Below, piece after piece: positions 1 through 64,000 of a stretch of 64,000 nt of DNA; position 1 is the first letter of the stretch, and each line of letters starts with the position of its first letter. This DNA is from Methanococcoides burtonii DSM 6242. Its GTDB lineage: Archaea; Halobacteriota; Methanosarcinia; Methanosarcinales; Methanosarcinaceae. Under the pieces are notes generated by a model. The model did no database searches and was not told where the DNA came from. It saw nothing but the letters and a program-made list of their open reading frames with translations. The DNA lies in contig NC_007955.1 of the NCBI RefSeq assembly GCF_000013725.1, positions 1,519,579 through 1,583,578 on the forward strand, written 5' to 3'. Made by a program: the position numbers and the translations under genes.

Positions 1-1
1 A

Positions 2-259
<258 letters not shown>

Positions 260-378
260 TGGTCTTTCATTTCTTTTCTTTTTCTGATCGAACCCAAGAG
301 AGCCAACGCTGTTCAAATCAATTACAGAAGACCAAAACAGCTATAATACAAAACGGATAAAGGAAGATAGTACAGTGT

Positions 379-449
379 GCGACTGTGGTTTAGTGGTATG
401 ACCTGAGCTTCCCAAGCTTAGAACCCGGGTTCGAATCCCGGCAGCCGCA
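379..449 (+). tRNA. tRNA-Gly (anticodon CCC)
   Basis: A full cloverleaf can be drawn. The acceptor stem pairs 379-385 with 442-448. The anticodon stem 404-408/416-420 encloses loop TTCCCAA with anticodon CCC at 411-413. The T stem 425-429/437-441 encloses loop TTCGAAT, and the discriminator is A449. CCA is not encoded. The fourth acceptor pair is A382-C445, a mismatch. A 4-nt variable loop and a D arm with GTGGTA fit a class I tRNA. It reads glycine codon GGG. Confidence 0.93.
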
Positions 450-464
450 TTTTAGTAAGAGATT

Positions 465-1298
465 TTAAGCTATTGGATAGCTACAATATTCTTTGATTCC
501 ACAAATATGGCATTTCGGATTATTTTTTAAGCATATGCCATCTTCCAAACCAAAATAATCATCTGTCCCCATTTGTCCATATTTCACAAAAATTATATCT
601 ACGTACCTTATCGGGAATCTATTTTCATGGCTAAACTTCCTTCCATGAATTACAGTTTTTAACAATTGTTTTTCATCTTCAATTAGATTAAGTCTTTTAA
701 AAATTCTGGCAATCACTCTGTCAGGTTTTAAAACAGGGAGCCCAATATCGGTCATAAAATGATATGAAGTAATCTCGCCCAAAAAAGCAAACCTGTATTG
801 AATTTCTTCCTTGAACAGCATCAGATTTTCAAAGGAATTATCTATTTCGAATGAATCTACATAGCTTCTGAATGAACCATATTTTTCAACTATGCCTTTA
901 AAGACGATTGAATTGTTCACGCATGCTAAAATTTTCTTTTTATTTTTTATCATGCTCTCATCATTAAATATCTCATTAATCCTCCCTTCATCATAATTAG
1001 ATATAGTCTCAAAATCGGGAAAATGATATTTAATGATATCCAGTTTTTTTGTTACAGTTTCTGCTTTAAAACCTGAATAAAACACGACTTTTGTAAGTTT
1101 ATCAAAATACTCATCATCTGATAGATCACGATTTTCATAATTTTTATATTCTCCAAATCGAATATCAAATTCTTCATCTGACAATTTGCTTTGGCTTTTT
1201 AAAGTAGATTCAACTTTACAGAAAATTTCTTTATACGAAATCATGTACTCTACTCCTAAATCTTCATAAGATCCTGATTTTGATTCTAAATCTTCCAT
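465..1298 (-). CDS. HhH-GPD DNA glycosylase with C-terminal [4Fe-4S] loop
   Basis: 277 residues. The N-terminal half resembles 3-methyladenine DNA glycosylase I (a run like VVFYSGFKAETVTKKL, in place of the Tag motif around the substrate pocket). Residues about 195-225 hold GEITSYHFMTDIGLPVLKPD, a helix-hairpin-helix plus catalytic-Asp arrangement typical of the HhH-GPD superfamily. The C-terminus ends with C-X6-C-X2-C-X5-C, exactly the iron-sulfur loop spacing of endonuclease III and MutY, which Tag proteins lack. The role is therefore probably base-excision repair; the substrate cannot be told. Its 3' end is 15 bases from the tRNA. Base composition is A+T rich relative to the core genes further on, compatible with transfer. 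Divergence from known glycosylases makes the exact family uncertain. Confidence 0.65.
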   Translation of the reverse strand: MEDLESKSGSYEDLGVEYMISYKEIFCKVESTLKSQSKLSDEEFDIRFGEYKNYENRDLSDDEYFDKLTKVVFYSGFKAETVTKKLDIIKYHFPDFETISNYDEGRINEIFNDESMIKNKKKILACVNNSIVFKGIVEKYGSFRSYVDSFEIDNSFENLMLFKEEIQYRFAFLGEITSYHFMTDIGLPVLKPDRVIARIFKRLNLIEDEKQLLKTVIHGRKFSHENRFPIRYVDIIFVKYGQMGTDDYFGLEDGICLKNNPKCHICGIKEYCSYPIA

Positions 1299-1375
1299 AC
1301 CATAGGAAACTATAGATAACAGTCTTAATTACTAATTTAACAAAATTAGTGGCGATTAGTAAGGGTTTCCACAAT

Positions 1376-1395
1376 ATTGAGTTAACCCACTCAAT
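1376..1395 (-). terminator. Hairpin downstream of hicB/hicA remnant
   Basis: A 7-bp inverted repeat, ATTGAGT at 1376-1382 and ACTCAAT at 1389-1395, with a 6-base loop. It lies just past the stop of the HicA remnant read on the minus strand. No clear T-run follows, so it may be only a processing or stability element. Confidence 0.35.
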
Positions 1396-1396
1396 G

Positions 1397-1453
1397 TTAA
1401 AGAAAACCACTTTTTATAACTTTCTGCCCGGAAATTATCGGTAATTCAGGCAC
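1397..1453 (-). pseudogene. hicA: HicA toxin remnant (N-terminal stump)
   Basis: Overlapping the hicB stop codon is a GTG-initiated 18-codon frame reading VPELPIISGQKVIKSGF and then a stop. PELP-[IV]-SG-[KQ]-x-[VI]-IK is the conserved start of HicA mRNA interferases, which normally run about 60-80 residues and carry a catalytic histidine further on. Here the frame ends at TAA 1397-1399 before any of that, so the toxin is deleted. The overlap with hicB matches the usual hicB-hicA translational coupling. Confidence 0.6.
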
Positions 1454-1652
1454 TTGAAACATCCACCTTTGCAACTTCCCCGAGAATTCGGGCTTGCTCC
1501 TGAGTAACCTCAAGCACCAGTTCAATAGCTTCTTTGATGTTCTCAAGTGCTTCTTCTCTAGTGTCACCCTCACTGATAGCTGCCGGAAGTTCCAGACAAC
1601 GTGCAGTAAATCCACCTTCTTCTGCTGCCTCAAGAGCTATTGTGTATTTCAT
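1446..1652 (-). CDS. hicB: HicB-family antitoxin, orphaned
   Basis: 68 residues with the HicB/UPF0150 partial RNase H fold: a first strand MKYTIALEAAEEGGF, then ARCLELPAAISEGDTREEALENI, and a helix ending in EVTQEQ. In intact systems HicB neutralises the HicA mRNA interferase and represses the operon. There is no C-terminal DNA-binding domain, as in short HicB proteins. The partner gene that should follow on the minus strand survives only as the stump at 1397-1453, so this antitoxin now appears to stand alone. Confidence 0.8.
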   Translation of the reverse strand: MKYTIALEAAEEGGFTARCLELPAAISEGDTREEALENIKEAIELVLEVTQEQARILGEVAKVDVSSA

Positions 1653-2200
1653 AATTACTCATCGTTGTTTCTGGTACATTAAAATTAATCCAAACAGCAT
1701 CTCTTTGTGAACCCTGCCAACAAGAACCTAGATATTTTCTATTTCAATCCGATAGACCTTTTGAGAGCCACTCAAATTGGCTTTTTGCTTTAATCTAAAA
1801 CGGCTAAATAGTCAGTTCTTTATAAATTTAGAGTTATTTTGGAGTTAAAATTCAATTCTACGCACAGCATGTCGGAGATATAAGTAAGTCAATTTTTTTG
1901 TACGCTAGATTGACAATAATAACTGTATGAACATTTTACATATTACTCATTTTACTCATTTTCTAGTTTGTTTAGTAATTTTCAAATTTATTCCTATAAG
2001 TTACATTAAAAAAGCCACTGAATATTATATAAACACAGATACAATTCAAACATTTTATATACTACTGAACAGTTACCAATTAGTGTTCGGTTCAGTTGAA
2101 CATAACGCTATTGATTCCATTTATAGAAATAAAGTATGTAGTCTGATGAATAAAATTTCAATTCCGATGCTATAAGTATATGAAAATGAAGGTGCTTTTT
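1653..2200. other. A+T-rich spacer upstream of modA
   Basis: No convincing gene. One ATG frame of 82 codons (1927-2175, plus strand) exists, but its translation has skewed composition (Ile, Tyr, Asn, Phe), no recognisable domain and no ribosome-binding site, so I treat it as chance. The spacer separates the divergent hicB and modA genes and should contain both promoters. Confidence 0.4.
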
Positions 2201-3013
2201 ATGAATAAAAGAAATCAAACGTTAATGGTTGTCACAGCAATCATTATTCTCATAGTTATTTCGGCTTTCTCAATTAATTCGAATGATGAAGAACAGACAC
2301 CGACCTCCATCATCATATCTGCATCAGCGGTGTTAACTGAAGTTTTCACAGATATGGAAGAAGAGTTTGAAGCTGAAAATCCTGATATAGATGTCATAAT
2401 GAACTTTGCAAATGCTGGTTCTCTAAGGATGCAAATTGAAGGAGGGGGACCTATAGATGTGTATGCTCCAGCAGATAGAGTCCAAATGGATATTCTGACT
2501 TCTGCTGGGTTCGTTTACAACGATTCCCGGAAAGACTTTGCAGGTAGCTACCTTGTGATAATAGTTCCAAAAGGTAATGTTCTTAACATAACAACAATGG
2601 AGGACCTTTCAAAGCCTGAAGTAAAAAGGATAGCGTTCACCGATACAGAGGCTTCAACAGTGGGTAAGTATGCAAAGCAATCGCTTATTGAAAAAGGCCT
2701 ATGGAATAGCGTGCAAAATAAGATGATAATAGGTGACACGGTAAAAAATGCGATGGTTCATGTAGAGAGAGGAGAAGTTGATGCCGGATTTGTCTTCATG
2801 ACAGATGTCAAGACTGCAAAACCAGATACCATAGAATTGATAACTTCTGTACCGATGAGTGAAACTATTAATTATCCCATAGCTGTAGTTACATCAACCC
2901 AACACCAGAAAGAGTCTCAGAGATTCGTCGATTTTGTTACGGGAGAAAAAGGTAGCTCAATATTGGAACAATACGGTTTTACAATTCCAAAACATGATTT
3001 AGAAGGTGCCTAA
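2201..3013 (+). CDS. modA: Molybdate/tungstate ABC transporter substrate-binding protein
   Basis: 270 residues from the ATG at 2201, which has AAGGTG six bases upstream; an in-frame ATG at 2180 lacks such a site. An N-terminal hydrophobic helix (about residues 9-25) serves as signal or anchor. The mature part has the ModA/WtpA-type pattern: ISASAVLTEVFTDM near the start, FANAGSLRMQIEGGGPIDVYAPAD binding-loop residues, and GEVDAGFVFMTD in the second lobe. Such proteins capture molybdate or tungstate outside the cell and pass it to a ModB permease and ModC ATPase. Neither is next to it: the downstream 900 bases hold only a broken gene. It may therefore serve a transporter encoded elsewhere, or be a stranded copy. 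Confidence 0.85.
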   Translation: MNKRNQTLMVVTAIIILIVISAFSINSNDEEQTPTSIIISASAVLTEVFTDMEEEFEAENPDIDVIMNFANAGSLRMQIEGGGPIDVYAPADRVQMDILTSAGFVYNDSRKDFAGSYLVIIVPKGNVLNITTMEDLSKPEVKRIAFTDTEASTVGKYAKQSLIEKGLWNSVQNKMIIGDTVKNAMVHVERGEVDAGFVFMTDVKTAKPDTIELITSVPMSETINYPIAVVTSTQHQKESQRFVDFVTGEKGSSILEQYGFTIPKHDLEGA

Positions 3014-3128
3014 TAAGGCCCTTCTTTGTGGTTATCCGGATTTCCTGCAATACAACGTTTTTCACTAAATAACGATAAAGCTTCAAATATATTAATTTTT
3101 TTAGGTTTATTCAAAATGATCTATAGTT

Positions 3129-3903
3129 CTATTGTAGTGCTTTCATTATCCCCTTAACATTCTTTGACTTAAAGTTCAAATTCCCTCCTTTTGCTTTTTT
3201 CTTCAAATCATCCAAAGCACTCCTATGTTTAATTCCAATCTCTCTTGCTGCATCAGGAGTGAGATTCAGGATTAAATCATAGACTTACTTCTAATCAACA
3301 AATACCTGAGACTGTTGAACAACCAATTCCTGTTCATCAATATTGTTAGCTTCTTTTCCAATGCAAACCACACCATCAGCATGAACATGTTCTCTTTCAA
3401 GAACTCCAACCTCACAATTGAACTTAGATTCAAGATGGTCCACATACTGCATTATTGTCCTGCTTAATGGCTTGAAATAATGAGATCCTTTCTTAATCTC
3501 ACTAGTTCCATAATCAATAAACAGTTCATAAACAATACTCAGAGGATTATTAAAAAAAGGAGCTAAATGCTTGACTGCCGTCCCGATTTATTCAAGTGCC
3601 TGGAATCCTACAAGATAAAAATTGAATGGCTTGATCTGGTATTTCCAATCCTTACCAATATTAATTCCCTTAAACCTTCTCAAAACATTAGCATTTGAAA
3701 CGGTAAGTTTTGAGATAGCATACAATCCTGAATACTTCTCTTCAATATCCAATTCAGAGATCGTTCCATAATGAACTTTGAGAATATCTTCCCAGATCTC
3801 AGCTTGCCAATCCTCAACATCTTTTGGAAATAGATTAGTAAAATACCAAGTCCAATTTTTTGATTGTTTAATAATATGGTAGCATTTTATAAAATTTATT
3901 CAT
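3129..3903 (-). pseudogene. Degenerate gene of unknown function
   Basis: Minus-strand translation gives a coherent but broken protein. It opens in one frame near the ATG at about 3901-3903, shifts frame around 3880, runs through WTWYFTNLFPKDVEDW and YSGLYAISKLTVSNANVL, meets TAA at 3588-3590, resumes in the same frame (FNNPLSIVYELFIDYGTS, KPLSRTIMQYVDHLE), stops at TAG 3291-3293, and continues in another frame with TPDAAREIGIKHRSALDDLK to a stop at 3129-3131. The last piece looks like a small helix-turn-helix. I do not recognise the family. At least one stop and two frameshifts mean it is not functional. Confidence 0.55.
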
Positions 3904-3909
3904 GAAGAT

Positions 3910-4113
3910 TTATTCAATTTTCACAAATTCTACATAATTACTTGATATTTTGATAGCTGAATCGAACATGTTTCCATCACGATTGATCTTCCTGATGTAT
4001 TCGAGTTTCTCTTTACCCATATCAGCCTTATCTAATATTCTAATAACACAACCAATCAAAGCATTGATGTCATTAGTTTCACCGTAAAAAGTACATTTTG
4101 GTTTATCGCACAT
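3910..4113 (-). CDS. Small hypothetical protein
   Basis: 67 residues from the ATG at 4113, with GGGATC a few bases before it; a GTG at 4125 would add four residues. It starts MCDKPKCTFYGE, so two cysteines sit near the N-terminus, and continues with a helix-rich region (LIGCVIRILDKADMGKEKLEYIRKI). No family recognised. It lies directly upstream of the broken gene at 3129-3903 on the same strand and may once have been co-transcribed with it. Confidence 0.45.
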   Translation of the reverse strand: MCDKPKCTFYGETNDINALIGCVIRILDKADMGKEKLEYIRKINRDGNMFDSAIKISSNYVEFVKIE

Positions 4114-4453
4114 TATAGATCCCACAACAAATATAATAAAATGAATGAACGTTTATTCACCTATTCACAAATGAAAAAGAAATCTTTACCAATTACCATA
4201 AACCTTAAAAAAAGGTTTATTGTATATGGTGTACTCCACCTTTAATGTGGTTTGTATCAAATTACATTAAAGCAAATTCTCACAAGCAATTAATAATCAT
4301 TATTTAGGAAAGAAAAATTGTGATAGTTACAATACCTAAAAAATTGAATTATTTTCAAATGATTTATTAATTTTTGAGAGAATAAAAAGTAAGAATGGAA
4401 AACCAAAACGTGGTCTTCCAATCACGTGCTTAATTAACTATTAAGAGTAGTAA
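4114..4453. other. A+T-rich intergenic stretch
   Basis: About 340 bases with no supportable gene on either strand. It contains short A- and T-runs and repeated TTTATTCA-type words near 4140-4170, probably promoter material for the minus-strand gene at 3910-4113. Nothing else is evident. Confidence 0.4.
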
Positions 4454-4645
4454 TTAAACTACTTCGCCAAATGCAAATTTTCGAGCTACTTTGGTGACCT
4501 TGATTGTCACTTCGTCACCGACAGAGGTGTTAGGTACAAAAATTACAAAGCCGCTTACTCTTGCGATTCCATCGCCTTCTCTTGCGGTATCTTCAATTGT
4601 TACGTCGTATGATTCGCCAGCTTCTACTGGAGCAGTTGATTCCAT
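4454..4645 (-). CDS. Small TRAM-domain RNA-binding protein
   Basis: 63 residues forming a complete TRAM beta-barrel: YDVTIEDTAREGDGIARVSGFVIFVPNTSVGDEVTIKVTKVARKFAFGEVV. TRAM domains bind RNA; free-standing archaeal TRAM proteins act as RNA chaperones and are abundant in cold-adapted Methanococcoides (Ctr proteins, established knowledge). I chose the ATG at 4645 over an upstream in-frame GTG at 4666 because homologues start just before this barrel. A long A+T-rich leader follows upstream with no gene for some 300 bases, which would suit RNA-level control, but no specific element is recognisable. Confidence 0.85.
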   Translation of the reverse strand: MESTAPVEAGESYDVTIEDTAREGDGIARVSGFVIFVPNTSVGDEVTIKVTKVARKFAFGEVV

Positions 4646-4961
4646 GTTGTTGAACAAATATTTCACTTCCTTTAAACTGCTTAAAAAGATAATAACCAGC
4701 TAGTAAACATACGAAAAAATAGTAAATACAATTAAGGAAATACCATCTAGACCTATAATTTAGTAAATTAGTTTTAAACTCTAAAAGCAATCTTAATAAC
4801 GAAGGTATCCCATATAAATCTGTTTGTACATCAATTTTTATATTTCACACTAATAATTAATGATCCCAATATTTTCACGACAATTAAAAATTTGAAATAA
4901 TAATTGGTTTTGAGGAATTGTTTTCTTTTTCTTCTTAAACATATCTGGATCATACCTCCAT
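4646..4961. other. Leader/spacer upstream of TRAM gene
   Basis: About 315 bases of A+T-rich sequence without a supportable gene. It should contain the TRAM promoter and 5' leader on the minus strand. I see no riboswitch, tRNA or clear hairpin. Confidence 0.35.
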
Positions 4962-5081
4962 CTATGTAGATCGTTTTTCCAACTTTTCTCTAACACGTGT
5001 CTTCAATGTAAACAACTTATCACCCTTGGTATTCTGCTTCATGTAATGCAATATACCCTTAGAGAACCCTATCTTCTTCAT
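4962..5081 (-). pseudogene. C-terminal remnant of a gene next to the IS insertion
   Basis: A 39-codon minus-strand frame (ATG at 5081, TAG stop at 4962-4964) reads GFSKGILHYMKQNTKGDKLF then TLKTRVREKLEKRS. It looks like a short helix-turn-helix tail from the end of a larger protein, similar in build to the tail of the broken gene at 3129-3903. The parent is not recognised; archaeal Cas1-type proteins can have such tails, but I cannot support that here. The IS5-family element is inserted immediately upstream of it (10 bases), so the rest of the gene may have been lost before or after insertion. Confidence 0.35.
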
Positions 5082-5094
5082 TCAACATATCAGA

Positions 5095-5110
5095 GAGAAT
5101 TCCGATAAAC
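5095..5110 (+). repeat. Left terminal inverted repeat of the IS5-family element
   Basis: GAGAATTCCGATAAAC, matching the reverse complement of 6220-6235 at 14 of 16 positions; preceded by CAGA. Confidence 0.8.
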
Positions 5111-5158
5111 CCCTCAAACAGAAGCAATATTTATAACCTATTACAATAATTTTGTATT

Positions 5159-6100
5159 ATGTCCTTAACAAACTTTGCTTTTAAAGAAGAGTACAAACGT
5201 CTTGAAAATCTCGGTGACAAGCTCTCTGAAATTGAATCTCTCATCGATTGGAAACCATTTCGTCCAATTATAGCAGAGATGTATATCAATAAAACAGAGT
5301 TCGGTGGCAGACCAAACGTTGATGAAATCGTCATGCTCAAAATGTTAGTATTGCAACAATGGCATGGCCTATCTGACCCTGAACTTGAAAGACAAGCTAC
5401 TGATAGAATTTCCTTTAGGAAATTCTTGGGCTTTCCTGCAAAAATTCCAGATCATACTACTGTTTGGGCATTTAGAGAACGAATTTCCCAGGCAGGAAAA
5501 GAAGATGAAATCTGGAATGAAATGCAAAGACAACTTAATAAGAAAGGTCTGAAGATCAAGCAAGGTATGATTCAGGATGCAACATTTATACATGCTGATC
5601 CAGGACATGCAAATCTTGATACTCCTCGTGGAAATGAAGCAAAGACCAGAAGATGTAAGGACGGTACATGGACAAAAAAGGCATCTAAGTCACATTTTGG
5701 ATATAAACTACATACCATTGAAGATACCGAATATGATCTGATAAGGAGATATAGGACAACTACTGCCTCAGTTCATGATAGTCAGGTGGATCTTTCTGAA
5801 GAAGGCGAAGTTGTTTACAGAGATAGAGGTTACTTTGGTGCAATTTCAAAAGGATATGATGCAACTATGCAAAGGGGAGTACGAGGGCACCCTATTGGTA
5901 TTAGGGATAAGATGAGAAACAAAAGAATAAGCAGGAAAAGAGCAAAGGGAGAAAGACCTTATGCTGTTATCAAAAATGTGTTTACGTCAGGATTTGTAAG
6001 AGTAACAACGTTGGCAAGAGTAAATGTCAAAATGGCGATTACAGCATTCAGCTATAATCTCTATCAATTGAGGACAATAAGAAGAAAATCATTAGGATGA
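5159..6100 (+). CDS. IS5-family transposase
   Basis: 313 residues, intact. The N-terminal region (residues about 1-110) contains FRPIIAEMY and DEIVMLKMLVLQQWHGLSDPELE, the typical IS5/InsH-like DUF772 segment. The DDE catalytic domain shows GMIQDATFIHAD (first Asp), VVYRDRGYFG (second Asp) and GERPYAVIKNVF, where the third acidic residue would be Glu in the R-x6-Y-like region. It cuts and pastes the surrounding element. A TATA-like TATTTATAAC lies at about 5127-5136, some 27 bases before the ATG, so the transposase seems to have its own near-leaderless promoter inside the element. Confidence 0.92.
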   Translation: MSLTNFAFKEEYKRLENLGDKLSEIESLIDWKPFRPIIAEMYINKTEFGGRPNVDEIVMLKMLVLQQWHGLSDPELERQATDRISFRKFLGFPAKIPDHTTVWAFRERISQAGKEDEIWNEMQRQLNKKGLKIKQGMIQDATFIHADPGHANLDTPRGNEAKTRRCKDGTWTKKASKSHFGYKLHTIEDTEYDLIRRYRTTTASVHDSQVDLSEEGEVVYRDRGYFGAISKGYDATMQRGVRGHPIGIRDKMRNKRISRKRAKGERPYAVIKNVFTSGFVRVTTLARVNVKMAITAFSYNLYQLRTIRRKSLG

Positions 6101-6219
6101 ATAGCGGTAGCTATTCAAAAAAGTTGGAAAGTATATAAATAGATACTAGCAAACTGCTGGAAATAGAGAGAAAAGCTCAAAATTTTAGCTGGAAATATTT
6201 GCTTTGAAAAAAATCAGCA

Positions 6220-6235
6220 GTTAATCGCAATTCTC
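6220..6235 (-). repeat. Right terminal inverted repeat of the IS5-family element
   Basis: Partner of 5095-5110; followed directly by CAGA, the second copy of the target duplication. Confidence 0.8.
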
Positions 6236-6419
6236 CAGAATTATCCCTTTTATCTCATATTCTATAAATTCTATAAATTCTACCATCCTAACATCCTACA
6301 CCGAATAAATTGGTAATCATTAGTAATTCAAATTCAATCCCCACCATGTCAACATTTTAAATTTACACAAATAAAATCGAAACAAATTAAAATATCAGCT
6401 TACATTGTAAAATATATGA

Positions 6420-6707
6420 CACAAAACAAATGCATCCCGGGCTACCCTTATGTTCGGACCTGCCCAGGCATCCGTTGCAAAAGCTGTAATGGACAGTGTG
6501 GCAGAAGGCGTGATCCCAAAGGAAGAAGCAGAGAATATACTGATCATCGTTTCAGTGTTCATCGAATGGGATGCAACAGACAAAAAAAAGATCTACGAAT
6601 ACAACTACGAAGCAACAACACTTGCATTAAAACGTGCTATCGACGGAACTCCTACCGTAGATAAAGCAATTGTTAAAAAGGACAGTGCAAAACATCCATT
6701 CGCTTAA
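6420..6707 (+). pseudogene. fae: 5'-truncated formaldehyde-activating enzyme (Fae)
   Basis: From about 6440 the frame reads ATLMFGPAQASVAKAV, then AEGVIPKEEAENI and a C-terminus ending KKDSAKHPFA, the hallmark second half of Fae, which condenses formaldehyde with tetrahydromethanopterin. Fae is about 165 residues; here a TGA at 6417-6419 closes the frame upstream and roughly 70 N-terminal residues, including the active-site part, are absent. An ATG at 6450 could start an 85-residue product, but no ribosome-binding site precedes it. The fragment begins about 180 bases past the IS element, and its own terminator hairpin survives. Confidence 0.75.
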
Positions 6708-6715
6708 ATGAACAC

Positions 6716-6737
6716 GTCCTGCGTTAGATCGCAGGAC
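6716..6737 (+). terminator. Hairpin after the fae remnant
   Basis: Perfect 8-bp stem, GTCCTGCG at 6716-6723 and CGCAGGAC at 6730-6737, with a 6-base loop, nine bases after the stop codon of the Fae fragment. Confidence 0.55.
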
Positions 6738-6774
6738 AGCCTTACTATATTCAAAAAAATAAAAAATATAGAGA

Positions 6775-7243
6775 TCACTCTTCTGATCCCGAAACATCTT
6801 TTATAACTGAAACATTCGGGAACTTGAAACTACCACTTTCGTGTTCTGGTGAATGCTTTATCGCCAGCACACGCACAATACCAAGCACAAGTATCAGTGC
6901 TGAAAGAGCAAATATAAAATTGTGATCGAACTCTCTGGCATACATCCCCACAGCTATCTCACACATAACTATCAGTATTGTAGCATCAGTAACATAGGTC
7001 AGCTTAATTCTCTCATGTTCCATGGTAATCAACAAAAGTGTTGAACAGGTCTATCAGTATGAATATAGTGAGAACACTTGATACCATATGATTAAAACCT
7101 ATATCCAGTGAAGTGAAAAGTGTCAATCTCAGATCGAATACGGTCTTGATCATCCCCACAACAAGGGTCAGCATAAGTATGTACAGGAATAACGTTGTAA
7201 TTGAAGCGATTATTTTTCTAAATATTTTATTGTTGTCTATCAT
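6775..7243 (-). pseudogene. PsiE-like membrane protein split by a frameshift
   Basis: Two overlapping minus-strand frames together make one four-helix membrane protein. The first (7243 to 7013) has two hydrophobic helices and ends IDLFNTFVDYHGT; the second (from ATG 7023 to 6775) begins MEHERIKLTYVTDATILIV and has two more helices. Joining FVDYH to EHERIKL requires removal of one G in the pair at 7020-7021 (CC on the plus strand) and gives a normal phosphate-starvation-inducible PsiE-family layout. The function of PsiE proteins is poorly known. Either the gene is broken by a one-base insertion, the base call is wrong, or the two parts are made separately by coupled translation, since the second ATG overlaps the first stop by 11 bases. 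Confidence 0.55.
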
Positions 7244-7452
7244 GATACTACTTGAAGAAGAAAAATGAAGGACCTTCTTTGACCTGAGATTAATTTCTAA
7301 ATAAACAGAGATATATATTATTTATCAGTATAGAATATAGAAATGTGAGGTACATATATAGAATATATAATAAATGCTCGCTAATATCCTTTTAAAAATA
7401 GTCATAAATAATATCGCACATCATTGATAACAAGAAGAAAGGAGGGGATACC

Positions 7453-8133
7453 ATGACTAACAACACAAAATTCACACCGGAGCACTATGAGAAGAACATA
7501 CATCGGACAATACCACATTATTCCAGCTTCCAAAGGGAGATCATCGACCTTATCAGAACAACAAAACCTGATTGTGAGTTATGGCTTGACACCGGGTGTG
7601 GCACAGGATCTTTAATTGAGCTTGCAAATGAGACATTTGATGAATGCAACTTTTACCTGAACGACCCTTCCGAAGAAATGCTGTCATATGCAAAGACCAG
7701 ACTTGAAAAATATGAAGCTGAAAGGTTCAAATTTACAAATTACACCACTGCAGACCTACCTTTGTCAGGTGTACCGGAATGCGATGTTGTTACAGCGATA
7801 CAATCTCATCACTACCTGAACAGGGAAGAAAGAGCAAGCATCACAGCAAAATGCTACGGAATACTGAAAAAGGAAGGTATTTTCGTAACGTTCGAAAATA
7901 CGGCCCCGGAGACAGAGAAAGGAATAGAGATCGTCATGGACAGATTGAGAAGATTCCAGCTCGAATGTGGAAAGGACAGTGTTGCTGTAGAAGAGAACCT
8001 GAAGCGATTTAATACCGCGTATTTCCCGATAACCATCGCTGAGCACCTTGAACTGCTAAAAGAGACCGGATTCACAACATGCGAGCTTTTCTGGACATCA
8101 TACATGCAGGCAGGTTTCTATGCCATCAAATGA
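7453..8133 (+). CDS. Class I SAM-dependent methyltransferase
   Basis: 226 residues. Motif I is LWLDTGCGTGSL (residues about 47-58), followed by an acidic strand end FYLNDPSEEML for ribose binding and DVVTAIQSHHYL as motif IV/V. The C-terminal helix-strand unit ends SYMQAGFYAIK. A strong ribosome-binding site, GGAGGGG, precedes the ATG by about six bases. The acceptor cannot be deduced; the fold resembles small-molecule (ubiquinone/arsenite-type) methyltransferases. It is a single gene with an A+T-rich upstream region of about 200 bases. Confidence 0.8.
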   Translation: MTNNTKFTPEHYEKNIHRTIPHYSSFQREIIDLIRTTKPDCELWLDTGCGTGSLIELANETFDECNFYLNDPSEEMLSYAKTRLEKYEAERFKFTNYTTADLPLSGVPECDVVTAIQSHHYLNREERASITAKCYGILKKEGIFVTFENTAPETEKGIEIVMDRLRRFQLECGKDSVAVEENLKRFNTAYFPITIAEHLELLKETGFTTCELFWTSYMQAGFYAIK

Positions 8134-8185
8134 AAAAGCATAACAGTCCCCACCGGTAAATATATCCCAGCCTCACGGACAGCAC

Positions 8186-8782
8186 TCACCCTTTCACTAT
8201 TTTTGCCCTATCCTTTGTCAGATTCGTGAGCTTGTCTGCAAATCCATCTTCCTCACCCTTCCTCACCTTAACAGATAGTTCGACCACATCGCAATAACTC
8301 TCCCCTGTGACCTGCCCATATTCCTCAGCCAGCCTTTTGATCGAATGCATATCAGAATAATCAAAGCGAACCAACAAGTCCACCATCTCATGAACCTCAA
8401 CGATTCCTGCTTCCTCAATTGCAGCAACTGCTGTTTCCCTGTAAGCCCTTGAAAGCCCGCCAAATCCCAGTTTGATGCCACCAAAATAACGTGTAACAAC
8501 GACAACCGTATTGCTCAACCCCTTAAGCTCCAGCACCTTGAAAACTGGCTTCCCCGAACTGCCAGCAGGTTCTCCGTCATCATCATATTTCGCTACAAGG
8601 GCATTGTCATTCTTTATCAGATAAGCCGAAACATTGTGATTGGCATCACTGTACTGTCCTTTGAGATGATCAATAAAGGCCCTTGCCTCCGCCTCACTAT
8701 CGATAGACCTCACATGACCTACGAAGGTAGAGTTCCTGAACTCTTTTCGGACAACTGCAAAAGAACCTACTGTTTTGTACAA
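8186..8782 (-). CDS. IMPACT/YigZ family protein
   Basis: 198 residues. Key family blocks are present: FVGHVRSIDSEAEARAFI, DDDGEPAGSSGKPVFKVLE (the signature DGEP-GT/S-G) and VVVTRYFGGIKLGFGGLSRAY. The C-terminal third is the ferredoxin-like DUF1949 domain. YigZ/IMPACT proteins associate with translation control in eukaryotes; the archaeal role is unknown. The only sensible start is a TTG at 8782, because no in-frame ATG precedes the conserved region. Confidence 0.85.
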   Translation of the reverse strand: MYKTVGSFAVVRKEFRNSTFVGHVRSIDSEAEARAFIDHLKGQYSDANHNVSAYLIKNDNALVAKYDDDGEPAGSSGKPVFKVLELKGLSNTVVVVTRYFGGIKLGFGGLSRAYRETAVAAIEEAGIVEVHEMVDLLVRFDYSDMHSIKRLAEEYGQVTGESYCDVVELSVKVRKGEEDGFADKLTNLTKDRAKIVKG

Positions 8783-8909
8783 TTCAACACCATCGCAATT
8801 ATGAATGGAAATAACTGCAAATATTTAGAAGGACGGGATACATACAATCGATAACTATAACAAACTATAACCAAGAATTAATTTATGATACATAAAATAG
8901 AGGGATTAC

Positions 8910-10064
8910 ATGTTATATCGTAAATTTGGCAATGCAGATGAAAAGGTCTCTATACTTGGATTTGGTTGCATGAGACTCCCTGTCATCGATGGAAAAGAAG
9001 ATCAGATCGATGAAGAAGAAGCGACCAGAATGATCGAATTTGCCATTGAAAAAGGGGTCAATTATTTTGATACCGCTTACCCGTATCATGCCGGAATGAG
9101 CGAACCCTTTGTTGGAAAGGTACTTGCGAAAGGCTATCGGGACAAGGTACTCCTTGCCACAAAGCTCCCGTTATGGCTTGTACAAACAAGGGAGGATATG
9201 GACAGATTCCTTGATGATCAATTGGAGCGCCTTCAGACAGACCATATTGACTTTTACCTCATGCATGGATTTACCAGAGGATACTGGAACAAAATGAGAG
9301 AACTCGGCATGTTCGAATTTATTGAAAATGCCATATCCAGTGGAAAGATAAAATATATCGGATTCTCGTTCCACGACGACATAACGGTATTCAAAGAGAT
9401 CATAGATGGCTACGACTGGGATTTCTGCATGATACAGTACAATTTCATGGATGAGGACTACCAGGCAGGAAAACAGGGCCTTCAATATGCCAAACAGAAA
9501 GGCATAGATGTAGCTATAATGGAACCATTACGGGGAGGTAATCTCGTACAGGTACCTGAAACAGTACAGCGCATATGGGACAGTGCCAAGATAAAACGCA
9601 CCCCTGCGAACTGGTGTTTCCAGTATTTGTGGGACCAGCCGGAAATAAGCATAGTTCTTAGCGGAATGAGCACTTTTGAGCAGGTAGAGCAGAATATTGC
9701 CTATGCTGAAAGAGGAGAAGCAAATTCGCTTACATCCAATGACAAAGAAGTTCTCCAGAAGGTACGCAAGTTCTACAATGAGAAAATGGAAGTCAATTGT
9801 ACTAACTGCAAATATTGTATGCCATGCCCAACAGGAGTGAATATCCCAGCCGCATTTACCTATCTTAACAGTGCCTCAATGTATGACAATGTTGAGAAAG
9901 CAAGTTTTCAATATGGTCTGTTCGTACCCCCCGAAGAAGCAGCCTCGAAGTGTACGGAATGTGGTCTTTGTGAAGAACATTGCCCACAGCACATTCGGAT
10001 ACAGGAGATGCTGAAGAGGGCAGTAACAGTTTTGGAGAATAATCGACATCCCATTAATATATAA
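8910..10064 (+). CDS. Aldo/keto reductase with C-terminal ferredoxin domain
   Basis: 384 residues. The TIM barrel (about 1-280) has the expected catalytic tetrad region: FDTAYPYHAG, LLATKLPLW and DFYLMHGF. It is followed by two Fe-S motifs, C-X2-C-X2-C-X2-CP (around residue 297) and C-X2-C-X2-C-X3-CP (around 350), each able to bind a [4Fe-4S] cluster. Such fused oxidoreductases are common in methanogens and clostridia and probably exchange electrons with ferredoxin; the substrate is unknown. It stands alone, with a good A+T-rich promoter region upstream and no operon partner. Confidence 0.88.
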   Translation: MLYRKFGNADEKVSILGFGCMRLPVIDGKEDQIDEEEATRMIEFAIEKGVNYFDTAYPYHAGMSEPFVGKVLAKGYRDKVLLATKLPLWLVQTREDMDRFLDDQLERLQTDHIDFYLMHGFTRGYWNKMRELGMFEFIENAISSGKIKYIGFSFHDDITVFKEIIDGYDWDFCMIQYNFMDEDYQAGKQGLQYAKQKGIDVAIMEPLRGGNLVQVPETVQRIWDSAKIKRTPANWCFQYLWDQPEISIVLSGMSTFEQVEQNIAYAERGEANSLTSNDKEVLQKVRKFYNEKMEVNCTNCKYCMPCPTGVNIPAAFTYLNSASMYDNVEKASFQYGLFVPPEEAASKCTECGLCEEHCPQHIRIQEMLKRAVTVLENNRHPINI

Positions 10065-10204
10065 TTGCGCATATATATTAATGATACTTGGATCGAAATA
10101 GTTCTAACCATATCGTTCAACGAAAAGCAGGCTACACCAATGAAAGAAAATAATTCTTTTGCATCTATTGAAGACGTTGCAAACAAAGGGGACATAATCA
10201 TCAA

Positions 10205-10378
10205 AAACCATTGGTATTTGAGCGTTTTAAACGTGTCGGAAACAGTAGCATAAAAGGAAGCGGACTTGGCCTTGCAATCGTAAAAAGGATAGTTGACCTG
10301 CATAAAGGAAAAGTTGGTGTGGAAGATAATCCTGAAGGACAAGGCAGTGTTTTCTGGGTCACATTGAAAAAAGCATAA
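10205..10378 (+). pseudogene. Histidine kinase C-terminal remnant
   Basis: In frame up to TAA 10376-10378 the DNA reads [29 protein letters not shown] and [13 protein letters not shown]: the F and G2 boxes and last strand of a HATPase_c domain. The N and G1 boxes, the phosphoacceptor histidine and the sensor part are missing, and a TGA closes the frame a few codons upstream. It is the stub of a deleted sensor kinase lying between two intact genes. Confidence 0.7.
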
Positions 10379-10425
10379 ATAATTATTAGGACATAGTAAA
10401 GGTATAGAAAAATGGGAGGAATCAA

Positions 10426-10659
10426 ATGGAAGAATTCACAACAGAAGAACTTGCAAAATACAACGGCAAAGATGGAGAAAAATGCTATTTTGCATATAAG
10501 GGGAAAGTCTATGATGTAACTGAAAGCATGCTATGGGAGGACGGTGACCATCAGGGAATGCATGAAGGAGGAATTGACCTTACAGCTGATCACGAAGATG
10601 CACCTCATGATGACGATGTGCTGGAAGATTTCCCAGTAGTGGGAACTTTGAAGGCCTGA
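10426..10659 (+). CDS. Cytochrome b5-like heme/steroid-binding protein
   Basis: 77 residues. The pattern FTTEELAKYNGKDGEKCYFAYKGKVYDVTES followed by W..GDHQGMHEGGIDLT and a final VVGTLK fits the small soluble Cyt-b5-like domain found in methanogens and clostridia. The candidate axial ligands are the histidines near HQGMH and DAPH. A ribosome-binding site GGGAGG stands 8 bases before the ATG. The true ligand (heme or other) is unproven. Confidence 0.82.
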   Translation: MEEFTTEELAKYNGKDGEKCYFAYKGKVYDVTESMLWEDGDHQGMHEGGIDLTADHEDAPHDDDVLEDFPVVGTLKA

Positions 10660-10691
10660 AGCCTTCATTTTTTCGAGGCTTTGGTAGCCTC
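10650..10691 (+). terminator. Double-hairpin terminator after the b5-like gene
   Basis: First hairpin GAAGGC/GCCTTC (10650-10655 with 10661-10666) overlaps the stop codon and is followed by ATTTTTTC. A second hairpin GAGGCT/AGCCTC (10675-10680 with 10686-10691) is followed by CATTTAACTTTTT. Both fit a T-run-dependent archaeal terminator. Confidence 0.7.
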
Positions 10692-10811
10692 ATTTAACTT
10701 TTTACCTTATGATAAGCTCAAGAGTAAACAGCTTTTTTTAGATTTTTGTGTCCGAAATGTACATCCCGTGCCACAATAAATACACAATGCGGCAAATTAT
10801 TCCCATTTAAT

Positions 10812-10827
10812 GGAAAGATATATAAAC
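10812..10827 (+). promoter_or_regulatory. BRE/TATA promoter of the coenzyme M operon
   Basis: GGAAAGATATATAAAC at about 10812-10827 combines a BRE-like purine run with a TATA box. Its centre is about 26 bases before the ATG at 10848, so transcription should start within a few bases of the start codon. No ribosome-binding site is visible, which points to a leaderless or near-leaderless first gene. Confidence 0.65.
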
Positions 10828-10847
10828 ATATTTTCTGACTTGAACAC

Positions 10848-12101
10848 ATGAAAAAATATATTGTGAAATGTCCCGGATGCGGAGAAGTTCGTGATCAATA
10901 CGCATTACACTGTCCTGATGATGATGCTTTACCACGTACCGAATACTTCAAAAAACAGATCGTGCCAGCGGATATGCCGGGAATGTGGAGATATTACGAC
11001 TGGCTGCCTGTGAACGGCATAATCGAGAAAGGATCCGGCAGACCTGTGACCTACAAAAGTGAAGGGTTTGCAAAAGAACTGAGATTAAGCGATCTGAATA
11101 TAACTTTCAATGGATACTGGCCTGAAAATGAAGGTTTCATAAGAACATGCAGTTTTAAAGACCTTGAATCGTTCCCGACCATGCAGCGCCTTTTGGAAAA
11201 CAATGAAAGGAGGGTGCTTGTTGTGGCATCTGCAGGCAATACTGCAAGGGCATTCGCCCATGTAGCATCAATTACAGGATATCCGTTATTGCTCATAGTT
11301 CCAAAGAACAGCACCCATAGGCTCTGGACAACTGAAGAGGACACATCTTCGGTCTGTACGGTAACGGTAGATGGTGACTACTACCAGGCCATCGCAATGG
11401 CGGAAAAGATAGCAGCAAGGGATGGTTTTGTCAGCGAAGGCGGAGCACGCAACGTTGCCAGACGTGATGGAATGGGAACCGTGATGCTTGATGCAGTCCT
11501 CACGACAAAGAGCCTCCCACAGCATTATTTCCAGGCCGTCGGAAGCGGTACTGGCGGAATATCCGCATGGGAAGCAGCCATGAGGCTCATAGAGGATGGT
11601 CGTTTCGGCAATAATATGCCACGCCTTCATCTTGCACAAAACCTTCCATGTGCACCGCTTTATTCAACATGGACCGGGGAACAGACCAATGGGAACTGTC
11701 CGGAAGAGATGTACGATGATGTGCTTTTCAACAGAAAACCACCATACTTAGCCACCGGTGGCGTGAAAGATGCCCTTGATGACACTAATGGGATCATCTA
11801 CGGAATAACGAACAAAGAAGCTGACGAAGCAAGAAAGATCTTTGAAGAGAACGAAGGCATTGACATATTACCTGCTCCTGCAATTGCCTGTGCGGCCATT
11901 ATGAAAGCTTTGGAAAAAGGCGAGATAAAGGCTGATGAAAATATTGTTCTGAACATTACAGGAGGAGGGCAGAAACGTCTGGAAGAGGAATTACCAACCC
12001 GACAGTTGAGTGTTGATCTTGCACTATCCCCAGATGATAAGGACGCAGAGAACAAGATATTGGAAAAGGTCGCTGAACTTTTAAAGAACGGAGGTTATTG
12101 A
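10848..12101 (+). CDS. Cysteate synthase (threonine synthase paralogue)
   Basis: 417 residues, fold type II PLP enzyme. An N-terminal zinc-ribbon-like part (CPGCGEVRDQYALHC) is followed by RTCSFKDLES, where Lys would carry PLP, ASAGNTARAFA (phosphate/substrate loop) and GSGTGGISAWEA (PLP phosphate loop). In Methanosarcinales this paralogue converts O-phosphoserine and sulfite to L-cysteate, the first committed step toward coenzyme M in organisms without ComABC. Its place at the head of an operon ending in comD-comE supports this over threonine synthase. Transamination of cysteate to sulfopyruvate needs an aspartate aminotransferase, not found in this window. Confidence 0.88.
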   Translation: MKKYIVKCPGCGEVRDQYALHCPDDDALPRTEYFKKQIVPADMPGMWRYYDWLPVNGIIEKGSGRPVTYKSEGFAKELRLSDLNITFNGYWPENEGFIRTCSFKDLESFPTMQRLLENNERRVLVVASAGNTARAFAHVASITGYPLLLIVPKNSTHRLWTTEEDTSSVCTVTVDGDYYQAIAMAEKIAARDGFVSEGGARNVARRDGMGTVMLDAVLTTKSLPQHYFQAVGSGTGGISAWEAAMRLIEDGRFGNNMPRLHLAQNLPCAPLYSTWTGEQTNGNCPEEMYDDVLFNRKPPYLATGGVKDALDDTNGIIYGITNKEADEARKIFEENEGIDILPAPAIACAAIMKALEKGEIKADENIVLNITGGGQKRLEEELPTRQLSVDLALSPDDKDAENKILEKVAELLKNGGY

Positions 12102-12866
12102 ATGAACGATACCATCAAACTGACCATCATGGGCGGCATTGATAAAGCAGGGATCGAAGAACCTGTAAAGCTCGTTGAAATGAACCCCGGAGATATTCTG
12201 GGAATAGTCGGACCTACAGGGTCCGGAAAGAGCACTCTTATCGATGACATTGAGCAGCTCGCACAGGGTGATACTCCGACACAGCGCAGGATATTGATAA
12301 ATGATACCGAGCCTGAGATGGGGCTTAGGGTAGACCCACGCCGGAAACTGATAGCACAGCTTTCCCAGAACATGCATTTCCTTGCTGATATGACCGTTTC
12401 GGAATTTCTCCAGATGCATGCCCGGAGTCGTGGAAAGGACCCGGAACTCATGCATCGTGTCATCGAACTGGCAAACCGCCTAACAGGAGAGCCAATACAT
12501 GAAGATGAGCAGCTTACGGTCTTAAGCGGAGGTCAATCCCGCTCCCTTATGACAGCGGATATTGCGGTCATAAGTGATTCACCCATCGTGCTTATCGATG
12601 AGATTGAGAATGCGGGAATAAAGAAGCAGGAAGCACTGAGCTTACTATCCGGTGAAGGAAAGATAGTCGTGGTAGTGACACATGATCCGGTACTTGCACT
12701 GATGGCATCCCGCAGGATAGTCATCAGAAATGGCGGAATGTGTGATATCATAACCACAAGTGCTGAAGAAAAAGAGATGTGTAACCGTGTTTCAGAGGTA
12801 GATGACTGGCTGATGGACCTGCGTGAGATCATACGGCGCGGAGACCTGGTGGAAGGTGTGGCATGA
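12102..12866 (+). CDS. ABC-type ATPase in the coenzyme M operon
   Basis: 254 residues with a complete ABC cassette: Walker [11 protein letters not shown] (about residue 37), Q-loop AQLSQNM, signature LSGGQ, Walker [12 protein letters not shown] and the switch histidine VVVTHDP. No membrane partner lies nearby, so it is unlikely to be a simple transporter subunit. It starts directly after the cysteate synthase stop and its own stop overlaps the next start (ATGA at 12863). The nucleotide-dependent step is unknown; with its neighbours a GTPase and an Fe-S protein, a maturation, metal- or sulfur-delivery role in coenzyme M synthesis is a reasonable inference. Confidence 0.8.
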
Positions 12867-13561
12867 AACTTGTAGTGGTTGCAGGAACCCCGGGTTCCGG
12901 AAAAACGTCAGTATTACTGCATACAATAAAGGCATTGATAAGAAGGGAAAACAAGCCGGCTGTTGTCAAGGTGGATTGTCTCTGGACAGATGACGATAAA
13001 AGATTTGGAAGGCTCGGAGTTCCCATACGTGTAGGCCTTGCAAAGGATATGTGTCCTGACCATTTTACCATATATAACACCGAGCCAATGATAGAATGGG
13101 CTGAAAGAGAAGGTGCAAATGTGTTGCTCAACGAGACTGCTGGATTGTGCCTGAGGTGTGCACCATATCCAGACTCCTGTCTTGCTGTCTGCGTGATCGA
13201 TGTTACCACCGGGCCGAACACGCCTTTAAAAGTAGGACCACTACTGACAACCGCAGATGTTGTGGTAATGACAAAGGGAGATATTGTCTCACAGGCAGAA
13301 CGTGAGGTTTTCAGAGAGAGAGTACTGGAAGTCAATCCTGATAGTATGGTCATAGAAGCCAATGGACTTACAGGCAAGGGTGCCATCGAACTTGCCGAAC
13401 TTATAGAGAACAGCGTCGAAACAGTAGAGGACATGGAGTTGAGATACAATCCACCGCTTGCCATCTGTACTCTTTGCAGTGGCGAAAAACGTGTGGGACG
13501 TAAGTATCACATGGGAGTTCTCCGGCATCTGGACGGTTTCATGGAATACAAGGGGGAATGA
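12863..13561 (+). CDS. HypB/CobW-like GTPase in the coenzyme M operon
   Basis: 232 residues, SIMIBI-class P-loop protein. It shows Walker [10 protein letters not shown] at the very N-terminus, [12 protein letters not shown] (switch I), [16 protein letters not shown] (a G3-like ExAG followed by C-X2-C) and VVMTKGD (G4). A second C-X2-C sits near the C-terminus (ICTLCSGE). HypB, UreG and CobW relatives insert or deliver metals; the cysteine pairs could hold such a metal. ATGA overlap with the ATPase upstream and a 3-base gap to the next gene imply coupled translation. The target is unknown, but position points to an enzyme of coenzyme M formation. Confidence 0.8.
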
Positions 13562-13564
13562 GCA

Positions 13565-14191
13565 TTGGATGACCTATTGGAACTCCTTCCGGGATATAAT
13601 TGCGGCAAATGTGGATACCAGCAATGCAGGGACCTTGCTGAGAACATCAGAACAGCCGATGATATCAGTCGTTGCCCGTTCATGGGAAAACAGCAATTCG
13701 CAAAGAACAGGAAGAAGTTGAAAGACCTTCTGAAGACAACGGTCAAACGCCTGGACATTGTTGGCGTTATTGATGGAATTGAAGCTGATTTCACCCTTGC
13801 ACCGCTTGAGGGTGAGCCGACCTGCAGAGAAGACATTCACCCAATAGACGGCACCGAGTTTAAAGCAGGCGACTTTGTAAGATATAGACCCCTTGGCTGT
13901 CCGATAACACATTTTGCAAAGGTGATTGCATCAGGAAGAGGGATGACCACGATTCACATGGTAGGCCCACAGCAGCGTCTCGGAAATGAGGATATTGAAT
14001 TCATCGATGGAGGTATCTGCCTTATATTCGCTTTTGACGGAAAGATAGAGCAAGGGCGTATCCCAAAGGTCGCCGAGACCGTGAAGTTCATCCCCACACA
14101 CTGCATGATGCAAAAGGTTCACTCCGGCATTGTTGTCGGCATAGAGGACAGGAACATAAGGATAGAAGCTATCGATCTTAAGGTGTGGTGA
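13565..14191 (+). CDS. Iron-sulfur protein with CGKCGYQQC motif
   Basis: 208 residues from a TTG start at 13565, which has GGGGG eight bases upstream; no ATG or GTG fits. Residues about 9-45 contain YNCGKCGYQQC and, further on, ISRCPFMG: C-X2-C-X4-C plus a later cysteine, as in the [4Fe-4S] domains of the CODH/ACS corrinoid subunit and RnfB. The remainder is beta-rich (EFKAGDFVRYRPLGCPITHFAKV and a repeated hairpin) and not assigned by me. It probably works with the preceding ATPase and GTPase. Its stop overlaps the comD start. Confidence 0.75.
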   Translation: MDDLLELLPGYNCGKCGYQQCRDLAENIRTADDISRCPFMGKQQFAKNRKKLKDLLKTTVKRLDIVGVIDGIEADFTLAPLEGEPTCREDIHPIDGTEFKAGDFVRYRPLGCPITHFAKVIASGRGMTTIHMVGPQQRLGNEDIEFIDGGICLIFAFDGKIEQGRIPKVAETVKFIPTHCMMQKVHSGIVVGIEDRNIRIEAIDLKVW

Positions 14192-14694
14192 TACAAATAG
14201 ATGCCAGTACAGCAGTGTTTGACAGTCTAAAACTGACAGGAGTGGACCTCGTAGTGAGTGTCCCATGCATAAACCTGAAAGATGTACTCACCATGATCGA
14301 TAACGATCCTACGATGCTACATATTCCGGTCACACGTGAAGAGGAGGGCGTGGGCATCTGTGCCGGAGCTTACATGGGAGGAAGGATCCCCGTAATGCTA
14401 ATGCAAAATTCGGGACTCGGAAACTCGATCAATGCTTTGGCATCATTGAACAACCTTTTTCATATCCCGTTACTCCTTATAATGAGCCACCGCGGCTGTG
14501 AAGGGGAGACGATCTGTGCACAATACCCAATGGGACAAATGACACCTTCATTACTCGATACCCTTGGCATACCATATGTCGTTCCCACCATCGATACTGT
14601 GGAAGATGCAATACACTATGCGTGGAGAATAGCCATTGAAAAAAAGAGACCTGTAGCAGTTCTTCTTGAGATCGGGTTCTGGGAGGCAGAATGA
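14188..14694 (+). CDS. comD: Sulfopyruvate decarboxylase, alpha subunit
   Basis: 169 residues. The protein is the N-terminal (Pyr-binding) half of a thiamine diphosphate decarboxylase: VSVPCINLKDVLTMI, HIPVTREEEGVGICAGAYMGG with the conserved Glu, and MQNSGLGNSINALASL. With ComE it decarboxylates sulfopyruvate to sulfoacetaldehyde. I prefer the GTG at 14188, which overlaps the preceding TGA as GTGA; the GTG at 14185 is equally in frame. Its end overlaps comE (ATGA at 14691). Confidence 0.9.
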   Translation: MIQIDASTAVFDSLKLTGVDLVVSVPCINLKDVLTMIDNDPTMLHIPVTREEEGVGICAGAYMGGRIPVMLMQNSGLGNSINALASLNNLFHIPLLLIMSHRGCEGETICAQYPMGQMTPSLLDTLGIPYVVPTIDTVEDAIHYAWRIAIEKKRPVAVLLEIGFWEAE

Positions 14695-15260
14695 GACGTT
14701 TCGATGCCATTAAAGCGATAGTTCAAAAGGCAGAAGACAAGGATTCACTCCTCATCTGCAATATTGGATACCCTTCCCGCGAACTACATCACCTGAAAGA
14801 CAGGAGTGCGAATTTCTACATGCTGGGCTCAATGGGACTTTCATCATCCATCGGCCTTGGAGTTGCCCTTTCAGTTCCCGACAGACATGTCATAGCAATA
14901 GACGGGGACGGTTCGGTCCTGATGAACATGGGAAGTCTTGCCACCATTGCACACCAGCATCCTGAAAATTACCTTTTGGTAGTGATAGACAATGGAGCCT
15001 ACGGTTCTACCGGAAACCAGCTCACAGCCACAGCTCTTGGCACCGACCTTGCAATCGTTGCAAAAGGAGCTGGTATCGATGAAGTTCATAATACTTTCAG
15101 CGAAGAGGAATTCAGGGAGAAACTAAAAAATGTTGACAGGGGAGTAATTGTGGTGCACGTTGATGCAGGAAATTCAAAAGTTCCTGTGATTCACCTGACC
15201 CCTGAAAAGATAATCGAAAGGTTCATGTCCGAATGCGCTCGACCATCGATGTCATCCTGA
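14691..15260 (+). CDS. comE: Sulfopyruvate decarboxylase, beta subunit
   Basis: 189 residues, the thiamine diphosphate-binding half: GSMGLSSSIGLGVAL, then IDGDGSVLMNMGSL and VVIDNGAYGSTGNQ, the GDG...N motif that holds Mg and diphosphate. It completes the decarboxylase with ComD. In some relatives the two are fused; here they are separate genes with a 4-base overlap. The last 38 bases overlap the end of the convergent marker-16 gene. Confidence 0.92.
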   Translation: MRRFDAIKAIVQKAEDKDSLLICNIGYPSRELHHLKDRSANFYMLGSMGLSSSIGLGVALSVPDRHVIAIDGDGSVLMNMGSLATIAHQHPENYLLVVIDNGAYGSTGNQLTATALGTDLAIVAKGAGIDEVHNTFSEEEFREKLKNVDRGVIVVHVDAGNSKVPVIHLTPEKIIERFMSECARPSMSS

Positions 15261-16506
15261 AGGAACCATCAAGTATCTGTTCTTTTAACTTTTCAGATAA
15301 TTCCAGAGCCCTTTTCTTATCAGACTGACGCAGGACGATAGGAACATTTGTGGACTCCCCTCCAAGCTCAAAATTGATGGAGCCAAGATTGGCAGTGAAA
15401 ACATCGGTCACACACAGAGTGGAACAAAGACCGCAATTGAAACATGTGTACCGATCAAGTTTTACCTCACCGTCCCCAAAACTGATAGAAGCCATGGGAC
15501 ACATCTCCGCAGGTTCACACAAAGTACAGCCAATGCATTCATCCGGGCTGAAGTCTATCGCAAGGTCCGTGCCTTCCCACACATCGCCATAGTCGGAATA
15601 ACCAACACATGCCCTATTATCAACGGCCATTACCGGCATCTTAAGCTGCCTGTCACGTTCCTTTATCGATTCGAGCACTGAATCACTTGTCACAGGAACA
15701 GGCACAGCCCAGGAAACAATACATTCCGGACCGGCTGAAGTGGAAAAGCCGCCCATGTATTCAGGTTTCATCTCATGCATATCCGCAAAGGCAGTAAGGT
15801 TAGGTTTTTCCGCACTGCTGCGGGTCCCGGACCCCATTATGAAACCTTCGGAGCCGTTCATGAGCATACGTGTCCCAATCCCAATAGATTCCAGGAGAGG
15901 ATCGTTCTTAACCGGATTTATCTGACCGCAACCGGAAATAGTAGCCTCTGTAAGCCTTGGACCAAACTCCATGGCATGAAATATACTGGCTGCTGGCTCA
16001 TCCGAAGTGTTCACAAATGCAGAATAGTTCTTGAAAGCATGCCTTGTGCCGTAAAGCATAGCATACGGCATACCATCAAGTGTTACCTGCGTCTTGAACG
16101 ACTCACCATTATCAGTAATTACTTTGACCTCCACAGTCATCCTTTCTGCAAGGTCACGGAAAAGATGACCTGCACCATATCGTGAGTCATCTACACTGTG
16201 GTCTGTACCGAAAAGCATCAGGTCAAGAATGCCAAGCCTTTCGTTCGGGCATGGTCCAACGTGTGCAGGCACACCATTCATATAGACTTCTTTTGCACGT
16301 AAGAAACTATGAGAAGACTTCACAGGAAATGATAGTATCGCGTATGTGCCACTCATTATGGCACGCGTGGCTGCTGTCACAACATCCACATCTTCAGCTC
16401 TTATATCTTCCCCACTATCCACAAGATCACAGACCTGTTGAGCGGTAAGCACAACTGCATCTCCTTTTTCGATCTTGCGATTTATCTGTTCAATGCTTTG
16501 TTCCAT
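15223..16506 (-). CDS. Methanogenesis marker 16 metalloprotein (DUF39 plus ferredoxin)
   Basis: 427 residues. The DUF39/COG1900 domain (about 1-315) contains HVGPCPNERLGILDLM, ISGCGQINPVKNDP and a cysteine in DNRACVGYSDYG. The C-terminal part has two [4Fe-4S] motifs: CIGCTLCEPAEMCPM and CFNCGLCSTLCV. DUF39 relatives convert an aldehyde (aspartate semialdehyde) into homocysteine using protein persulfide. By analogy this methanogen-specific branch is proposed to reduce and thiolate sulfoacetaldehyde to coenzyme M; that is inference here. Lying tail-to-tail with comE and overlapping it by 38 bases, it is the natural last step of the pathway. Confidence 0.85.
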   Translation of the reverse strand: MEQSIEQINRKIEKGDAVVLTAQQVCDLVDSGEDIRAEDVDVVTAATRAIMSGTYAILSFPVKSSHSFLRAKEVYMNGVPAHVGPCPNERLGILDLMLFGTDHSVDDSRYGAGHLFRDLAERMTVEVKVITDNGESFKTQVTLDGMPYAMLYGTRHAFKNYSAFVNTSDEPAASIFHAMEFGPRLTEATISGCGQINPVKNDPLLESIGIGTRMLMNGSEGFIMGSGTRSSAEKPNLTAFADMHEMKPEYMGGFSTSAGPECIVSWAVPVPVTSDSVLESIKERDRQLKMPVMAVDNRACVGYSDYGDVWEGTDLAIDFSPDECIGCTLCEPAEMCPMASISFGDGEVKLDRYTCFNCGLCSTLCVTDVFTANLGSINFELGGESTNVPIVLRQSDKKRALELSEKLKEQILDGSFRMTSMVERIRT

Positions 16507-16527
16507 GAGATCACCTGATCATTTCTG

Positions 16528-18528
16528 TTAAATATCCCCACCTACGAAAAGAGGTGTTACCTTTGATATCATTTCTGGCGAACCCATAAGTACAAGCACA
16601 TCACCTGAGATCAAAACAGCATCAGCATCAGGATTTGCTATGACCTCCGAATTTCTTCGGATAGCAAGCAAAGTGACACTGTACTTTTTCCTGAGATCAA
16701 GCTGTAATAGATTTTTGCCAACTGCAAAGGAGGATGCTCGCACTCTCAGATTGGTAATATCCATTTCCGGCAGATCGATCTCCATGTCATAGATGCTCAT
16801 AGCACCTGAAAGTGTCCTGAACATCTCATATCCATCTGAACGTATCTCCGAAATGAACTTCTCGATCTCATCCTTAGGAATGAGGTATCGCTTCATCAAA
16901 CGCACGAATATCTCGATCGACGTTTCAAATTCTTCAGGTATTACTTCGTTGGCACCCAGCTCATAAAGCGGTTCCATTTCCTGAAGATACTGGGTACGTG
17001 CGATAATATGAATATTGGGATTCATCTTACGTGCTAATGAAATAGCCCTCCTTGTGCCTGCAGGATCAGAGATACAAACGACCATTACCCTCGCGTCTTT
17101 GATATCCGCATGTTCCAGAACACCTCGCTGGGATGAATCACCATAATAAATGAGCTCACCTTTTAGCTGCTCCTTCCTTACAGTCTCAGGGTTCGTATCA
17201 AGAACAAGATAAGGAATACCTGCAATCGTTGCAGCTTTTGCAACTGTTCTGCCATTAAAACCAAATCCTGCAATGATAAGATGATCTTCCAGATGCCCTT
17301 TCTTGTCAAGCACCGCCATCATTTTACGGGAATGAAAGCCACATTTCATTTTTGAAGGGATAGGAAGGTTCACAACTTTATCCGCAACTTTCGGGGATAT
17401 GGACATCACTGAGGATGTGACCGCCATTGTAAGAATGGAGACCACAAGGAAAAGCTGATAGACCTCATCGGTGAGCAGCCCATACTCCACACCGAACGTG
17501 GAGAGAACGAAGGAGAACTCACCTACTTGTGCAAGACCAAGTCCTGCTATTACAGCCGTATGCAAAGGGAAGCCAAGCAGATACGAAGACAGCCCTGCAA
17601 TTACCGATTTTAGCAATAGTACACAGGCTGCGATAATTATGAACAGGAAAGGATCATTGAAGAAGTAATCAAGGTCGAGCAGCATCCCTATGGATATGAA
17701 AAAGAAGCTCATGAAAATATCACGGAACGGGATCATGTTGCTGAGTGCCTGATGACTATATTCAGATTCAGAGATTATAAGCCCTGCAAGGAATGCGCCC
17801 AGAGCAAGGGACAGACCCAGACTTGACGTTAGCCATGCGACAGAAAGGCAAATGACTATTATACTGAGAAAGAACAATTCGGAGTCCCTTGTTTTTGTTA
17901 TCTGGAAAAGTACTTGTGGAACGATCCATTTTGCGCTTGCAAAAACAAGAATTACCAAACCGATCCCTTTTGCGAGGATGGGAATGAAAGCAGCATCTGA
18001 CATGGAACCAGCGCCTGCGAGGAAAGGAGTGATAAGGATCATTGGTACGACAATGACATCCTGATACAATAGAACTGCAAGTGAAAAGCGACCATGAGGT
18101 GCCTGAAGTTCCCCCCGGTTCTGCAACAGTTTAAGGACGATGGCAGTACTGCTCAGAGAGAAAAGGAAGCCAATGAAGATCGATTCGCCTATCCCATACC
18201 CCAGGTAGTTAGCAATGGAAAAAACAGCAATAGTTGTAAGAAATACCTGAATAGAGCCTCCGAACACGACCGCTCTTTTCATCTTCCAGAGATCTTTAAT
18301 GGATAACTCCACACCAATAGTGAACAAAAGAAGGACAATACCTATCTCCGCAAGCACCTCGACCTCTTCAACAGCATCTATAAAACCATACCCATGAGGA
18401 CCTACGAGCATTCCGGTAAAAAGAAAACCGACGATCATGGGAATGCGAAGGCGATGACATAAGTAAAGGACCACTATGGACAGACCGAAAATTATAGTAA
18501 GATCGTTTATTATCAAAGATACCACCAA
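16528..18528 (-). CDS. Kef-type monovalent cation:proton antiporter
   Basis: 666 residues. Residues about 1-385 form the CPA2 membrane part with 11-13 hydrophobic helices, including GMLVGPHGYG and LSLALGAFLAGLIISES. Residues about 410-530 are a TrkA-N/RCK domain with the dinucleotide loop IIAGFGFNGRTVAKA, and 580-660 a TrkA-C domain. Such proteins exchange K+ or Na+ for protons and are gated by bound nucleotides. The gene follows the marker-16 start by only 21 bases on the same strand, so the two may be co-transcribed in the order antiporter then marker 16. Confidence 0.9.
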   Translation of the reverse strand: MVVSLIINDLTIIFGLSIVVLYLCHRLRIPMIVGFLFTGMLVGPHGYGFIDAVEEVEVLAEIGIVLLLFTIGVELSIKDLWKMKRAVVFGGSIQVFLTTIAVFSIANYLGYGIGESIFIGFLFSLSSTAIVLKLLQNRGELQAPHGRFSLAVLLYQDVIVVPMILITPFLAGAGSMSDAAFIPILAKGIGLVILVFASAKWIVPQVLFQITKTRDSELFFLSIIVICLSVAWLTSSLGLSLALGAFLAGLIISESEYSHQALSNMIPFRDIFMSFFFISIGMLLDLDYFFNDPFLFIIIAACVLLLKSVIAGLSSYLLGFPLHTAVIAGLGLAQVGEFSFVLSTFGVEYGLLTDEVYQLFLVVSILTMAVTSSVMSISPKVADKVVNLPIPSKMKCGFHSRKMMAVLDKKGHLEDHLIIAGFGFNGRTVAKAATIAGIPYLVLDTNPETVRKEQLKGELIYYGDSSQRGVLEHADIKDARVMVVCISDPAGTRRAISLARKMNPNIHIIARTQYLQEMEPLYELGANEVIPEEFETSIEIFVRLMKRYLIPKDEIEKFISEIRSDGYEMFRTLSGAMSIYDMEIDLPEMDITNLRVRASSFAVGKNLLQLDLRKKYSVTLLAIRRNSEVIANPDADAVLISGDVLVLMGSPEMISKVTPLFVGGDI

Positions 18529-18619
18529 TCATTTTCCATTTGGTTCATATTATAAGTTAATCAAAATTCCCTAGGACAAATATATGAAGATAAAACAAAG
18601 GAACTAAAATAAAGAACTA

Positions 18620-18637
18620 CCGGTACGAAAGTACCGG
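18620..18637 (-). terminator. GNRA-capped hairpin after hypothetical gene
   Basis: CCGGTAC-GAAA-GTACCGG on the plus strand: a perfect 7-bp stem ten bases past the stop of the minus-strand gene at 18647. The stem is stable, but only a short T-run follows in that direction. Confidence 0.5.
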
Positions 18638-18646
18638 GAGTTAAGA

Positions 18647-19783
18647 TCAAATGTTGTCCACGCCGAGAAGGCTTGCAAGTTCCAGACCTTCACTACCAAG
18701 CTCCGAAAGCTGGTCGAACAGATCGGTCTTGCTCACATATTTTTCAGTGCGAGTACCATCGCTCTCCTCGATCTTTATAGTGATCTCATCCTTAGCATAG
18801 CCCCTTTCAAGACACTCGTTGATAAAATCTGTAAACTGCTCGGCAATAAGTTTCAAACAATCAAATATCTGATTGTTAATGATAGCATCATCACCATCAA
18901 GCACTAATTTGACAAGAGTGTGTTTTTGGATGCTGGAACTAATGTGTTCTTTAAATGCATCAAGCAAAGCTATCACATGTTCCGATTTCAGGGACTGCAT
19001 CAAAGTAGGGTCTGCAGTCACCTCGTTCCCGTGGTAATGCAATATAAAGGAGTTACCGTCCATTTCGATCTTGAAACGTTTGGTAGATTTCTTGTTCTCA
19101 AAACTAGCACTAAGGATGAATTCATCAAAATCCAGTGAAGTTAAAATGAAATCAGATACTTCTTCTAATTTTACCTTTTCTTCTTTATAAAATATCCCAG
19201 ACCGAGACCATGTAGGCAGGAAAAGGCTACCATAGGTGCCCCTTACAGTTAGCAAATCATCCTTGAAAGTGAGTTCAGACTCATACTCCATTCCAGCTAC
19301 CGTAGCTAAAAGTCTTCCACGCATAACTCCCCTGTTCATTGAAATGGAGAACTTGTCTGTCGTTCCATAGATGCCACCTTCAAAAAGAGAATTGAGAGCA
19401 GACAGTATCTGTTTGCTTTCACCCAGATTCTCATCTTCGATGCTCTTATTGATGCTTTCGATTTCAGACAGCATTGTCTTTGTACTTTTACTGAATGAAG
19501 CATCACATTCATCAAAAACAGAATTTCTGTAATCGAGGATCTCTTTCATATCGGAATCTTCTGTCAGACCGTTTATGACCTCAAGAACCTTACCATTAAT
19601 AGACTCGAGCTCATCGACCCCTTTTTCCAGAGAGATACGCCTTCTGTAGAGATCGTCGTTCTTTTCAATGGAAGCGTTCTCTATCGGAAGGACCTTTCTT
19701 GATATATCAACGAAATTCTGAACATCCTTGATAATATCTCTTTGAAGAGGGAGATCGGTAGAGTCCTGAAACGTGTATTTCAT
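18647..19783 (-). CDS. Conserved hypothetical protein with N-terminal coiled coil
   Basis: 378 residues from the ATG at 19783 (an in-frame codon at 19795 is less likely; the protein then begins MKYTFQDSTD). Residues about 20-130 are charged heptad-like helices. The middle (about 140-260) is beta-rich (GTYGSLFLPTWSRSG, KRFKIEMDGNSFILHYHGNEV). The C-terminus is helical with a stretch that could bind peptides (DEITIKIEESDGTRTEKYV). No signal peptide, no cysteines suggesting a metal, no recognised domain. Single gene between a Kef antiporter and tyrS. Confidence 0.65.
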   Translation of the reverse strand: MKYTFQDSTDLPLQRDIIKDVQNFVDISRKVLPIENASIEKNDDLYRRRISLEKGVDELESINGKVLEVINGLTEDSDMKEILDYRNSVFDECDASFSKSTKTMLSEIESINKSIEDENLGESKQILSALNSLFEGGIYGTTDKFSISMNRGVMRGRLLATVAGMEYESELTFKDDLLTVRGTYGSLFLPTWSRSGIFYKEEKVKLEEVSDFILTSLDFDEFILSASFENKKSTKRFKIEMDGNSFILHYHGNEVTADPTLMQSLKSEHVIALLDAFKEHISSSIQKHTLVKLVLDGDDAIINNQIFDCLKLIAEQFTDFINECLERGYAKDEITIKIEESDGTRTEKYVSKTDLFDQLSELGSEGLELASLLGVDNI

Positions 19784-19852
19784 ATTACTCCCCATCTTAA
19801 TATATATTCGTTAAATTAATTGATAGAGTGCAAGCATTAAATAGGTTGTGTA

Positions 19853-19872
19853 GGCAGAAACGAATTTCTGCC
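19853..19872 (-). terminator. tyrS terminator hairpin
   Basis: GGCAGAAA-CGAA-TTTCTGCC, a perfect 8-bp stem with tetraloop, ten bases past the tyrS stop on the minus strand. Confidence 0.55.
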
Positions 19873-19881
19873 AGAGTGCCA

Positions 19882-20835
19882 TCATTCAAGGACTGAACGT
19901 ACCGGTTCAAGTATCTCATTGAGGTATTTAGCCGCACCGTTCTTCAGGTCCATTGGATGAAGACTGCCATCTGCAAACACCTTTTCAAGCTCAGCATAGC
20001 TCTTGCAGACAAGGTCGCCACCGAACTTTTCCGGTCTTTCGAAAACCATCTCATCATAACGTGGGGTTATGTGGTACTTGAACAGCTCAAGGACAGGATT
20101 GTTCTCAATATCTTCTGCCGGACAAAATGCTTTCTTGAACTTCTTTTTGAGAGCTGCTTCATCATCGTCAACAGAGATGTAGTTCTCATTTGAAGAGGAC
20201 ATCTTCGTACCGTCCAGTCCGAGAAGGATAGGTGTATGGATGCAAAGAGGTGCCTTAAAGCCAAGCCCTGGAAGACCTTCTCTTGCAAGCATGTGTATCT
20301 TCCTCTGGTCAATACCACCAACTGCAACATCGACACCAAGAAGGGCAATATCTACTGCCTGCATAATTGGATAGACCATCTGGGATACCTTTGGGTCTTC
20401 CATCTTTCTGCCTACCTCATCCATACTTCTCTTTGCCCTGTTGAGTGAAGTGGCCTGGGTAAGTTTGAGAACATTAAGCATGTATTCAGGAGATAACTGG
20501 AAGTCTGAACCATAGACGAAATTTGTCATCTCCGGGTCAAGACCAAGTGCAAGGAAACATTTCTTGTTGTAATCAGCAGTCTTGCGTACTTCATCCATTG
20601 TTCCTTTCTGATTGAGGTAAGCGTGAACATCCGCAAGGAGGACTGTAATTTCAAATCCGGCTTTCTGAAGGTCAAGTAGTTTGTTAACAGTAAGAACGTG
20701 ACCCATGTGGATCTTTCCGCTTGGTTCGTAGCCGGTATATGCTGAAGGATGTTTCTTTGTCTCCAACAATTTTGTGAGTTCCTCTTCCGTAACTATTTCC
20801 TGCACGTTCCTTTTTATAAGATCCATATTTTCCAT
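19882..20835 (-). CDS. tyrS: Tyrosyl-tRNA synthetase
   Basis: 317 residues, the short archaeal/eukaryotic TyrRS form. The HIGH-like motif is GKIHMGHV within AYTGYEPSG, and the KMSKS-like motif is GTKMSSS. The tyrosine pocket region includes MQAVDIALLGVDVAVGG and IDQRKIHMLAREGLP. It charges tRNA-Tyr. Length and motif spacing are normal. It is followed by a good terminator and appears monocistronic. Confidence 0.95.
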   Translation of the reverse strand: MENMDLIKRNVQEIVTEEELTKLLETKKHPSAYTGYEPSGKIHMGHVLTVNKLLDLQKAGFEITVLLADVHAYLNQKGTMDEVRKTADYNKKCFLALGLDPEMTNFVYGSDFQLSPEYMLNVLKLTQATSLNRAKRSMDEVGRKMEDPKVSQMVYPIMQAVDIALLGVDVAVGGIDQRKIHMLAREGLPGLGFKAPLCIHTPILLGLDGTKMSSSNENYISVDDDEAALKKKFKKAFCPAEDIENNPVLELFKYHITPRYDEMVFERPEKFGGDLVCKSYAELEKVFADGSLHPMDLKNGAAKYLNEILEPVRSVLE

Positions 20836-20926
20836 GAATTCACCGCTCTATATCATCCGTTAGATTAGGATTATTATGAATAATAAAACATTAAGGTCAA
20901 ACCATTACAATATAGGTTACGATACA

Positions 20927-21658
20927 TCAATAACCTATAAGATGTTTTTTCAAAATATCAGTACCTTCTTCCGAAGAAAATTGAGGGACTTCCCAGTCCT
21001 GAACCACTTTATTCCTTGTACTTGATCTTATTTCCTTGCGTACAGGGTCAAATCCGGCTACTTTGTAATCATCTTTGTAAACAAGAATCCCTCTGCGTTG
21101 CCACATAGGAACCTTATCGAGATTTATACCTCGCTGGAAGAGCAATTCATGTATCCCCTGCGCCTTCTTGCCTTTAATGGCCGATGCAGCATCCTTTTTG
21201 CTCATACCTTCCGAAAGCAATGTGTAATAGCCGTATGAACTTACACAGTTCCTCCACGCCTCACTCTGCCTCCAGATAAGATATTCAGCAACATTCTCCT
21301 TGTTTACCGGAACGATCCTCGAATCGAAGGACACAGGTTCATCAAGACCCATCTTTATGGTAAAAGCACTGCTAAGATAGCTGGATATGACAGAATCCAA
21401 TTTCTCGACCCGCCCATCAAAAGGCAGATCAAAGAAGAGGATACTTGCCTCATCAGAAAATGTGTACGCCAACGCTGCATTGATCCCACTTTTTTTGAAA
21501 AAAAGCTCAAGCGAATCTGCCATTGCAGATGCAAACTTTTCATCATACGGCTTTTCACATCCAAGCCGGGAAAGTGTGTGTTTAAATGTCCTCCCATCTA
21601 AACGTACGATGACAGGCGGAATACAGCGTAGATCCGAATAGACCTCCCGTTTTTTCAT
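20927..21658 (-). CDS. thg1: tRNA(His) guanylyltransferase family protein (Thg1)
   Basis: 243 residues. It carries VIVRLDGRTFKHTLSRLG near the N-terminus (first metal-binding Asp), a second FSDEASILF metal motif (about residue 67), and the RRQSEAWRNC-like WRQSEAWRNCVSSYGYYTL and RRGILVYK segments that mark Thg1. The enzyme adds nucleotides in the 3'-5' direction to tRNA 5' ends. In Methanosarcina acetivorans this gene has an in-frame amber codon decoded as pyrrolysine (established knowledge); here the whole frame is sense and ends with TGA. It lies 7 bases downstream of the PRC-barrel gene, so the two are likely co-transcribed. Confidence 0.9.
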   Translation of the reverse strand: MKKREVYSDLRCIPPVIVRLDGRTFKHTLSRLGCEKPYDEKFASAMADSLELFFKKSGINAALAYTFSDEASILFFDLPFDGRVEKLDSVISSYLSSAFTIKMGLDEPVSFDSRIVPVNKENVAEYLIWRQSEAWRNCVSSYGYYTLLSEGMSKKDAASAIKGKKAQGIHELLFQRGINLDKVPMWQRRGILVYKDDYKVAGFDPVRKEIRSSTRNKVVQDWEVPQFSSEEGTDILKKHLIGY

Positions 21659-21665
21659 AATAACA

Positions 21666-21938
21666 TCAATCGTCTTTTGTTTCCTCTTTTACAGGTTTCT
21701 TGAACCTGCTGACGACATCACGGATAATGACGATGTCCCCGGTTGTGACTACCCAGCGGTACGGAAGGATAACGCCTCTTGTCTGGACATCAAAAATATC
21801 ACGATTGATGTCTGAAAGAGCAAGCCCCGATACTAATCTTTCATCTACATCGAAAACGAGGTCGTTCACTTTACCCACATATGTACCCTGGTTCGTATAC
21901 ACATTTAATCCAAACAGTGAAGTTATATCTGCGCGCAT
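21666..21938 (-). CDS. PRC-barrel domain protein
   Basis: 90 residues, one PRC-barrel: SLFGLNVYTNQGTYVGKVNDLVFDVDERLVSGLAL, then VILPYRWVVTTGDIVII and a charged tail. Stand-alone archaeal PRC-barrel proteins are thought to bind RNA or proteins such as ribosome and cell-division factors. It precedes thg1 by 7 bases, suggesting a link to RNA processing. Divergent from the nuclease gene at 22092, with about 150 bases between. Confidence 0.85.
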   Translation of the reverse strand: MRADITSLFGLNVYTNQGTYVGKVNDLVFDVDERLVSGLALSDINRDIFDVQTRGVILPYRWVVTTGDIVIIRDVVSRFKKPVKEETKDD

Positions 21939-22091
21939 GATAGTCCCTGTTGTATCCTTAATAATAAATATAAGTTATATGTTGATGCTATATATAAAAT
22001 GTATATTCTTAATGTTAAATCCTTCTAAAGAAATAGCCAACTCACCATCATTAAATAGAAGTATAGATGAAAGTCCAGTGGGGCAAACAAA

Positions 22092-22853
22092 ATGCTTACA
22101 AGCACTTATACACACATTCCCGGAATTGGAAAAACGATTGAAAAACGGATATGGGAGAGCGGATATTGCACATGGGACAAATACCTTGAACATCAGGATG
22201 AAATATCCATTCCAGCCACCAGAAAAGAAAAGATAGCAAATGGGATAGCTGAATCTAAAAAACACCTGGAACAAAAGGATTTCGAATATTTTGCCAAGTG
22301 CCTCCCAGGTGCGGAACAATGGAGGGCATTTGAACACTTCTCCGATTCGGTAGCCTATGTGGATATAGAGACAACCGGACTTTCACCTTCAAGTTCTTAC
22401 ATCACAGTGATAGGAATATACGATGGGGAAGATGCAAAAACGTACGTCAAAGGCATAGACCTTGAAGACGTTGTAGAAGAGTTACAGAAATATGAGCTCC
22501 TCGTATCGTTCAACGGTGCCCGGTTTGACCTGCCATTTATACAAAAGGAATATCCACAGATAGAGTTCAACCAGCTTCACATCGATCTGATGTATCCTCT
22601 AAGGCGTATCGGCCTTTCCGGTGGCCTCAAAGCAATTGAGAAGAAACTGGAGATAAACCGAACCGATGAGACCGTAGGTATCACCGGATTCGATGCTGTA
22701 AGGCTCTGGCATGAATATGAACGCGGCAATGAAGCATCCTTAGAACTGTTGCTGGAATATAACAGGGAAGATATCGTCAACCTAAAAACAATAATTGAAA
22801 AAACGTATCCCCAGTTCATCGAGAGAACATTCCAGAAGACCCTTGAAAAATGA
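22092..22853 (+). CDS. RNase H-fold 3'-5' exonuclease (YprB-like)
   Basis: 253 residues. The N-terminus has a helix-hairpin-helix-like IPGIGKTIEKRIWESG. The DnaQ-like domain follows: AYVDIETTGLSPSSSYITVIGIY (Exo I, Asp and Glu), LLVSFNGARFDLPFI (Exo II) and LLLEYNREDIVNLKTI (Exo III, Asp). This matches the YprB-type RNase_H-2 family, presumed DNA or RNA exonucleases. It ends 47 bases before uvrC in the same direction, hinting at a repair operon. Confidence 0.85.
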   Translation: MLTSTYTHIPGIGKTIEKRIWESGYCTWDKYLEHQDEISIPATRKEKIANGIAESKKHLEQKDFEYFAKCLPGAEQWRAFEHFSDSVAYVDIETTGLSPSSSYITVIGIYDGEDAKTYVKGIDLEDVVEELQKYELLVSFNGARFDLPFIQKEYPQIEFNQLHIDLMYPLRRIGLSGGLKAIEKKLEINRTDETVGITGFDAVRLWHEYERGNEASLELLLEYNREDIVNLKTIIEKTYPQFIERTFQKTLEK

Positions 22854-22900
22854 CAGAAAATATGCAGCATTTTCGACTTTGATCGGAGGGAACAGCAAAC

Positions 22901-24715
22901 TTGAGACCGGATATATCCAATATCCCTGAGCTGCCAGGCGTCTATCTTATGAAGGACATCTCTGACAATATTATTTACATCGGAAAAGCGAAGTCCCTTA
23001 AAAAAAGGGTCAGCCAATACTTCCAGTCCAGCAAGAACCATTCTTCCAAAACAAGAGCAATGGTCAGGAAGATAGCGGATGTAGACTATATTGTCACGGA
23101 ATCCGAGGTCGCTGCACTGATACTTGAAGCAAATCTGGTGAAGAAGAACAGACCGCACTACAACATCGACCTGAAAGATGACAAACGTTATCCTTACGTG
23201 AAGGTCACTGTCAATACTAAATTTCCGAAGATATTCATAACGCGTCGCAGACTTATGGATGGAGCTCTCTATTTTGGCCCCTATACGAATGTGAAACCTG
23301 TCAGGCAAACCCTTGACATGATCTCACAGATATTCAGGATAAAAAGATGCAACCGTAGAGTAGACGGTAAAGGGAAAAGAGCATGCCTGAACTATCATAT
23401 CGACCGATGCTATGCTCCATGCAATGGCTCGATCACTCCTGAAGAATATCGCAATAATGTGATGGAAGCAGTGAAGTTGTTTAAAGGCGAAACATCCGGT
23501 ACAATAAAAGAGCTTCAGGAAAAGATGAACATCCATGCTATTGCACAGGAATATGAGAGTGCTGCTGTGATACGTGACCAGATAGATGCTCTGAAAAGCC
23601 TTTCCCGGCAACAGACGGCCACTGCGGGAAATGATGACAGCGACATAATTGCAACTGCCTCTGACGATGAGACCGTTTTCGTACAGATCTTCTACATCAG
23701 GGATGGCAACATGGTAGGTAAAGCCGATATGTCCCTTTCGTGGGGAGATGCCACCGGCAATATAGCCCGTGTCACAGAGGAGTTCATAAAGCAATACTAT
23801 CAGGATGCACCTGTACCTCCAGAAATACTTGTACAGTACCCGATACCTGAAAAAGAACTCGTTATCAAATGGCTTTCTGAAAAAGCCGCGAGAAGTGTGC
23901 AGATACAGGTACCTCAAAGAGGTAACAAGAAAAGATTAATGGAAATGGCCGAGCAAAATGCCCAAATGACCCTGGAGCAATCACACCTCAAACAAAGTGA
24001 TAAGGAACAGGCGCTACAAGCATTGTTACAGCTAAGAGATGCACTTGCATTGTCCACATTGCCTGCACACATCGAAGGTTTTGATATTTCCAACATATCA
24101 GGCACTGATGCTGTTGGTTCAATGGTGGTCTTTGAGAACGGCCTACCTGCAAATAGCAAATACAGGCATTTCAACATAAAAACGGTAAAGGGAATAGACG
24201 ATTTTGCCATGATGGCAGAAGTAGTAAAGCGCAGATATACCCACCAGAAAGCCGAGAAAGACAAACTACCAGATCTCATCCTCATAGACGGAGGTCCCGG
24301 ACAGGTCAGTGCTGCCATGGGCTCTTTAAAGGAACTGCAACTGGACATCCCGCTTGTGGGACTTGCAAAACGATTCGAGCATATCATCGTACCAAAGGAT
24401 GGCACCGATGAGGTTGTAATATTACCCCACACATCCGAAGCCCTCAAAGTGCTCATGCGCGTAAGGGATGAGAGCCACAGGTTCGCTGTATCATCCCACA
24501 GAAGAAGACGCACTGCAAGGCTCTCCCACTCAGAACTGGACACTATCCCGGGGATAGGAGCCTCAAGAAAAAAGGCATTGTTGAACCATTTCAGTTCTAT
24601 TGAGCAGATACGTCATGCATCCGTCGAAGAGCTTACTGCAGTGGAGGGTATCAGTAAAGGACTTGCTGAAAGGATCGTTGCTCATTTTAATAAAGAGAGA
24701 GTTGAAAACCAGTAA
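22901..24715 (+). CDS. uvrC: Excinuclease ABC subunit C
   Basis: 604 residues from a TTG start with GGAGGG eleven bases upstream. The order of domains is normal: GIY-YIG nuclease (LPGVYLMKD, IIYIGKAKSLKKRVSQYF, about 1-90), cysteine-rich GKRACLNYHIDRCYAPC (about 160-180), UVR motif (about 195-235), endonuclease V/RNase H-like domain with IEGFDISNISGTDAVGSMV (about 385-400) and LILIDGGPGQ, and tandem HhH at the C-terminus (LDTIPGIGASRKKALLNHF). It makes both incisions in nucleotide excision repair. uvrA and uvrB are not in the window. Confidence 0.95.
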   Translation: MRPDISNIPELPGVYLMKDISDNIIYIGKAKSLKKRVSQYFQSSKNHSSKTRAMVRKIADVDYIVTESEVAALILEANLVKKNRPHYNIDLKDDKRYPYVKVTVNTKFPKIFITRRRLMDGALYFGPYTNVKPVRQTLDMISQIFRIKRCNRRVDGKGKRACLNYHIDRCYAPCNGSITPEEYRNNVMEAVKLFKGETSGTIKELQEKMNIHAIAQEYESAAVIRDQIDALKSLSRQQTATAGNDDSDIIATASDDETVFVQIFYIRDGNMVGKADMSLSWGDATGNIARVTEEFIKQYYQDAPVPPEILVQYPIPEKELVIKWLSEKAARSVQIQVPQRGNKKRLMEMAEQNAQMTLEQSHLKQSDKEQALQALLQLRDALALSTLPAHIEGFDISNISGTDAVGSMVVFENGLPANSKYRHFNIKTVKGIDDFAMMAEVVKRRYTHQKAEKDKLPDLILIDGGPGQVSAAMGSLKELQLDIPLVGLAKRFEHIIVPKDGTDEVVILPHTSEALKVLMRVRDESHRFAVSSHRRRRTARLSHSELDTIPGIGASRKKALLNHFSSIEQIRHASVEELTAVEGISKGLAERIVAHFNKERVENQ

Positions 24716-24980
24716 ATTTGATCTTTTTTACTGCAATATGCGACACTTGATCGCAAACATTTGCCTGCTTTTTTAGAGATATTGATGCATTAATGTACAG
24801 ACATGCATTTGCTCCACAATTTGAATATGATGCAGAAACTGGCATCCATTTGCAACAAAAAAAGTGAGAGAAAGGTATTCTGACATGAAACTTTGATAAA
24901 GGAAAATACCATAATTAAGATTAAGGAACACAGCGTTCAAAGAACAAACTCATGGTAAAAAGCAGGTGATGACCTTTAAA

Positions 24981-25670
24981 ATGATAGACGAAATGATAAG
25001 GGAAACGGAAAAAGAGCTCAAGGCATTGAAAAAATATCCCGATGCCAAGCTTATTGAGATAATAAAGGAGGTCGGGTTCGAGTGCGATCTGTGCGGGATG
25101 TGCTGCACCAGACAGTTCAACGACCACGTTTTCCTGCTGGAAAAAGATGTGGAAGCAATGAAACAGATAGATGCATCTCTTATCACCCCTGCACCATACT
25201 ATGAGTTCTGTGACCAGAAAGGGAATTTTTATGTTTCCGGATACTCACTGAGAACAAAAGAGGATGGAAGTTGCGTTCTTCTTGAGAACAATAGGTGCAC
25301 CATCTATGATAAGAGGCCTACCATATGCAGCCTTTACCCGTACATGCTCCACCGGGAGACAGATGAAGAAGGCAACCTTGATTGGCGGCAGATATCCGGT
25401 CTGGACCAGCATGGATGTTACCATAATGAGATCACGGATGAAGATACGAAAGTTATAGCATCTGATATTAAAGAATACGAAGAAGCATACCTTGAGCAGC
25501 AAATAGCTTTCTTTAAAAAAGTAAAGGAACATTTCAAAGAGAATGGATCAAGGCATGTCAAATCAGTCTATGACCGCCAGATACGAGCCTTTGAAAAGGG
25601 AAAAGAGATAGTAGTTTACGTGTTCCACAACAACGGATTGGAGCTTTGCCGCATCTCAAAAGAGAAATGA
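24981..25670 (+). CDS. YkgJ-family cysteine-cluster protein
   Basis: 229 residues from the ATG at 24981, chosen because AGGTGAT ends about ten bases upstream; ATG 24969 and GTG 24966 are also in frame but sit on top of that site. The CxxCxxxCC-type motif CDLCGMCCTRQFNDHVFL and the later GSCVLLENNRCTIYDKRPTICSLYPY are diagnostic of the zinc/iron-chelating UPF0153/YkgJ family. The fold holds a metal cluster, function unknown. It converges with the radical SAM gene, with two bases between the stops. Confidence 0.85.
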   Translation: MIDEMIRETEKELKALKKYPDAKLIEIIKEVGFECDLCGMCCTRQFNDHVFLLEKDVEAMKQIDASLITPAPYYEFCDQKGNFYVSGYSLRTKEDGSCVLLENNRCTIYDKRPTICSLYPYMLHRETDEEGNLDWRQISGLDQHGCYHNEITDEDTKVIASDIKEYEEAYLEQQIAFFKKVKEHFKENGSRHVKSVYDRQIRAFEKGKEIVVYVFHNNGLELCRISKEK

Positions 25671-25672
25671 GA

Positions 25673-26779
25673 TCACTCATTCCAGCTACCGCTGAGCTTA
25701 CCATCCCTTGCCATTTTACCCAGCACCCGATTAACAGGATCACTGATAGGTGAGGGAACGATGTTCTCGTAAGGTGTTGAAGGTAAAGGGGAAAGGTAAT
25801 GGGCTCGCACTTTTCCACCTTTTTTGCAGATCCATTTTATCTGTTCAAGTGTTCTTTGCTGGTCTTCTTCGGCCTCATTGGGAAAGCCAAAGATAAAGTC
25901 CACTACCGGTATGATCTCATGCTCAAAACACCGTTCAACAGCTATATTGACATCTTCGGAAGTGTGTCCCCTTAACATCTCTTTCAATATAATATCACTT
26001 CCGGATTGGGCACCCAGACTTATCGTTCTGTTACTGCAGTACTTATCAATGAGGTCCAGCCCTTCATGTGTAACAAATTCAGGACGTATTTCGGAAGGAA
26101 ATGTACCAAAAAAGATGTTCTTACCTACAATGGAACTCAACTTTGAAAGCAGAGCTTCGACCTTATCGAACCTTGGCTGAATACCATTGCCGCCATAAGC
26201 AAATGCGTTTGAGGAAGTAAAGCGCAGATCGTTGTAATATTTAGCGAAACTGACAATGGAATCGATGCTTCGATGTCTCATCTCATGTCCGAATATGCGG
26301 GGCGTCTGACAGTATTTGCAATTCCACGGACAGCCCCTGCTTATCTCTATGGGTGAGCGAAGAGCTTTCGAGTCAAAACAAGGATAATTATCAAGGTCCA
26401 CATGGTCACGCTTTCCAGTAAGCACGACCTTCCCATTGCATTTGTATCCGATCCCCTTGACCTTTGAGACATCCCCGCCTTCAAGAAGCGTATTTACAAG
26501 ATGCGGAAGGGTCTCTTCGCCTTCCCCTATAACTACAAAATTGAAGTGATCCAGAGTATCCTCAACAGAACCTGAAGGATGCGGACCACCTGCTATACAG
26601 ATAGTACCGGAAGGGCGGGAATCAACCTCTGCAAACACATTTTCTTTTTGTTTGGTGGCAAAGCTATAAATCATGATGCCCTCATGGATCTCTTTTACAA
26701 GCTTGCTTTCGGGAAGAAGGGGGAGAAGGGCCGCAAGGCTGTAAGTGTTCTTCTGCATCAACCTGAAACATACATCCAT
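25673..26779 (-). CDS. B12-binding/radical SAM protein
   Basis: 368 residues. An N-terminal cobalamin-binding-like Rossmann part (CIAGGPHPSGSVEDTLDHFNFVVIGEGEETL) precedes the radical SAM core with ISRGCPWNCKYCQTPRIFG (C-X3-C-X2-C). The C-terminal part includes IPVVDFIFGFPNEAEEDQ. It fits the archaeal family named for MJ1487 (from memory). It probably performs methylation or a related radical reaction; substrate unknown. Its start lies ten bases after the M50 protease stop, so it may be the second gene of that operon. Confidence 0.85.
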   Translation of the reverse strand: MDVCFRLMQKNTYSLAALLPLLPESKLVKEIHEGIMIYSFATKQKENVFAEVDSRPSGTICIAGGPHPSGSVEDTLDHFNFVVIGEGEETLPHLVNTLLEGGDVSKVKGIGYKCNGKVVLTGKRDHVDLDNYPCFDSKALRSPIEISRGCPWNCKYCQTPRIFGHEMRHRSIDSIVSFAKYYNDLRFTSSNAFAYGGNGIQPRFDKVEALLSKLSSIVGKNIFFGTFPSEIRPEFVTHEGLDLIDKYCSNRTISLGAQSGSDIILKEMLRGHTSEDVNIAVERCFEHEIIPVVDFIFGFPNEAEEDQQRTLEQIKWICKKGGKVRAHYLSPLPSTPYENIVPSPISDPVNRVLGKMARDGKLSGSWNE

Positions 26780-26789
26780 TTTTTCAACC

Positions 26790-27899
26790 TCAAGTAATTA
26801 CCAGTGTGAAAGGCACCAGAGTAAAACATAGCAGACCAAGGATGAAAGTCCCGATCCCCAGTGCCATTCTCCTTTTGTCAAGCTTAATATCATCATTCAA
26901 GGTCCTTGGATGACCTGCCAGTGCAAAAAGCAGAAGGAAAATAGACCAGAACATCCAGATGCCACCATTTTGCTGAAGCACGAAGATGACATAAAGACCT
27001 AGGCATCCCAAAATGAAGGGCATTGCCATAGAAACATGCTTTGCGCGTTCCCCGAGCATTGCACGAACGATATGCCCGCCATCAAGCTGACCCGAGGGTA
27101 GCAGGTTCAACACCGTTACCAGCATACCGACCCAGCCTGCAAATGCCACAGGATGCATGGTCTCGACAGTATTGCCGGATATCGTATTTATAGCCTGGAA
27201 CAGAAGAGGGACCTGTATATCGAGCACCATATTACCGGGTGTGACTATGTACTCCACAGGCGGTAATGAAAGACCGATGAAAGTCACGATAACAGATGCT
27301 ACAAGACCCACAAGTGGACCTGCAACAGCCACATCGAACAATGCTTTCCTGTCAGGTATGACACCCCTGTGTTTAATAACAGCACCCATTGTGCCAATGA
27401 TCGTGGGAAAAGGAATGAAATATGGCAATGATGTTCGCATGCCATGCATCTTCGCAACTATGTAATGCCCCATTTCATGTGAGCCGAGAACGAACATTAT
27501 GGCAAGGGTAAAGGGAAGCCCTTTGATGAACTGAGACGGTTCGCTGAAGATATCCACCCCGAACATCGTAGCCCCTGCGAACATGGTAGTAAATACCGTT
27601 GCTACGGCGAGCAGGACATTTATCCATATGCGTTCAGGGACCTCTTGTATCGGAGAAACGACCAATACATCTTCCCCAAATTCCTTGGAAAAGGATAGCT
27701 TATAGCCTTTAGCTAATAACTTTGGCCAGAGATCCTGATAGATCAGTTTAGGGTCAATTTGGGGAACTCCGTAAAAAAGAATGGCACTGTCAGCATAGCC
27801 CACTTCATAGGCTTTGAAAAATGGGTGAATGTCATCATACAGGTCTATTATCATAGACTCCACTTCTGCATCATCCGGAGCTTTATTTATTGAAGACAT
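26790..27899 (-). CDS. M50-family (site-2 protease-like) membrane metallopeptidase
   Basis: 369 residues. A soluble N-terminal part of about 120 residues is followed by at least six hydrophobic segments. The zinc site is GSHEMGHYIVAK (HEMGH, an HExxH) and the third ligand region is PSGQLDGGHIVRAM. Such proteases cleave substrates within the membrane, often in stress signalling or quality control. A family of methanogen homologues shares the same N-terminal extension. It follows the phosphomevalonate dehydratase genes on the same strand by 27 bases. Confidence 0.88.
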   Translation of the reverse strand: MSSINKAPDDAEVESMIIDLYDDIHPFFKAYEVGYADSAILFYGVPQIDPKLIYQDLWPKLLAKGYKLSFSKEFGEDVLVVSPIQEVPERIWINVLLAVATVFTTMFAGATMFGVDIFSEPSQFIKGLPFTLAIMFVLGSHEMGHYIVAKMHGMRTSLPYFIPFPTIIGTMGAVIKHRGVIPDRKALFDVAVAGPLVGLVASVIVTFIGLSLPPVEYIVTPGNMVLDIQVPLLFQAINTISGNTVETMHPVAFAGWVGMLVTVLNLLPSGQLDGGHIVRAMLGERAKHVSMAMPFILGCLGLYVIFVLQQNGGIWMFWSIFLLLFALAGHPRTLNDDIKLDKRRMALGIGTFILGLLCFTLVPFTLVIT

Positions 27900-27926
27900 T
27901 ACCGTTATTTTTTCCCATGTCTGAAT

Positions 27927-28340
27927 TTATCTGTCCATTAGTTCAACGAAGCCGCTGGTACTATCGACCTTTACACGATCACCGTTCTTAAAAATGGTGA
28001 AAGGGTCCTTATCAAGCCTGTCCACGAGAGGGATATCGGAGATGATAGCTCCCACTGCAACTATCGGTTCAGAATCGATGTTTATCATTGCAGCGGGGGA
28101 TACGTTGTTCTTTTTCAACTGGTATATCACGTAAGAACCCACGGTAGAACCTTTCCCATGAGGGAAAACAAGTATCTTGTCCCTGATACATTCTCCGTAG
28201 ATGGCATGGCCGGGGTCAACAACTACCCCTGTTTTCGGGTCAACGTTACCTAAGAAAGAGAGGGCATCCTCTGATAGAAGCACTTCACCTTCCGCAACCC
28301 CCCTTGCAATGGTCCTGCATTCGATCTTAATTGTCACCAC
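27927..28340 (-). CDS. Phosphomevalonate dehydratase, small subunit
   Basis: 137 residues, aconitase X swivel (DUF126) domain: IARGVAEGEVLLSEDALSFLG, HAIYGECIRDKILVFPHGKGSTVGSYVIYQL and a final EPIVAVGAIISDIPLVDR. With the large subunit it dehydrates mevalonate 5-phosphate to trans-anhydromevalonate 5-phosphate in the archaeal mevalonate pathway. It overlaps the large subunit gene by 14 bases. Confidence 0.9.
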   Translation of the reverse strand: MVTIKIECRTIARGVAEGEVLLSEDALSFLGNVDPKTGVVVDPGHAIYGECIRDKILVFPHGKGSTVGSYVIYQLKKNNVSPAAMINIDSEPIVAVGAIISDIPLVDRLDKDPFTIFKNGDRVKVDSTSGFVELMDR

Positions 28341-29514
28341 CTGCCTTTTTGATACATGTTTCCAGACTCCCGATCTTTGCAGGGACCTTACACATTCCCG
28401 GAACGTAAGCCAGTGCTTTTCCTGAATTGACCATCATACAATTGTGGCCTTCCGTTGCAGGGGAGACGACCATACAGGTATCACACAACACCTTTGAGCC
28501 ACTCTCTTCTATCCTTTTCACAACATCGGGATATCTTTGAGCAACCTCCCTTGAAGTGCATACCCAGAGTTCCTTTTCTATTCTTTTGCCTTCCAGCAGA
28601 TCGGCGATCCGGTTCAATTCCTCAGGAGAGCAGTGCGGACAACCGACCGCTACGATGTCGCATTCCAGGTCATCCTCATTGCCAATGATGGTCTCGTAGA
28701 CCTCATCAAGCTGACTTCTCTGAATGGTGATGGTCTCATCGGGCTTATCGAAATGGACCTGCTTTGCTTCAGGCGTGACACCCTCCACGTGATACAATGC
28801 AACTGCGCCGGATGCCGCCATTGCAGCACCCAATCCTTTAAGTTCATCTGAGGTAGGTGTGGAGGCCAGATGGAACATCGGTACGCGATTACCAATTTCC
28901 TTACCTGCAATATAGCCAAGGGCACCATAATCAGAGCCTGAGAGCTCATGGTCCACGACCACGGAGACCGTAGGAACACGGTTCTCATCAAGATGATAAC
29001 CATAGTTCCCTGTTTTCCCGACCAGTGCAGCAGATAATGCGGACGGACCGCCTTCACGATTGGTACGTGCACCTATTACCGAATTCGCATAGGAGACAGC
29101 CGAAGACTCGCTCCATGCAAGATGGTCGCCACAGGTCGCCGAGAAACCTTCGAGATAGTAGGGAGTGCAAGTGCACTTTGAACTTATACCGAGCTTTTCG
29201 TAGGCAGCTATTATCTCCAACTGTTTTTCCGCAAATTCCGGCTCGATGCCCATCTCTTTCCACCGGACCATGTCCATACCTGCGGGATTCAATATTGAAG
29301 GGACCTTCACCGTCCCTTCGAGATCGGATATCCATTCAAGTCCGGCATCCCCTATCGTCTTGTAGGACACGCCTGCTATCTGGGCGCTCTTGACAGGGAT
29401 CAAACTATCCGCACCATAGATATCTCCAAGTGCAACAAGGATCTCCATGGCTTTGCGCAGGGTCTCCCCCTGTTCGCCGTCAAGTATATTTTCTTCTTCT
29501 GATGTCAGATACAT
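28327..29514 (-). CDS. Phosphomevalonate dehydratase, large subunit (aconitase X)
   Basis: 395 residues, the aconitase X catalytic (DUF521) domain. Cysteine motifs for the iron-sulfur cluster are visible: CTCTPYYLEGF, VGCPHCSPEEL and CDTCMVVSPATEG with MVNSGKALAYVPGMC. The small subunit overlaps its end and a UbiD decarboxylase gene lies upstream on the same strand, the hallmark trio of the modified archaeal mevalonate pathway, which feeds isopentenyl phosphate into lipid synthesis. Confidence 0.92.
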   Translation of the reverse strand: MYLTSEEENILDGEQGETLRKAMEILVALGDIYGADSLIPVKSAQIAGVSYKTIGDAGLEWISDLEGTVKVPSILNPAGMDMVRWKEMGIEPEFAEKQLEIIAAYEKLGISSKCTCTPYYLEGFSATCGDHLAWSESSAVSYANSVIGARTNREGGPSALSAALVGKTGNYGYHLDENRVPTVSVVVDHELSGSDYGALGYIAGKEIGNRVPMFHLASTPTSDELKGLGAAMAASGAVALYHVEGVTPEAKQVHFDKPDETITIQRSQLDEVYETIIGNEDDLECDIVAVGCPHCSPEELNRIADLLEGKRIEKELWVCTSREVAQRYPDVVKRIEESGSKVLCDTCMVVSPATEGHNCMMVNSGKALAYVPGMCKVPAKIGSLETCIKKAGGDN

Positions 29515-29536
29515 TATAATTTCCTATAGTTATCAT

Positions 29537-29626
29537 TCGGGCATCTTCGCGCGCTCGAATATCTCACCACACACCAGCAGCTTACAAAAGAAGAACGTCG
29601 GGCATCTTCGCGCGCTCGAATATCTC
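29537..29626 (-). repeat. 29-bp direct repeat of the end of the UbiD gene
   Basis: Bases 29537-29565 and 29598-29626 are identical over 29 bases (offset 61). The second copy encodes the last-but-few residues EIFERAKMPD of the decarboxylase; the first copy is a duplicate lying between the decarboxylase stop and the dehydratase start. It looks like a small tandem duplication of the gene end. Confidence 0.85.
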
Positions 29627-30859
29627 TTTTTCTGCAAGAACCTTTGTGGCATCTATGCCCATCTTGGTGGTGGTCCCGTCGGGAGAGCCTCTTGGATCAA
29701 GGGAACTTCCACGCACGTTCGGGATGATCATGACATCGAGGTCAGCTTTCACCCTTGTTGCAATGGCAAATTCCACATCCATAATATTGAAGATATCGAT
29801 ATCCTCGTCCACTATAACAACATGTTTAAGGCTCGTATGAGCTGCAAATGCCGCCATGATTGCGTTCTTGGCATCGCCTTCGGTCTGTTTCTCTATCTGT
29901 ACTACCGCATGGAGATAACAACATCCACCTTCAGTCAACACTACGTTCTTTACGGTAGTGACCTCTGCCACTGCATTGTATATCTTTGGCTCATAAGGCA
30001 CACCCATCATGAGAAGATGCTCTGCACCTGCCGGAAGGATGCCGTGATAGATTGGATCCTTCCTGTGCATTATCTTTGTAATTGTGATCACCGGTTCCTT
30101 GCGTACAAGGTCATAGGTGCCTGTGATATCAACGAAAGGGCCTTCATCCACCCTTTCTGTGGGGTCCACATATCCTTCAAGGATTATCTCCGCATGTGGC
30201 ACTTTTACACCGTTCTCACACTCGAACAGTTCCACAGGAGCACCCCTGAGAGCTGCTGCGTACTCGAATTCCTTTCCTGCCGGAACACGGGTGGTGGAAG
30301 CGAATGTTATTACCGGATCAGCACCCAACACAATAGCTACCGGTAAAGGCTCGTTGTTCTCAGCTGCTTTTTTGTGGAGTACGTAAGAGTGCCGTGGAGG
30401 AACAAGACGTGCTGCCAGCTTGTCCTTGCCAACGACCATCAGTCTGTGGATGGATGCGTTCATCATTCCGCCATATTCGGAAACGACAACTCCGGCTGTG
30501 ATATAAGGACCACCGTCTTTCTCAAAGTGTGTCATCAGAGGAAGTTTTGAAAGGTCCACATCGTTCTCAATGACCTCCATGGTCGGAGAGGTATCTACTA
30601 TCTTTACTTCCCCGTCCGGCCTTATATCTGAAAGCCTCTGTATAATACCATCCTTAGGGACCCCGAACATATCGGCAAGCTCATCTCTTGAACCCAATAA
30701 GTTCATGATGGCTTTTTGTCCGTCAATATCGTGGAACAGTATGGGAGCATTGCTCTTCTTTGCAAGTCTTGGTGCTTCGAATACTTTCGAAACAGGCTCT
30801 GTGACCTCAACTAACCTGCCACTGGTTCGTAAATGGTCGATAAAATCTCTGAAGCTCAT
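29582..30859 (-). CDS. Anhydromevalonate phosphate decarboxylase (UbiD family)
   Basis: 425 residues, full UbiD fold: SFRDFIDHLRTSGRLVEV at the N-terminus, ILFHDIDGQ, GPYITAGVVVS, and DEGPFVDITGTYD with the conserved acidic residues, then HAVVQIEKQTEGDAKNAIMAAFA. UbiD enzymes need prenylated FMN made by UbiX. Because it is followed by both phosphomevalonate dehydratase subunits it is most likely the archaeal enzyme converting anhydromevalonate phosphate to isopentenyl phosphate, rather than a quinone enzyme. Confidence 0.9.
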   Translation of the reverse strand: MSFRDFIDHLRTSGRLVEVTEPVSKVFEAPRLAKKSNAPILFHDIDGQKAIMNLLGSRDELADMFGVPKDGIIQRLSDIRPDGEVKIVDTSPTMEVIENDVDLSKLPLMTHFEKDGGPYITAGVVVSEYGGMMNASIHRLMVVGKDKLAARLVPPRHSYVLHKKAAENNEPLPVAIVLGADPVITFASTTRVPAGKEFEYAAALRGAPVELFECENGVKVPHAEIILEGYVDPTERVDEGPFVDITGTYDLVRKEPVITITKIMHRKDPIYHGILPAGAEHLLMMGVPYEPKIYNAVAEVTTVKNVVLTEGGCCYLHAVVQIEKQTEGDAKNAIMAAFAAHTSLKHVVIVDEDIDIFNIMDVEFAIATRVKADLDVMIIPNVRGSSLDPRGSPDGTTTKMGIDATKVLAEKEIFERAKMPDVLLL

Positions 30860-31175
30860 TGTATCGATGTATAAGAAAATGTCTCATGTTAAATACATTG
30901 TCGTACCTTTCATTTTTCTTGTCCGGCAGATGTTATGGAACACAAAAAAAGAAAATGCTGGCAAAGGAAGGAAGAAAATGTTGTCAAAGGAGGAGGTTGA
31001 CCCAATTAAACATCAACATTTTTGGGAAATCAAGATGTAAAGGAGTTGTAATGGGTTTTTGTGCGACAACATCTTCGAAGCAATTATTAGAATTGCCTTA
31101 TACCATAAATAGTATTATTTTTAGATAATGAATGTTATCTTAAATGATAACTTATTGCAATGGTACTTATACCGC
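30860..31175. other. Spacer between UbiD and DUF5806-like genes
   Basis: About 315 bases. It contains the minus-strand promoter of the UbiD-dehydratase operon close to 30860-30910. Short plus-strand frames exist here but lack domain or ribosome-binding support. Nothing else seen. Confidence 0.35.
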
Positions 31176-31637
31176 TCAATAGTCCAGAGACTCATTTATC
31201 CTGTGAAGGGTATCTGCCACAAGCATTTGCACATCTGTCATATGGTCATCGGAAATCTCACCGCTCTCGGTCTCGATCAGAAGTTGCAGGTCGGATACGA
31301 TCTTGTGTATTATCTTTATCATCTCCTCCTGTCCGATGAGCCCCGCATAGTATGCATAAAAGAAAGTGGTACCGCTTCTCTCGATCTTGTGCTTGAAAGC
31401 AGCATGTGCATTGGACACTTCCTGCCTAGTATATGGTTCATCAACAAAAGGAACAAGCTCCGGCAGGTTCTCTCCTATCCAGGTCATCTCGGAACGGTTC
31501 GAGAGATTCTTGAAATCAGCACACAAACGTGCGATCACCCATTCGCGTGCAGTAAGATGAGTGGTCTTTTTCAGAAAACGTGTGACATCAGAGTAACTTT
31601 TGTTCTCCAATTTAGTGAATTTCTCATATTTGTTCAA
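31176..31637 (-). CDS. Conserved archaeal hypothetical protein (DUF5806-like)
   Basis: 153 residues, all-helical and cytosolic. Pattern YSDVTRFLKKTTHLTAREWVIARLCADFKN followed by TWIGENLPELVPF and a helix pair ending DTLHRINESLDY. It resembles a small family shared by haloarchaea and methanogens (DUF5806, from memory). The TAREWVIARL helix suggests a DNA-binding or scaffolding role, but no function is known. It stands alone. Confidence 0.65.
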   Translation of the reverse strand: MNKYEKFTKLENKSYSDVTRFLKKTTHLTAREWVIARLCADFKNLSNRSEMTWIGENLPELVPFVDEPYTRQEVSNAHAAFKHKIERSGTTFFYAYYAGLIGQEEMIKIIHKIVSDLQLLIETESGEISDDHMTDVQMLVADTLHRINESLDY

Positions 31638-31768
31638 AATATTCCCTCGAAATACCTATGTTCAAAAATGTATTGCAACCAGATAAATACTTTCCTACAC
31701 ATATATGTTGCATCTCATACAAAGAACACAATATCAAACTTGATCCATTCGCTAACTAACAATATCAT

Positions 31769-32953
31769 TCATTTTTGCACAACATTTCTAATCGAAGTTG
31801 AAGAAGTACCATTATCGAGGTAGTCATCAAGAGGAACGACCTCACAAAGATCTAATATATCAGGCTCAAGCTCGAGGTCAACCCCTTTTCTCTGGAACAC
31901 AAGGAAATGAGTGTTCCTATTCCTGAAATATTGCAGCATGTCCCTCATGTCTTCAACATTGCGATAGTATCGGGTTTTGAATAAACGGTTCACAGTATCC
32001 GCGCCAACAATGAAAGTGGCTTTCTCGAAAAGATTTACTTTCTGAATGAACAATGGTGCAACCGTTAGGAGAACACCACCAAAAAATACATAATCCTTGT
32101 ACTTCCTGAGGGAATCCAGCCTTTCCTGAAGCGATATAAGGTCTATCGATGGCTTGTCTACGTTTGTGAGAGAGATCTCAAAGTGAACCTTCTTCCCTAA
32201 TTTATTAAAAGCCTGCTCAGCCATTTGAATATGATTCTTATGGCACGGATCGAAAGAACCTGAGAATATAACTTCCGGCTTTTCAGTAACATTTTCTCCG
32301 CCCAGATCGAATTGAACAACATCTGATACAAGGTCCAAACTGTTCATTATATTATCAGGAAGGGCGAGCATCTGAGCCACTTCTTTAGAAGCGGTGGCTT
32401 CCCTTTCTTCAACGACCTCATCCCCACATAAAAGCTCTTCAAGGAGCAGATTACCAGTCCAAGAGCATTCTTTTGCAATGGAATCGACTACCATGCAAGT
32501 TGCAATATACTCCTCTTCTTCCCTTGACCGCTCTTTTCTGAGTATGAGCGTTCTTACAAGGGTCTTATCAAAGGACTGTATAGCAACGAAGATCTTATGT
32601 TCACGCCCCTCACGCTCGTCATCCCCCACAGAAAGTTTACAGGAAGCAGCCACGCCCATCAATCTTTTTTCTGCCACCCCGTCGTCATTGCCTGCAAGAG
32701 ATAACGCACGGCGGTATGCAGCCATGGCCATGGCCCTTACAGTCACAGGTGAAACATATTTTTCAGGTTTTTTGCCAATCAGTTCATCGAGGGCTTTAGA
32801 GCTGTAGGGCACGAGCGCTTCAAGAACTGTAGCAGAACCGCCACCATACCTCAACAGTTGATCAATGGCTCCGGCACCGCCTCCTGTTGCCGCAAGAACG
32901 AGCTGACAGGGGCTGTCGTGTATATGCATGATAATATCACGCAAACTGTCCAC
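31769..32953 (-). CDS. CinA-C/PncC-like and nucleotidyltransferase fusion protein
   Basis: 394 residues, two domains. Residues about 1-160 resemble the C-terminal domain of CinA (nicotinamide-nucleotide amidase): LVLAATGGGAGAIDQLLRYGGGSATVLEALVPYS and VSPVTVRAMAMAAYRRA. Residues about 225-394 form a nucleotidyltransferase-like Rossmann domain: VIFSGSFDPCHKNHIQMAEQA (T/HxGH-like site, here CHKNH) and the C-terminal STSIRN motif of NMN/pantetheine-phosphate adenylyltransferases. The pairing suggests pyridine-nucleotide recycling. The amidase half lacks obvious catalytic Ser/Lys assignment by eye. Confidence 0.75.
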   Translation of the reverse strand: MDSLRDIIMHIHDSPCQLVLAATGGGAGAIDQLLRYGGGSATVLEALVPYSSKALDELIGKKPEKYVSPVTVRAMAMAAYRRALSLAGNDDGVAEKRLMGVAASCKLSVGDDEREGREHKIFVAIQSFDKTLVRTLILRKERSREEEEYIATCMVVDSIAKECSWTGNLLLEELLCGDEVVEEREATASKEVAQMLALPDNIMNSLDLVSDVVQFDLGGENVTEKPEVIFSGSFDPCHKNHIQMAEQAFNKLGKKVHFEISLTNVDKPSIDLISLQERLDSLRKYKDYVFFGGVLLTVAPLFIQKVNLFEKATFIVGADTVNRLFKTRYYRNVEDMRDMLQYFRNRNTHFLVFQRKGVDLELEPDILDLCEVVPLDDYLDNGTSSTSIRNVVQK

Positions 32954-33189
32954 TTCCTTTGAATAGGGGTCGTTCAGATCCTATTTTCATAGGACAGAGG
33001 TCTGTATGGAACATAAGATAAAGTTATTGATGACAGGAGTGAAGGTATGATCATCCACTATATCCATGAATAGGTGGGTATCGCCACTGGTCTTTAAATT
33101 CGAGCCTTGCATCATGCAGGCCTTGGTAACTGACAATGTAAGGGTACCTTAAGGTGTCCTTTTTATTGATCGAATCCATGAGGTGTACC

Positions 33190-33507
33190 ATGGAAAAACA
33201 TAATATATTTAACCAAATACCAGTCGATCTAACCCATGAAGTGTTCGAGCCTTTGGTGGATCAACATGGGGTATCGATCGAGCGTATTATTTCAAAGAAA
33301 CATGTGACCCCAGGGGGACAATGGTACGATCAAGACCGCAGTGAATGGGTAATGGTGTTGCAGGGGGAGGCGAAGTTGGTGTTTGAAGATTTGGAGGTAG
33401 TGCACCTCGCTCCTGGCGATCATATTAATATTCCTGCCCACTGCAAACACAGAGTCATTTGGACCAGTGACACGACAGAAACCCTCTGGTTGGCGGTACA
33501 CTATTGA
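33190..33507 (+). CDS. Cupin-domain protein
   Basis: 105 residues from the ATG at 33190, with GAGGTG four bases upstream. The single cupin barrel has motif 1 SEWVMVLQGEAKLVFED and motif 2 LAPGDHINIPAHCKHRVIWT. Metal ligands would be Glu and His residues of these motifs; the usual first histidines are partly replaced (SEW). Such small cupins bind metals or small ligands. It converges with the DtxR-like gene. Confidence 0.85.
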   Translation: MEKHNIFNQIPVDLTHEVFEPLVDQHGVSIERIISKKHVTPGGQWYDQDRSEWVMVLQGEAKLVFEDLEVVHLAPGDHINIPAHCKHRVIWTSDTTETLWLAVHY

Positions 33508-33526
33508 GCTAAATAAGTTATCTGTC

Positions 33527-33958
33527 TCATTCGAGCCTGACAAATATACTCTCCGCAATCTCCCTGTCAACCGCATATCTAGTATGGTTCAGGTCGAAGA
33601 CATATGAAGGATACGACTGTACAAAGTTTACAGGAATCACAGGCAATACGCCCATTGCAAGCATCATCATCTGCGGTATCTTCATCCACACCAAGGAGGA
33701 CGAGGAACTCATGCAACACACTGAACTTTTCCTCGTGCTTTTCGCAAGCTTTCTTCCATCAGGGGCGAGAGTGACACCACCATATTTCTCGCAATTGATG
33801 AATCCTTCCTTTGTCAGCTTTTTGAACATTCCCGTAACACTGGACGGACTTACATCAAGGAATCGTGCGATATCTTTTACCAGAGAATAGCCCTTTTTCT
33901 CAATAATGGTATCAATAGCCTTAAGGTAGTCTTCAGTTCTCTCCGTAGTCAAGTACAT
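33527..33958 (-). pseudogene. DtxR/MntR-family metal-dependent repressor, frameshifted in the middle
   Basis: 143 codons without stop, yet the middle does not read as protein of this family. Residues 1-70 are a normal winged helix (TERTEDYLKAIDTIIEKKGYSLVKDIARFLDVSPSSVTGMFKKL). From about residue 76 the frame gives a serine/methionine-rich stretch, while the +1 frame gives KHEEKFSVLHEFLVLLGVDE and DTADDDAC, the conserved metal-binding and dimerisation segment. The break is in an A-run (T-run 33739-33742 on the plus strand). A second shift near 33650-33660 restores the first frame. Either two real indels have damaged the repressor or the bases are miscalled. Confidence 0.65.
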
Positions 33959-34047
33959 CCAACCTTTTTAGGTATAACAAATATAATGGAGATACAATGT
34001 TTGTTATTTAAATAGATCATAAGAAGAAATAGATGAAGAAATAGACA

Positions 34048-35019
34048 TCAGTCCAATTTACGCATTACTATAGAACCATCCCTCATTTTTACCTTGACAT
34101 ATTGTTCTTTCTCTTCACCGACCTCATATTTGTTATACAACATGGACTCCACTCGCCCTGCACCGGTCAACTTTCGAACGATAGAGATATCCTGACCACC
34201 CACTCGCACTTTATCAGCAGGAGGAGCAGGTGTCACTTTCTTTTTTGAATATATCGTGCCACCGAGCATACCGGCACCTACATACCCCTTAGCATAATTG
34301 AAAATGAGAGTTCCAGCTTTCATATAAGCACCGGAGAATTCCCCCACCACACCTTCTACCACAACAGAGCCACCATTCAGATGAGCGCCAGTGTTAAGCC
34401 CGGCATTACCCTGCACATTGACATTACCCCTTTCCATAAGAAGTCCTGTTCCGTTGTAAACATCACCTTTTACGATAACTTCTGCATCGCAATTACATCT
34501 TGAGGCAAGTGTTCCCCGCAGAATACCATCATTTAGTATCAGTTTCCCATTTACCGCATCGAACTCGTTCTTGCAAAGCTCTTCAACTCCATTGCCACAC
34601 AGAAGTTCAGTGATGGAAATGAACTTCCTGTATCCCTCAACATCGGATACGGCCTCAATGATGTTGCCAAACGGCTGTTCAATATCACCTGTGATGTAAA
34701 GCGATCCTGCCGACATCCCCATACCTGCTTCAGGCCCCACATTTCCTTCAACGAAGATGTTACCGGCAGCTTCGGTCTTGGCGCTACCTCCGAAATGGGC
34801 AAGGTCAACTCCCAGAGAATAGGCAAAACGACTTCCAATACTCCCTTTAATGTGAACATCATTTCCTTTCTTAAGCTCGTCCACAAGTTGCTGATAGGTA
34901 TATTCCGTACCATTCTGACCAGGTATGACAGCAGATGGCTCCAGCTCTTTCTCATACCAGTAGAAATTGAACGTATAATCACATACGTTGTCCGGTACAG
35001 ATGTCAGTTCAAGCTCCAT
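34048..35019 (-). CDS. GXGXG-motif beta-helix protein (FwdC/GltB C-terminal-like)
   Basis: 323 residues, rich in repeated Gly-x-Gly strands: IFVEGNVGPEAGMGMSAGSL, LASRCNCDAEVIVKGDVYNG, VNVQGNAGLNTGAHLNGG and GTLIFNYAKGYVGAGMLGG. This is the right-handed beta-helix seen in formylmethanofuran dehydrogenase subunit C and the C-terminal domain of glutamate synthase. An N-terminal domain of about 90 residues precedes it and a short basic-acidic tail follows. It lies 7 bases after a ferredoxin gene, so it may be a structural partner in a redox complex. Which complex is unknown. Confidence 0.75.
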   Translation of the reverse strand: MELELTSVPDNVCDYTFNFYWYEKELEPSAVIPGQNGTEYTYQQLVDELKKGNDVHIKGSIGSRFAYSLGVDLAHFGGSAKTEAAGNIFVEGNVGPEAGMGMSAGSLYITGDIEQPFGNIIEAVSDVEGYRKFISITELLCGNGVEELCKNEFDAVNGKLILNDGILRGTLASRCNCDAEVIVKGDVYNGTGLLMERGNVNVQGNAGLNTGAHLNGGSVVVEGVVGEFSGAYMKAGTLIFNYAKGYVGAGMLGGTIYSKKKVTPAPPADKVRVGGQDISIVRKLTGAGRVESMLYNKYEVGEEKEQYVKVKMRDGSIVMRKLD

Positions 35020-35026
35020 TTACCGC

Positions 35027-35395
35027 TCACCCATGGATAAGTTGAGGCAGACAGCGTGTGCAGACCCAGAGGCTTTCCAAATTGTGCCTCATGGGCAGGA
35101 GGTATCTTTCATTTTCTCCGGCACCGCAACTGAAACAGGAGATAGAGATATCCGTGCTCTTTGGCTGAGCCTCTGCCTTTTCAAGATTGAACTCCACCGT
35201 CTGTCTTTCCTCTATCGTGATAGCACCTTCAGGACAGATACCGATACAGAATCCCATACCATCACAAAGATCTTCAGAAACGACCTTTGCCTTTCCATCA
35301 ATTATCTGTATAGCTCCTTCGGCACAAGGTGAAACACATTGTCCGCAGCCAGTACATTTATCCTCATCTATCTTAACGATCATTCTTTTAACCAT
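35027..35395 (-). CDS. Ferredoxin with two [4Fe-4S] motifs and a cysteine-rich tail
   Basis: 122 residues. Two clusters: CTGCGQCVSPCAEGAI and CDGMGFCIGICPEGAI (the second has a longer first loop, C-X5-C-X3-C, so one cluster may be modified). The tail adds CFSCGAGENERY and VCTRCLPQLIHG, two more cysteine pairs unusual for a plain ferredoxin. A good ribosome-binding site AAGGAGAT precedes the ATG. The gene order CGGC protein, ferredoxin, GXGXG protein is tight, pointing to an electron-transfer unit. Confidence 0.85.
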   Translation of the reverse strand: MVKRMIVKIDEDKCTGCGQCVSPCAEGAIQIIDGKAKVVSEDLCDGMGFCIGICPEGAITIEERQTVEFNLEKAEAQPKSTDISISCFSCGAGENERYLLPMRHNLESLWVCTRCLPQLIHG

Positions 35396-35409
35396 TCTCT
35401 ATATCTCCT

Positions 35410-35744
35410 TTAGTGATGTGTTCCTTCAACAATTTCGATACCTGCATCAGTGATGGTCTTCTTGATCGAATCAATGTGCGGGCATTCCGGATAGTTCTTC
35501 ATGATCATGCATGAACTCAGGTGTATCACGTCAATATCGTGTTTTTTCAGGGAACGCACCAGTCGGAAGACCCTTCTTCCTGAACAGCCACCGCATGTGA
35601 AGAATGCGATCATCTCAGTATTATCATCGTAGTCTGCAAACTTTACTTTCCTGGCATTGAACGCCTTTAAGCACCCAACTCCGGGACATGCCTCGGAAAC
35701 AATGTCGCATCGAAGTACTGCTATTTTTTTAGGTCTTTCCTCAA
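35410..35744 (-). CDS. CGGC-domain protein, start codon uncertain
   Basis: The open frame up to 35757 reads IAVLRCDIVSEACPGVGCLK and then FFTCGGCSGRRVFRLVRSLKKH, DVIHLSSCM and a final IEIVEGTHH: the complete CGGC domain, a small putative metal/redox protein of about 110 residues. No ATG, GTG or TTG exists in this frame upstream of the conserved start (only ATT, ATC or ATA after an in-frame TGA at 35758-35760). If the A-run read from plus-strand T-run 35724-35730 had one more base, a TTG at 35744 would start the protein as MRKDLKKIAVLRC. So either a rare start, a slip in the A-run or a base-call error. The 67-codon ATG frame at 35613 would miss half the domain. Confidence 0.65.
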
Positions 35745-35776
35745 TAATGATATCGCCTCATTTTCAAGTGTGCTCT

Positions 35777-36529
35777 TCACTCCTTTTTGAAACCCGAAGC
35801 TTCTTCCACACTTCCCCTTATGATGTATCCGGCTTCATGCAATATTGTATCTTTCAGTTGGGTATCCTTATCCATGCTGGCAGTACATGGGTATGCATGA
35901 TGTGCACCCGATACAATCTCTTTGTAATCTTCAATATCGGTCCACCTTAGTTTTTTTGCAACATACCATGTGGAGCCGCAGGGTGCATCCCTAAGCACCT
36001 GCACATGGGAGAATATCCTCCGATCAGAATCGATCTCGATCCTCAGCAGGGGCCTTCCAAATCCCATATCAACAAATTCATCGATAAGGGCCTTGCCTGT
36101 TTTTGTCAGTGAACAGAAAGGCTTGGGGAACTCACAGTCAATACCAGCGGACTCCAGCTTTCCCTTGACCTGCTGTACAAGTCCTGCAGGTGCAAGTTTT
36201 GGCACTTCCACAGGTGCTATAACTGCCTTTGCTTTAGCATTGGCTGCTATTTCAGGAAGCACCGAAAAGATGTCGGGATGCAGGTCCATGGCTATGAGGA
36301 GGTCACATTCACCCACATTTTTCGGGATGTGATCGAAAGGATCATCTATAAACTCAGGAAGATCATCAGGGAACTCATAGAGATCGACAATACTATCCGC
36401 GTGCGATATTTTCAGTTCACGACAGTGGTCACACAGGTCTCCACACGAGGTGCAGAACGTGCTTGAGTTGACGATATTGCCTATGACCTTTTTACCGAAC
36501 TCACCATTATAATAGAAACTTATCCTCAT
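35777..36529 (-). CDS. DUF166 family protein
   Basis: 250 residues from the ATG at 36529 (MRISFYYNGEFG; codons further up are less likely). A cysteine cluster C-X2-C-X3-C-X2-C near residue 30 (STFCTSCGDLCDHC) suggests an Fe-S or zinc site. Further blocks are CDLLIAMDLHPDIFSVLPEIA, VIAPVEVPKLAPAGLVQQV and VLRDAPCGSTWYVAKKL, with HHAYPCTASM near the end. This matches DUF166, a methanogen-enriched family of unknown function. It lies between the sulfite reductase and the CGGC protein in the same direction. Confidence 0.82.
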   Translation of the reverse strand: MRISFYYNGEFGKKVIGNIVNSSTFCTSCGDLCDHCRELKISHADSIVDLYEFPDDLPEFIDDPFDHIPKNVGECDLLIAMDLHPDIFSVLPEIAANAKAKAVIAPVEVPKLAPAGLVQQVKGKLESAGIDCEFPKPFCSLTKTGKALIDEFVDMGFGRPLLRIEIDSDRRIFSHVQVLRDAPCGSTWYVAKKLRWTDIEDYKEIVSGAHHAYPCTASMDKDTQLKDTILHEAGYIIRGSVEEASGFKKE

Positions 36530-36600
36530 TGTTAACCCCCTTAAGCCATCAGGAATCAAGCTGATCTAAAAACAATATAAACTAAACAAATAAGAAAAAA

Positions 36601-36616
36601 GGGCTATTTGAAGCCC
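36601..36616 (-). terminator. Terminator after the sulfite reductase gene
   Basis: On the minus strand GGGCT-TCAAAT-AGCCC is followed by TTTTTT (36595-36600 on the plus strand). Stem at 36601-36605/36612-36616. It separates the sulfite reductase transcript from the DUF166 gene, although read-through is possible. Confidence 0.65.
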
Positions 36617-36641
36617 TCAGTTTATGAAAGATCCTAACAAC

Positions 36642-37301
36642 TTAAAGTCCAACTTCCTTCTTGAAAGCATCAAGTCCAATCTCTTCAATGACCTTTCCAA
36701 TACGCTGTTTCTTTGCATGTGACTTATAGAATGAAATGATAGTATCAACAAGTGAAAGAACCTCATCCTCATCAAGTTCTTCAGCGATAGTATCTGCAAG
36801 GCGTGGTTTTAGACCTGCACTGCCTCCGACCATTACTGTGAATCCCTTAGGAGTACCCATTATTCCAACATCTTTTATGGCATTCTCCGCACATGAGTTC
36901 ATGCAACCTGAAACACCGATCTTGAACTTTGATGGAAGCTCCATTCCATGGTATTTCTCATCGAGTTTGATCCCAAGCCCGACAGAGTCCTGCTGTCCCC
37001 TCTTACAGAATGTGGTTCCCGGACAGATCTTCACACTTCTTACACAAAGCCCTATTGCTGCCCCTGGTTTCATCCCAAGGTCATCCCAGGCATTGTCCAG
37101 GTCATCTTCCTTAAGTCCAACGATGGCAAGTCTCTGTGCTGATGTGACCTTAATTGCAGCAGCTCCATATTTTTCAGAAACATCTGCGATCTTTCTAAGA
37201 AGATCAGGCGTCGCAATACCACCAGTAATATGTGGTGCGATAGCGAATGTTTCCTTGTCTCTCTGAACAATAGCTCCCTTTTCAAGTATATCTTTTGACA
37301 T
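36642..37301 (-). CDS. Small siroheme sulfite reductase-type protein
   Basis: 219 residues, the size of the low-molecular-weight (group I) sulfite reductases of methanogens. After a ferredoxin-like half-domain (about 1-75) come CPGTTFC (C-X5-C) and GVSGCMNSCAENAI (C-X3-C), the four ligands of the coupled siroheme-[4Fe-4S] centre. The group can reduce sulfite to sulfide in vitro; the physiological role in most methanogens is unclear. It is divergent from the HxlR regulator (87 bases between starts) and ends with its own terminator. Confidence 0.88.
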   Translation of the reverse strand: MSKDILEKGAIVQRDKETFAIAPHITGGIATPDLLRKIADVSEKYGAAAIKVTSAQRLAIVGLKEDDLDNAWDDLGMKPGAAIGLCVRSVKICPGTTFCKRGQQDSVGLGIKLDEKYHGMELPSKFKIGVSGCMNSCAENAIKDVGIMGTPKGFTVMVGGSAGLKPRLADTIAEELDEDEVLSLVDTIISFYKSHAKKQRIGKVIEEIGLDAFKKEVGL

Positions 37302-37387
37302 TTTTTGATCACTCCGATGGATATCTTTTTGGTATCAAGTATATTTGAGATACTTCTATATATAATGGCAGTTTCTTGGTGGATACT

Positions 37388-37744
37388 ATGAAGGATTGTA
37401 CCATCTATAAAACGATCGATATCATTGGCAAAAGGTGGACTATGTGCATACTTCTTGAACTGTACAAAGGAAATAACAGTGAAAAACGATTCAATGAACT
37501 TAAGAAAAAAGTTGCAGGTATTACCCCAAAGACACTTTCCACCAGGCTTAAAGAACTTGAGGCAGACGGTCTTATTAAAAGGACTCTTGATGAGGCTACT
37601 TACCCCATGGTATACACTTACTCCCTATCAGAAAGTGGAGCAGAGTTCATGGAGATCATCCAGTCTATCAAAAAATGGGGTCTTGAATGGAAATTCGAGA
37701 ATAAAGCATGCGGGCTCTCTAAATGCAAGAACTGTAAATTGTGA
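37388..37744 (+). CDS. HxlR-family transcriptional regulator with C-terminal cysteine cluster
   Basis: 118 residues from ATG 37388. Winged-helix core: MCILLELYKGNNSEKRFNEL, GITPKTLSTRLKELEADGLIKR and a final wing TYPMVYTYSLSESG, typical of HxlR. An N-terminal cysteine (KDC) and a C-terminal CGLSKCKNC (C-X4-C-X2-C) could form a metal or thiol sensor. Because it faces the sulfite reductase gene, it is a likely redox- or sulfur-responsive controller of that cluster. Confidence 0.88.
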   Translation: MKDCTIYKTIDIIGKRWTMCILLELYKGNNSEKRFNELKKKVAGITPKTLSTRLKELEADGLIKRTLDEATYPMVYTYSLSESGAEFMEIIQSIKKWGLEWKFENKACGLSKCKNCKL

Positions 37745-37987
37745 ACGTACCTATATCAAAGGGCTCCGCAGCCACAACCTCTGCTCAAAAGAACGGACAT
37801 AAGTGACCTTATCTCAGCAAGACCTCATCATAAAGAGATTCAGGGTCTTCTTTGATATGTAACTGCACTTTTTTATATAACACCATCAGCTTCAGCTATG
37901 GCTACCGCTTGCAATGAAGTTAAAATTAATCCCAAAATCTGTGCAAATTATAATTTATCCTAATAATAGATAGCCGAATTAAAAAAA

Positions 37988-38007
37988 GGGCGGGATCACA
38001 TCCTGCC
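37988..38007 (-). terminator. Terminator overlapping the end of the hypothetical gene
   Basis: On the minus strand GGCAGGAT-GTG-ATCCCGCC (one mismatch), followed by CTTTTTTT. It covers the stop codon of the gene at 37996. Confidence 0.6.
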
Positions 38008-38721
38008 AATAATATCAAATACGGGTGTCAATGATCTGATAGCATCCTCGCATTCAACATTTTCCGCACACAGCTTTCTAAGACTGTTACACTTATTAAT
38101 CAATTTGCTGACATCATTTGTAGCGGCATCATTTATCAGATCTGCCATATCAATAATTTCCTTGAAGTCACCGTTCCTTTCGGAAAGGTTTGCCTTGAAC
38201 GTATTTATTTCAGTTTCCAATACCGGCTGAACAGCAGCCCTGAAAACCCTCAGGCAATTATCTGTGAAGCCACATTCGACATCCTCATTCATATCACATT
38301 CATCATCTGTAATTTCCATAGCTGAAACTTTCGCGAACAGGTGTGAAAGAATGGTTCTCTGTTCTGTCAAATACTTCGTGAATTCGAACTTCAGTTTATG
38401 GCTATTTGCCATCTTTGGTTTAAGTTCAAGCGTGACATAAGGAAGAGCTGACTGATATGCAGCAGTAAATTCATCCACTTTCTGAGGATAGAATCTCTGT
38501 AACAGATCAAGAACCTCTACAGCCCATTTCTGGTATTTCACCGAAAAAATTGCTTGCGACTCTTTAGCTTCGCCCACAAGTGGGAGCAGCCTGTATTTCC
38601 CTTCCGACTCATCCTTGTTCTTCTCAAATTCGAGGAATGGATACATTTTAGGAGCAAGATCTTCGATCTCATTGAGCACAATACTTGCTAACCTTACCCG
38701 ATTGAACGTCTTTTGATCCAT
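37996..38721 (-). CDS. Conserved hypothetical protein
   Basis: 241 residues, helical and cytosolic, with no signal peptide or cofactor motif. It has a cysteine-containing stretch DDECDMNEDVECGFTDNCLRVF around residue 145 and another CNSLRKLCAENVEC near the end, which could bind metal but shows no known pattern. The overall length and absence of a recognised domain fit a lineage-specific family. It resembles in style, but not visibly in sequence, the hypothetical protein at 18647-19783. Single gene with its own terminator. Confidence 0.6.
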   Translation of the reverse strand: MDQKTFNRVRLASIVLNEIEDLAPKMYPFLEFEKNKDESEGKYRLLPLVGEAKESQAIFSVKYQKWAVEVLDLLQRFYPQKVDEFTAAYQSALPYVTLELKPKMANSHKLKFEFTKYLTEQRTILSHLFAKVSAMEITDDECDMNEDVECGFTDNCLRVFRAAVQPVLETEINTFKANLSERNGDFKEIIDMADLINDAATNDVSKLINKCNSLRKLCAENVECEDAIRSLTPVFDIIGRM

Positions 38722-38870
38722 GTTACACCTTATATTAAATTACGTAGTAAATATGAAAAAAGGAACAATATCAAGGCAAATTGTTAATATGTATATTAAT
38801 ACCCAAACAATTGAACATGCCCTCTATTGCCCACGTTATTCCTTAACAAAAAGAATAGATACTATCTGTA

Positions 38871-39296
38871 TCACTCTTCTTCTACTGTTAATTTGGTCAT
38901 GACATCGCTCTGCTTGATAGCATTGACAACATCCATGCCTTCGATGACCTTTCCGAATACAGTGTGTACGCCATCAAGATGTGGCTGAGGAGAGTGAGTG
39001 ATGAAGAACTGACTTCCACCAGTGTTCTTTCCAGCATGTGCCATTGAAAGGGCGCCCTTTGTATGCTTCTTTGGATTTATCTCACATTTAATAGAATAGC
39101 CAGGTCCACCGGTCCCATTGCCTTTTGGACATCCTGCCTGGATCATGAAGTTAGAGATTACCCTGTGAAAAGTAAGGCCGTTGTAAAAGCCCTGCTTAAT
39201 AAGCTTCTCAAAATTTGCAACCGTTTTTGGTGCATCCTTTTCGAAAAGTTCGAGTACTATAGTTCCTTTATTTGTCTCAATTATTGCTTTTTTCAT
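38871..39296 (-). CDS. Peptidyl-prolyl cis-trans isomerase, cyclophilin type
   Basis: 141 residues. Cyclophilin signatures: [22 protein letters not shown] (catalytic Arg), [36 protein letters not shown] and [16 protein letters not shown]. It speeds proline isomerisation during folding. Cytosolic, no signal peptide. Stand-alone gene. Confidence 0.95.
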
Positions 39297-39516
39297 TATT
39301 GGTCTCCTCCCGAAATTATGGCAATCGATAATTTAAGGGTTTCCGTATTACTTATTGAAAAAATATATATGTATATGACATTCAATTTAATGTGTTGCAT
39401 ACAAATTTAGGTCATTGACCAAGATACATATATACATCCCAAACACCATATACATATATATTTATAAAATGTAATGATTATAATAGCGTTTGTTTGAAAC
39501 AAATTATACATATTAG

Positions 39517-39527
39517 TTTTATATAAA
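39517..39527 (+). promoter_or_regulatory. TATA box of the pilin-like operon
   Basis: TTTTATATAAA at 39517-39527, with GGATATAC just after. Its centre is about 32 bases before the ATG at 39554, allowing only a leader of a few bases. The 250 bases upstream are A+T rich with repeated ATATACAT words. Confidence 0.55.
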
Positions 39528-39553
39528 GGATATACAAATATAAAGTGATAAGA

Positions 39554-40501
39554 ATGGATGATCGCGGTCAAGTTGCTCTTGATTTCCTCTTTGGAATGGC
39601 TTTATTTTTAGTTGCGTTTACTTTTACAATGCAGTTTGTACCGGGTTTGTTCGTTTCTGATTCTACCGATGAGACTGGTATTGCTTTTACAGCATATCGC
39701 ACTGCTACGATCCTCAGTGAAGATCCGGGCTGGTGGGAGAACAGCACCCAAAGGGGTACGGATTGGGAAGATCATGTATCCAACGCAACAAGAATAGGGC
39801 TTGCAGTAGATACTGTTCCGGAAACCCGACTAACGGATACGATAAATCTGTTGAGCATGGACAAATCGTTGCAGTTAATGTACCTCGATGAAGATACCCT
39901 GATAACGAAATTAGGACTTTATGACAATATCAATGGAAAACATATCAGATATGGTTACAACATCTCCCTTCATCGGGACGGTAACCCCATTTTACTGAAC
40001 GATACTTTATTTGTCAGGGGAGAGATAAATACAGATTCTGTAGACGTATTCAAGATCGAGCGCCTTGCATTAGTGGAAACGGGTACATTTGTCGACTATG
40101 ATGCCAATTCCCTTTATTCCAATGGAACTGCGGACACTACAAGAATATCTATAAGTGAGTCACAAAAAGGCAAGATGGTAATTGACATCAACAACTTTAC
40201 GACGACCTCTCCAAATTCAAGTTTCGAGAATATATCCATGGATGGAACGCTATTGAACAGCTCGAATGATTATGTTGTTTATCTTAAAAATAGTAGCAAT
40301 GGCTTTGAACCCTATTCCCCTCCTATAATGAGCAATAATATGCTTCGTCTGGAAATTTATCCAATGGCTTTTGAAAATTCAAGCCTTGTAGAAATTGAGT
40401 TCGATGATGTTACCTTTATTTCAGGGCCAGCAGTGGAATACACAGCTAGCAAAGAACCGTTCTATGAACTGGCACAAATGATGGTGAAGGTCTGGAAATG
40501 A
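39554..40501 (+). CDS. Archaeal pilin-like surface protein 1
   Basis: 315 residues from ATG 39554 (a GTG at 39545 is also in frame). It starts MDDRGQVALDFLFGMALFLVAFTFTMQF: a short charged leader, then a hydrophobic helix with an early Glu/Asp-like polar residue, as in class III (type IV pilin-like) signals cleaved by PibD/EppA-type peptidases. The large extracytoplasmic part has many Asn-X-Ser/Thr sites. First of five overlapping genes of the same kind; no ATPase or platform gene is adjacent. In haloarchaea similar sets (DUF726x/728x families) lie next to pilB/pilC, from memory. Confidence 0.75.
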   Translation: MDDRGQVALDFLFGMALFLVAFTFTMQFVPGLFVSDSTDETGIAFTAYRTATILSEDPGWWENSTQRGTDWEDHVSNATRIGLAVDTVPETRLTDTINLLSMDKSLQLMYLDEDTLITKLGLYDNINGKHIRYGYNISLHRDGNPILLNDTLFVRGEINTDSVDVFKIERLALVETGTFVDYDANSLYSNGTADTTRISISESQKGKMVIDINNFTTTSPNSSFENISMDGTLLNSSNDYVVYLKNSSNGFEPYSPPIMSNNMLRLEIYPMAFENSSLVEIEFDDVTFISGPAVEYTASKEPFYELAQMMVKVWK

Positions 40502-41013
40502 ACGATAAAGCACAAATATACACTCTTGAAGGACTTATGGCAGCAGTTCTGATCACCCTAACAGTACTGGCTGTTGCACAAAGTTCAGTGGTGATCATTC
40601 CTCAAACGGAGAATTTCCTTGAAGTGCAGATGAAGCAGAAAATAAATGATGCGCTTGTGATACTCGATGTAACTCCTGATACTACAATTGAGAATAACCT
40701 GACGGAATGCGTTGCCAGCTGGAACACAAGCACAGAAGCCTCTTACGGAAAAAATCAACTTGTAGCACTCGATAAGCAATTGGCAATAATGTTGCCGGAT
40801 CTCATGTACAATGTTAAATTTGCCTATGTGGAAAATAACAGTGTGGTAGTGAAAAACACTGTATTCAATGGTGCCCCCACAGAGAATTCGATCACTGCGA
40901 ACCGACTTGTAGCGTTGAGCAATTCAACTGTAAACTCTTATGGCGGAACATGGGTGGTAGCCGATGATGAACTCAAAGTAATAGAAGTGAGGTTAACTGC
41001 ATGGCACGTATAA
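40498..41013 (+). CDS. Archaeal pilin-like surface protein 2
   Basis: 171 residues. N-terminus MNDKAQIYTLEGLMAAVLITLTVLAVAQSS, a pseudopilin-like signal with a charged start, Glu before a hydrophobic helix, and a beta-rich remainder (LPDLMYNVKFAYVENNS). Overlaps gene 1 by 4 bases (ATGA), so it is translationally coupled. C-terminal part VVADDELKVIEVRL suggests a strand that ends near the membrane-distal face. The family is DUF7288-like by memory; the role is presumably as a minor pilin. Confidence 0.72.
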   Translation: MNDKAQIYTLEGLMAAVLITLTVLAVAQSSVVIIPQTENFLEVQMKQKINDALVILDVTPDTTIENNLTECVASWNTSTEASYGKNQLVALDKQLAIMLPDLMYNVKFAYVENNSVVVKNTVFNGAPTENSITANRLVALSNSTVNSYGGTWVVADDELKVIEVRLTAWHV

Positions 41014-41459
41014 TTGAAAATGATCAGGGACAGTGGATCCTGCTCTCAGGTCTTGTGGTAGCTATTGCCCTGGTCTTCCTGGTAACCCTCATGAACAATG
41101 CGGCAGTTACCGGTTATCACTCATCTAACAATGCCCTGGAATTTCCAAAAGATGATATCAGGGATCTTGTATCCCAGTCAAGAGATGCTACATCCCAGGC
41201 AGTTCATATTGCACATCAGATAAACCAGTCATCTAATCAGACCATTCCAGAGATCACTACTTCTATTATTGATGATTTTAACCGCCAGACAAGTTTGCTG
41301 TATGCTTCACATGGCCAAACGGTTGTTATAAGTGTATCGAACATCACAATAAACGAATCAGCATCATCTTTTGGTGATATGGTCTGGTTGAACATCAGCT
41401 ATAATGATGGTAATACATTCTATTCTTCAGAACCAGAGATAGTGGAGGTCAGAGTATGA
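41001..41459 (+). CDS. Archaeal pilin-like surface protein 3
   Basis: 152 residues. It begins MARIIENDQGQWILLSGLVVAIALVFLVTLMNNAA: a polar leader followed by one long hydrophobic helix. The rest contains an amphipathic helix (QSRDATSQAVHIAHQINQ) and a strand-rich end with Asn-linked glycosylation sequons. Overlaps gene 2 by 13 bases. Confidence 0.72.
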   Translation: MARIIENDQGQWILLSGLVVAIALVFLVTLMNNAAVTGYHSSNNALEFPKDDIRDLVSQSRDATSQAVHIAHQINQSSNQTIPEITTSIIDDFNRQTSLLYASHGQTVVISVSNITINESASSFGDMVWLNISYNDGNTFYSSEPEIVEVRV

Positions 41460-41902
41460 GATTATTATTCAAAGATGAAAAAGGAGTATCTTCTACAACC
41501 GGTTATCTGTTGTATTCATCCATATTCATAATGTTCTTCGTAGTCATCCATTTTAGCGTGAACGATGTTTTACTGGAAAGACAAAGTGATATTGTAGTCG
41601 AAGAGGGATTCAGTGATATAGGGAATATGATGAGCACTACACTCACCGATATGTACCTTATCGCACCGGAAAATGGCAGGATCGATACAAAGTACATGAT
41701 ACCAACGACCATTGGAAATGAATATTATACAATAAATGCAGACGTGGCTACTACAGACCAGCTAATTGAAGTGGAATCCCAATCATCTCAAAGGAAAGTA
41801 GATGTAACGATCAGCGGGATCGCAAGTACGGTCCCAATTAACGGAACTGCCTTGAGTGGTGAAATGGAGCATATGATCAGTTATGACTCAAGAAGACAAT
41901 GA
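41456..41902 (+). CDS. Archaeal pilin-like surface protein 4
   Basis: 148 residues. The N-terminus KDEKGVSSTTGYLLYSSIFIMFFVVIHF is the classic K/G-x-S-x-x-x-G archaeal flagellin/pilin-like signal with a hydrophobic helix. The rest has a helix (SDIGNMMSTTLTDMYL) and a beta domain. Overlaps gene 3 by 4 bases and gene 5 by 20 bases. Confidence 0.74.
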   Translation: MRLLFKDEKGVSSTTGYLLYSSIFIMFFVVIHFSVNDVLLERQSDIVVEEGFSDIGNMMSTTLTDMYLIAPENGRIDTKYMIPTTIGNEYYTINADVATTDQLIEVESQSSQRKVDVTISGIASTVPINGTALSGEMEHMISYDSRRQ

Positions 41903-42623
41903 TAGAGGAGATAAAGCCGTATCTGAAACAGTAGGATTCATACTTCTGTTTGGTGTAGTTGTAATAGGAATGAGCTTCATTTATGTAACGGGCTATCCCA
42001 TTTTACAATCGAACATGGATTCAAGCATCTTTCAAGGAGCTGAACAAAGTTTCATTGTTATGCAAAGTGATATGAAAATGGTCTCTTTTGACCAGACTCC
42101 TGTCAAGAACATGAACCTCAAGCTTCATTCGGCAGGAATGTGGATCGATAGTACACCTTTCATGGACATAACATATAATGGGACAAGTACACATTATCCC
42201 ATAGGAAAGATAGAATACATGAAAGGGGAACGGTCTTTAGCTTATGAGAACGGCGCTGTAATGGCCCAGTATGATACCGGCTCGAAGATCATGCTTTCGG
42301 ATCCCCGGATCTACTCAACGATTATTGGAGGCGATGACATAACCACTATTGGCATCGTGCAGGTCAATGGTAATGGCGGTTCATCCGGAAGTTCTGTGAT
42401 TACTTTGAAGATGGAACACAATGACACCGTTCTGACAAGAACAGATATACCTGTTAATGTATCTTTAAAAATGAACAGCGATTATGCATATGTCTGGAGA
42501 GATTACTTTGAAGACATCGGGTTTGCAACATCTCCAGTCATCAATGAAACCTATTTTGAAGCATATAAGAACGACACATTCCTGATAATAGGTCACAACA
42601 TCGTGGACACCAGAATTACTTGA
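41883..42623 (+). CDS. Archaeal pilin-like surface protein 5
   Basis: 246 residues. The start DRGDKAVSETVGFILLFGVVVIGMSFI is a typical archaeal type IV pilin N-terminus (AVSETVG, as in DUF1628/pilin_N proteins). The ectodomain of about 200 residues is beta-rich with several sequons (NGT, NDT, NVS). Last gene of the operon, followed by a terminator. It converges with the giant VWA gene. Confidence 0.78.
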   Translation: MTQEDNDRGDKAVSETVGFILLFGVVVIGMSFIYVTGYPILQSNMDSSIFQGAEQSFIVMQSDMKMVSFDQTPVKNMNLKLHSAGMWIDSTPFMDITYNGTSTHYPIGKIEYMKGERSLAYENGAVMAQYDTGSKIMLSDPRIYSTIIGGDDITTIGIVQVNGNGGSSGSSVITLKMEHNDTVLTRTDIPVNVSLKMNSDYAYVWRDYFEDIGFATSPVINETYFEAYKNDTFLIIGHNIVDTRIT

Positions 42624-42655
42624 ATATGAGCGTCGCAAGATAAATAAAAGAAGGG

Positions 42656-42691
42656 AGGTGGTAATTTAAGACCACATCCTCATCCTTTTTT
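42656..42691 (+). terminator. Terminator of the pilin-like operon
   Basis: GAGGTGGT pairs imperfectly with ACCACATCCTC around loop AATTTAAG, followed by CCTTTTTT ending at 42691. It lies 33 bases after the last stop codon. Confidence 0.65.
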
Positions 42692-42771
42692 AAAATTGTC
42701 ATCGGTCATTGAACGATATTTTTTTGAATAAATAATCTAACCACATGATGATGATCTGAACCAATAGTATT

Positions 42772-42812
42772 ATCAAAAAAAAGTAATAACGTTTTCATGA
42801 AAGCGTTATTAC
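42772..42812 (-). terminator. Terminator of the giant VWA gene
   Basis: GTAATAACG at 42783-42791 pairs perfectly with CGTTATTAC at 42804-42812; the inner sequence also pairs partly. On the minus strand a run of T follows (A-run 42774-42781 on the plus strand). The hairpin overlaps the stop codon at 42795-42797. Confidence 0.7.
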
Positions 42813-45800
42813 ACCTTTTGGCCTGATATAAACAACAGCATTCGAAGATACTGAATTGTTTCCATTGCTTCCTATAGCCTTTATGTGTGCAGTACCTGCC
42901 ATCATGCTCATCAAGTTGATCTGATCCGACCCACTGATCGTTATGTTTATTGGGTTTTCAGTTTCATTGAAGGTCCCGATACTTGAATATATCTGCATGT
43001 TAGCAATGGCTGGGTTCCCATCAGAATAGACAGCCTTTAGATCCAATAGCGCATCCTCTCCAATAAGCACTGTTGGAGACTCGGGAATAATTGAGATATT
43101 TCCAAGAGATACATAATCAACACTTGCCCCAAATCCGGAAATTCCTGTTTCACCTTCATAACTTATCTTAACATCAATGTTCGTTCCATTGACATCGGTA
43201 TAATTTATCGATGATGTAGGTAATATCAAAGGAACCGAACCTGCACCCTGAACTTTAACCTGGAACCATACACCCCATTTATCCCCCGGACTCATGGAGG
43301 GTAAATTCCAAAGTAATTCCGACCTATCTCCCTCAGTACTTAGAATTGGTTCTGCATTGCCTTGCGAGGCACCCATTGGTATTGAATATTGAGTTGAGTT
43401 GCCAACCGTAGAATTCGTACTATTTGGTATGTAAGTTGCCGTAGCTATATACAATCCAGTTATGTAATTGTGAGGTATGTGCATTGAAAGTGTAGGACCT
43501 GCTGCAGTAAAATTTGTTATCTCTGATGCAATGCCTATAAAAATATCTTCTAATACTGTAGAATTGGGTGCAAAATAATATTTACCACCAGTGATATTGG
43601 CGATCTCACAAAGGATAGGATCTACCTCATCTTCATTGTTCCCGAGACCAACAGTATAGATGACAGTATTGTGTTCTTTTGCGCGAAGTGCTTCTTCTAT
43701 TAACGAGTGATGTCCTGCGTTATCCAGACCATCGCTCATAAGGACAACTGTTGAATTACCTGTAATTGCTGAGAGTTCATTATTGGCTTCATACAGCCCC
43801 TCATCAATTGCAGTAAGCCCATCTGCGGTAATAGTATCGATTGAATTACTAAGATGAACAAGAGAATTATTTGACAATGATGAAGTGACTGTCGCCCTCC
43901 ATTCCTTCCAGTTCAACTCCGTAGATGAATATGTCGTATCTTTCCATGGATACACAATATCAGATACTTCGTAATAACGTGAAGATGATATCTCCACCTC
44001 ATAAGGAACATTCCACGAATCACCATTCCATTTCTGGACATTTATATCCGAGCTTCCATCAGAAGTAATCAGAGATATTTCGTCAGAATCAACATTAGAT
44101 TCTAAGTTCACCCATCGAGTGTAACCCGAACTTGCAAGACTGGATGACGATCCTTCAGCCCCCCAGTTAGATCCATTCCATACCAGATATTTTGGCGTAT
44201 TCGTACTGTCGCCCCAAACGACCATAGCATCCCCACTGCTACCCTCAAAGGCCACATCGAAAATACGTTTGGAATATTCATAACAATCGTCTTCTATTTC
44301 AGTAAGGGGTGTCCATGACGTACTGTTCCACATAGAAACATGGATATCCATGCCGTCATCTTCGACACCGACAATAGCATTATCTGAATTCGGATCTGTC
44401 GCGATCTTTATCCAGTATCCAATGGGAACACCAAGATCAAAGATAGTGCTTTCATTTTCCCATGATACCCCATTCCAGACGCGCGAACGTATATCCCCAT
44501 TGCTTTCTGCCCAGATGACCATTGCATCTCCACTTTGCTGCTCATAGCCCACGTCAAAACACTGATAATAACCATAAGCTGCAGCAGAATTCGTTATTGT
44601 GATCAGATTGCCCCAGCCAGATCCATTCCAGACCTGTGCACGAATATCATTGTCATCATCGAGAGTGACAAGCATCATTTCATCAGAATATGGTTTTGAA
44701 ACAATTTCGACCCAGCAAACATTCCCTGCGCCGGGATTGGTAGCATCAGTTGATGAAGCCGGAGACCAGAGTGCTCCATTCCAAACCCTGTATCGAGCAA
44801 CTCCCTCATTAAGGGTCATATCCATATAGACTGCAAGTGCATCCCCAGATATCGACTCATATCCAATATCAAAACCACGGGTAGTAGATGAATCCATATA
44901 GGATGTGAATTGTTCTACTCCACTCCAGCCAGAACCGTCCCAAACCTGCACATTGAAATCACGGTTGTAATCTCCGGTACCGAGTATTATTTCTTCTTCA
45001 ACAGGAGATTCTGCTAAGATCAATTGACGTATTGACCCACCAACGTAGTTAGCTGATCGCTCAACTGACCATTGATCGCCTTCCCATATACGATATCTTG
45101 GAACACCGGAACTCCCACTATCGTAATAAGCGGACATCAAACCACTAAGTTGTCTGCTCGTTGCATTGATCGTGAAGAATGTGTCATTTTCAGTGCCTGC
45201 TGATTTGTTCACGATAATGTGATAATCATTCCCTGTAAGCAGAGATGAATTCACCACCTTGGGATCTATGCCGTTCGATGATGATAAGAGTTCAGTCCCT
45301 TCATACAATGACATGTCGATAGTTGAACTATCGTTCCATGATAGCTCAAAACTGTAAAATGCATCTTTTTCTGGTGTGAAATAGCTTAACCATTCGCTTT
45401 TGTTGCGAATGTAGCTGGATTGGTTGTCCGAAGTAACAACATGATTGTCACTGTAGAGAACAAGTCCGGAGAGATCGCCACGACTTTCATCGAAGCTTGA
45501 TATAAATGCCTTTGATGCAATTTGTGTCGCACTTTTTTTGTCTATGAAAGTAGTAAGTGTGAAAGGCTCATCACTGGAAGAACTGCTAACCTGTAAGGTC
45601 CAGTTTCCGGCCTCGACCATATCAGTATCAGGGTACTCATAAAATGTAGGCTGCACCCACACAAATTCAGAAGTTTCTTTGGTTATCGAATATTCCACGA
45701 TTATCAAAGGCCTCCAACCATTGAGATCATAGTGATGGTCATTTTCATTAGTATCAGATGATGCAAAACGATCAATACTAGGATCTGCATCTGTTCCGGC

Positions 45801-46610
45801 ATAACCGCTTCCCACAAGTACGATACTACATTCATCATCCCATTCAGGAACTCTATCCGTACCCCACATTGAATCAGTTATATTAAACTCAACGACATCA
45901 CCTGCAATGGAAGAAGATCGTGAAAGAGTATCAATAGCGTATGAATTGTTGTAATCAGAACCACTAAAGGAACCAGACTCCCATGTCTGTGATGTTGCAT
46001 TATTGTTCCATGTAGGAACTGAATATGGTGTCAAAACATCATAAACTGTAATGCTTCTGGAATCACTACCCGCATCCCATCCAACATAAGGTTCATTCAC
46101 TCCTTTTAAATAAAGAGTAACGCTTTGGATCGTCGTGTTATGAGTAGGTGCTGAAGGAAGGCTCCATTTCATAATAGAAGCTGCCTGATCACCTGCATTG
46201 TTCATATCACTGGTAACATATAGTGAAGTCGATGATCCAAAATTGGTGTTCGGGGAAGAGGAGTCGATGAAAGTATCGAATTCTGTATCTCTAATGCTGA
46301 TGTCTGCAGAGAATCTTTCATCCGTGAAATATCCAGAAGTAGATTCTGCCCTTCCATACGAGGTACCAGATGGTGACGTTAATCTGACATCCAGATCATT
46401 GCTTATGGAGCTCCAGCTCGCCATTGCCTTTAGATCATTGACTGACTCGTTCACCTGAAATACTTTTTCATATCCATAATAGGAAGTGTTAAAATTAATC
46501 ACATATGGCGCTGCATTTGTGTACGTGCTTTCTGAAAGATCGGATGCTACAAGTATCCCATCCGCAAACAATTCAAGATTTCTGATAGAATTGGTATAAT
46601 CATGCGTATT
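42795..46610 (-). CDS. Giant VWA surface protein, part after the in-frame amber codon
   Basis: 1,271 codons that continue the frame of the 892-codon part (46611-49289) after one TAG. There is no start signal of its own: the first possible start is a TTG at 46571 without a ribosome-binding site, and no signal peptide exists. The order is: end of a beta-sandwich domain (TNSIRNLELFADG), a proprotein-convertase-like and DNRLRE-like section (ADISIRDTEFDTFI), eight repeats of the W-x-G-x-x-W kind (about 44010-45100), a VWA-like part (ADGLTAIDEGLYEANNEL, STVVLMSDGLDNAGHHS) and Ig-like strands. A DxSxS metal motif is not visible in this VWA part. Many N-glycosylation sites. The gene ends at a strong terminator. 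Confidence 0.8.
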   Translation of the reverse strand, partial: NTHDYTNSIRNLELFADGILVASDLSESTYTNAAPYVINFNTSYYGYEKVFQVNESVNDLKAMASWSSISNDLDVRLTSPSGTSYGRAESTSGYFTDERFSADISIRDTEFDTFIDSSSPNTNFGSSTSLYVTSDMNNAGDQAASIMKWSLPSAPTHNTTIQSVTLYLKGVNEPYVGWDAGSDSRSITVYDVLTPYSVPTWNNNATSQTWESGSFSGSDYNNSYAIDTLSRSSSIAGDVVEFNITDSMWGTDRVPEWDDECSIVLVGSGYAGTDADPSIDRFASSDTNENDHHYDLNGWRPLIIVEYSITKETSEFVWVQPTFYEYPDTDMVEAGNWTLQVSSSSSDEPFTLTTFIDKKSATQIASKAFISSFDESRGDLSGLVLYSDNHVVTSDNQSSYIRNKSEWLSYFTPEKDAFYSFELSWNDSSTIDMSLYEGTELLSSSNGIDPKVVNSSLLTGNDYHIIVNKSAGTENDTFFTINATSRQLSGLMSAYYDSGSSGVPRYRIWEGDQWSVERSANYVGGSIRQLILAESPVEEEIILGTGDYNRDFNVQVWDGSGWSGVEQFTSYMDSSTTRGFDIGYESISGDALAVYMDMTLNEGVARYRVWNGALWSPASSTDATNPGAGNVCWVEIVSKPYSDEMMLVTLDDDNDIRAQVWNGSGWGNLITITNSAAAYGYYQCFDVGYEQQSGDAMVIWAESNGDIRSRVWNGVSWENESTIFDLGVPIGYWIKIATDPNSDNAIVGVEDDGMDIHVSMWNSTSWTPLTEIEDDCYEYSKRIFDVAFEGSSGDAMVVWGDSTNTPKYLVWNGSNWGAEGSSSSLASSGYTRWVNLESNVDSDEISLITSDGSSDINVQKWNGDSWNVPYEVEISSSRYYEVSDIVYPWKDTTYSSTELNWKEWRATVTSSLSNNSLVHLSNSIDTITADGLTAIDEGLYEANNELSAITGNSTVVLMSDGLDNAGHHSLIEEALRAKEHNTVIYTVGLGNNEDEVDPILCEIANITGGKYYFAPNSTVLEDIFIGIASEITNFTAAGPTLSMHIPHNYITGLYIATATYIPNSTNSTVGNSTQYSIPMGASQGNAEPILSTEGDRSELLWNLPSMSPGDKWGVWFQVKVQGAGSVPLILPTSSINYTDVNGTNIDVKISYEGETGISGFGASVDYVSLGNISIIPESPTVLIGEDALLDLKAVYSDGNPAIANMQIYSSIGTFNETENPINITISGSDQINLMSMMAGTAHIKAIGSNGNNSVSSNAVVYIRPKGVITLS
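44010..45100 (-). repeat. Eight W-x-G-x-x-W repeats inside the surface protein
   Basis: Units recur about every 50 residues, each with a core like RVWNGALW, QVWNGSGW, RVWNGVSW, LVWNGSNW or QKWNGDSW, preceded by a strand such as GDAMVVW or SDEISLIT. The regular alternation of two strand types suggests a beta-propeller or paired-strand solenoid. Boundaries are approximate. Confidence 0.75.
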
Positions 46611-46613
46611 CTA
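46611..46613 (-). other. In-frame TAG codon joining the two halves of the giant surface gene
   Basis: The plus-strand bases are CTA, minus-strand TAG. Upstream codons encode GGMNTITI and downstream codons in the same frame encode NTHDYTNSIRNLELF, with no other stop from 49289 to 42795. The conserved pattern NTITI-x-NTHDYTN places the codon inside one beta-sandwich domain. Decoding as pyrrolysine, another readthrough, or a nonsense mutation are the possibilities. Confidence 0.85.
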
Positions 46614-49289
46614 AATAGTGATAGTGTTCATCCCACCCAGAACCACTGATGAGATATCATACTCAAAGGTCGACCATCTTTTGTCCCCGGTAACAGATAG
46701 TTCGAAACTATAGTTACCATTAACACACACCTTACAATCTTCATTGGAATCATCAATGTCCCATGCATCGTATTTTAAAATATATGGTGCATCTGAGGAT
46801 GTCAGGTTAAGGTCGTCTGCAAATACATAGCTGTAAGGAGTAAATCCTTCAGTACCATAATCGATCTCGGTTACATCGAAATCACTGATCTCTTTTGAAA
46901 TGGTATTGTAAACTGTTTGCAGTTCTGAACCGCTCGGGGCGTTATAATAGCTACCACCGGTTTCGGACGCAATGCGCTTTAGCATAGGCTCATCGATATA
47001 TTCAGAACTTCCAAGACCTATAGAGTATATTCTGATATTGTTTAGATTCGCAGTACTTATTGCATCTGAACCATCTCGATCGGATCCTGCAGTTGCTACA
47101 CCATCAGTAAGAACTATCATTATTTTTTTGGCGTCCGGCCGACCATTGATAAGAAGGTTATTTGCATCTGCCATCGCATCACCTATTGCAGTACCCCCAT
47201 CTGCGACCATGGAATCGATCGCATTATGCAACAGATCTTTGTTTCCGGAAATATTAAGGGATACGGGTTGTCGATCCACAGTGCTGGTACTTGAAAAAGA
47301 GACAACTCCAACTTCTGTATTCGAGAGCAGATTCTCCATGAATATCTTTGCTGCTGACTTGGCATCGGTTAGTGGTTGTTCCGGCGCATTTCCAAGGAAT
47401 TTCATACTTCCTGAACGATCAAGGACAAGAACTATGTCAAGTGCCGTGCCTGCATAGTAATCAGGGTCCATACTTCCAGAACGGTCAAGAATAAGCATTG
47501 ATGTCGCAGCCGACCTACTGACAGGCAATTCCCCTTCCACTGTAATGACCGTTGTAATATTTACAATATCACCAGAGGTTACTACATAAGGTTCTGCATC
47601 GATGGAAGCACTGATGAAAGGCTGGTTCCTTATCTCTATTGAAAGACTATCATTTATGGCATCACTTAATCCAATTATTGTACAGTTCCCTACAAAGTTC
47701 GAACTTGTGAACTCGGTGATCACTCGCCCATATTGGTCAGTTGTGAAGTTTATTAGATTCGATTCATTGGACCCATCCAATGAAAGAGTTCCTAAAGAAG
47801 GAGCTGTGTTGTTAAGAGTTACATTAATATTCTGAAGAGAATGACCCCATGCATCAAGTGCTATTAATGTAACAGTTGAGTCATGATTTCCTGACAGATT
47901 GTTTGCCAGCACAACATTTGGATTGGCATAAAAATTAAATCTTGACAGAGGCCCTTCTGTAAATGAAAGTTCTTTCGATGTATTAATATTAGTAGTACCA
48001 GTCTCATTTTTGTAGGTCGCTGTGATAGAAATATTTTCCACATAGGGAGTCGGACCAACTACAGTGGTTGCAACCCCATAGTCATTTAAAGGGATCAGGG
48101 TCGAACCTAAACTGGATTCAAACAGGACTTGGTCCTTTATTTGAAAACTACCTGGAAGCAAAGGATTCAAGAACTGATCTATTATCTGTGCAGAAAGTCG
48201 ATATGCATCTTCATTGTTTGCATAACAGGAAGAAGGTGTTGATGAGAGTGTAAGGTCCGTTGCAATGTCAGGAGTACCGGTTATGCTGAGCCTCAGGAAC
48301 AGAGATGTATTTAACGCACCTATATTTACAATATTTTCTCCGGCACGCTTGTCTGTTCTAAGATAAACAGTCACTTTACCACCCAACGGCGTGGATTCCA
48401 GTGAAGAAGAAAGCCATGATGAATTATAAGTTACCGGACTGTTGTATATGGTGTCTATCGGATATGTTGCGTTGAAAATTAAAGTCGCTCCTTCTATCGG
48501 ATTGTCATAACGATCATGTAAACTTACAACAATCTCAGAAGTTGTATTGACAACATACTCGTCATCATAAAGTGCTTCCATTGAGTAGGGAGTGGATGGT
48601 GCATAAACTACAGATGTATTATTTATAATTCCCAATGCATCCGATCCTATTGAGAGTGTTCCTGCGAGAGTGGAATTTATTCGTAACAAAAGACCTGTAC
48701 CTTCAGTCGATTTGACAGAGGTCATATTGTTATGATCAATGGATATTTCGAACATATTACCCATCCATTCAGACAGGACAATGTTCTCATCATGTAGTTC
48801 TGAAAGTACATCCACCATTGTAAGATAGAGGTTGATGGTTGGAGTGTTGTTGATGTTGCCATACTGATCGCGAAGAGTGACATTCACATCTACCGCATTT
48901 CCTGCAGACGGATCGGTTTTGTTGACCTCGAAGATTATGTCCTCTATAGGAGCAGGTAAAAAGGAGATGTTGGTCATGTTCGTTTCAGTTCCCGAACTGG
49001 CATTTACGACCAAATTGCCGGAAATTGTTGAATTGATGAAAACTGTAGCAAAACCGGAATCATTCGTTGTGGAAGAAGAGGAACTAAGCATTCCAAAATT
49101 GGTAGAAAAATTAACCGAGGTATTGTTAAGAGGTAGTGTCCCATTCATGAGACGGCCAGTTAATAATACTGTGTCCCCTACCTGTGCCGAAGTATCACTG
49201 GCTGAAAATTCCAGTGTTACAGCCATAACAGGAGTTGTGAATAAAAATAATAGAAGTAGAATGCTCGCGAACTTTGCTGATATTTTCAT
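46611..49289 (-). CDS. Giant VWA surface protein, part before the in-frame amber codon
   Basis: 892 codons from ATG 49289. Signal peptide: KISAKFASILLLLFLFTTPVMA. Then several Big-1/invasin-like Ig domains (VGDTVLLTGRLMNGTLPLNNTSVNF, and repeats of the N-x-T-rich type) to about residue 590. A von Willebrand A domain follows (about 600-800): metal motif DRSGSM occurs twice, then SFSSTSTVDRQ, ADGGTAIGDAM and IVLTDGVATAG. A malectin/galactose-binding-like sandwich begins near residue 830 and is cut by the TAG. The protein should be exported, glycosylated and exposed, perhaps as an adhesin. The full frame with the downstream part is 2,164 residues. Confidence 0.85.
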   Translation of the reverse strand: MKISAKFASILLLLFLFTTPVMAVTLEFSASDTSAQVGDTVLLTGRLMNGTLPLNNTSVNFSTNFGMLSSSSSTTNDSGFATVFINSTISGNLVVNASSGTETNMTNISFLPAPIEDIIFEVNKTDPSAGNAVDVNVTLRDQYGNINNTPTINLYLTMVDVLSELHDENIVLSEWMGNMFEISIDHNNMTSVKSTEGTGLLLRINSTLAGTLSIGSDALGIINNTSVVYAPSTPYSMEALYDDEYVVNTTSEIVVSLHDRYDNPIEGATLIFNATYPIDTIYNSPVTYNSSWLSSSLESTPLGGKVTVYLRTDKRAGENIVNIGALNTSLFLRLSITGTPDIATDLTLSSTPSSCYANNEDAYRLSAQIIDQFLNPLLPGSFQIKDQVLFESSLGSTLIPLNDYGVATTVVGPTPYVENISITATYKNETGTTNINTSKELSFTEGPLSRFNFYANPNVVLANNLSGNHDSTVTLIALDAWGHSLQNINVTLNNTAPSLGTLSLDGSNESNLINFTTDQYGRVITEFTSSNFVGNCTIIGLSDAINDSLSIEIRNQPFISASIDAEPYVVTSGDIVNITTVITVEGELPVSRSAATSMLILDRSGSMDPDYYAGTALDIVLVLDRSGSMKFLGNAPEQPLTDAKSAAKIFMENLLSNTEVGVVSFSSTSTVDRQPVSLNISGNKDLLHNAIDSMVADGGTAIGDAMADANNLLINGRPDAKKIMIVLTDGVATAGSDRDGSDAISTANLNNIRIYSIGLGSSEYIDEPMLKRIASETGGSYYNAPSGSELQTVYNTISKEISDFDVTEIDYGTEGFTPYSYVFADDLNLTSSDAPYILKYDAWDIDDSNEDCKVCVNGNYSFELSVTGDKRWSTFEYDISSVVLGGMNTITI

Positions 49290-49549
49290 GTGATTTGCCC
49301 TTCATTATCCACCAGTATAAATATTAGATTTGAAAGTATATAAATATGATTAATAATAATACGTGGATTTTAAGCAAGTATAATATAGATAGATACAAGG
49401 TTACAATATCGGGATGGTTTATGTGGATGGTTTAATTATTATACAGTTTTATTTTAATAATGCCCCACCAATTAAAAATATATAATGCCAATACCGTATT
49501 CAATATCGATATTTACCAAAATCATTTTATATGTGTAAGGGTTGTTAAA

Positions 49550-49825
49550 ATGGGTGTTACTAAAATGATTAATTCAATTCTCGAAATGATAAAAACTGTT
49601 CCAGAGGGACAGGAACTGTCAGGGTATATCTATTTGCTTGACAGTGCATCATCCTCTATCATTTGGTATGATAACATTACAGATTGCAGCCAAGTGGAAG
49701 AAGATGATATTACTTGGTTAATCTTCAAATATGAAAATCCTGACTATGGATCATCGATCCTTGTAGTTCAGAAGTCGAATGTATCAAAACTTGACCTTTC
49801 GTACGTAACAAAGACAAAATACTGA
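49550..49825 (+). CDS. Small hypothetical protein
   Basis: 91 residues from ATG 49550, which has AAGGG eight bases upstream (an in-frame ATG at 49460 lacks this). It is acidic with a pattern MINSILEMIKTVPEGQELSGYIYLLD and ITWLIFKYENPDYGSSILVVQ, and no recognised domain. No cysteines in a metal pattern. A hairpin that may serve as terminator follows at 49867. Confidence 0.5.
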   Translation: MGVTKMINSILEMIKTVPEGQELSGYIYLLDSASSSIIWYDNITDCSQVEEDDITWLIFKYENPDYGSSILVVQKSNVSKLDLSYVTKTKY

Positions 49826-49866
49826 TTAATTAGATGGGATAAAAGATAATTGAAATTTTTTAATGG

Positions 49867-49889
49867 CACCATTCTACACCAGAATGGTG
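49867..49889 (+). terminator. Hairpin after the small hypothetical gene
   Basis: CACCATTCT at 49867-49875 and AGAATGGTG at 49881-49889 form a perfect 9-bp stem with a 5-base loop, 42 bases past the stop codon. T-rich sequence follows. Confidence 0.55.
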
Positions 49890-50135
49890 AATAATATCTT
49901 ATTTTCATGAATTATTAGACAAGACCTTACTAGCTGTTGCTGTTTCTACCAACTGTCATCCATTCTACCCTATTCTACTAGCTGGCACTTCATTTTACTA
50001 GCCATGAACTCTGCTTAGTTGATGGTCGATCCTCGTAAATACTGCTATATATAGCTAGTATCAGAAATAAGGGAGTTAAATTCTAAAAACAATATGGAAA
50101 TGTACGACAAAAAACGAAACCAAAAAAGAGGTTAA
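49890..50135. other. Repetitive non-coding stretch
   Basis: No gene seen. ACTAGC occurs at three places (near 49929, 49978 and 49998), plus an AGCTAGTA word near 50055, and the word TTCTAC recurs. Could be an unrecognised small RNA or just the debris of a duplicated element. Confidence 0.3.
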
Positions 50136-50158
50136 AAGTAATGCCAATGGCATTACTT
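50136..50158 (-). terminator. thiC terminator
   Basis: AAGTAATGCC at 50136-50145 pairs perfectly over 10 bp with GGCATTACTT at 50149-50158; the stem overlaps the thiC stop and a T-rich tract (AAAAAAGAGG on the plus strand) follows in the minus direction. Confidence 0.7.
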
Positions 50159-51436
50159 TGCGAGATTGTAGTTCTGGTTTACGATCTTCACAGCACAGAA
50201 GTCACCGCACATTGTGCATGCATCTTCATCTGCTGAAGATCTCTCGGTTCTGATTTTTCTTGCGAGTTCCGGGTCGAGTGCAAGACTGAACATCTTCTTC
50301 CAGTCAAGGTCTCTGCGTGCCCTGCCCATTGCAAGGTCCTGGTCCCTCTTTCCGAGTTTGACCATGTCACCAACGTGTGCTGCGATCTTGGATGTCTGGA
50401 CACCCTCAATAACATCCTCGATGTTTGGAAGTGCAAGGTGCTCTGCAGGAGTTACGTAGCAAAGGAAGTCACAGCCGTGTGATGCGGATGTTGCTGCACC
50501 GATAGCTGTTACGATGTGGTCTCTTCCCGGAGAGATATCTGTTACAAGTGGACCGAGCATATAGAATGGCTTGTGTCCGCTCATGGACTTCATGAGTTTA
50601 ACGTTCATCTCTACTTCATCGAGTGGTACGTGACCTGGACCTTCTACAATTACCTGAAGGTTGTACTTGTCATGTGCTTTCTGTGCGCACTCAGAGTTGA
50701 TGATGAGCTCCTGTACCTGTGCCCTGTCAGTAGCATCGTGGATAGCACCTGCACGCATTCCATTACCTGTGGAAAGAACAACTTCGTGCTCTTTAAGGAT
50801 CTCACAAAGATAATCGAATTCAGCGTAGAGTGGGTTCTCTTTCTCATTGTGGAGCATCCATGTAGTCATGAACGCACCGCCACGTGAACAGATACCACCA
50901 TAGCGACCGTGTGCTTTGAGCCTGTCGAGAACGATGTTGTTGATACCAGTATGGATAGCCATGAAGTTGGTACCGAGCTTTGCCTGCTGCTCAGTTGCGT
51001 TCCACAGATCATCTTCTGTCATGTGGATGATAGAACCGTCTCTCTTTGCAGCGCCAATGAAAGCCTGGTAGAGTGGGACTGAACCAACGGAGAGGGAGAT
51101 AGCGTCACATACCTTCTTCCTGATGCCAAGGAAATCTCCACCTGTCCCAAGCTCCATAAGGGTGTCAGCACCTGCTGCTTCTGCAGCCTTTGCTTTTGCA
51201 ACTTCCATATCTTCATCGATGATATCGGAAGATGCACCAATAGATGCATTTACCTTTGTTGTCAGACCTTCGCCGATACCACAGAGCTTAACATCCCTGT
51301 ATGGTGAAGTTGGGATTACGATCCTACCTGCAGCGATTCCGCGCATAATGAACTCTGGCTCTAAGCCTTCGACATTTGCGACTACTTTCATAGCTTCCGT
51401 AATTTTACCAGCTTTTGCATCTTCTACAATTGACAT
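50153..51436 (-). CDS. thiC: Phosphomethylpyrimidine synthase
   Basis: 427 residues, the archaeal short form. Motifs include GGDFLGIRKKV, MAIHTGINNIVLDRLKAHG, SRGGAFMTTWML and EGPGHVPLDEVEMNVKLM, with GPLVTDISPGRDHI for substrate. The C-terminal radical SAM cluster is CTMCGDFCAVKI (C-X2-C-X4-C). It makes the thiamine pyrimidine from aminoimidazole ribotide. No TPP riboswitch is recognisable in the leader. It also serves the pathway of ComDE, which needs thiamine diphosphate. Confidence 0.95.
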   Translation of the reverse strand: MSIVEDAKAGKITEAMKVVANVEGLEPEFIMRGIAAGRIVIPTSPYRDVKLCGIGEGLTTKVNASIGASSDIIDEDMEVAKAKAAEAAGADTLMELGTGGDFLGIRKKVCDAISLSVGSVPLYQAFIGAAKRDGSIIHMTEDDLWNATEQQAKLGTNFMAIHTGINNIVLDRLKAHGRYGGICSRGGAFMTTWMLHNEKENPLYAEFDYLCEILKEHEVVLSTGNGMRAGAIHDATDRAQVQELIINSECAQKAHDKYNLQVIVEGPGHVPLDEVEMNVKLMKSMSGHKPFYMLGPLVTDISPGRDHIVTAIGAATSASHGCDFLCYVTPAEHLALPNIEDVIEGVQTSKIAAHVGDMVKLGKRDQDLAMGRARRDLDWKKMFSLALDPELARKIRTERSSADEDACTMCGDFCAVKIVNQNYNLAK

Positions 51437-51868
51437 GATTTAAACCTCGTGATTAGTTATCCCAAAAAAGAAGGTATTTTATTTAAGTATTGTCAAAAAA
51501 TGAACTTGAGAGCTAATCAAGTAAAGTTGAATACAGGAGAAACTGTTCCAATGACGTTAACTATCATCTAATTATCAAATATTTGAATAAAAAAATTATA
51601 GGCCATTACAGTGCTGTTTTATTCATAATTTTAAGACTGATGCAGATAAACATATATCTATAAAATTGGCACGATTCAAGTTTTGTTGAATTCAAATAAA
51701 GAAAAGATTACTTGTTTTGATGAAATATTCAGATAGATACCATATTTGCAATGGTTTTACATCTCATTACCAAAGCATAATATGGATAGAACAAAAAAAC
51801 AATAGAGGCATGATCAAAGGATAATAGACCATAATATTATAGTAACATAAAAAATAAGTGAATCGGTT
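51437..51868. other. A+T-rich spacer upstream of thiC
   Basis: About 430 bases without a supportable gene. A TATA-like CTTAAATAAA on the minus strand near 51477-51487 is a plausible thiC promoter. The rest has no clear RNA or repeat. Confidence 0.4.
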
Positions 51869-52795
51869 TCAATCATCTCTTTTTCTGAGCATACGCATTG
51901 TTTCCCTGTGGAGAGAAACTATAAGATCGCTCAACATTCCGAAAATAAACATCTGAATTCCGGTGAGGATCAACAATGCCGTCAAAATGGTCATAGGGAT
52001 ACGAGTAACTCCATTCATCCACTCATTAACCACATACAAACCAACAGCAATCCCTGAAAGTGTTAAACCAGTACCTAATATTCCAAAGTAGAACATCGGA
52101 TTATGCAATCTTGCCATTCTGAATATGGTCTTAGCGATCTTCAAGCCATCTCTTAGCGGATTTAGTTTTGTAGCTGCCGAAGAATGCCTTGCCACATAAG
52201 TGATGGGAACAACCTTGACCTTCATCTCGTTCTTAACACTCTCGACCGTCATTTCGGTCTCGATCTCAAAACCCATCTCGGTCAGAGAAAGGTTCTTTAT
52301 CACATGGTGTGTGAACCCGCGATAACCGGTCAGTATATCCTCCAGCCAGATACCGTATGCAAACCCAAAAAGCTTGTTAAGTATCTTATTGCCTGCAAGA
52401 TTCAATTTTGTAAAAGCACCGGCTTCGAAATTAGCCATCCTGTTCCCAAGAGTATGTTCAGCATGACCATCGAGAATGGGTTGCAGCACAGCATGAACAT
52501 CACTTGCAAGATAAGTTCCGTCACCATCAATCATGACGATGTAAGGGTCTTCGATAAGCTGGAATGCTTCCTGAACAGCCTGCCCTTTACCCTTACCTTC
52601 CTGAACAATTACCTTTGCACCGTTCTCTTCAGCAAGCTTTCGAGTATTGTCGGAACTATGGCCATCTATAACAAGAATGTTCTCAAAGCCTTCCGATCGG
52701 AAATCCTTGATAAGCTGTACGATGGTCACTTCCTCATTCAGGGTAGGAATGAGGATACAAACATCGTTTTTGTTCAGTGAAGCCTGAATATCCAT
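51869..52795 (-). CDS. aglJ: Family 2 glycosyltransferase, AglJ type
   Basis: 308 residues. GT2 motifs: ILIPTLNEEVTIVQLIKDF, NILVIDGHSSDNT, YIVMIDGDGTYLASDV (DxD) and WLEDILTGYRGF. The last 70 residues hold two hydrophobic helices (PMFYFGILGTGLTLSGIAVG and ILTALLILTGIQMFIFG), as in dolichol-phosphate glycosyltransferases. AglJ adds the first sugar to dolichol phosphate in S-layer N-glycosylation. It follows tbp directly (adjacent stop and start), and the heavily sequon-bearing surface proteins in this window would be its clients (inference). Confidence 0.85.
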   Translation of the reverse strand: MDIQASLNKNDVCILIPTLNEEVTIVQLIKDFRSEGFENILVIDGHSSDNTRKLAEENGAKVIVQEGKGKGQAVQEAFQLIEDPYIVMIDGDGTYLASDVHAVLQPILDGHAEHTLGNRMANFEAGAFTKLNLAGNKILNKLFGFAYGIWLEDILTGYRGFTHHVIKNLSLTEMGFEIETEMTVESVKNEMKVKVVPITYVARHSSAATKLNPLRDGLKIAKTIFRMARLHNPMFYFGILGTGLTLSGIAVGLYVVNEWMNGVTRIPMTILTALLILTGIQMFIFGMLSDLIVSLHRETMRMLRKRDD

Positions 52796-53347
52796 TTACA
52801 GAAGTCCCATGTTGTCAAGCTGCTGCCTTACAACTTCAACTCCTTGATCACAGTGCGCAGGTGATTTTCCGCCTGTGACCACAAGTTTGCCTGAGCTGAA
52901 AATAAGTACTACAACTTTTGGATCAGCTATCCTGTAAACGAGTCCGGGAAACTGCTCAGGCTCATACTCGATATTCTCGAGACCGAGTCCTATAGCAATT
53001 GCGTTGAGATTGAGGGTAGCATGAAGGTCAGCTGAAGCAACAATATTCTGTACAGTGATCTCAGGGTCTGCAATGGTCTCTATGCCGATACCGTTGAGCT
53101 TCTTTGCCATATTACCAATTACGATGTGTACATCAGCAACGTTCTTAGCACCGGTACATACGACCTTACCGGATGTGAATACAAGGAATGCAGCCTTTGG
53201 GTCAGTAACACGATAGACAAGCCCGGGGAATTTCTGCTTGTTGTATTCTGCACCCTCGAATTCCGCTTCAATCTTTATAAGGTCGAACTCTTCAGCAAGT
53301 TTAGTTGATGCGACCACGTTTTCTATTTTGATATTATATTCCGACAT
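52796..53347 (-). CDS. tbp: TATA-binding protein
   Basis: 183 residues from ATG 53347, the usual archaeal TBP length. Two homologous saddle halves are visible: [19 protein letters not shown]...[27 protein letters not shown] and [18 protein letters not shown]...[30 protein letters not shown]. The stirrup phenylalanines are reduced, as in other methanogens. A second in-frame ATG at 53416 would add a 23-residue near-copy of the N-terminus (see repeat), giving 206 residues. aglJ follows without a gap. Confidence 0.93.
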
Positions 53348-53416
53348 GTTCTTGGACTCTTCTGCAAGTTCAGTTGATGCGACCACATTTTCTATTTTGA
53401 TATTAGATTCCGACAT
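53279..53416 (-). repeat. tbp: 69-bp tandem duplication at the tbp start
   Basis: Two adjacent 69-bp units (53279-53347 and 53348-53416). The 61 bases at the ATG-proximal end differ at only four positions; both encode MSE[17 protein letters not shown]. The frame stays open across both. The outer unit has its own ATG at 53416, so either start could be used. Confidence 0.9.
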
Positions 53417-53435
53417 TTCTTTGACCTTCAGTATT

Positions 53436-53490
53436 ATAAGGAAAGGTATATTCGCAAGCGCAGTATATATACTTATACCCTTTCCTTTAT
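53436..53490 (-). promoter_or_regulatory. Symmetrical element in the tbp upstream region
   Basis: An AGTATATATACT palindrome (53462-53473) is flanked by inverted arms ATAAGGAAAGGTATA (53436-53450) and its near-complement TATACCCTTTCCTTTAT (53474-53490). TATA-like GATATATAAAGG lies on the minus strand around 53484-53495. The position, 50-75 bases before the outer ATG, suits an operator or a TBP-dependent site; its role is inferred. Confidence 0.5.
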
Positions 53491-53521
53491 ATATCTACTT
53501 AAAAACTATATCAATGAAATT

Positions 53522-54625
53522 TTAGTCTTCGAGCTTCTTCAATCCATCGATGATAGCATCATATTTTTTGCATACCCTCTCAATGAGATCGCCTTCGATA
53601 GAGGAGTGAGTAGGAACCAGAATGTCAGCCCCCTCAGTAACGTTCATGCCTTCACTTGATGTACCATAATCAGGTGCTATAACTACCCCTTCTGCTGAAA
53701 TACCAAGGCGCAGATCACTAACGATCCGTGCGATCATGTCTGTTGCGGGCCTAACCTTTTTACTGATCACAAGTGCTTTTGACACATACCTCTCCCTCAT
53801 TTCCGTGATGAGTTCGATGCTTTCTTTCACCCTTTCCGGATCAGCCACGTTCTCAAGTAACTTTATGGCATCGAGAAGATCATCAAAAGTGGTAGACCGT
53901 ACCTCTATTATCTCTCCATCATAATTATTTATTACTTTCTCTACGTAACCTTTTGATATTACAAGCTTATAAACATCAGCAAGCTCGTCCAGTTCATCTT
54001 CAGTAGGATCATAGGCATTGATCGTCCTGTAATCCTTTATTCCACAAAGGTCCACAAGGGATCTGTACATCGGAGTAAAACCAATGAACTTACGTCCCAG
54101 CCACCTATCAAGACCTTCCTTACCGCTTTGCTGGCGTGAAAGTTCAACGATCTTTTTCTTGATCGATTCCGGTTCATTCCTATCAAGACCGAAATAATCT
54201 GCAAATAGCGGAGTCGTTTGAAGAAGTTTGGTCCTCCCATGAGGCACTGCTTCAATGAAGCCCCTGTCCTTAAGTTCCCGAATATGATCATAAACGGAAT
54301 TGCCCCTCATATCAACGAGCTCCGACTGGACAACGGGTTGATGATAAGCAACCATGGAAAGCGTACGAAGTATAGGCGCTTTCAATTCCTTTGGTGCGAT
54401 GGGACTTATAACATCAGTATATTTTGGTTTGACCTGCATGACATAACGTCCACCGAGGTCAATTATTTCCATTCCGGACTCGCGTGTCGAATACTCTTCC
54501 ATCAGTGACCGGATCACAGGTGTGACATTCTTTGCAGACTTATTGATGAGCTTGGCAAGCGTCTGTGTGTCAACAGCTTCCCCTGCCGCAAAAAGTACGG
54601 CTTCTATGATCTCTCTCTCGCTCAT
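53522..54625 (-). CDS. scpB: Segregation and condensation protein B, long form
   Basis: 367 residues. Residues about 1-175 are ScpB: two winged helices with EAVLFAAGEAVDTQTLAKLIN, APILRTLSMVAYHQPVVQSELVDMRGNSV and RGFIEAVPHGRTKLLQTTPLFADYFGL. A further ~190 residues follow, mixed alpha/beta, without a family I recognise (for example YRSLVDLCGIKDYRTINAYDPTEDE). Bacterial ScpB ends near 190, so this is a two-part protein. It belongs to the SMC kleisin complex and begins right after the scpA stop. Confidence 0.88.
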   Translation of the reverse strand: MSEREIIEAVLFAAGEAVDTQTLAKLINKSAKNVTPVIRSLMEEYSTRESGMEIIDLGGRYVMQVKPKYTDVISPIAPKELKAPILRTLSMVAYHQPVVQSELVDMRGNSVYDHIRELKDRGFIEAVPHGRTKLLQTTPLFADYFGLDRNEPESIKKKIVELSRQQSGKEGLDRWLGRKFIGFTPMYRSLVDLCGIKDYRTINAYDPTEDELDELADVYKLVISKGYVEKVINNYDGEIIEVRSTTFDDLLDAIKLLENVADPERVKESIELITEMRERYVSKALVISKKVRPATDMIARIVSDLRLGISAEGVVIAPDYGTSSEGMNVTEGADILVPTHSSIEGDLIERVCKKYDAIIDGLKKLED

Positions 54626-55483
54626 TTATTCCTCTTCAAATAATTCAATGACAGATGGGGGGTGCACAAATAATTCCCCGAAAAGTTCTTCCTGTGCCAA
54701 CAATACCTTTTTCTCAGAAGCAAGGAACAGCAGTGAGATATACGTCATCAATCTTTCCGAACGGCTTCCGGACCAGTCTACAAGGTCCGAGAACATAACT
54801 TCATCCCTGGTTCTAAACAACTCTTCCAGAGAAGTATAAAGGGTGTCCACCCTGCCGCGTATATCCTCCTCATGCGCTATCCCGAGCACATCATCTGTAG
54901 TGACCCTGTCAAATACTTCAAGACGGCGGCGTATTCTGCGGTCTTTCCTTCTGGTCTCGACCTTTTCTGCCTTCTTAAGCTCAGTTATAAGCTCTTGAAG
55001 AGTGACCGGCCGAGTCGCAGTACGGCGTATAGGAAGCTTTGGCACTGGATATTCTTCGATGTCATAAAAATCCATTTCATCATCCAGAAGATCATCATCC
55101 AATTCCACCTCTTCCTGAGCAAGACCTGTTGATTTCATCCTGAGAAGAATAGATGCATATAGAAGGGTCCTTCCCGATATCCTCAGGTCCATTATCTTAA
55201 GATCTTCTATATATGCGAGAAACTTATCCGTAACTTCGACAATATCAATATCCCAGGGATTAATATCCCCGTTCTTCGCAAGGGTGACGAATATCTCCAC
55301 AGGCTCACAGAGAACATCATCGGAGATCTCGATCTGCGATTCATCGACACCGAGGGAGCGAAGGGTCTCAAGAAACTCGGGATCAATGGAACTACTGGAT
55401 ATTTTGACGATCTCCTCGATGCCAGCGCCTGCTTTATCCACACTTGCATCGATCCCTTCAGGCACCTCTGGAATATCGTTCAA
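54626..55483 (-). CDS. scpA: Segregation and condensation protein A (kleisin)
   Basis: 285 residues from a TTG start overlapping the smc stop (TTGA). N-terminal SMC-neck-binding helices: EPVEIFVTLAKNGDINPWDIDIVEVTDKFLAYI and MDLRISGRTLLYASILLRMKS. The C-terminal winged helix contains LMTYISLLFLASEKKVLLAQEELFGELFV. The start region (1-60) is an acidic extension typical of archaeal forms. It links the two SMC heads. Confidence 0.92.
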   Translation of the reverse strand: MNDIPEVPEGIDASVDKAGAGIEEIVKISSSSIDPEFLETLRSLGVDESQIEISDDVLCEPVEIFVTLAKNGDINPWDIDIVEVTDKFLAYIEDLKIMDLRISGRTLLYASILLRMKSTGLAQEEVELDDDLLDDEMDFYDIEEYPVPKLPIRRTATRPVTLQELITELKKAEKVETRRKDRRIRRRLEVFDRVTTDDVLGIAHEEDIRGRVDTLYTSLEELFRTRDEVMFSDLVDWSGSRSERLMTYISLLFLASEKKVLLAQEELFGELFVHPPSVIELFEEE

Positions 55484-58400
55484 CGTAATTTCACACCCGT
55501 AATGCTCGTGATGTTGTTCTCCTGCATAGCCACACCAATAGTACGCTCAGCCGCCTCTATCATCGGCTTACGCAGGGACACGACAATAAACTGTGCCTTA
55601 CCCTTTGCCTTTTTAACACGCTGTGCCACACGGTCAGCGTTCGCACCGTCAAGGAACATATCGATCTCATCGAATGCGTAGAAAGGTGCAGGACGATACT
55701 GCTGGATAGCAAAGACAAATGCCAGTGCAGTAAGACTTTTCTCCCCACCGGACATCGCTTCCAGACGCTGCAGGGTCTTCTCCTTTGGCTGTGCCCGAAG
55801 GGTCAGTCCACCATTGAAGGGTTCGTCATTATCATCAAGTACGAGTTCCCCGGAACCATCAGAAAGTTCGTGGAAGATCTCCTTAAAAGGTTCGTTGATA
55901 CCATGGAAAGTTTCCATGAAAGCATCTTTCTTAAGCGTCTCATACTGATCGATACGAGTAAGGATCTGTTCCCGTTCATTAAAGAGAATGGCCCTTCTGG
56001 TCTTAAGGTCCACGACCCTTCCATCCACCTCATCGTATTCATCAATGGCTCTCATGTTAACAGGTTCGAGACGTTCCATAGCCTTCTCGATGGATGCGAT
56101 CCTTGTGCTAACGGTCTCATAATTAGGAACATCCTCGACCTCTTCGATACCTCGTCTCACAAGTTCTTCCTTCAGGTCCTTTGTCTGGTCCACAAGAGCA
56201 TTGCGAGTAGCTTCCAGTACCATCATCGCCTTGTCCGCATCATCGAGTTTTGATCGAACAGAAGCAAAGTCCTTCTCGGCCAGATTGTATTCGGTCTGCT
56301 TCAGAGCACGCTTCTGCTGCATATCCCTGAGCTCTTCGGTAAGTTCTTCCTCACGTTTTTGCTTGTCCTCAAGAGTGAGTTCAAGTTCGGCTATCTTGGT
56401 CTTGAACTCAGCAACACGTACCCGGTGAGTAGATTTCTTCTCTTCCATCTCCTTTATAAGTTGACGATCATCTTCGATCTTCTTAGAAGCATATTCGTGA
56501 TCGAGGTTAAGAGCATTGATATCCGCCTCGATATCACGTATACGCCCATCCAGCCTGCGCAATTCCTCATCGATACGATCAGCCTGTTTGTTAAGCTCAG
56601 GAACTTCAGAATCAGACAGTTTCTCATCAAGGACAGCAATCTCAGCTTCAAGCTCTTTGGAACGCCCTTCCACATCCACCTTCCTTGAAGCGACCTGCTC
56701 CATCTCTTCACGAAGCTTGGCCCTCTCACCTTCGATCTGCTCAAGCTCATTGTTCTTAGCTTCAATAAGCTGCGTAAGACGTTCAGCCCTGCCGCCGATC
56801 TCTTCAAAGATCATTTCCTTTTTCGAGATCTCTTTTTCAAATTCGTGGATCTCACGATTGATATCAGCAATATGTCCCTCGACAGCATCCAGTTTCTTGA
56901 TAGCTGTATTACGCCTTGATTCGAATTCGGTAAGCTGTTCTGCTATCTTGAACAATTTGTCCTTCTCAGCAGCTGCAAATGAGAGACCGGAATTTCGCCC
57001 CATTGAACCACCGGTCATAGCCCCGCTTTTCTCAATGACCTCTCCTTCAAGGGTCACCATACGAAGTCCGCCAATAAGACGACGTGCGTTCTCGAGCGTA
57101 TCCACGATAAGCGTATCCCTAAAGACATACCAGAACGCAGCTTCGAACTTATACTCAAAATCAATAAGATCGATAGCATAGCCCACAACACCCTTCCTGT
57201 CAGAAAGGTCCTTGTACGGCCTCCTTGATTCCATCTTGTTCAGCGGAAGGAAGGTCGCACGCCCCCCACGCTGCTGTTTCAGGAAATGGATAGCTCTTGA
57301 TGCATCCTCGTCTGTCTCAACGACCACTGCCTGCATACGCCCACCTGCAGCAACACTTAGAGCATTTGCATATTTTTGATCGACACTTCCAAGTTCTGCT
57401 ATCGTACCATATATCCCGGGAAGACCATGATGCTTCTTCTCGGCAATGATCATGTCAACAGCTTTTGAATAATTACTGGTATCCTCTGCAGCACGCACGC
57501 GCGCCTCAAGCAACGCATAGTCCTGCTGATGTTTGCGTAATGTGACATCAAGATCAGTAACAACACTCTTTATCTGGAAACAGTTACTTTCAAGATCATC
57601 AAGATCGCGTGTATGTGCATTGATCTGCTCCGTAAGCTTCTCTATATCATACTGCGCAGACTTCGTATCACTGTCAGAGGACTCGGATTTACCCTTGGCA
57701 TCCGTGATCTCGTTCTCGATATCCCTTACCTCAGCAGACTTCCTCCTCAACGAATCCAGCAAACGGTCTTCCTGGCGCATAAGTTCACTTTTATCGTTCT
57801 TCACGGTCTCAAGTTCGGACTTGAATACCAAAAGCTCATCACGCGTCTGTGCAAACTTCTCATCCACATCAGAGATCCTGCTTTGCAGGATCATTCTCTC
57901 GGTCTTCCTTTCAGATATCTCAGAAAGGATACTGTCCTTACGAAGCGATTCTTCAGACAGCTTTGAATTAACATCATTTATCTTGTTCTTTGTTCCCTCG
58001 ATATCAAGGAACGCCTTCTTGCGTCTGGAATCAATATCCTCTATCTCATTGTCCGCAAGCTCGATACTATTGACACATCGGGACACTTCACCCTTTATTT
58101 CCTCTATGTCCCTTTTGACCTGTATCTGCTCGTCCTCACCCATCCTCTGGATCTCAGATGTGAGCTCAGTGAGCTCCTTCTCGATCCCTGCAAGCTTCTC
58201 CTTCCTCTCCTCGATAGATAATTGCAGCTTTTCCTGCACTTCTTTCTTGAAAGAAATATCCTTGTCGACATTCTCAAGTTCAACTTTTGCATCCTTGAGC
58301 TTGGAAAGAAGTACAAAACCCTCGAACTTCATCTTCTCCTGCTTGAGTGCCTGATACTTGACCGCCTGATCACGCTCCAACTTGAGCTTCTCGAGCTGTT

Positions 58401-59004
58401 TTTCCACTTCTTCGATCAGTATATCTGCCCTTTCAACACGTTCCCTGACGATCTCAAGTTCATTAAGTGCCCTGTCCCTCTTGTTATCGAACTCAGCAAC
58501 ACCGGCGATCTCATCGATTATCTTACGCCGCTCGTTCGGAGTCATTGTAATGATGCGGGTAACGTCCCCCTGCATGACAACATTATACCCTTCCGGAGTT
58601 ACTCTTGCCTTTGAAAGATAATTATGCAACTCAGTAAGGCTCACAGCCTTGCCGTTAAAATAAAAGTAGCTATAATAGCCATTATCAGTCTCCCTGATCT
58701 TTCGACTAATGATAACCTCATCCGCATCCACCGGCATCTCGCGGTCAGTATTATCGAATTTAATAGTAACCTGTGCAAAATCCGGCCTTTTTGCCTTGTC
58801 GCCATTATATATCAGATCGGTAAGTTTTTCAGCCCTTAACGTTCGTGAGTTCGAAAGGCCAAGAACAAAAAGGATACCATCGATGATATTTGACTTTCCA
58901 CTTCCGTTCGGACCGGAAATAGTAGTAAAATCATCAAAGAAAGGTATCTTAACTTTTTTGCCAAAAGATTTGAAATTTATAAATTCTATTTCCTTAATAT
59001 ACAC
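55480..59004 (-). CDS. smc: Chromosome segregation ATPase SMC
   Basis: 1,174 residues from a GTG start (59004) with a GGGGA site upstream. Walker A GPNGSGKSN (about 32), long coiled coils, a hinge around residues 510-640 (GIYGTIAELGSVDQKYANALSVAAGG), and at the C-terminus the signature LEAMSGGEKSLTALAFVFAIQ and Walker B APFYAFDEIDMFLDG. Length and layout are normal. It begins 19 bases after the coiled-coil gene at 59024 and overlaps scpA. Confidence 0.96.
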   Translation of the reverse strand: MYIKEIEFINFKSFGKKVKIPFFDDFTTISGPNGSGKSNIIDGILFVLGLSNSRTLRAEKLTDLIYNGDKAKRPDFAQVTIKFDNTDREMPVDADEVIISRKIRETDNGYYSYFYFNGKAVSLTELHNYLSKARVTPEGYNVVMQGDVTRIITMTPNERRKIIDEIAGVAEFDNKRDRALNELEIVRERVERADILIEEVEKQLEKLKLERDQAVKYQALKQEKMKFEGFVLLSKLKDAKVELENVDKDISFKKEVQEKLQLSIEERKEKLAGIEKELTELTSEIQRMGEDEQIQVKRDIEEIKGEVSRCVNSIELADNEIEDIDSRRKKAFLDIEGTKNKINDVNSKLSEESLRKDSILSEISERKTERMILQSRISDVDEKFAQTRDELLVFKSELETVKNDKSELMRQEDRLLDSLRRKSAEVRDIENEITDAKGKSESSDSDTKSAQYDIEKLTEQINAHTRDLDDLESNCFQIKSVVTDLDVTLRKHQQDYALLEARVRAAEDTSNYSKAVDMIIAEKKHHGLPGIYGTIAELGSVDQKYANALSVAAGGRMQAVVVETDEDASRAIHFLKQQRGGRATFLPLNKMESRRPYKDLSDRKGVVGYAIDLIDFEYKFEAAFWYVFRDTLIVDTLENARRLIGGLRMVTLEGEVIEKSGAMTGGSMGRNSGLSFAAAEKDKLFKIAEQLTEFESRRNTAIKKLDAVEGHIADINREIHEFEKEISKKEMIFEEIGGRAERLTQLIEAKNNELEQIEGERAKLREEMEQVASRKVDVEGRSKELEAEIAVLDEKLSDSEVPELNKQADRIDEELRRLDGRIRDIEADINALNLDHEYASKKIEDDRQLIKEMEEKKSTHRVRVAEFKTKIAELELTLEDKQKREEELTEELRDMQQKRALKQTEYNLAEKDFASVRSKLDDADKAMMVLEATRNALVDQTKDLKEELVRRGIEEVEDVPNYETVSTRIASIEKAMERLEPVNMRAIDEYDEVDGRVVDLKTRRAILFNEREQILTRIDQYETLKKDAFMETFHGINEPFKEIFHELSDGSGELVLDDNDEPFNGGLTLRAQPKEKTLQRLEAMSGGEKSLTALAFVFAIQQYRPAPFYAFDEIDMFLDGANADRVAQRVKKAKGKAQFIVVSLRKPMIEAAERTIGVAMQENNITSITGVKLR

Positions 59005-59023
59005 AACATTCCCCGGTAATGGA

Positions 59024-59800
59024 TTATAAAGATCTTCTGCGAGTCGTTGTGATCACCGTATCTTCACCATCACGATCTTCCACAGTCTCAAGTTCGGTCT
59101 CAGAACGCCTGCGCAATGGCTCCCCTTCTTCAGCGACAATATATTCACAGTCATCGTTCTTTGGGGTCGGAGGAGCACTTCTTTTAAATGGGGTCCTCAT
59201 ATCATTTGCAACAATGTATTCAGAAGGAATATTATCCTGCTGACCTTGCACTGGCTCTTCTGCCTTTATTTCACGGATATTCATATTGACTTCGCCAGAA
59301 TTAATAAGGTTGCCCCAATTCGAACCTGAAGAGGTCTGTGACACAGGTGATCTTGCTTCCTGAATCTTTTGATCAGAAGTTGATCCCCCGACCACAGTAT
59401 TTGGAACTGACCTACGACTAAAAAGAGAGTCAGTAAGACGTGCTTTGGTTTCAGGGACCACTTCAACAGGTTTTTGTGCCGGTGCATCAAAGGCCATATC
59501 AGTGACAGACTTTGCAAATCCTATGTCCGATCTTGGAGAATCCTTCCCCAGAGACCTCAACTGGGATTTCTGGTCGAGAAGTTCATCCATCATTCCACTT
59601 ATATTGCTTGAAAGCTCCTTTACGTCCTGCTCGATCTTGTTGAGCCGATTATTGATATCCAGGTCATTCTTGAGATCATTACGAAGCTCCCTCATGATAG
59701 AATCACGAAGAGTAGTACTCATAACTTCCATCTCACCTTCTTTTTCAAATAGCTTCCGCTCAAGCCTCTCTATTACAAAGTCTCTGTCCTCGGCGCTCAT
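59024..59800 (-). CDS. Coiled-coil protein at the head of the smc operon
   Basis: 258 residues. Residues about 1-90 are one continuous coiled coil (FVIERLERKLFEKEGEMEVM, then INNRLNKIEQDVKELSSNISGMMDELLDQKSQLRSLG). The remainder is Ser/Pro/Glu-rich and probably disordered, with short repeats around EYIVA (SEYIVANDMRTPFKRS and CEYIVAEEGEPLRR). No catalytic motif. Position 19 bases ahead of smc suggests a partner of the condensin, but no known subunit is matched. Confidence 0.7.
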   Translation of the reverse strand: MSAEDRDFVIERLERKLFEKEGEMEVMSTTLRDSIMRELRNDLKNDLDINNRLNKIEQDVKELSSNISGMMDELLDQKSQLRSLGKDSPRSDIGFAKSVTDMAFDAPAQKPVEVVPETKARLTDSLFSRRSVPNTVVGGSTSDQKIQEARSPVSQTSSGSNWGNLINSGEVNMNIREIKAEEPVQGQQDNIPSEYIVANDMRTPFKRSAPPTPKNDDCEYIVAEEGEPLRRRSETELETVEDRDGEDTVITTTRRRSL

Positions 59801-59906
59801 TAGATCCCTCGCAAACCGTTCATCCCCTTATGATCAAACCATTATCCTGCTCTTCAATAGGCTAAAAACTATAATATATCTTATGGTTGCGTTTTTTCGA
59901 ATAATG

Positions 59907-62573
59907 TCATTTACCGGATATTGAAGAGCTATTTGTGATAGGATCTTTCTCAACGACAAAAACATGGTCTGCTGAATCGATCAATGACTCATCGTGGGAC
60001 ACTATCAATATCTGACCAACCCCAATGCCCCTCATCATATCGATAAGTTTGATCAACTGATGGACATGACCCCGGTCAAGGAAAACAGTAGGCTCATCAA
60101 AGATCAGTGGCGGCAGCTCTGCACTACCCGTGCTTCCCGGCGCGTGTGCCAGCAAACGGTATATGGCACACCGAAGGACCAGATTGAATATTGCCCGTTC
60201 CCCCCCACTCAACAACTTGGGTTCAAGAGGCGTGCCATCCTTCTCGTATATCGTCAGATTGTATTCAGGATCAAGGCTGATATGAGAATAGGCATTGTTG
60301 GTGTACATAAAAGAGAAGATCTCGTTAAGTAACCTGTCAAGAGCATCAATGTTCTTTGCACGAAGCTCCACACGAAGACGTAGATACATCGTTTCAAGTT
60401 CCTCTGCATCCCCATATACTGCTGCAAGGAAATCCTTCTTGTTCACCAACATCTTCTGCTTTATCTTAAGCTCGTTCAGTCTCTGGATATTCCCTTCGAT
60501 CCGTCCAATCTCTTTGTGGAGCTCACCCTTACGCATATCCCGCATTCCCATCTCAGAAACGATCCCATTATATGCACGTTCATACTGAGACATATCTGCC
60601 TGGAGCTCCTTCAGATCAACGCCCCCCAATGCCTCATCAAGTTTAAGGATGCGTTGCTTACGTTCATTTATCTGTGACTCGAACAGTTCTATCTTTTCCA
60701 GTCCGTTTTTCACCCCGTCCTGAAGACGGTTGATGTTATTTTGTATATTCCGGGCCTTCAGAATATTGGAGCGTATCTGCCTTGCCACCTCCAGTTTATG
60801 CAATAACTTCCCATGAAATTCTTGTGCAGCGGTCTCCTCACTTTTAAGAGACTCCATCCCACTTTTCAGCTCACCTATCGAACGCTTGCATTCATCGATC
60901 TGTTTTTCAATATCTATTACCTTATCATTTTCTTCCTTGATGGAACTTAGATGCTCCTCTATGCCCTTCTCAATGGAAGTGATCTCGTTCTTCTTAAGCA
61001 ATAACAGCTTTTCAGCCTCAGCTATAGCTTTAATGATATCACGTACATTCCGGATAAGTTCCACTTTCACCTTAATTTTGTCCTGGTCTGCCCTTATCAA
61101 CTCCAGTTCATTGATAAGCTCAGTTTTCCGATCTTCATCCCCAGCGTTCTCTTCGCATACTTTTGAACCCTGAAGGTCCTGCCCGCAGGTAGGACAAAGA
61201 CCCTTGCTAAGAAGATCTTTGCTCTTCTGTATCTTTTTCTCAAGTTCCACAACTGTAGCGGAGATCTCTTTTTCCTTACCATGGAGCTTCGTTTGTTTTT
61301 CATTCACGAAACCGGAAATATCATCAATTTGATCCAGCTTATCTTCCACAAATCCAAGTTCTTTTGCATCACCGTACTTATTTTGAATGAACGATCCGAT
61401 CTGTTCGACATCTTCCAGATACTTTTTGAGATCGTTTTTGGCAAATACGACCTTCTCATTCCGGATTCGTATGCTACCAACCGAATTATTTAGTTGTTTG
61501 TTCAGATTCAGGAGGAAATTGTTTTGTGCTGCCTCATTGTTCAACGCGAGCTCTCTTTTTTTGACAACACCACTAAACCCATCCCGCGCAGAAACTTCCT
61601 GCTTTTCAAGATCAGTAACACATCCCTCGATATCGGAACCATCTGCGACCTCAACCACTCCAAAAAGGGAGACATTGGAACTATGAAGGGCCAAAATATC
61701 ATTGTTCCCTGAGTTCACCTGATCCCTGGAACTCTCGATGTTGGCATGCTCCTTTGATATATTGGTCTTAAAATCCTTGATCTCAGAATCTGCCTTTTTT
61801 TTCTGTTCCAAAATCTCAGAATACTTCCCGATACGATCACCGATAGATTCGATCAGCTCTTTAGCCCGTTCTTTTTTTGACCCGAGGTCCAGAATTGCTT
61901 TTTCAATCCCAGTAACTTCGGTCCTGAGGCCGTTGAGTAACTGATACGGTTTTGAATCTTCAAGCACCTCAATGTCAGCAATATTATCCTTAAGACGTGA
62001 ATCGGCTTCCCTCTGGTGTCTTCCAACCCCGACCCTTGCACTGCTTGCACGCTCCCTGTATTCTTCGAGTTTGCCTATCTGAAGAAGACCATCGATCATA
62101 CGCTGCCGGTCTTTTGTCTTGGCGTTGATGAGTACATCAATTTCCCCCTGCCTGATGTACACACAGTTAGTGTAGGCTTCCTCATCCATTTTCAGAAGTG
62201 CCTTTACAGCTTCATATGTCTGATTTGCCTGGTCCACCATCACTTCATCATTGACCTTGAAAACAGACCTGTTGTTCGATGCCTTCCCGGACCTTGCATC
62301 GACCTTATACCCCTGCTCGATACTGTAATAATTTCCCTGATTCTCAAAATCCACAACAATTGATGCTTTTGTAGCCCCTTTTCGAATAATATCCGAAATT
62401 ACAAAATCCTTTGAAAGAGCACGACTTCCGAAAAGCCCTGTAAAACAGGCTTCCAGTAAACTGGATTTACCACTGCCGTTCACACCGGATACAACAGTAA
62501 CCCCATCATCGAAGCTGATATCAAGGTCAATGTAACTCCTGATATTCTCAACACGTACTCTTTTAAGCTTCAC
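59907..62573 (-). CDS. rad50: DNA double-strand break repair ATPase Rad50
   Basis: 888 residues from a GTG start that overlaps the mre11 stop (GTGA). Walker A GVNGSGKSSLLEACFTGLFG, two coiled-coil arms, the zinc hook LCPTCGQ near residue 455, signature LLSGGERAIFNLVLRCAIYRL and Walker B LIFDEPTVFLDRGH, D-loop and switch VSHDESL. It holds DNA ends together with Mre11. Length is usual. Confidence 0.96.
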   Translation of the reverse strand: MKLKRVRVENIRSYIDLDISFDDGVTVVSGVNGSGKSSLLEACFTGLFGSRALSKDFVISDIIRKGATKASIVVDFENQGNYYSIEQGYKVDARSGKASNNRSVFKVNDEVMVDQANQTYEAVKALLKMDEEAYTNCVYIRQGEIDVLINAKTKDRQRMIDGLLQIGKLEEYRERASSARVGVGRHQREADSRLKDNIADIEVLEDSKPYQLLNGLRTEVTGIEKAILDLGSKKERAKELIESIGDRIGKYSEILEQKKKADSEIKDFKTNISKEHANIESSRDQVNSGNNDILALHSSNVSLFGVVEVADGSDIEGCVTDLEKQEVSARDGFSGVVKKRELALNNEAAQNNFLLNLNKQLNNSVGSIRIRNEKVVFAKNDLKKYLEDVEQIGSFIQNKYGDAKELGFVEDKLDQIDDISGFVNEKQTKLHGKEKEISATVVELEKKIQKSKDLLSKGLCPTCGQDLQGSKVCEENAGDEDRKTELINELELIRADQDKIKVKVELIRNVRDIIKAIAEAEKLLLLKKNEITSIEKGIEEHLSSIKEENDKVIDIEKQIDECKRSIGELKSGMESLKSEETAAQEFHGKLLHKLEVARQIRSNILKARNIQNNINRLQDGVKNGLEKIELFESQINERKQRILKLDEALGGVDLKELQADMSQYERAYNGIVSEMGMRDMRKGELHKEIGRIEGNIQRLNELKIKQKMLVNKKDFLAAVYGDAEELETMYLRLRVELRAKNIDALDRLLNEIFSFMYTNNAYSHISLDPEYNLTIYEKDGTPLEPKLLSGGERAIFNLVLRCAIYRLLAHAPGSTGSAELPPLIFDEPTVFLDRGHVHQLIKLIDMMRGIGVGQILIVSHDESLIDSADHVFVVEKDPITNSSSISGK

Positions 62574-64000
62574 AGATAATCCCCCAGATTGTACTGACGT
62601 GCTTTTGCATGCACATCCCCCTTATCCACAGGCTTCTTTTCAGTGTCTTGAAGGATTTCATCATCAGATTCTTTCGACGTTTCGTCATTAGAAACACGTT
62701 CAGTCGTGCTTGCTGTGATCATATTGGAATCTTTAACTTCCGAAACCTGTTCGGAAATATTATCAGGGACGTACTTTTCAGCCGTTTCAGCTATTGTTTC
62801 GCCATGGTTATTTTCATTTTCCACATCAAGTTCTGCCTTTTCGTACCCACCCACTACCTGAGAACTATCCCGAAGACCAATATTCAAAACAGGAACTGAA
62901 AAATCGATCGTGGACAGCAAAACACCTATTTTAGACTCTGTTTCAAGATCTACCTTTGTTTTCGGAACTGAGCTGTCCCTTACCACCTCATCGATGAGGA
63001 TACCGCCACTGGTAAGCGTCATATTCTTTATTTCCCTTTTGACAGCTTCGTCAGGATCCGAAAAAGAGACTTCTACATCCATATCTTCAGAGACTCCCTC
63101 GCTATGCCGCATATCCCGTATGCGCGTCACAAGAGCTTCCTGTTTTGCAAGGAGGCCCTCTATCTCATTATAAGAAATGGATACATCGGAATTGCCGGAG
63201 ATATCCAGGAAGACGACCTTCCCGGCAACATCGTAACCTTTGATGGTATTAATGATAAGTTCGTAAGCGGCGTCTTTTCCCCTGAGCTCCACAGGAATGA
63301 AAAGGAAGTCCCTTGTGACTATATTACGCCGACTGATATCGAGACCATCATCGTTTATAGTAATGATATTATAGGTTCGTGGATCACTCTCTGATGCACT
63401 ATTGCGTTCAGTACTTCCGCAATAGGTAGCCCAGGTACTGCCTACCTTTGTTTTTTCATGCTTGTGGTAATCACCCAGAAGTATGGCATGAAGATCAAAT
63501 GGGAGGGAACTTATCACATCCTCACAATCCCATTCCCCAAATGGGAACGGTGCCATTAGCTGATGCATGACGAGAAGGTTCCATTTCCCGCAATTCTCAG
63601 CAGTGAAATCGGAATAATCATAAAGAGGTATCTTAGATCGTGGAACATTATCGATACCGTAAATAGCAACACCATCTATCAGAAATGGCTTAGTACCAAG
63701 TCTTGATGCAATGTCCATGCTCTCGAAAAGGTCCAGCCATTGGGTGTGCTGTTTGCTTTCGTGATTACCTACGATGGAGAGAAAAGGAATTTTCTGTTGT
63801 TTTAATTTTAAAAGGACCTTGATAGTATCAAGAATATCCTCCAGTGTAGGGTTCCTTGAATCGAAAAGATCGCCTGCATGGACAACAACATCCACTTTCA
63901 TATCAATGGCATCATCGATCACACTGGAAAAGGCATCGATGAAATCCTGCCTGCGTACCTCACTGTGATATTGACGATAACCAATATGAGTGTCACCAGT
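62570..64000 (-). CDS. mre11: DNA double-strand break repair nuclease Mre11 (partial at window edge)
   Basis: The frame is open to base 64000, so the first residues lie outside. Phosphoesterase motifs are all present: TGDTHIGYRQ (63971-64000), VVHAGDLFDSRNP, FLSIVGNHESKQH, LLVMHQLMAPF and LLGDYHKHEK. A capping domain follows, and the last about 130 residues are a low-complexity acidic tail (ESDDEILQDTEKK) with a terminal basic RQYNLGDYL, likely the Rad50-binding end. It trims DNA ends with Rad50. Confidence 0.95.
   Translation of the reverse strand, partial: TGDTHIGYRQYHSEVRRQDFIDAFSSVIDDAIDMKVDVVVHAGDLFDSRNPTLEDILDTIKVLLKLKQQKIPFLSIVGNHESKQHTQWLDLFESMDIASRLGTKPFLIDGVAIYGIDNVPRSKIPLYDYSDFTAENCGKWNLLVMHQLMAPFPFGEWDCEDVISSLPFDLHAILLGDYHKHEKTKVGSTWATYCGSTERNSASESDPRTYNIITINDDGLDISRRNIVTRDFLFIPVELRGKDAAYELIINTIKGYDVAGKVVFLDISGNSDVSISYNEIEGLLAKQEALVTRIRDMRHSEGVSEDMDVEVSFSDPDEAVKREIKNMTLTSGGILIDEVVRDSSVPKTKVDLETESKIGVLLSTIDFSVPVLNIGLRDSSQVVGGYEKAELDVENENNHGETIAETAEKYVPDNISEQVSEVKDSNMITASTTERVSNDETSKESDDEILQDTEKKPVDKGDVHAKARQYNLGDYL

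Follow-up and report, generated by a model that had tools for sequence, protein, structure and literature searches.

A five-pilin gene cluster and a convergent giant VWA protein as a probable pilus tip complex in Methanococcoides burtonii

Euryarchaeal type IV pili of the Clade 2 PilB4-locus kind are described as having their own pilin set of several families, with a Clade 2 ATPase/TadC pair adjacent or acting in trans, and Makarova, Koonin and Albers 2016 (PMC4858521) propose all of these pilins as possible filament components and not as tip-only subunits. The same account describes the arCOG02911 minor pilin, which is 250-550 aa long and often duplicated, proposes tip adhesins for Clade 1 (DUF2341, PilY-like) and treats vWA proteins as regulators only. 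In bacterial type IVa pili, the minor pilins that prime and tip the pilus are linked to PilY1, a large secreted non-pilin with VWA and beta-propeller (PMC7541494, PMC8179133), and in Streptococcus sanguinis PilB a MIDAS-bearing vWA is grafted on a minor pilin (PMC8179133). The CpaL/TadG and Kil tips of Tad pili are described as minor pilin complexes with exchangeable end domains, the vWA of CpaL being split by an inserted beta-rich region (PMC12607857, PMC12075869). Our literature search by title and abstract start returned no description of an archaeal VWA pilus tip, and no mention of all five DUF names treated below was found.

We analysed a 64-kb stretch of the Methanococcoides burtonii DSM 6242 genome (the window), in which five overlapping plus-strand ORFs (39545-42623) encode short, N-terminally hydrophobic products, here called P1 to P5:

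39545..40501, + strand: P1, DUF7287 pilin-like, 318 aa (Pfam PF23958, 43.4 bits, cut-off 27, residues 5-60)
40498..41013, + strand: P2, DUF7288 pilin-like (PF23959, 78.7 bits, cut-off 27)
41001..41459, + strand: P3, DUF7261 pilin-like (PF23922, 29.7 bits, cut-off 27)
41456..41902, + strand: P4, DUF7266 pilin-like (PF23928, 32.4 bits, cut-off 27.6)
41883..42623, + strand: P5, DUF7289 pilin-like (PF23960, 95.1 bits, cut-off 27)

All five proteins (5/5) passed the Pfam gathering score, each of a separate family, which places the five-pilin observation beyond chance; P5 also gave a sub-threshold Pilin_N match in Pfam (11.8 bits). P1 starts at GTG 39545, the alternative being ATG 39554, the start used in the first-pass annotation. 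Read by eye, all of P1-P5 start with a brief charged segment, followed by G or A and a hydrophobic helix, with predicted sites at DRG/QVALDF (P1), DKA/QIYTLEG (P2), DQG/QWILLSG (P3), EKG/VSSTTGY (P4) and DKA/VSETVGF (P5). On inspection these predicted sites agree with the class III signal rule of archaeal type IV pilins, i.e. a charged leader, G/A/S at -1 and cleavage before the hydrophobic helix (PMC4371748). The motif is kept across up to 17 orthologs of the window's clade (type A), some sites of which were misplaced by a simple script and then read by eye. The five pilin-like families and the class III-type signals bear out the first-pass view of these proteins as being of type IV pilin kind, and its placing of them as a minor or tip pilin set was also supported, but the fixed stoichiometry that it read from the overlaps (4, 13, 4 and 20 bases) has to be given up, since gene overlaps do not show stoichiometry. 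No TadE/Tad Pfam domain was matched in P1-P5. A structure model of P5 built from three close sequences was set aside (pLDDT 29.3). The pilin set is common in the phylum, where DUF7288 occurs in 193 of 294 genomes.

The closest archaeal likeness is to the PilB4-locus pili, which share a pilin set of several families of their own, and DUF7289 resembles arCOG02911 in size and duplication as these are described; P5 is probably that minor pilin, matched by description alone (PMC4858521). Unlike the locus in the window, the PilB4-locus system as described there has no VWA tip protein (PMC4858521).

The pilin genes converge, as had been noted earlier, with a giant VWA gene, which forms with its neighbour ORF one frame split by a TAG codon:

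42795..49289, - strand: giant secreted VWA protein, one 2,164-codon frame (ORFs 46611-49289 and 42795-46571 joined by TAG read-through)
48960..49214, - strand: Big_1 Ig-like domain, first of two stretches (PF02369, 47.5 bits on the 892-aa ORF; intimin chains 6tpl, 1f00)
46905..47438, - strand: VWA domain 1 (PF00092, 85.9 bits)
46611..46613, - strand: in-frame TAG, probable pyrrolysine codon, codon 893 of the giant VWA frame
45930..46280, - strand: CBM96-like carbohydrate-binding module (PF24517, 30.8 bits, cut-off 26)
43929..45170, - strand: predicted lectin-like beta-propeller with eight WxG/S..W repeats, ahead of the second VWA segment (repeats and model)
43539..43871, - strand: VWA domain 2, C-terminal half (PF00092, 27.5 bits, profile 57-172 of 174)

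The Big_1 stretch adjoins an N-terminal hydrophobic segment that resembles a secretion signal, and VWA domain 1 carries the MIDAS-type motif DRSGS twice in tandem (residues 598 and 620). A single-sequence AlphaFold2 model of the propeller reached pLDDT 61.5 and pTM 0.67, the other four models giving 27-38, and its best Foldseek matches were beta-propeller lectins (PHL/PLL, RSL, AAL; E 2e-9 and weaker, prob 1.00, TM ~0.5). We take the inserted region only as a predicted 'beta-propeller, lectin-like', with no finer assignment from these matches; searching PDB sequences with the propeller yielded a single match, at chance level (E 0.81).

As the 2,164-codon frame holds a single TAG and the genome encodes PylS (439.6 bits), the two VWA ORFs are probably one giant protein, in which codon 893 would be read as pyrrolysine. 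Pyrrolysine has its main home in methylamine enzymes. That the TAG is a true stop or a nonsense mutation, leaving a broken VWA gene or a secreted VWA1 fragment of 892 aa, is unlikely: the frame does carry the codon, and 3 of the 46 window ORFs of at least 150 aa end in TAG (in a pruned list that includes the VWA ORF itself), but against this stand the presence of PylS, the intact remainder of the frame with 75-83% identity to congeners, and the in-frame breaks found inside one gene in the annotated loci, of which 4/4 are TAG and none TAA or TGA. In relatives one ORF spans the giant gene, its product measuring 1758 aa in L018, 2184 aa in L073 and 1842-2071 aa in 7 of the 9 loci L119-L127.

Like PilY1 with its minor pilins, the locus joins a large secreted non-pilin bearing VWA and a predicted beta-propeller to a minor pilin set (PMC7541494, PMC8179133). 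It differs from PilY1 in that the predicted propeller is lectin-like and lies within the VWA2 region, the pilin families are archaeal and a Pfam scan of all 2164 aa (E 0.05) gave no match to the PilY1-type propeller (Neisseria_PilC/PilY1, IPR008707); DUF2341, the domain of the Clade 1 archaeal PilY-like adhesins, is likewise absent from the Pfam matches of the full protein.

Relatives were found by family searches in whole genomes, a single-protein contig search having given only two Methanococcoides loci. Before counting, two duplicate loci were dropped, namely L059, which shares genome and position with L018, and L017, which does so with L061, and the GC-rich loci L129, L131 and L132 entered no rate, as ORF pruning had kept wrong-strand ORFs and HMM annotation had missed genes. 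The short loci of 3.3-3.8 kb (L001-L016, L027-L056, L097-L098) and L021, L022 and L024-L026 stood outside the main locus annotation, and L159-L162 were annotated apart from it. The cluster counts (17 type A, 30 type B) were made by hand from the tree and table, and the co-occurrence sets of 60 genomes were also compiled by hand; the co-occurrence p-values (2.6e-9 and 7.9e-11) ignore shared ancestry.

Throughout the window's clade the five pilins lie together and in order, and the giant gene is directly convergent downstream in 15 of 17 type A clusters, the remaining two (L081, L086) having it elsewhere in the genome. The giant gene is unlinked in G035, G039 and the genomes of the f3 family. 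Among the 60 genomes, 12 carry the type A set, 13 the giant VWA gene and 11 both; for G003 and G045 the positive VWA score comes from partial genes located at contig ends (L061, L108). The one type A genome in which the giant VWA gene is missing, G053, is an assembly of 85% completeness, and in the two VWA genomes lacking the type A set (G008, G012) the contigs break off shortly after the 3' end of the VWA gene, at the expected cluster site. VWA ORFs were absent from all 30 paralogous type B stretches that have no type A neighbour.

Apart from linkage, VWA and FG-GAP modules were found built into the pilins themselves. Thirteen genomes have VWA fused to the DUF7266 pilin (P4) and one (L155) has it on the DUF7261 pilin (P3), with Pfam VWA_2 in 13/14 and VWA in 12/14 of the fusions, and pilin and VWA in one chain is thus present in 14 relatives and absent from the window. 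In the f3 family, FG-GAP repeats lie in the DUF7288 pilin (P2) in 4/4 proteins scanned, six such long P2 proteins having been found. The first half of the giant protein has no long homolog in any of the 13 genomes with the P4-VWA fusion. In the f3 genomes the FG-GAP pilin coexists with a giant VWA gene that is unlinked, so the modules are not strictly exchangeable. The DUF7266-VWA proteins resemble S. sanguinis PilB in grafting a MIDAS-bearing vWA on a minor pilin (PMC8179133), but they belong to another pilin family, and the window encodes its VWA as a protein of its own. The likeness to CpaL/TadG and Kil lies in minor pilin complexes with exchangeable end domains and, for CpaL, in the vWA split by a beta-rich insertion (PMC12607857, PMC12075869), the difference being five archaeal pilin families in place of bacterial ones and no TadE/TadG match. 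Among the Pfam matches of the 14 VWA fusions there was neither a TadE/Tad domain nor the bacterial N-methylation pilin motif.

The functional link to the VWA protein that the first-pass annotation thought conceivable is strong, given the convergence in 15/17 clusters, the co-occurrence and the VWA fusions; within the window's clade the pilin genes are not scattered, and VWA is adjacent, elsewhere in the genome or fused. It is quite unlikely that P1-P5 are filament-body subunits of one pilus type while the VWA protein acts independently at the surface or in the S-layer and is no more than a genomic neighbour. The opposite strands of the pilin and VWA genes, the unlinked VWA genes of G035, G039 and f3, the N-glycosylation sequons present in all seven ORFs (five pilins and two VWA ORFs) as in surface proteins, and the view that all pilins could be filament components (PMC4858521) would suit such an arrangement, but both parts are kept in the unlinked genomes, VWA is fused into P4 and P3, and the paralogous type B clusters lack VWA.

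The assembly machinery lies elsewhere. Pfam gave no T2SSE or T2SSF (PilB/PilC) match within the window, as the first-pass annotation had said of its surroundings, and its phrase 'without assembly machinery' is right locally but wrong for the organism, as the genome encodes one prepilin peptidase (PF01478) and, not counting the archaellum, three PilB/PilC modules. The nearest such match, ~67 kb past the right end of the window, is an archaellum locus; the closest PilB on the chromosome (at 1650 kb) was rejected as motor on this ground, and chromosomal distance thus does not identify the motor. An ortholog of the L020 PilB (at least 59% identity, a line chosen after the gap between 59% and 55% was visible) occurs in 36 of 40 DUF7288-positive vs 1 of 20 negative genomes among 60 relatives, the positive genomes without it being G023 (a fragment with a stop), G034, G049 and G056. 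This PilB lineage adjoins pilins in L128, L130-L134 and L137. The motor need not be exclusive, as Haloferax volcanii PilB3-C3 is able to complement the loss of PilB1-C1 (PMC6491452).

We consider it probable that P1-P5 form a conserved tip or priming complex in a PilB4-like type IV pilus of euryarchaeal kind, with the giant VWA protein as tip adhesin, a reading based on the genes present, their homology, conserved order and linkage, their co-occurrence, and the fusions of VWA or FG-GAP repeats into three of the five pilins. P1-P5 would be inserted in the membrane, be cut ahead of the hydrophobic helix by the single prepilin peptidase of the genome and begin a filament by association of their helices. 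The PilB/PilC pair found at ~438.7-443.3 kb of the genome, unlinked to the pilin genes, would drive this filament in trans. The convergent gene would yield one secreted protein of ~2,160 residues, with Ig repeats, MIDAS-bearing VWA, carbohydrate-binding module and lectin-like propeller, which may bind the pilin complex, sit on it as tip adhesin and there meet its ligand. Least probable is a short pseudopilus of a type II-secretion-like pump exporting the giant protein, which five pilin-like proteins with an ATPase/platform pair and the protein's own N-terminal secretion-like signal would also fit, but cargo with its own signal segment can leave a single-membrane archaeon through Sec with no second export step, and VWA or FG-GAP modules built into pilins in other families would be needless for a pump.

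The tip complex is best read, by analogy, as working like PilY1 with its minor pilins or like vWA-modular pilins, yet as lying outside those families. Evenly poised is the wider proposal that archaea of this phylum share a five-pilin tip platform with an exchanged adhesin, this being a separate giant VWA/Ig/lectin-propeller protein (in the family of the window and its near relatives), VWA on the DUF7266 or DUF7261 pilin, or FG-GAP inside the DUF7288 pilin, with the free adhesin bearing pyrrolysine in at least two genera.

These results bear on the priming of archaeal pili and on what their ends hold. They propose a function for five families of 'unknown function' and name a likely motor. Within one homologous set the proposed adhesin occurs both in trans and in cis, in the latter case on three different pilins, which makes the function of every DUF pilin directly testable by gene deletion and pull-down. 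If true, the exchangeable-adhesin platform would unite, in a single homologous system, archaeal equivalents of PilY1 and of modular pilins, and a pyrrolysine-containing adhesin would place pyrrolysine outside the methylamine enzymes.

The five-gene pilin-like set proposed by the first-pass annotation is real, its genes overlapping successively by 4, 13, 4 and 20 bases, and its host genome is one contig of 2,575,032 bases. The closest named matches to the window belong to Methanococcoides (85-90% identity). All five products scored above the Pfam gathering score, and the NCBIfam scan gave no family name for any of them.

38871-39296: peptidyl-prolyl isomerase-like gene
39545-42623, plus strand: P1 to P5, the pilin-like genes, in the order DUF7287, DUF7288, DUF7261, DUF7266, DUF7289
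42795-49289, minus strand: giant VWA gene, convergent with P5

All five N-termini run from a charged leader through G or A into a hydrophobic helix, matching the archaeal prepilin rule as described in the available part of PMC4371748. The signal motifs, conserved among the orthologs and read by eye, were [KR]G|QIAxDF (P1), KA|QLHTLEG (P2), xG|QWIxLSG (P3), [GA]|VSxxxEY (P4) and A|VSETxG (P5), and the proteins would be cleaved by prepilin peptidase and form filaments. Besides, the isomerase-like gene has 81-97% identical copies in L061, L069, L074, L076, L081, L099, L122 and L123, and often adjoins pilin clusters of either type described below or the VWA gene.

The two VWA ORFs facing the set form one reading frame (2,164 codons) whose sole interruption is a TAG, and PylS is present in the genome (439.6 bits, cut-off 178). 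Relatives carry uninterrupted ORFs of 1758 aa (L018), 2184 aa (L073) and 1842-2071 aa (seven of the nine loci L119-L127). In-frame breaks within single genes of the annotated loci were TAG in 4/4 cases: the window's VWA gene, its L120 ortholog (L120:3113-8311) and the DUF7289 genes of L060 (L060:10743-11525) and L079 (L079:8696-10111). The TAGs of the latter three genes possibly place pyrrolysine in surface proteins.

Of 60 relatives, 47 encode DUF7289, and across the phylum DUF7288 was present in 193 of 294 genomes. Loci were annotated with HMMs constructed for this analysis, over stretches no longer than 20 kb, and a FastTree phylogeny of 93 clusters (407 columns, midpoint root, several inner nodes weak) separated the window's kind (type A) from paralogous type B clusters, in which P1 is shorter and DUF7289 is represented by two or three genes. 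The window's type A clade (support 1.0) comprised 17 clusters from families f1 and f4, all retaining P1-P5 together in unchanged order. The giant VWA gene lay convergent and immediately downstream of P5 in 15 of these 17 (window, L018, L061, L073, L119-L125, two in L126/L159 and two in L127/L162), counting L061, where it is a fragment at a contig end; L123 has a 305-aa ORF in between. The genomes of the remaining two (L081, L086) encode it elsewhere. Among the 60 relatives, type A occurred in 12, the giant VWA gene in 13 and both in 11 (Fisher p 2.6e-9, ancestry ignored); the exceptions were G053, an assembly with 85% completeness, and two genomes, G008 and G012, in which the contig stops just past the VWA 3' end. 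No VWA ORF was found in the stretches, some of them short, of 30 type B clusters lacking a type A neighbour. Type B clusters can be preceded by a coiled-coil protein of 728-1056 aa (L057:4778-6964, L070:13169-16339); both proteins scanned contained Arch_fla_DE, the archaellum ArlD/E domain (1e-27 and 2.7e-28), suggesting a pilus whose cytosolic part resembles that of an archaellum.

No PilB or PilC gene was detected within the 64-kb window. Genome-wide, we found seven T2SSE, nine T2SSF and one prepilin peptidase matches, with ATPase/platform genes at these loci:

L021, L022: archaella
L023: PilB/PilC pair with a DUF7289-like pilin alongside
L019, L020: PilB/PilC pairs with no pilin nearby (L020 at ~438.7-443.3 kb)

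The likely motor partner is the L020 PilB. Its ortholog (at least 59% identity) was present in 36 of 40 DUF7288-positive relatives versus 1 of 20 DUF7288-negative ones, several of which retain other PilB lineages (36-50% identity). In G037 (L083) L020-type PilB and PilC adjoin two DUF7289 genes, and in other families, several genomes (L128, L130-L134, L137), of which some are probably haloarchaeal, have an L020-like PilB adjoining the pilin set. Archaeal pilins encoded apart from their motor have precedent in the available part of PMC4858521. G023, which still has the pilin set, holds a 93% identical L020-type PilB fragment with an internal TAA (G023:C2:1050934-1051344), a probable decayed motor gene. 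The window's genome also encodes stand-alone Pilin_N genes (C1:1111148-1111375 and C1:2074886-2075110, frames of 165 and 1376 aa), which may encode the major pilin and a large surface protein of pilin-like type.

In other families, VWA or FG-GAP modules are fused into the pilins themselves. The DUF7266 pilin, 790-970 aa long, carries a VWA in 13 genomes of f9 and f34, all of them lacking any long homolog for the first half of the giant protein, and in L155 the DUF7261 pilin carries it instead. Pfam matches across 14 such fusions were VWA_2 (13), VWA (12), DUF7266 (9) and PKD_4 (8). A single strand of L134 carries PilC, PilB, two DUF7289 genes, the fused pilin and P3-P1, and in L138 a 1310-aa VWA protein adjoins P3 on the same strand. 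Six f3 loci have a DUF7288 pilin of 1468-1681 aa, with FG-GAP repeats between two halves of the pilin domain in all four long proteins scanned. P2, P3 and P4 are also enlarged in f2, to ~590-790 aa (L084:13474-15336, L095:11972, L111:3574-5946, L090:10631-14198); the one scanned, from L111, showed no clear known domain.

The giant protein begins with a hydrophobic, signal-like segment and contains Big_1 domains, a VWA1 in which DRSGSM occurs twice in tandem, a region matching CBM96, and a further VWA segment with eight WxG/S..W repeats ahead of it. Most giant VWA proteins (window 46905-47500 and orthologs) carry the DRSGSM MIDAS strand in tandem with a spacing of ~22 residues; its first copy, with DPDYYAG, is similar to the MIDAS region in the fused pilin of L134. 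The repeat region was modelled as all-beta (single-sequence prediction, pLDDT 61.5, pTM 0.67), resembling beta-propellers of lectins (Foldseek E 2.1e-9, TM ~0.5). Since the repeats number three to eight in most other full-length orthologs and are missing from L018, the ligand end varies.

In its proposed mode of action the system resembles, as described in the available parts of the sources, the pairing of PilY1 and minor pilins (PMC7541494), S. sanguinis PilB with its vWA module (PMC8179133) and Tad pili with the vWA minor pilin CpaL and Kil tips (PMC12607857, PMC12075869); the pilins, fusions and giant protein scanned gave no Pfam membership in these families. In the available part of PMC4858521, Clade 1 is the only group for which PilY-like adhesins are proposed, and our search, covering main texts outside subscription journals, yielded no publication describing a VWA tip for this pilus system. 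The constant pilin order, the common PilB lineage and the placement of VWA or FG-GAP, by family, on different pilins or on a separate facing VWA protein make the five-pilin set fit a tip or priming complex displaying an adhesin; judging from sequence, the giant protein would bind the pilins at the tip.
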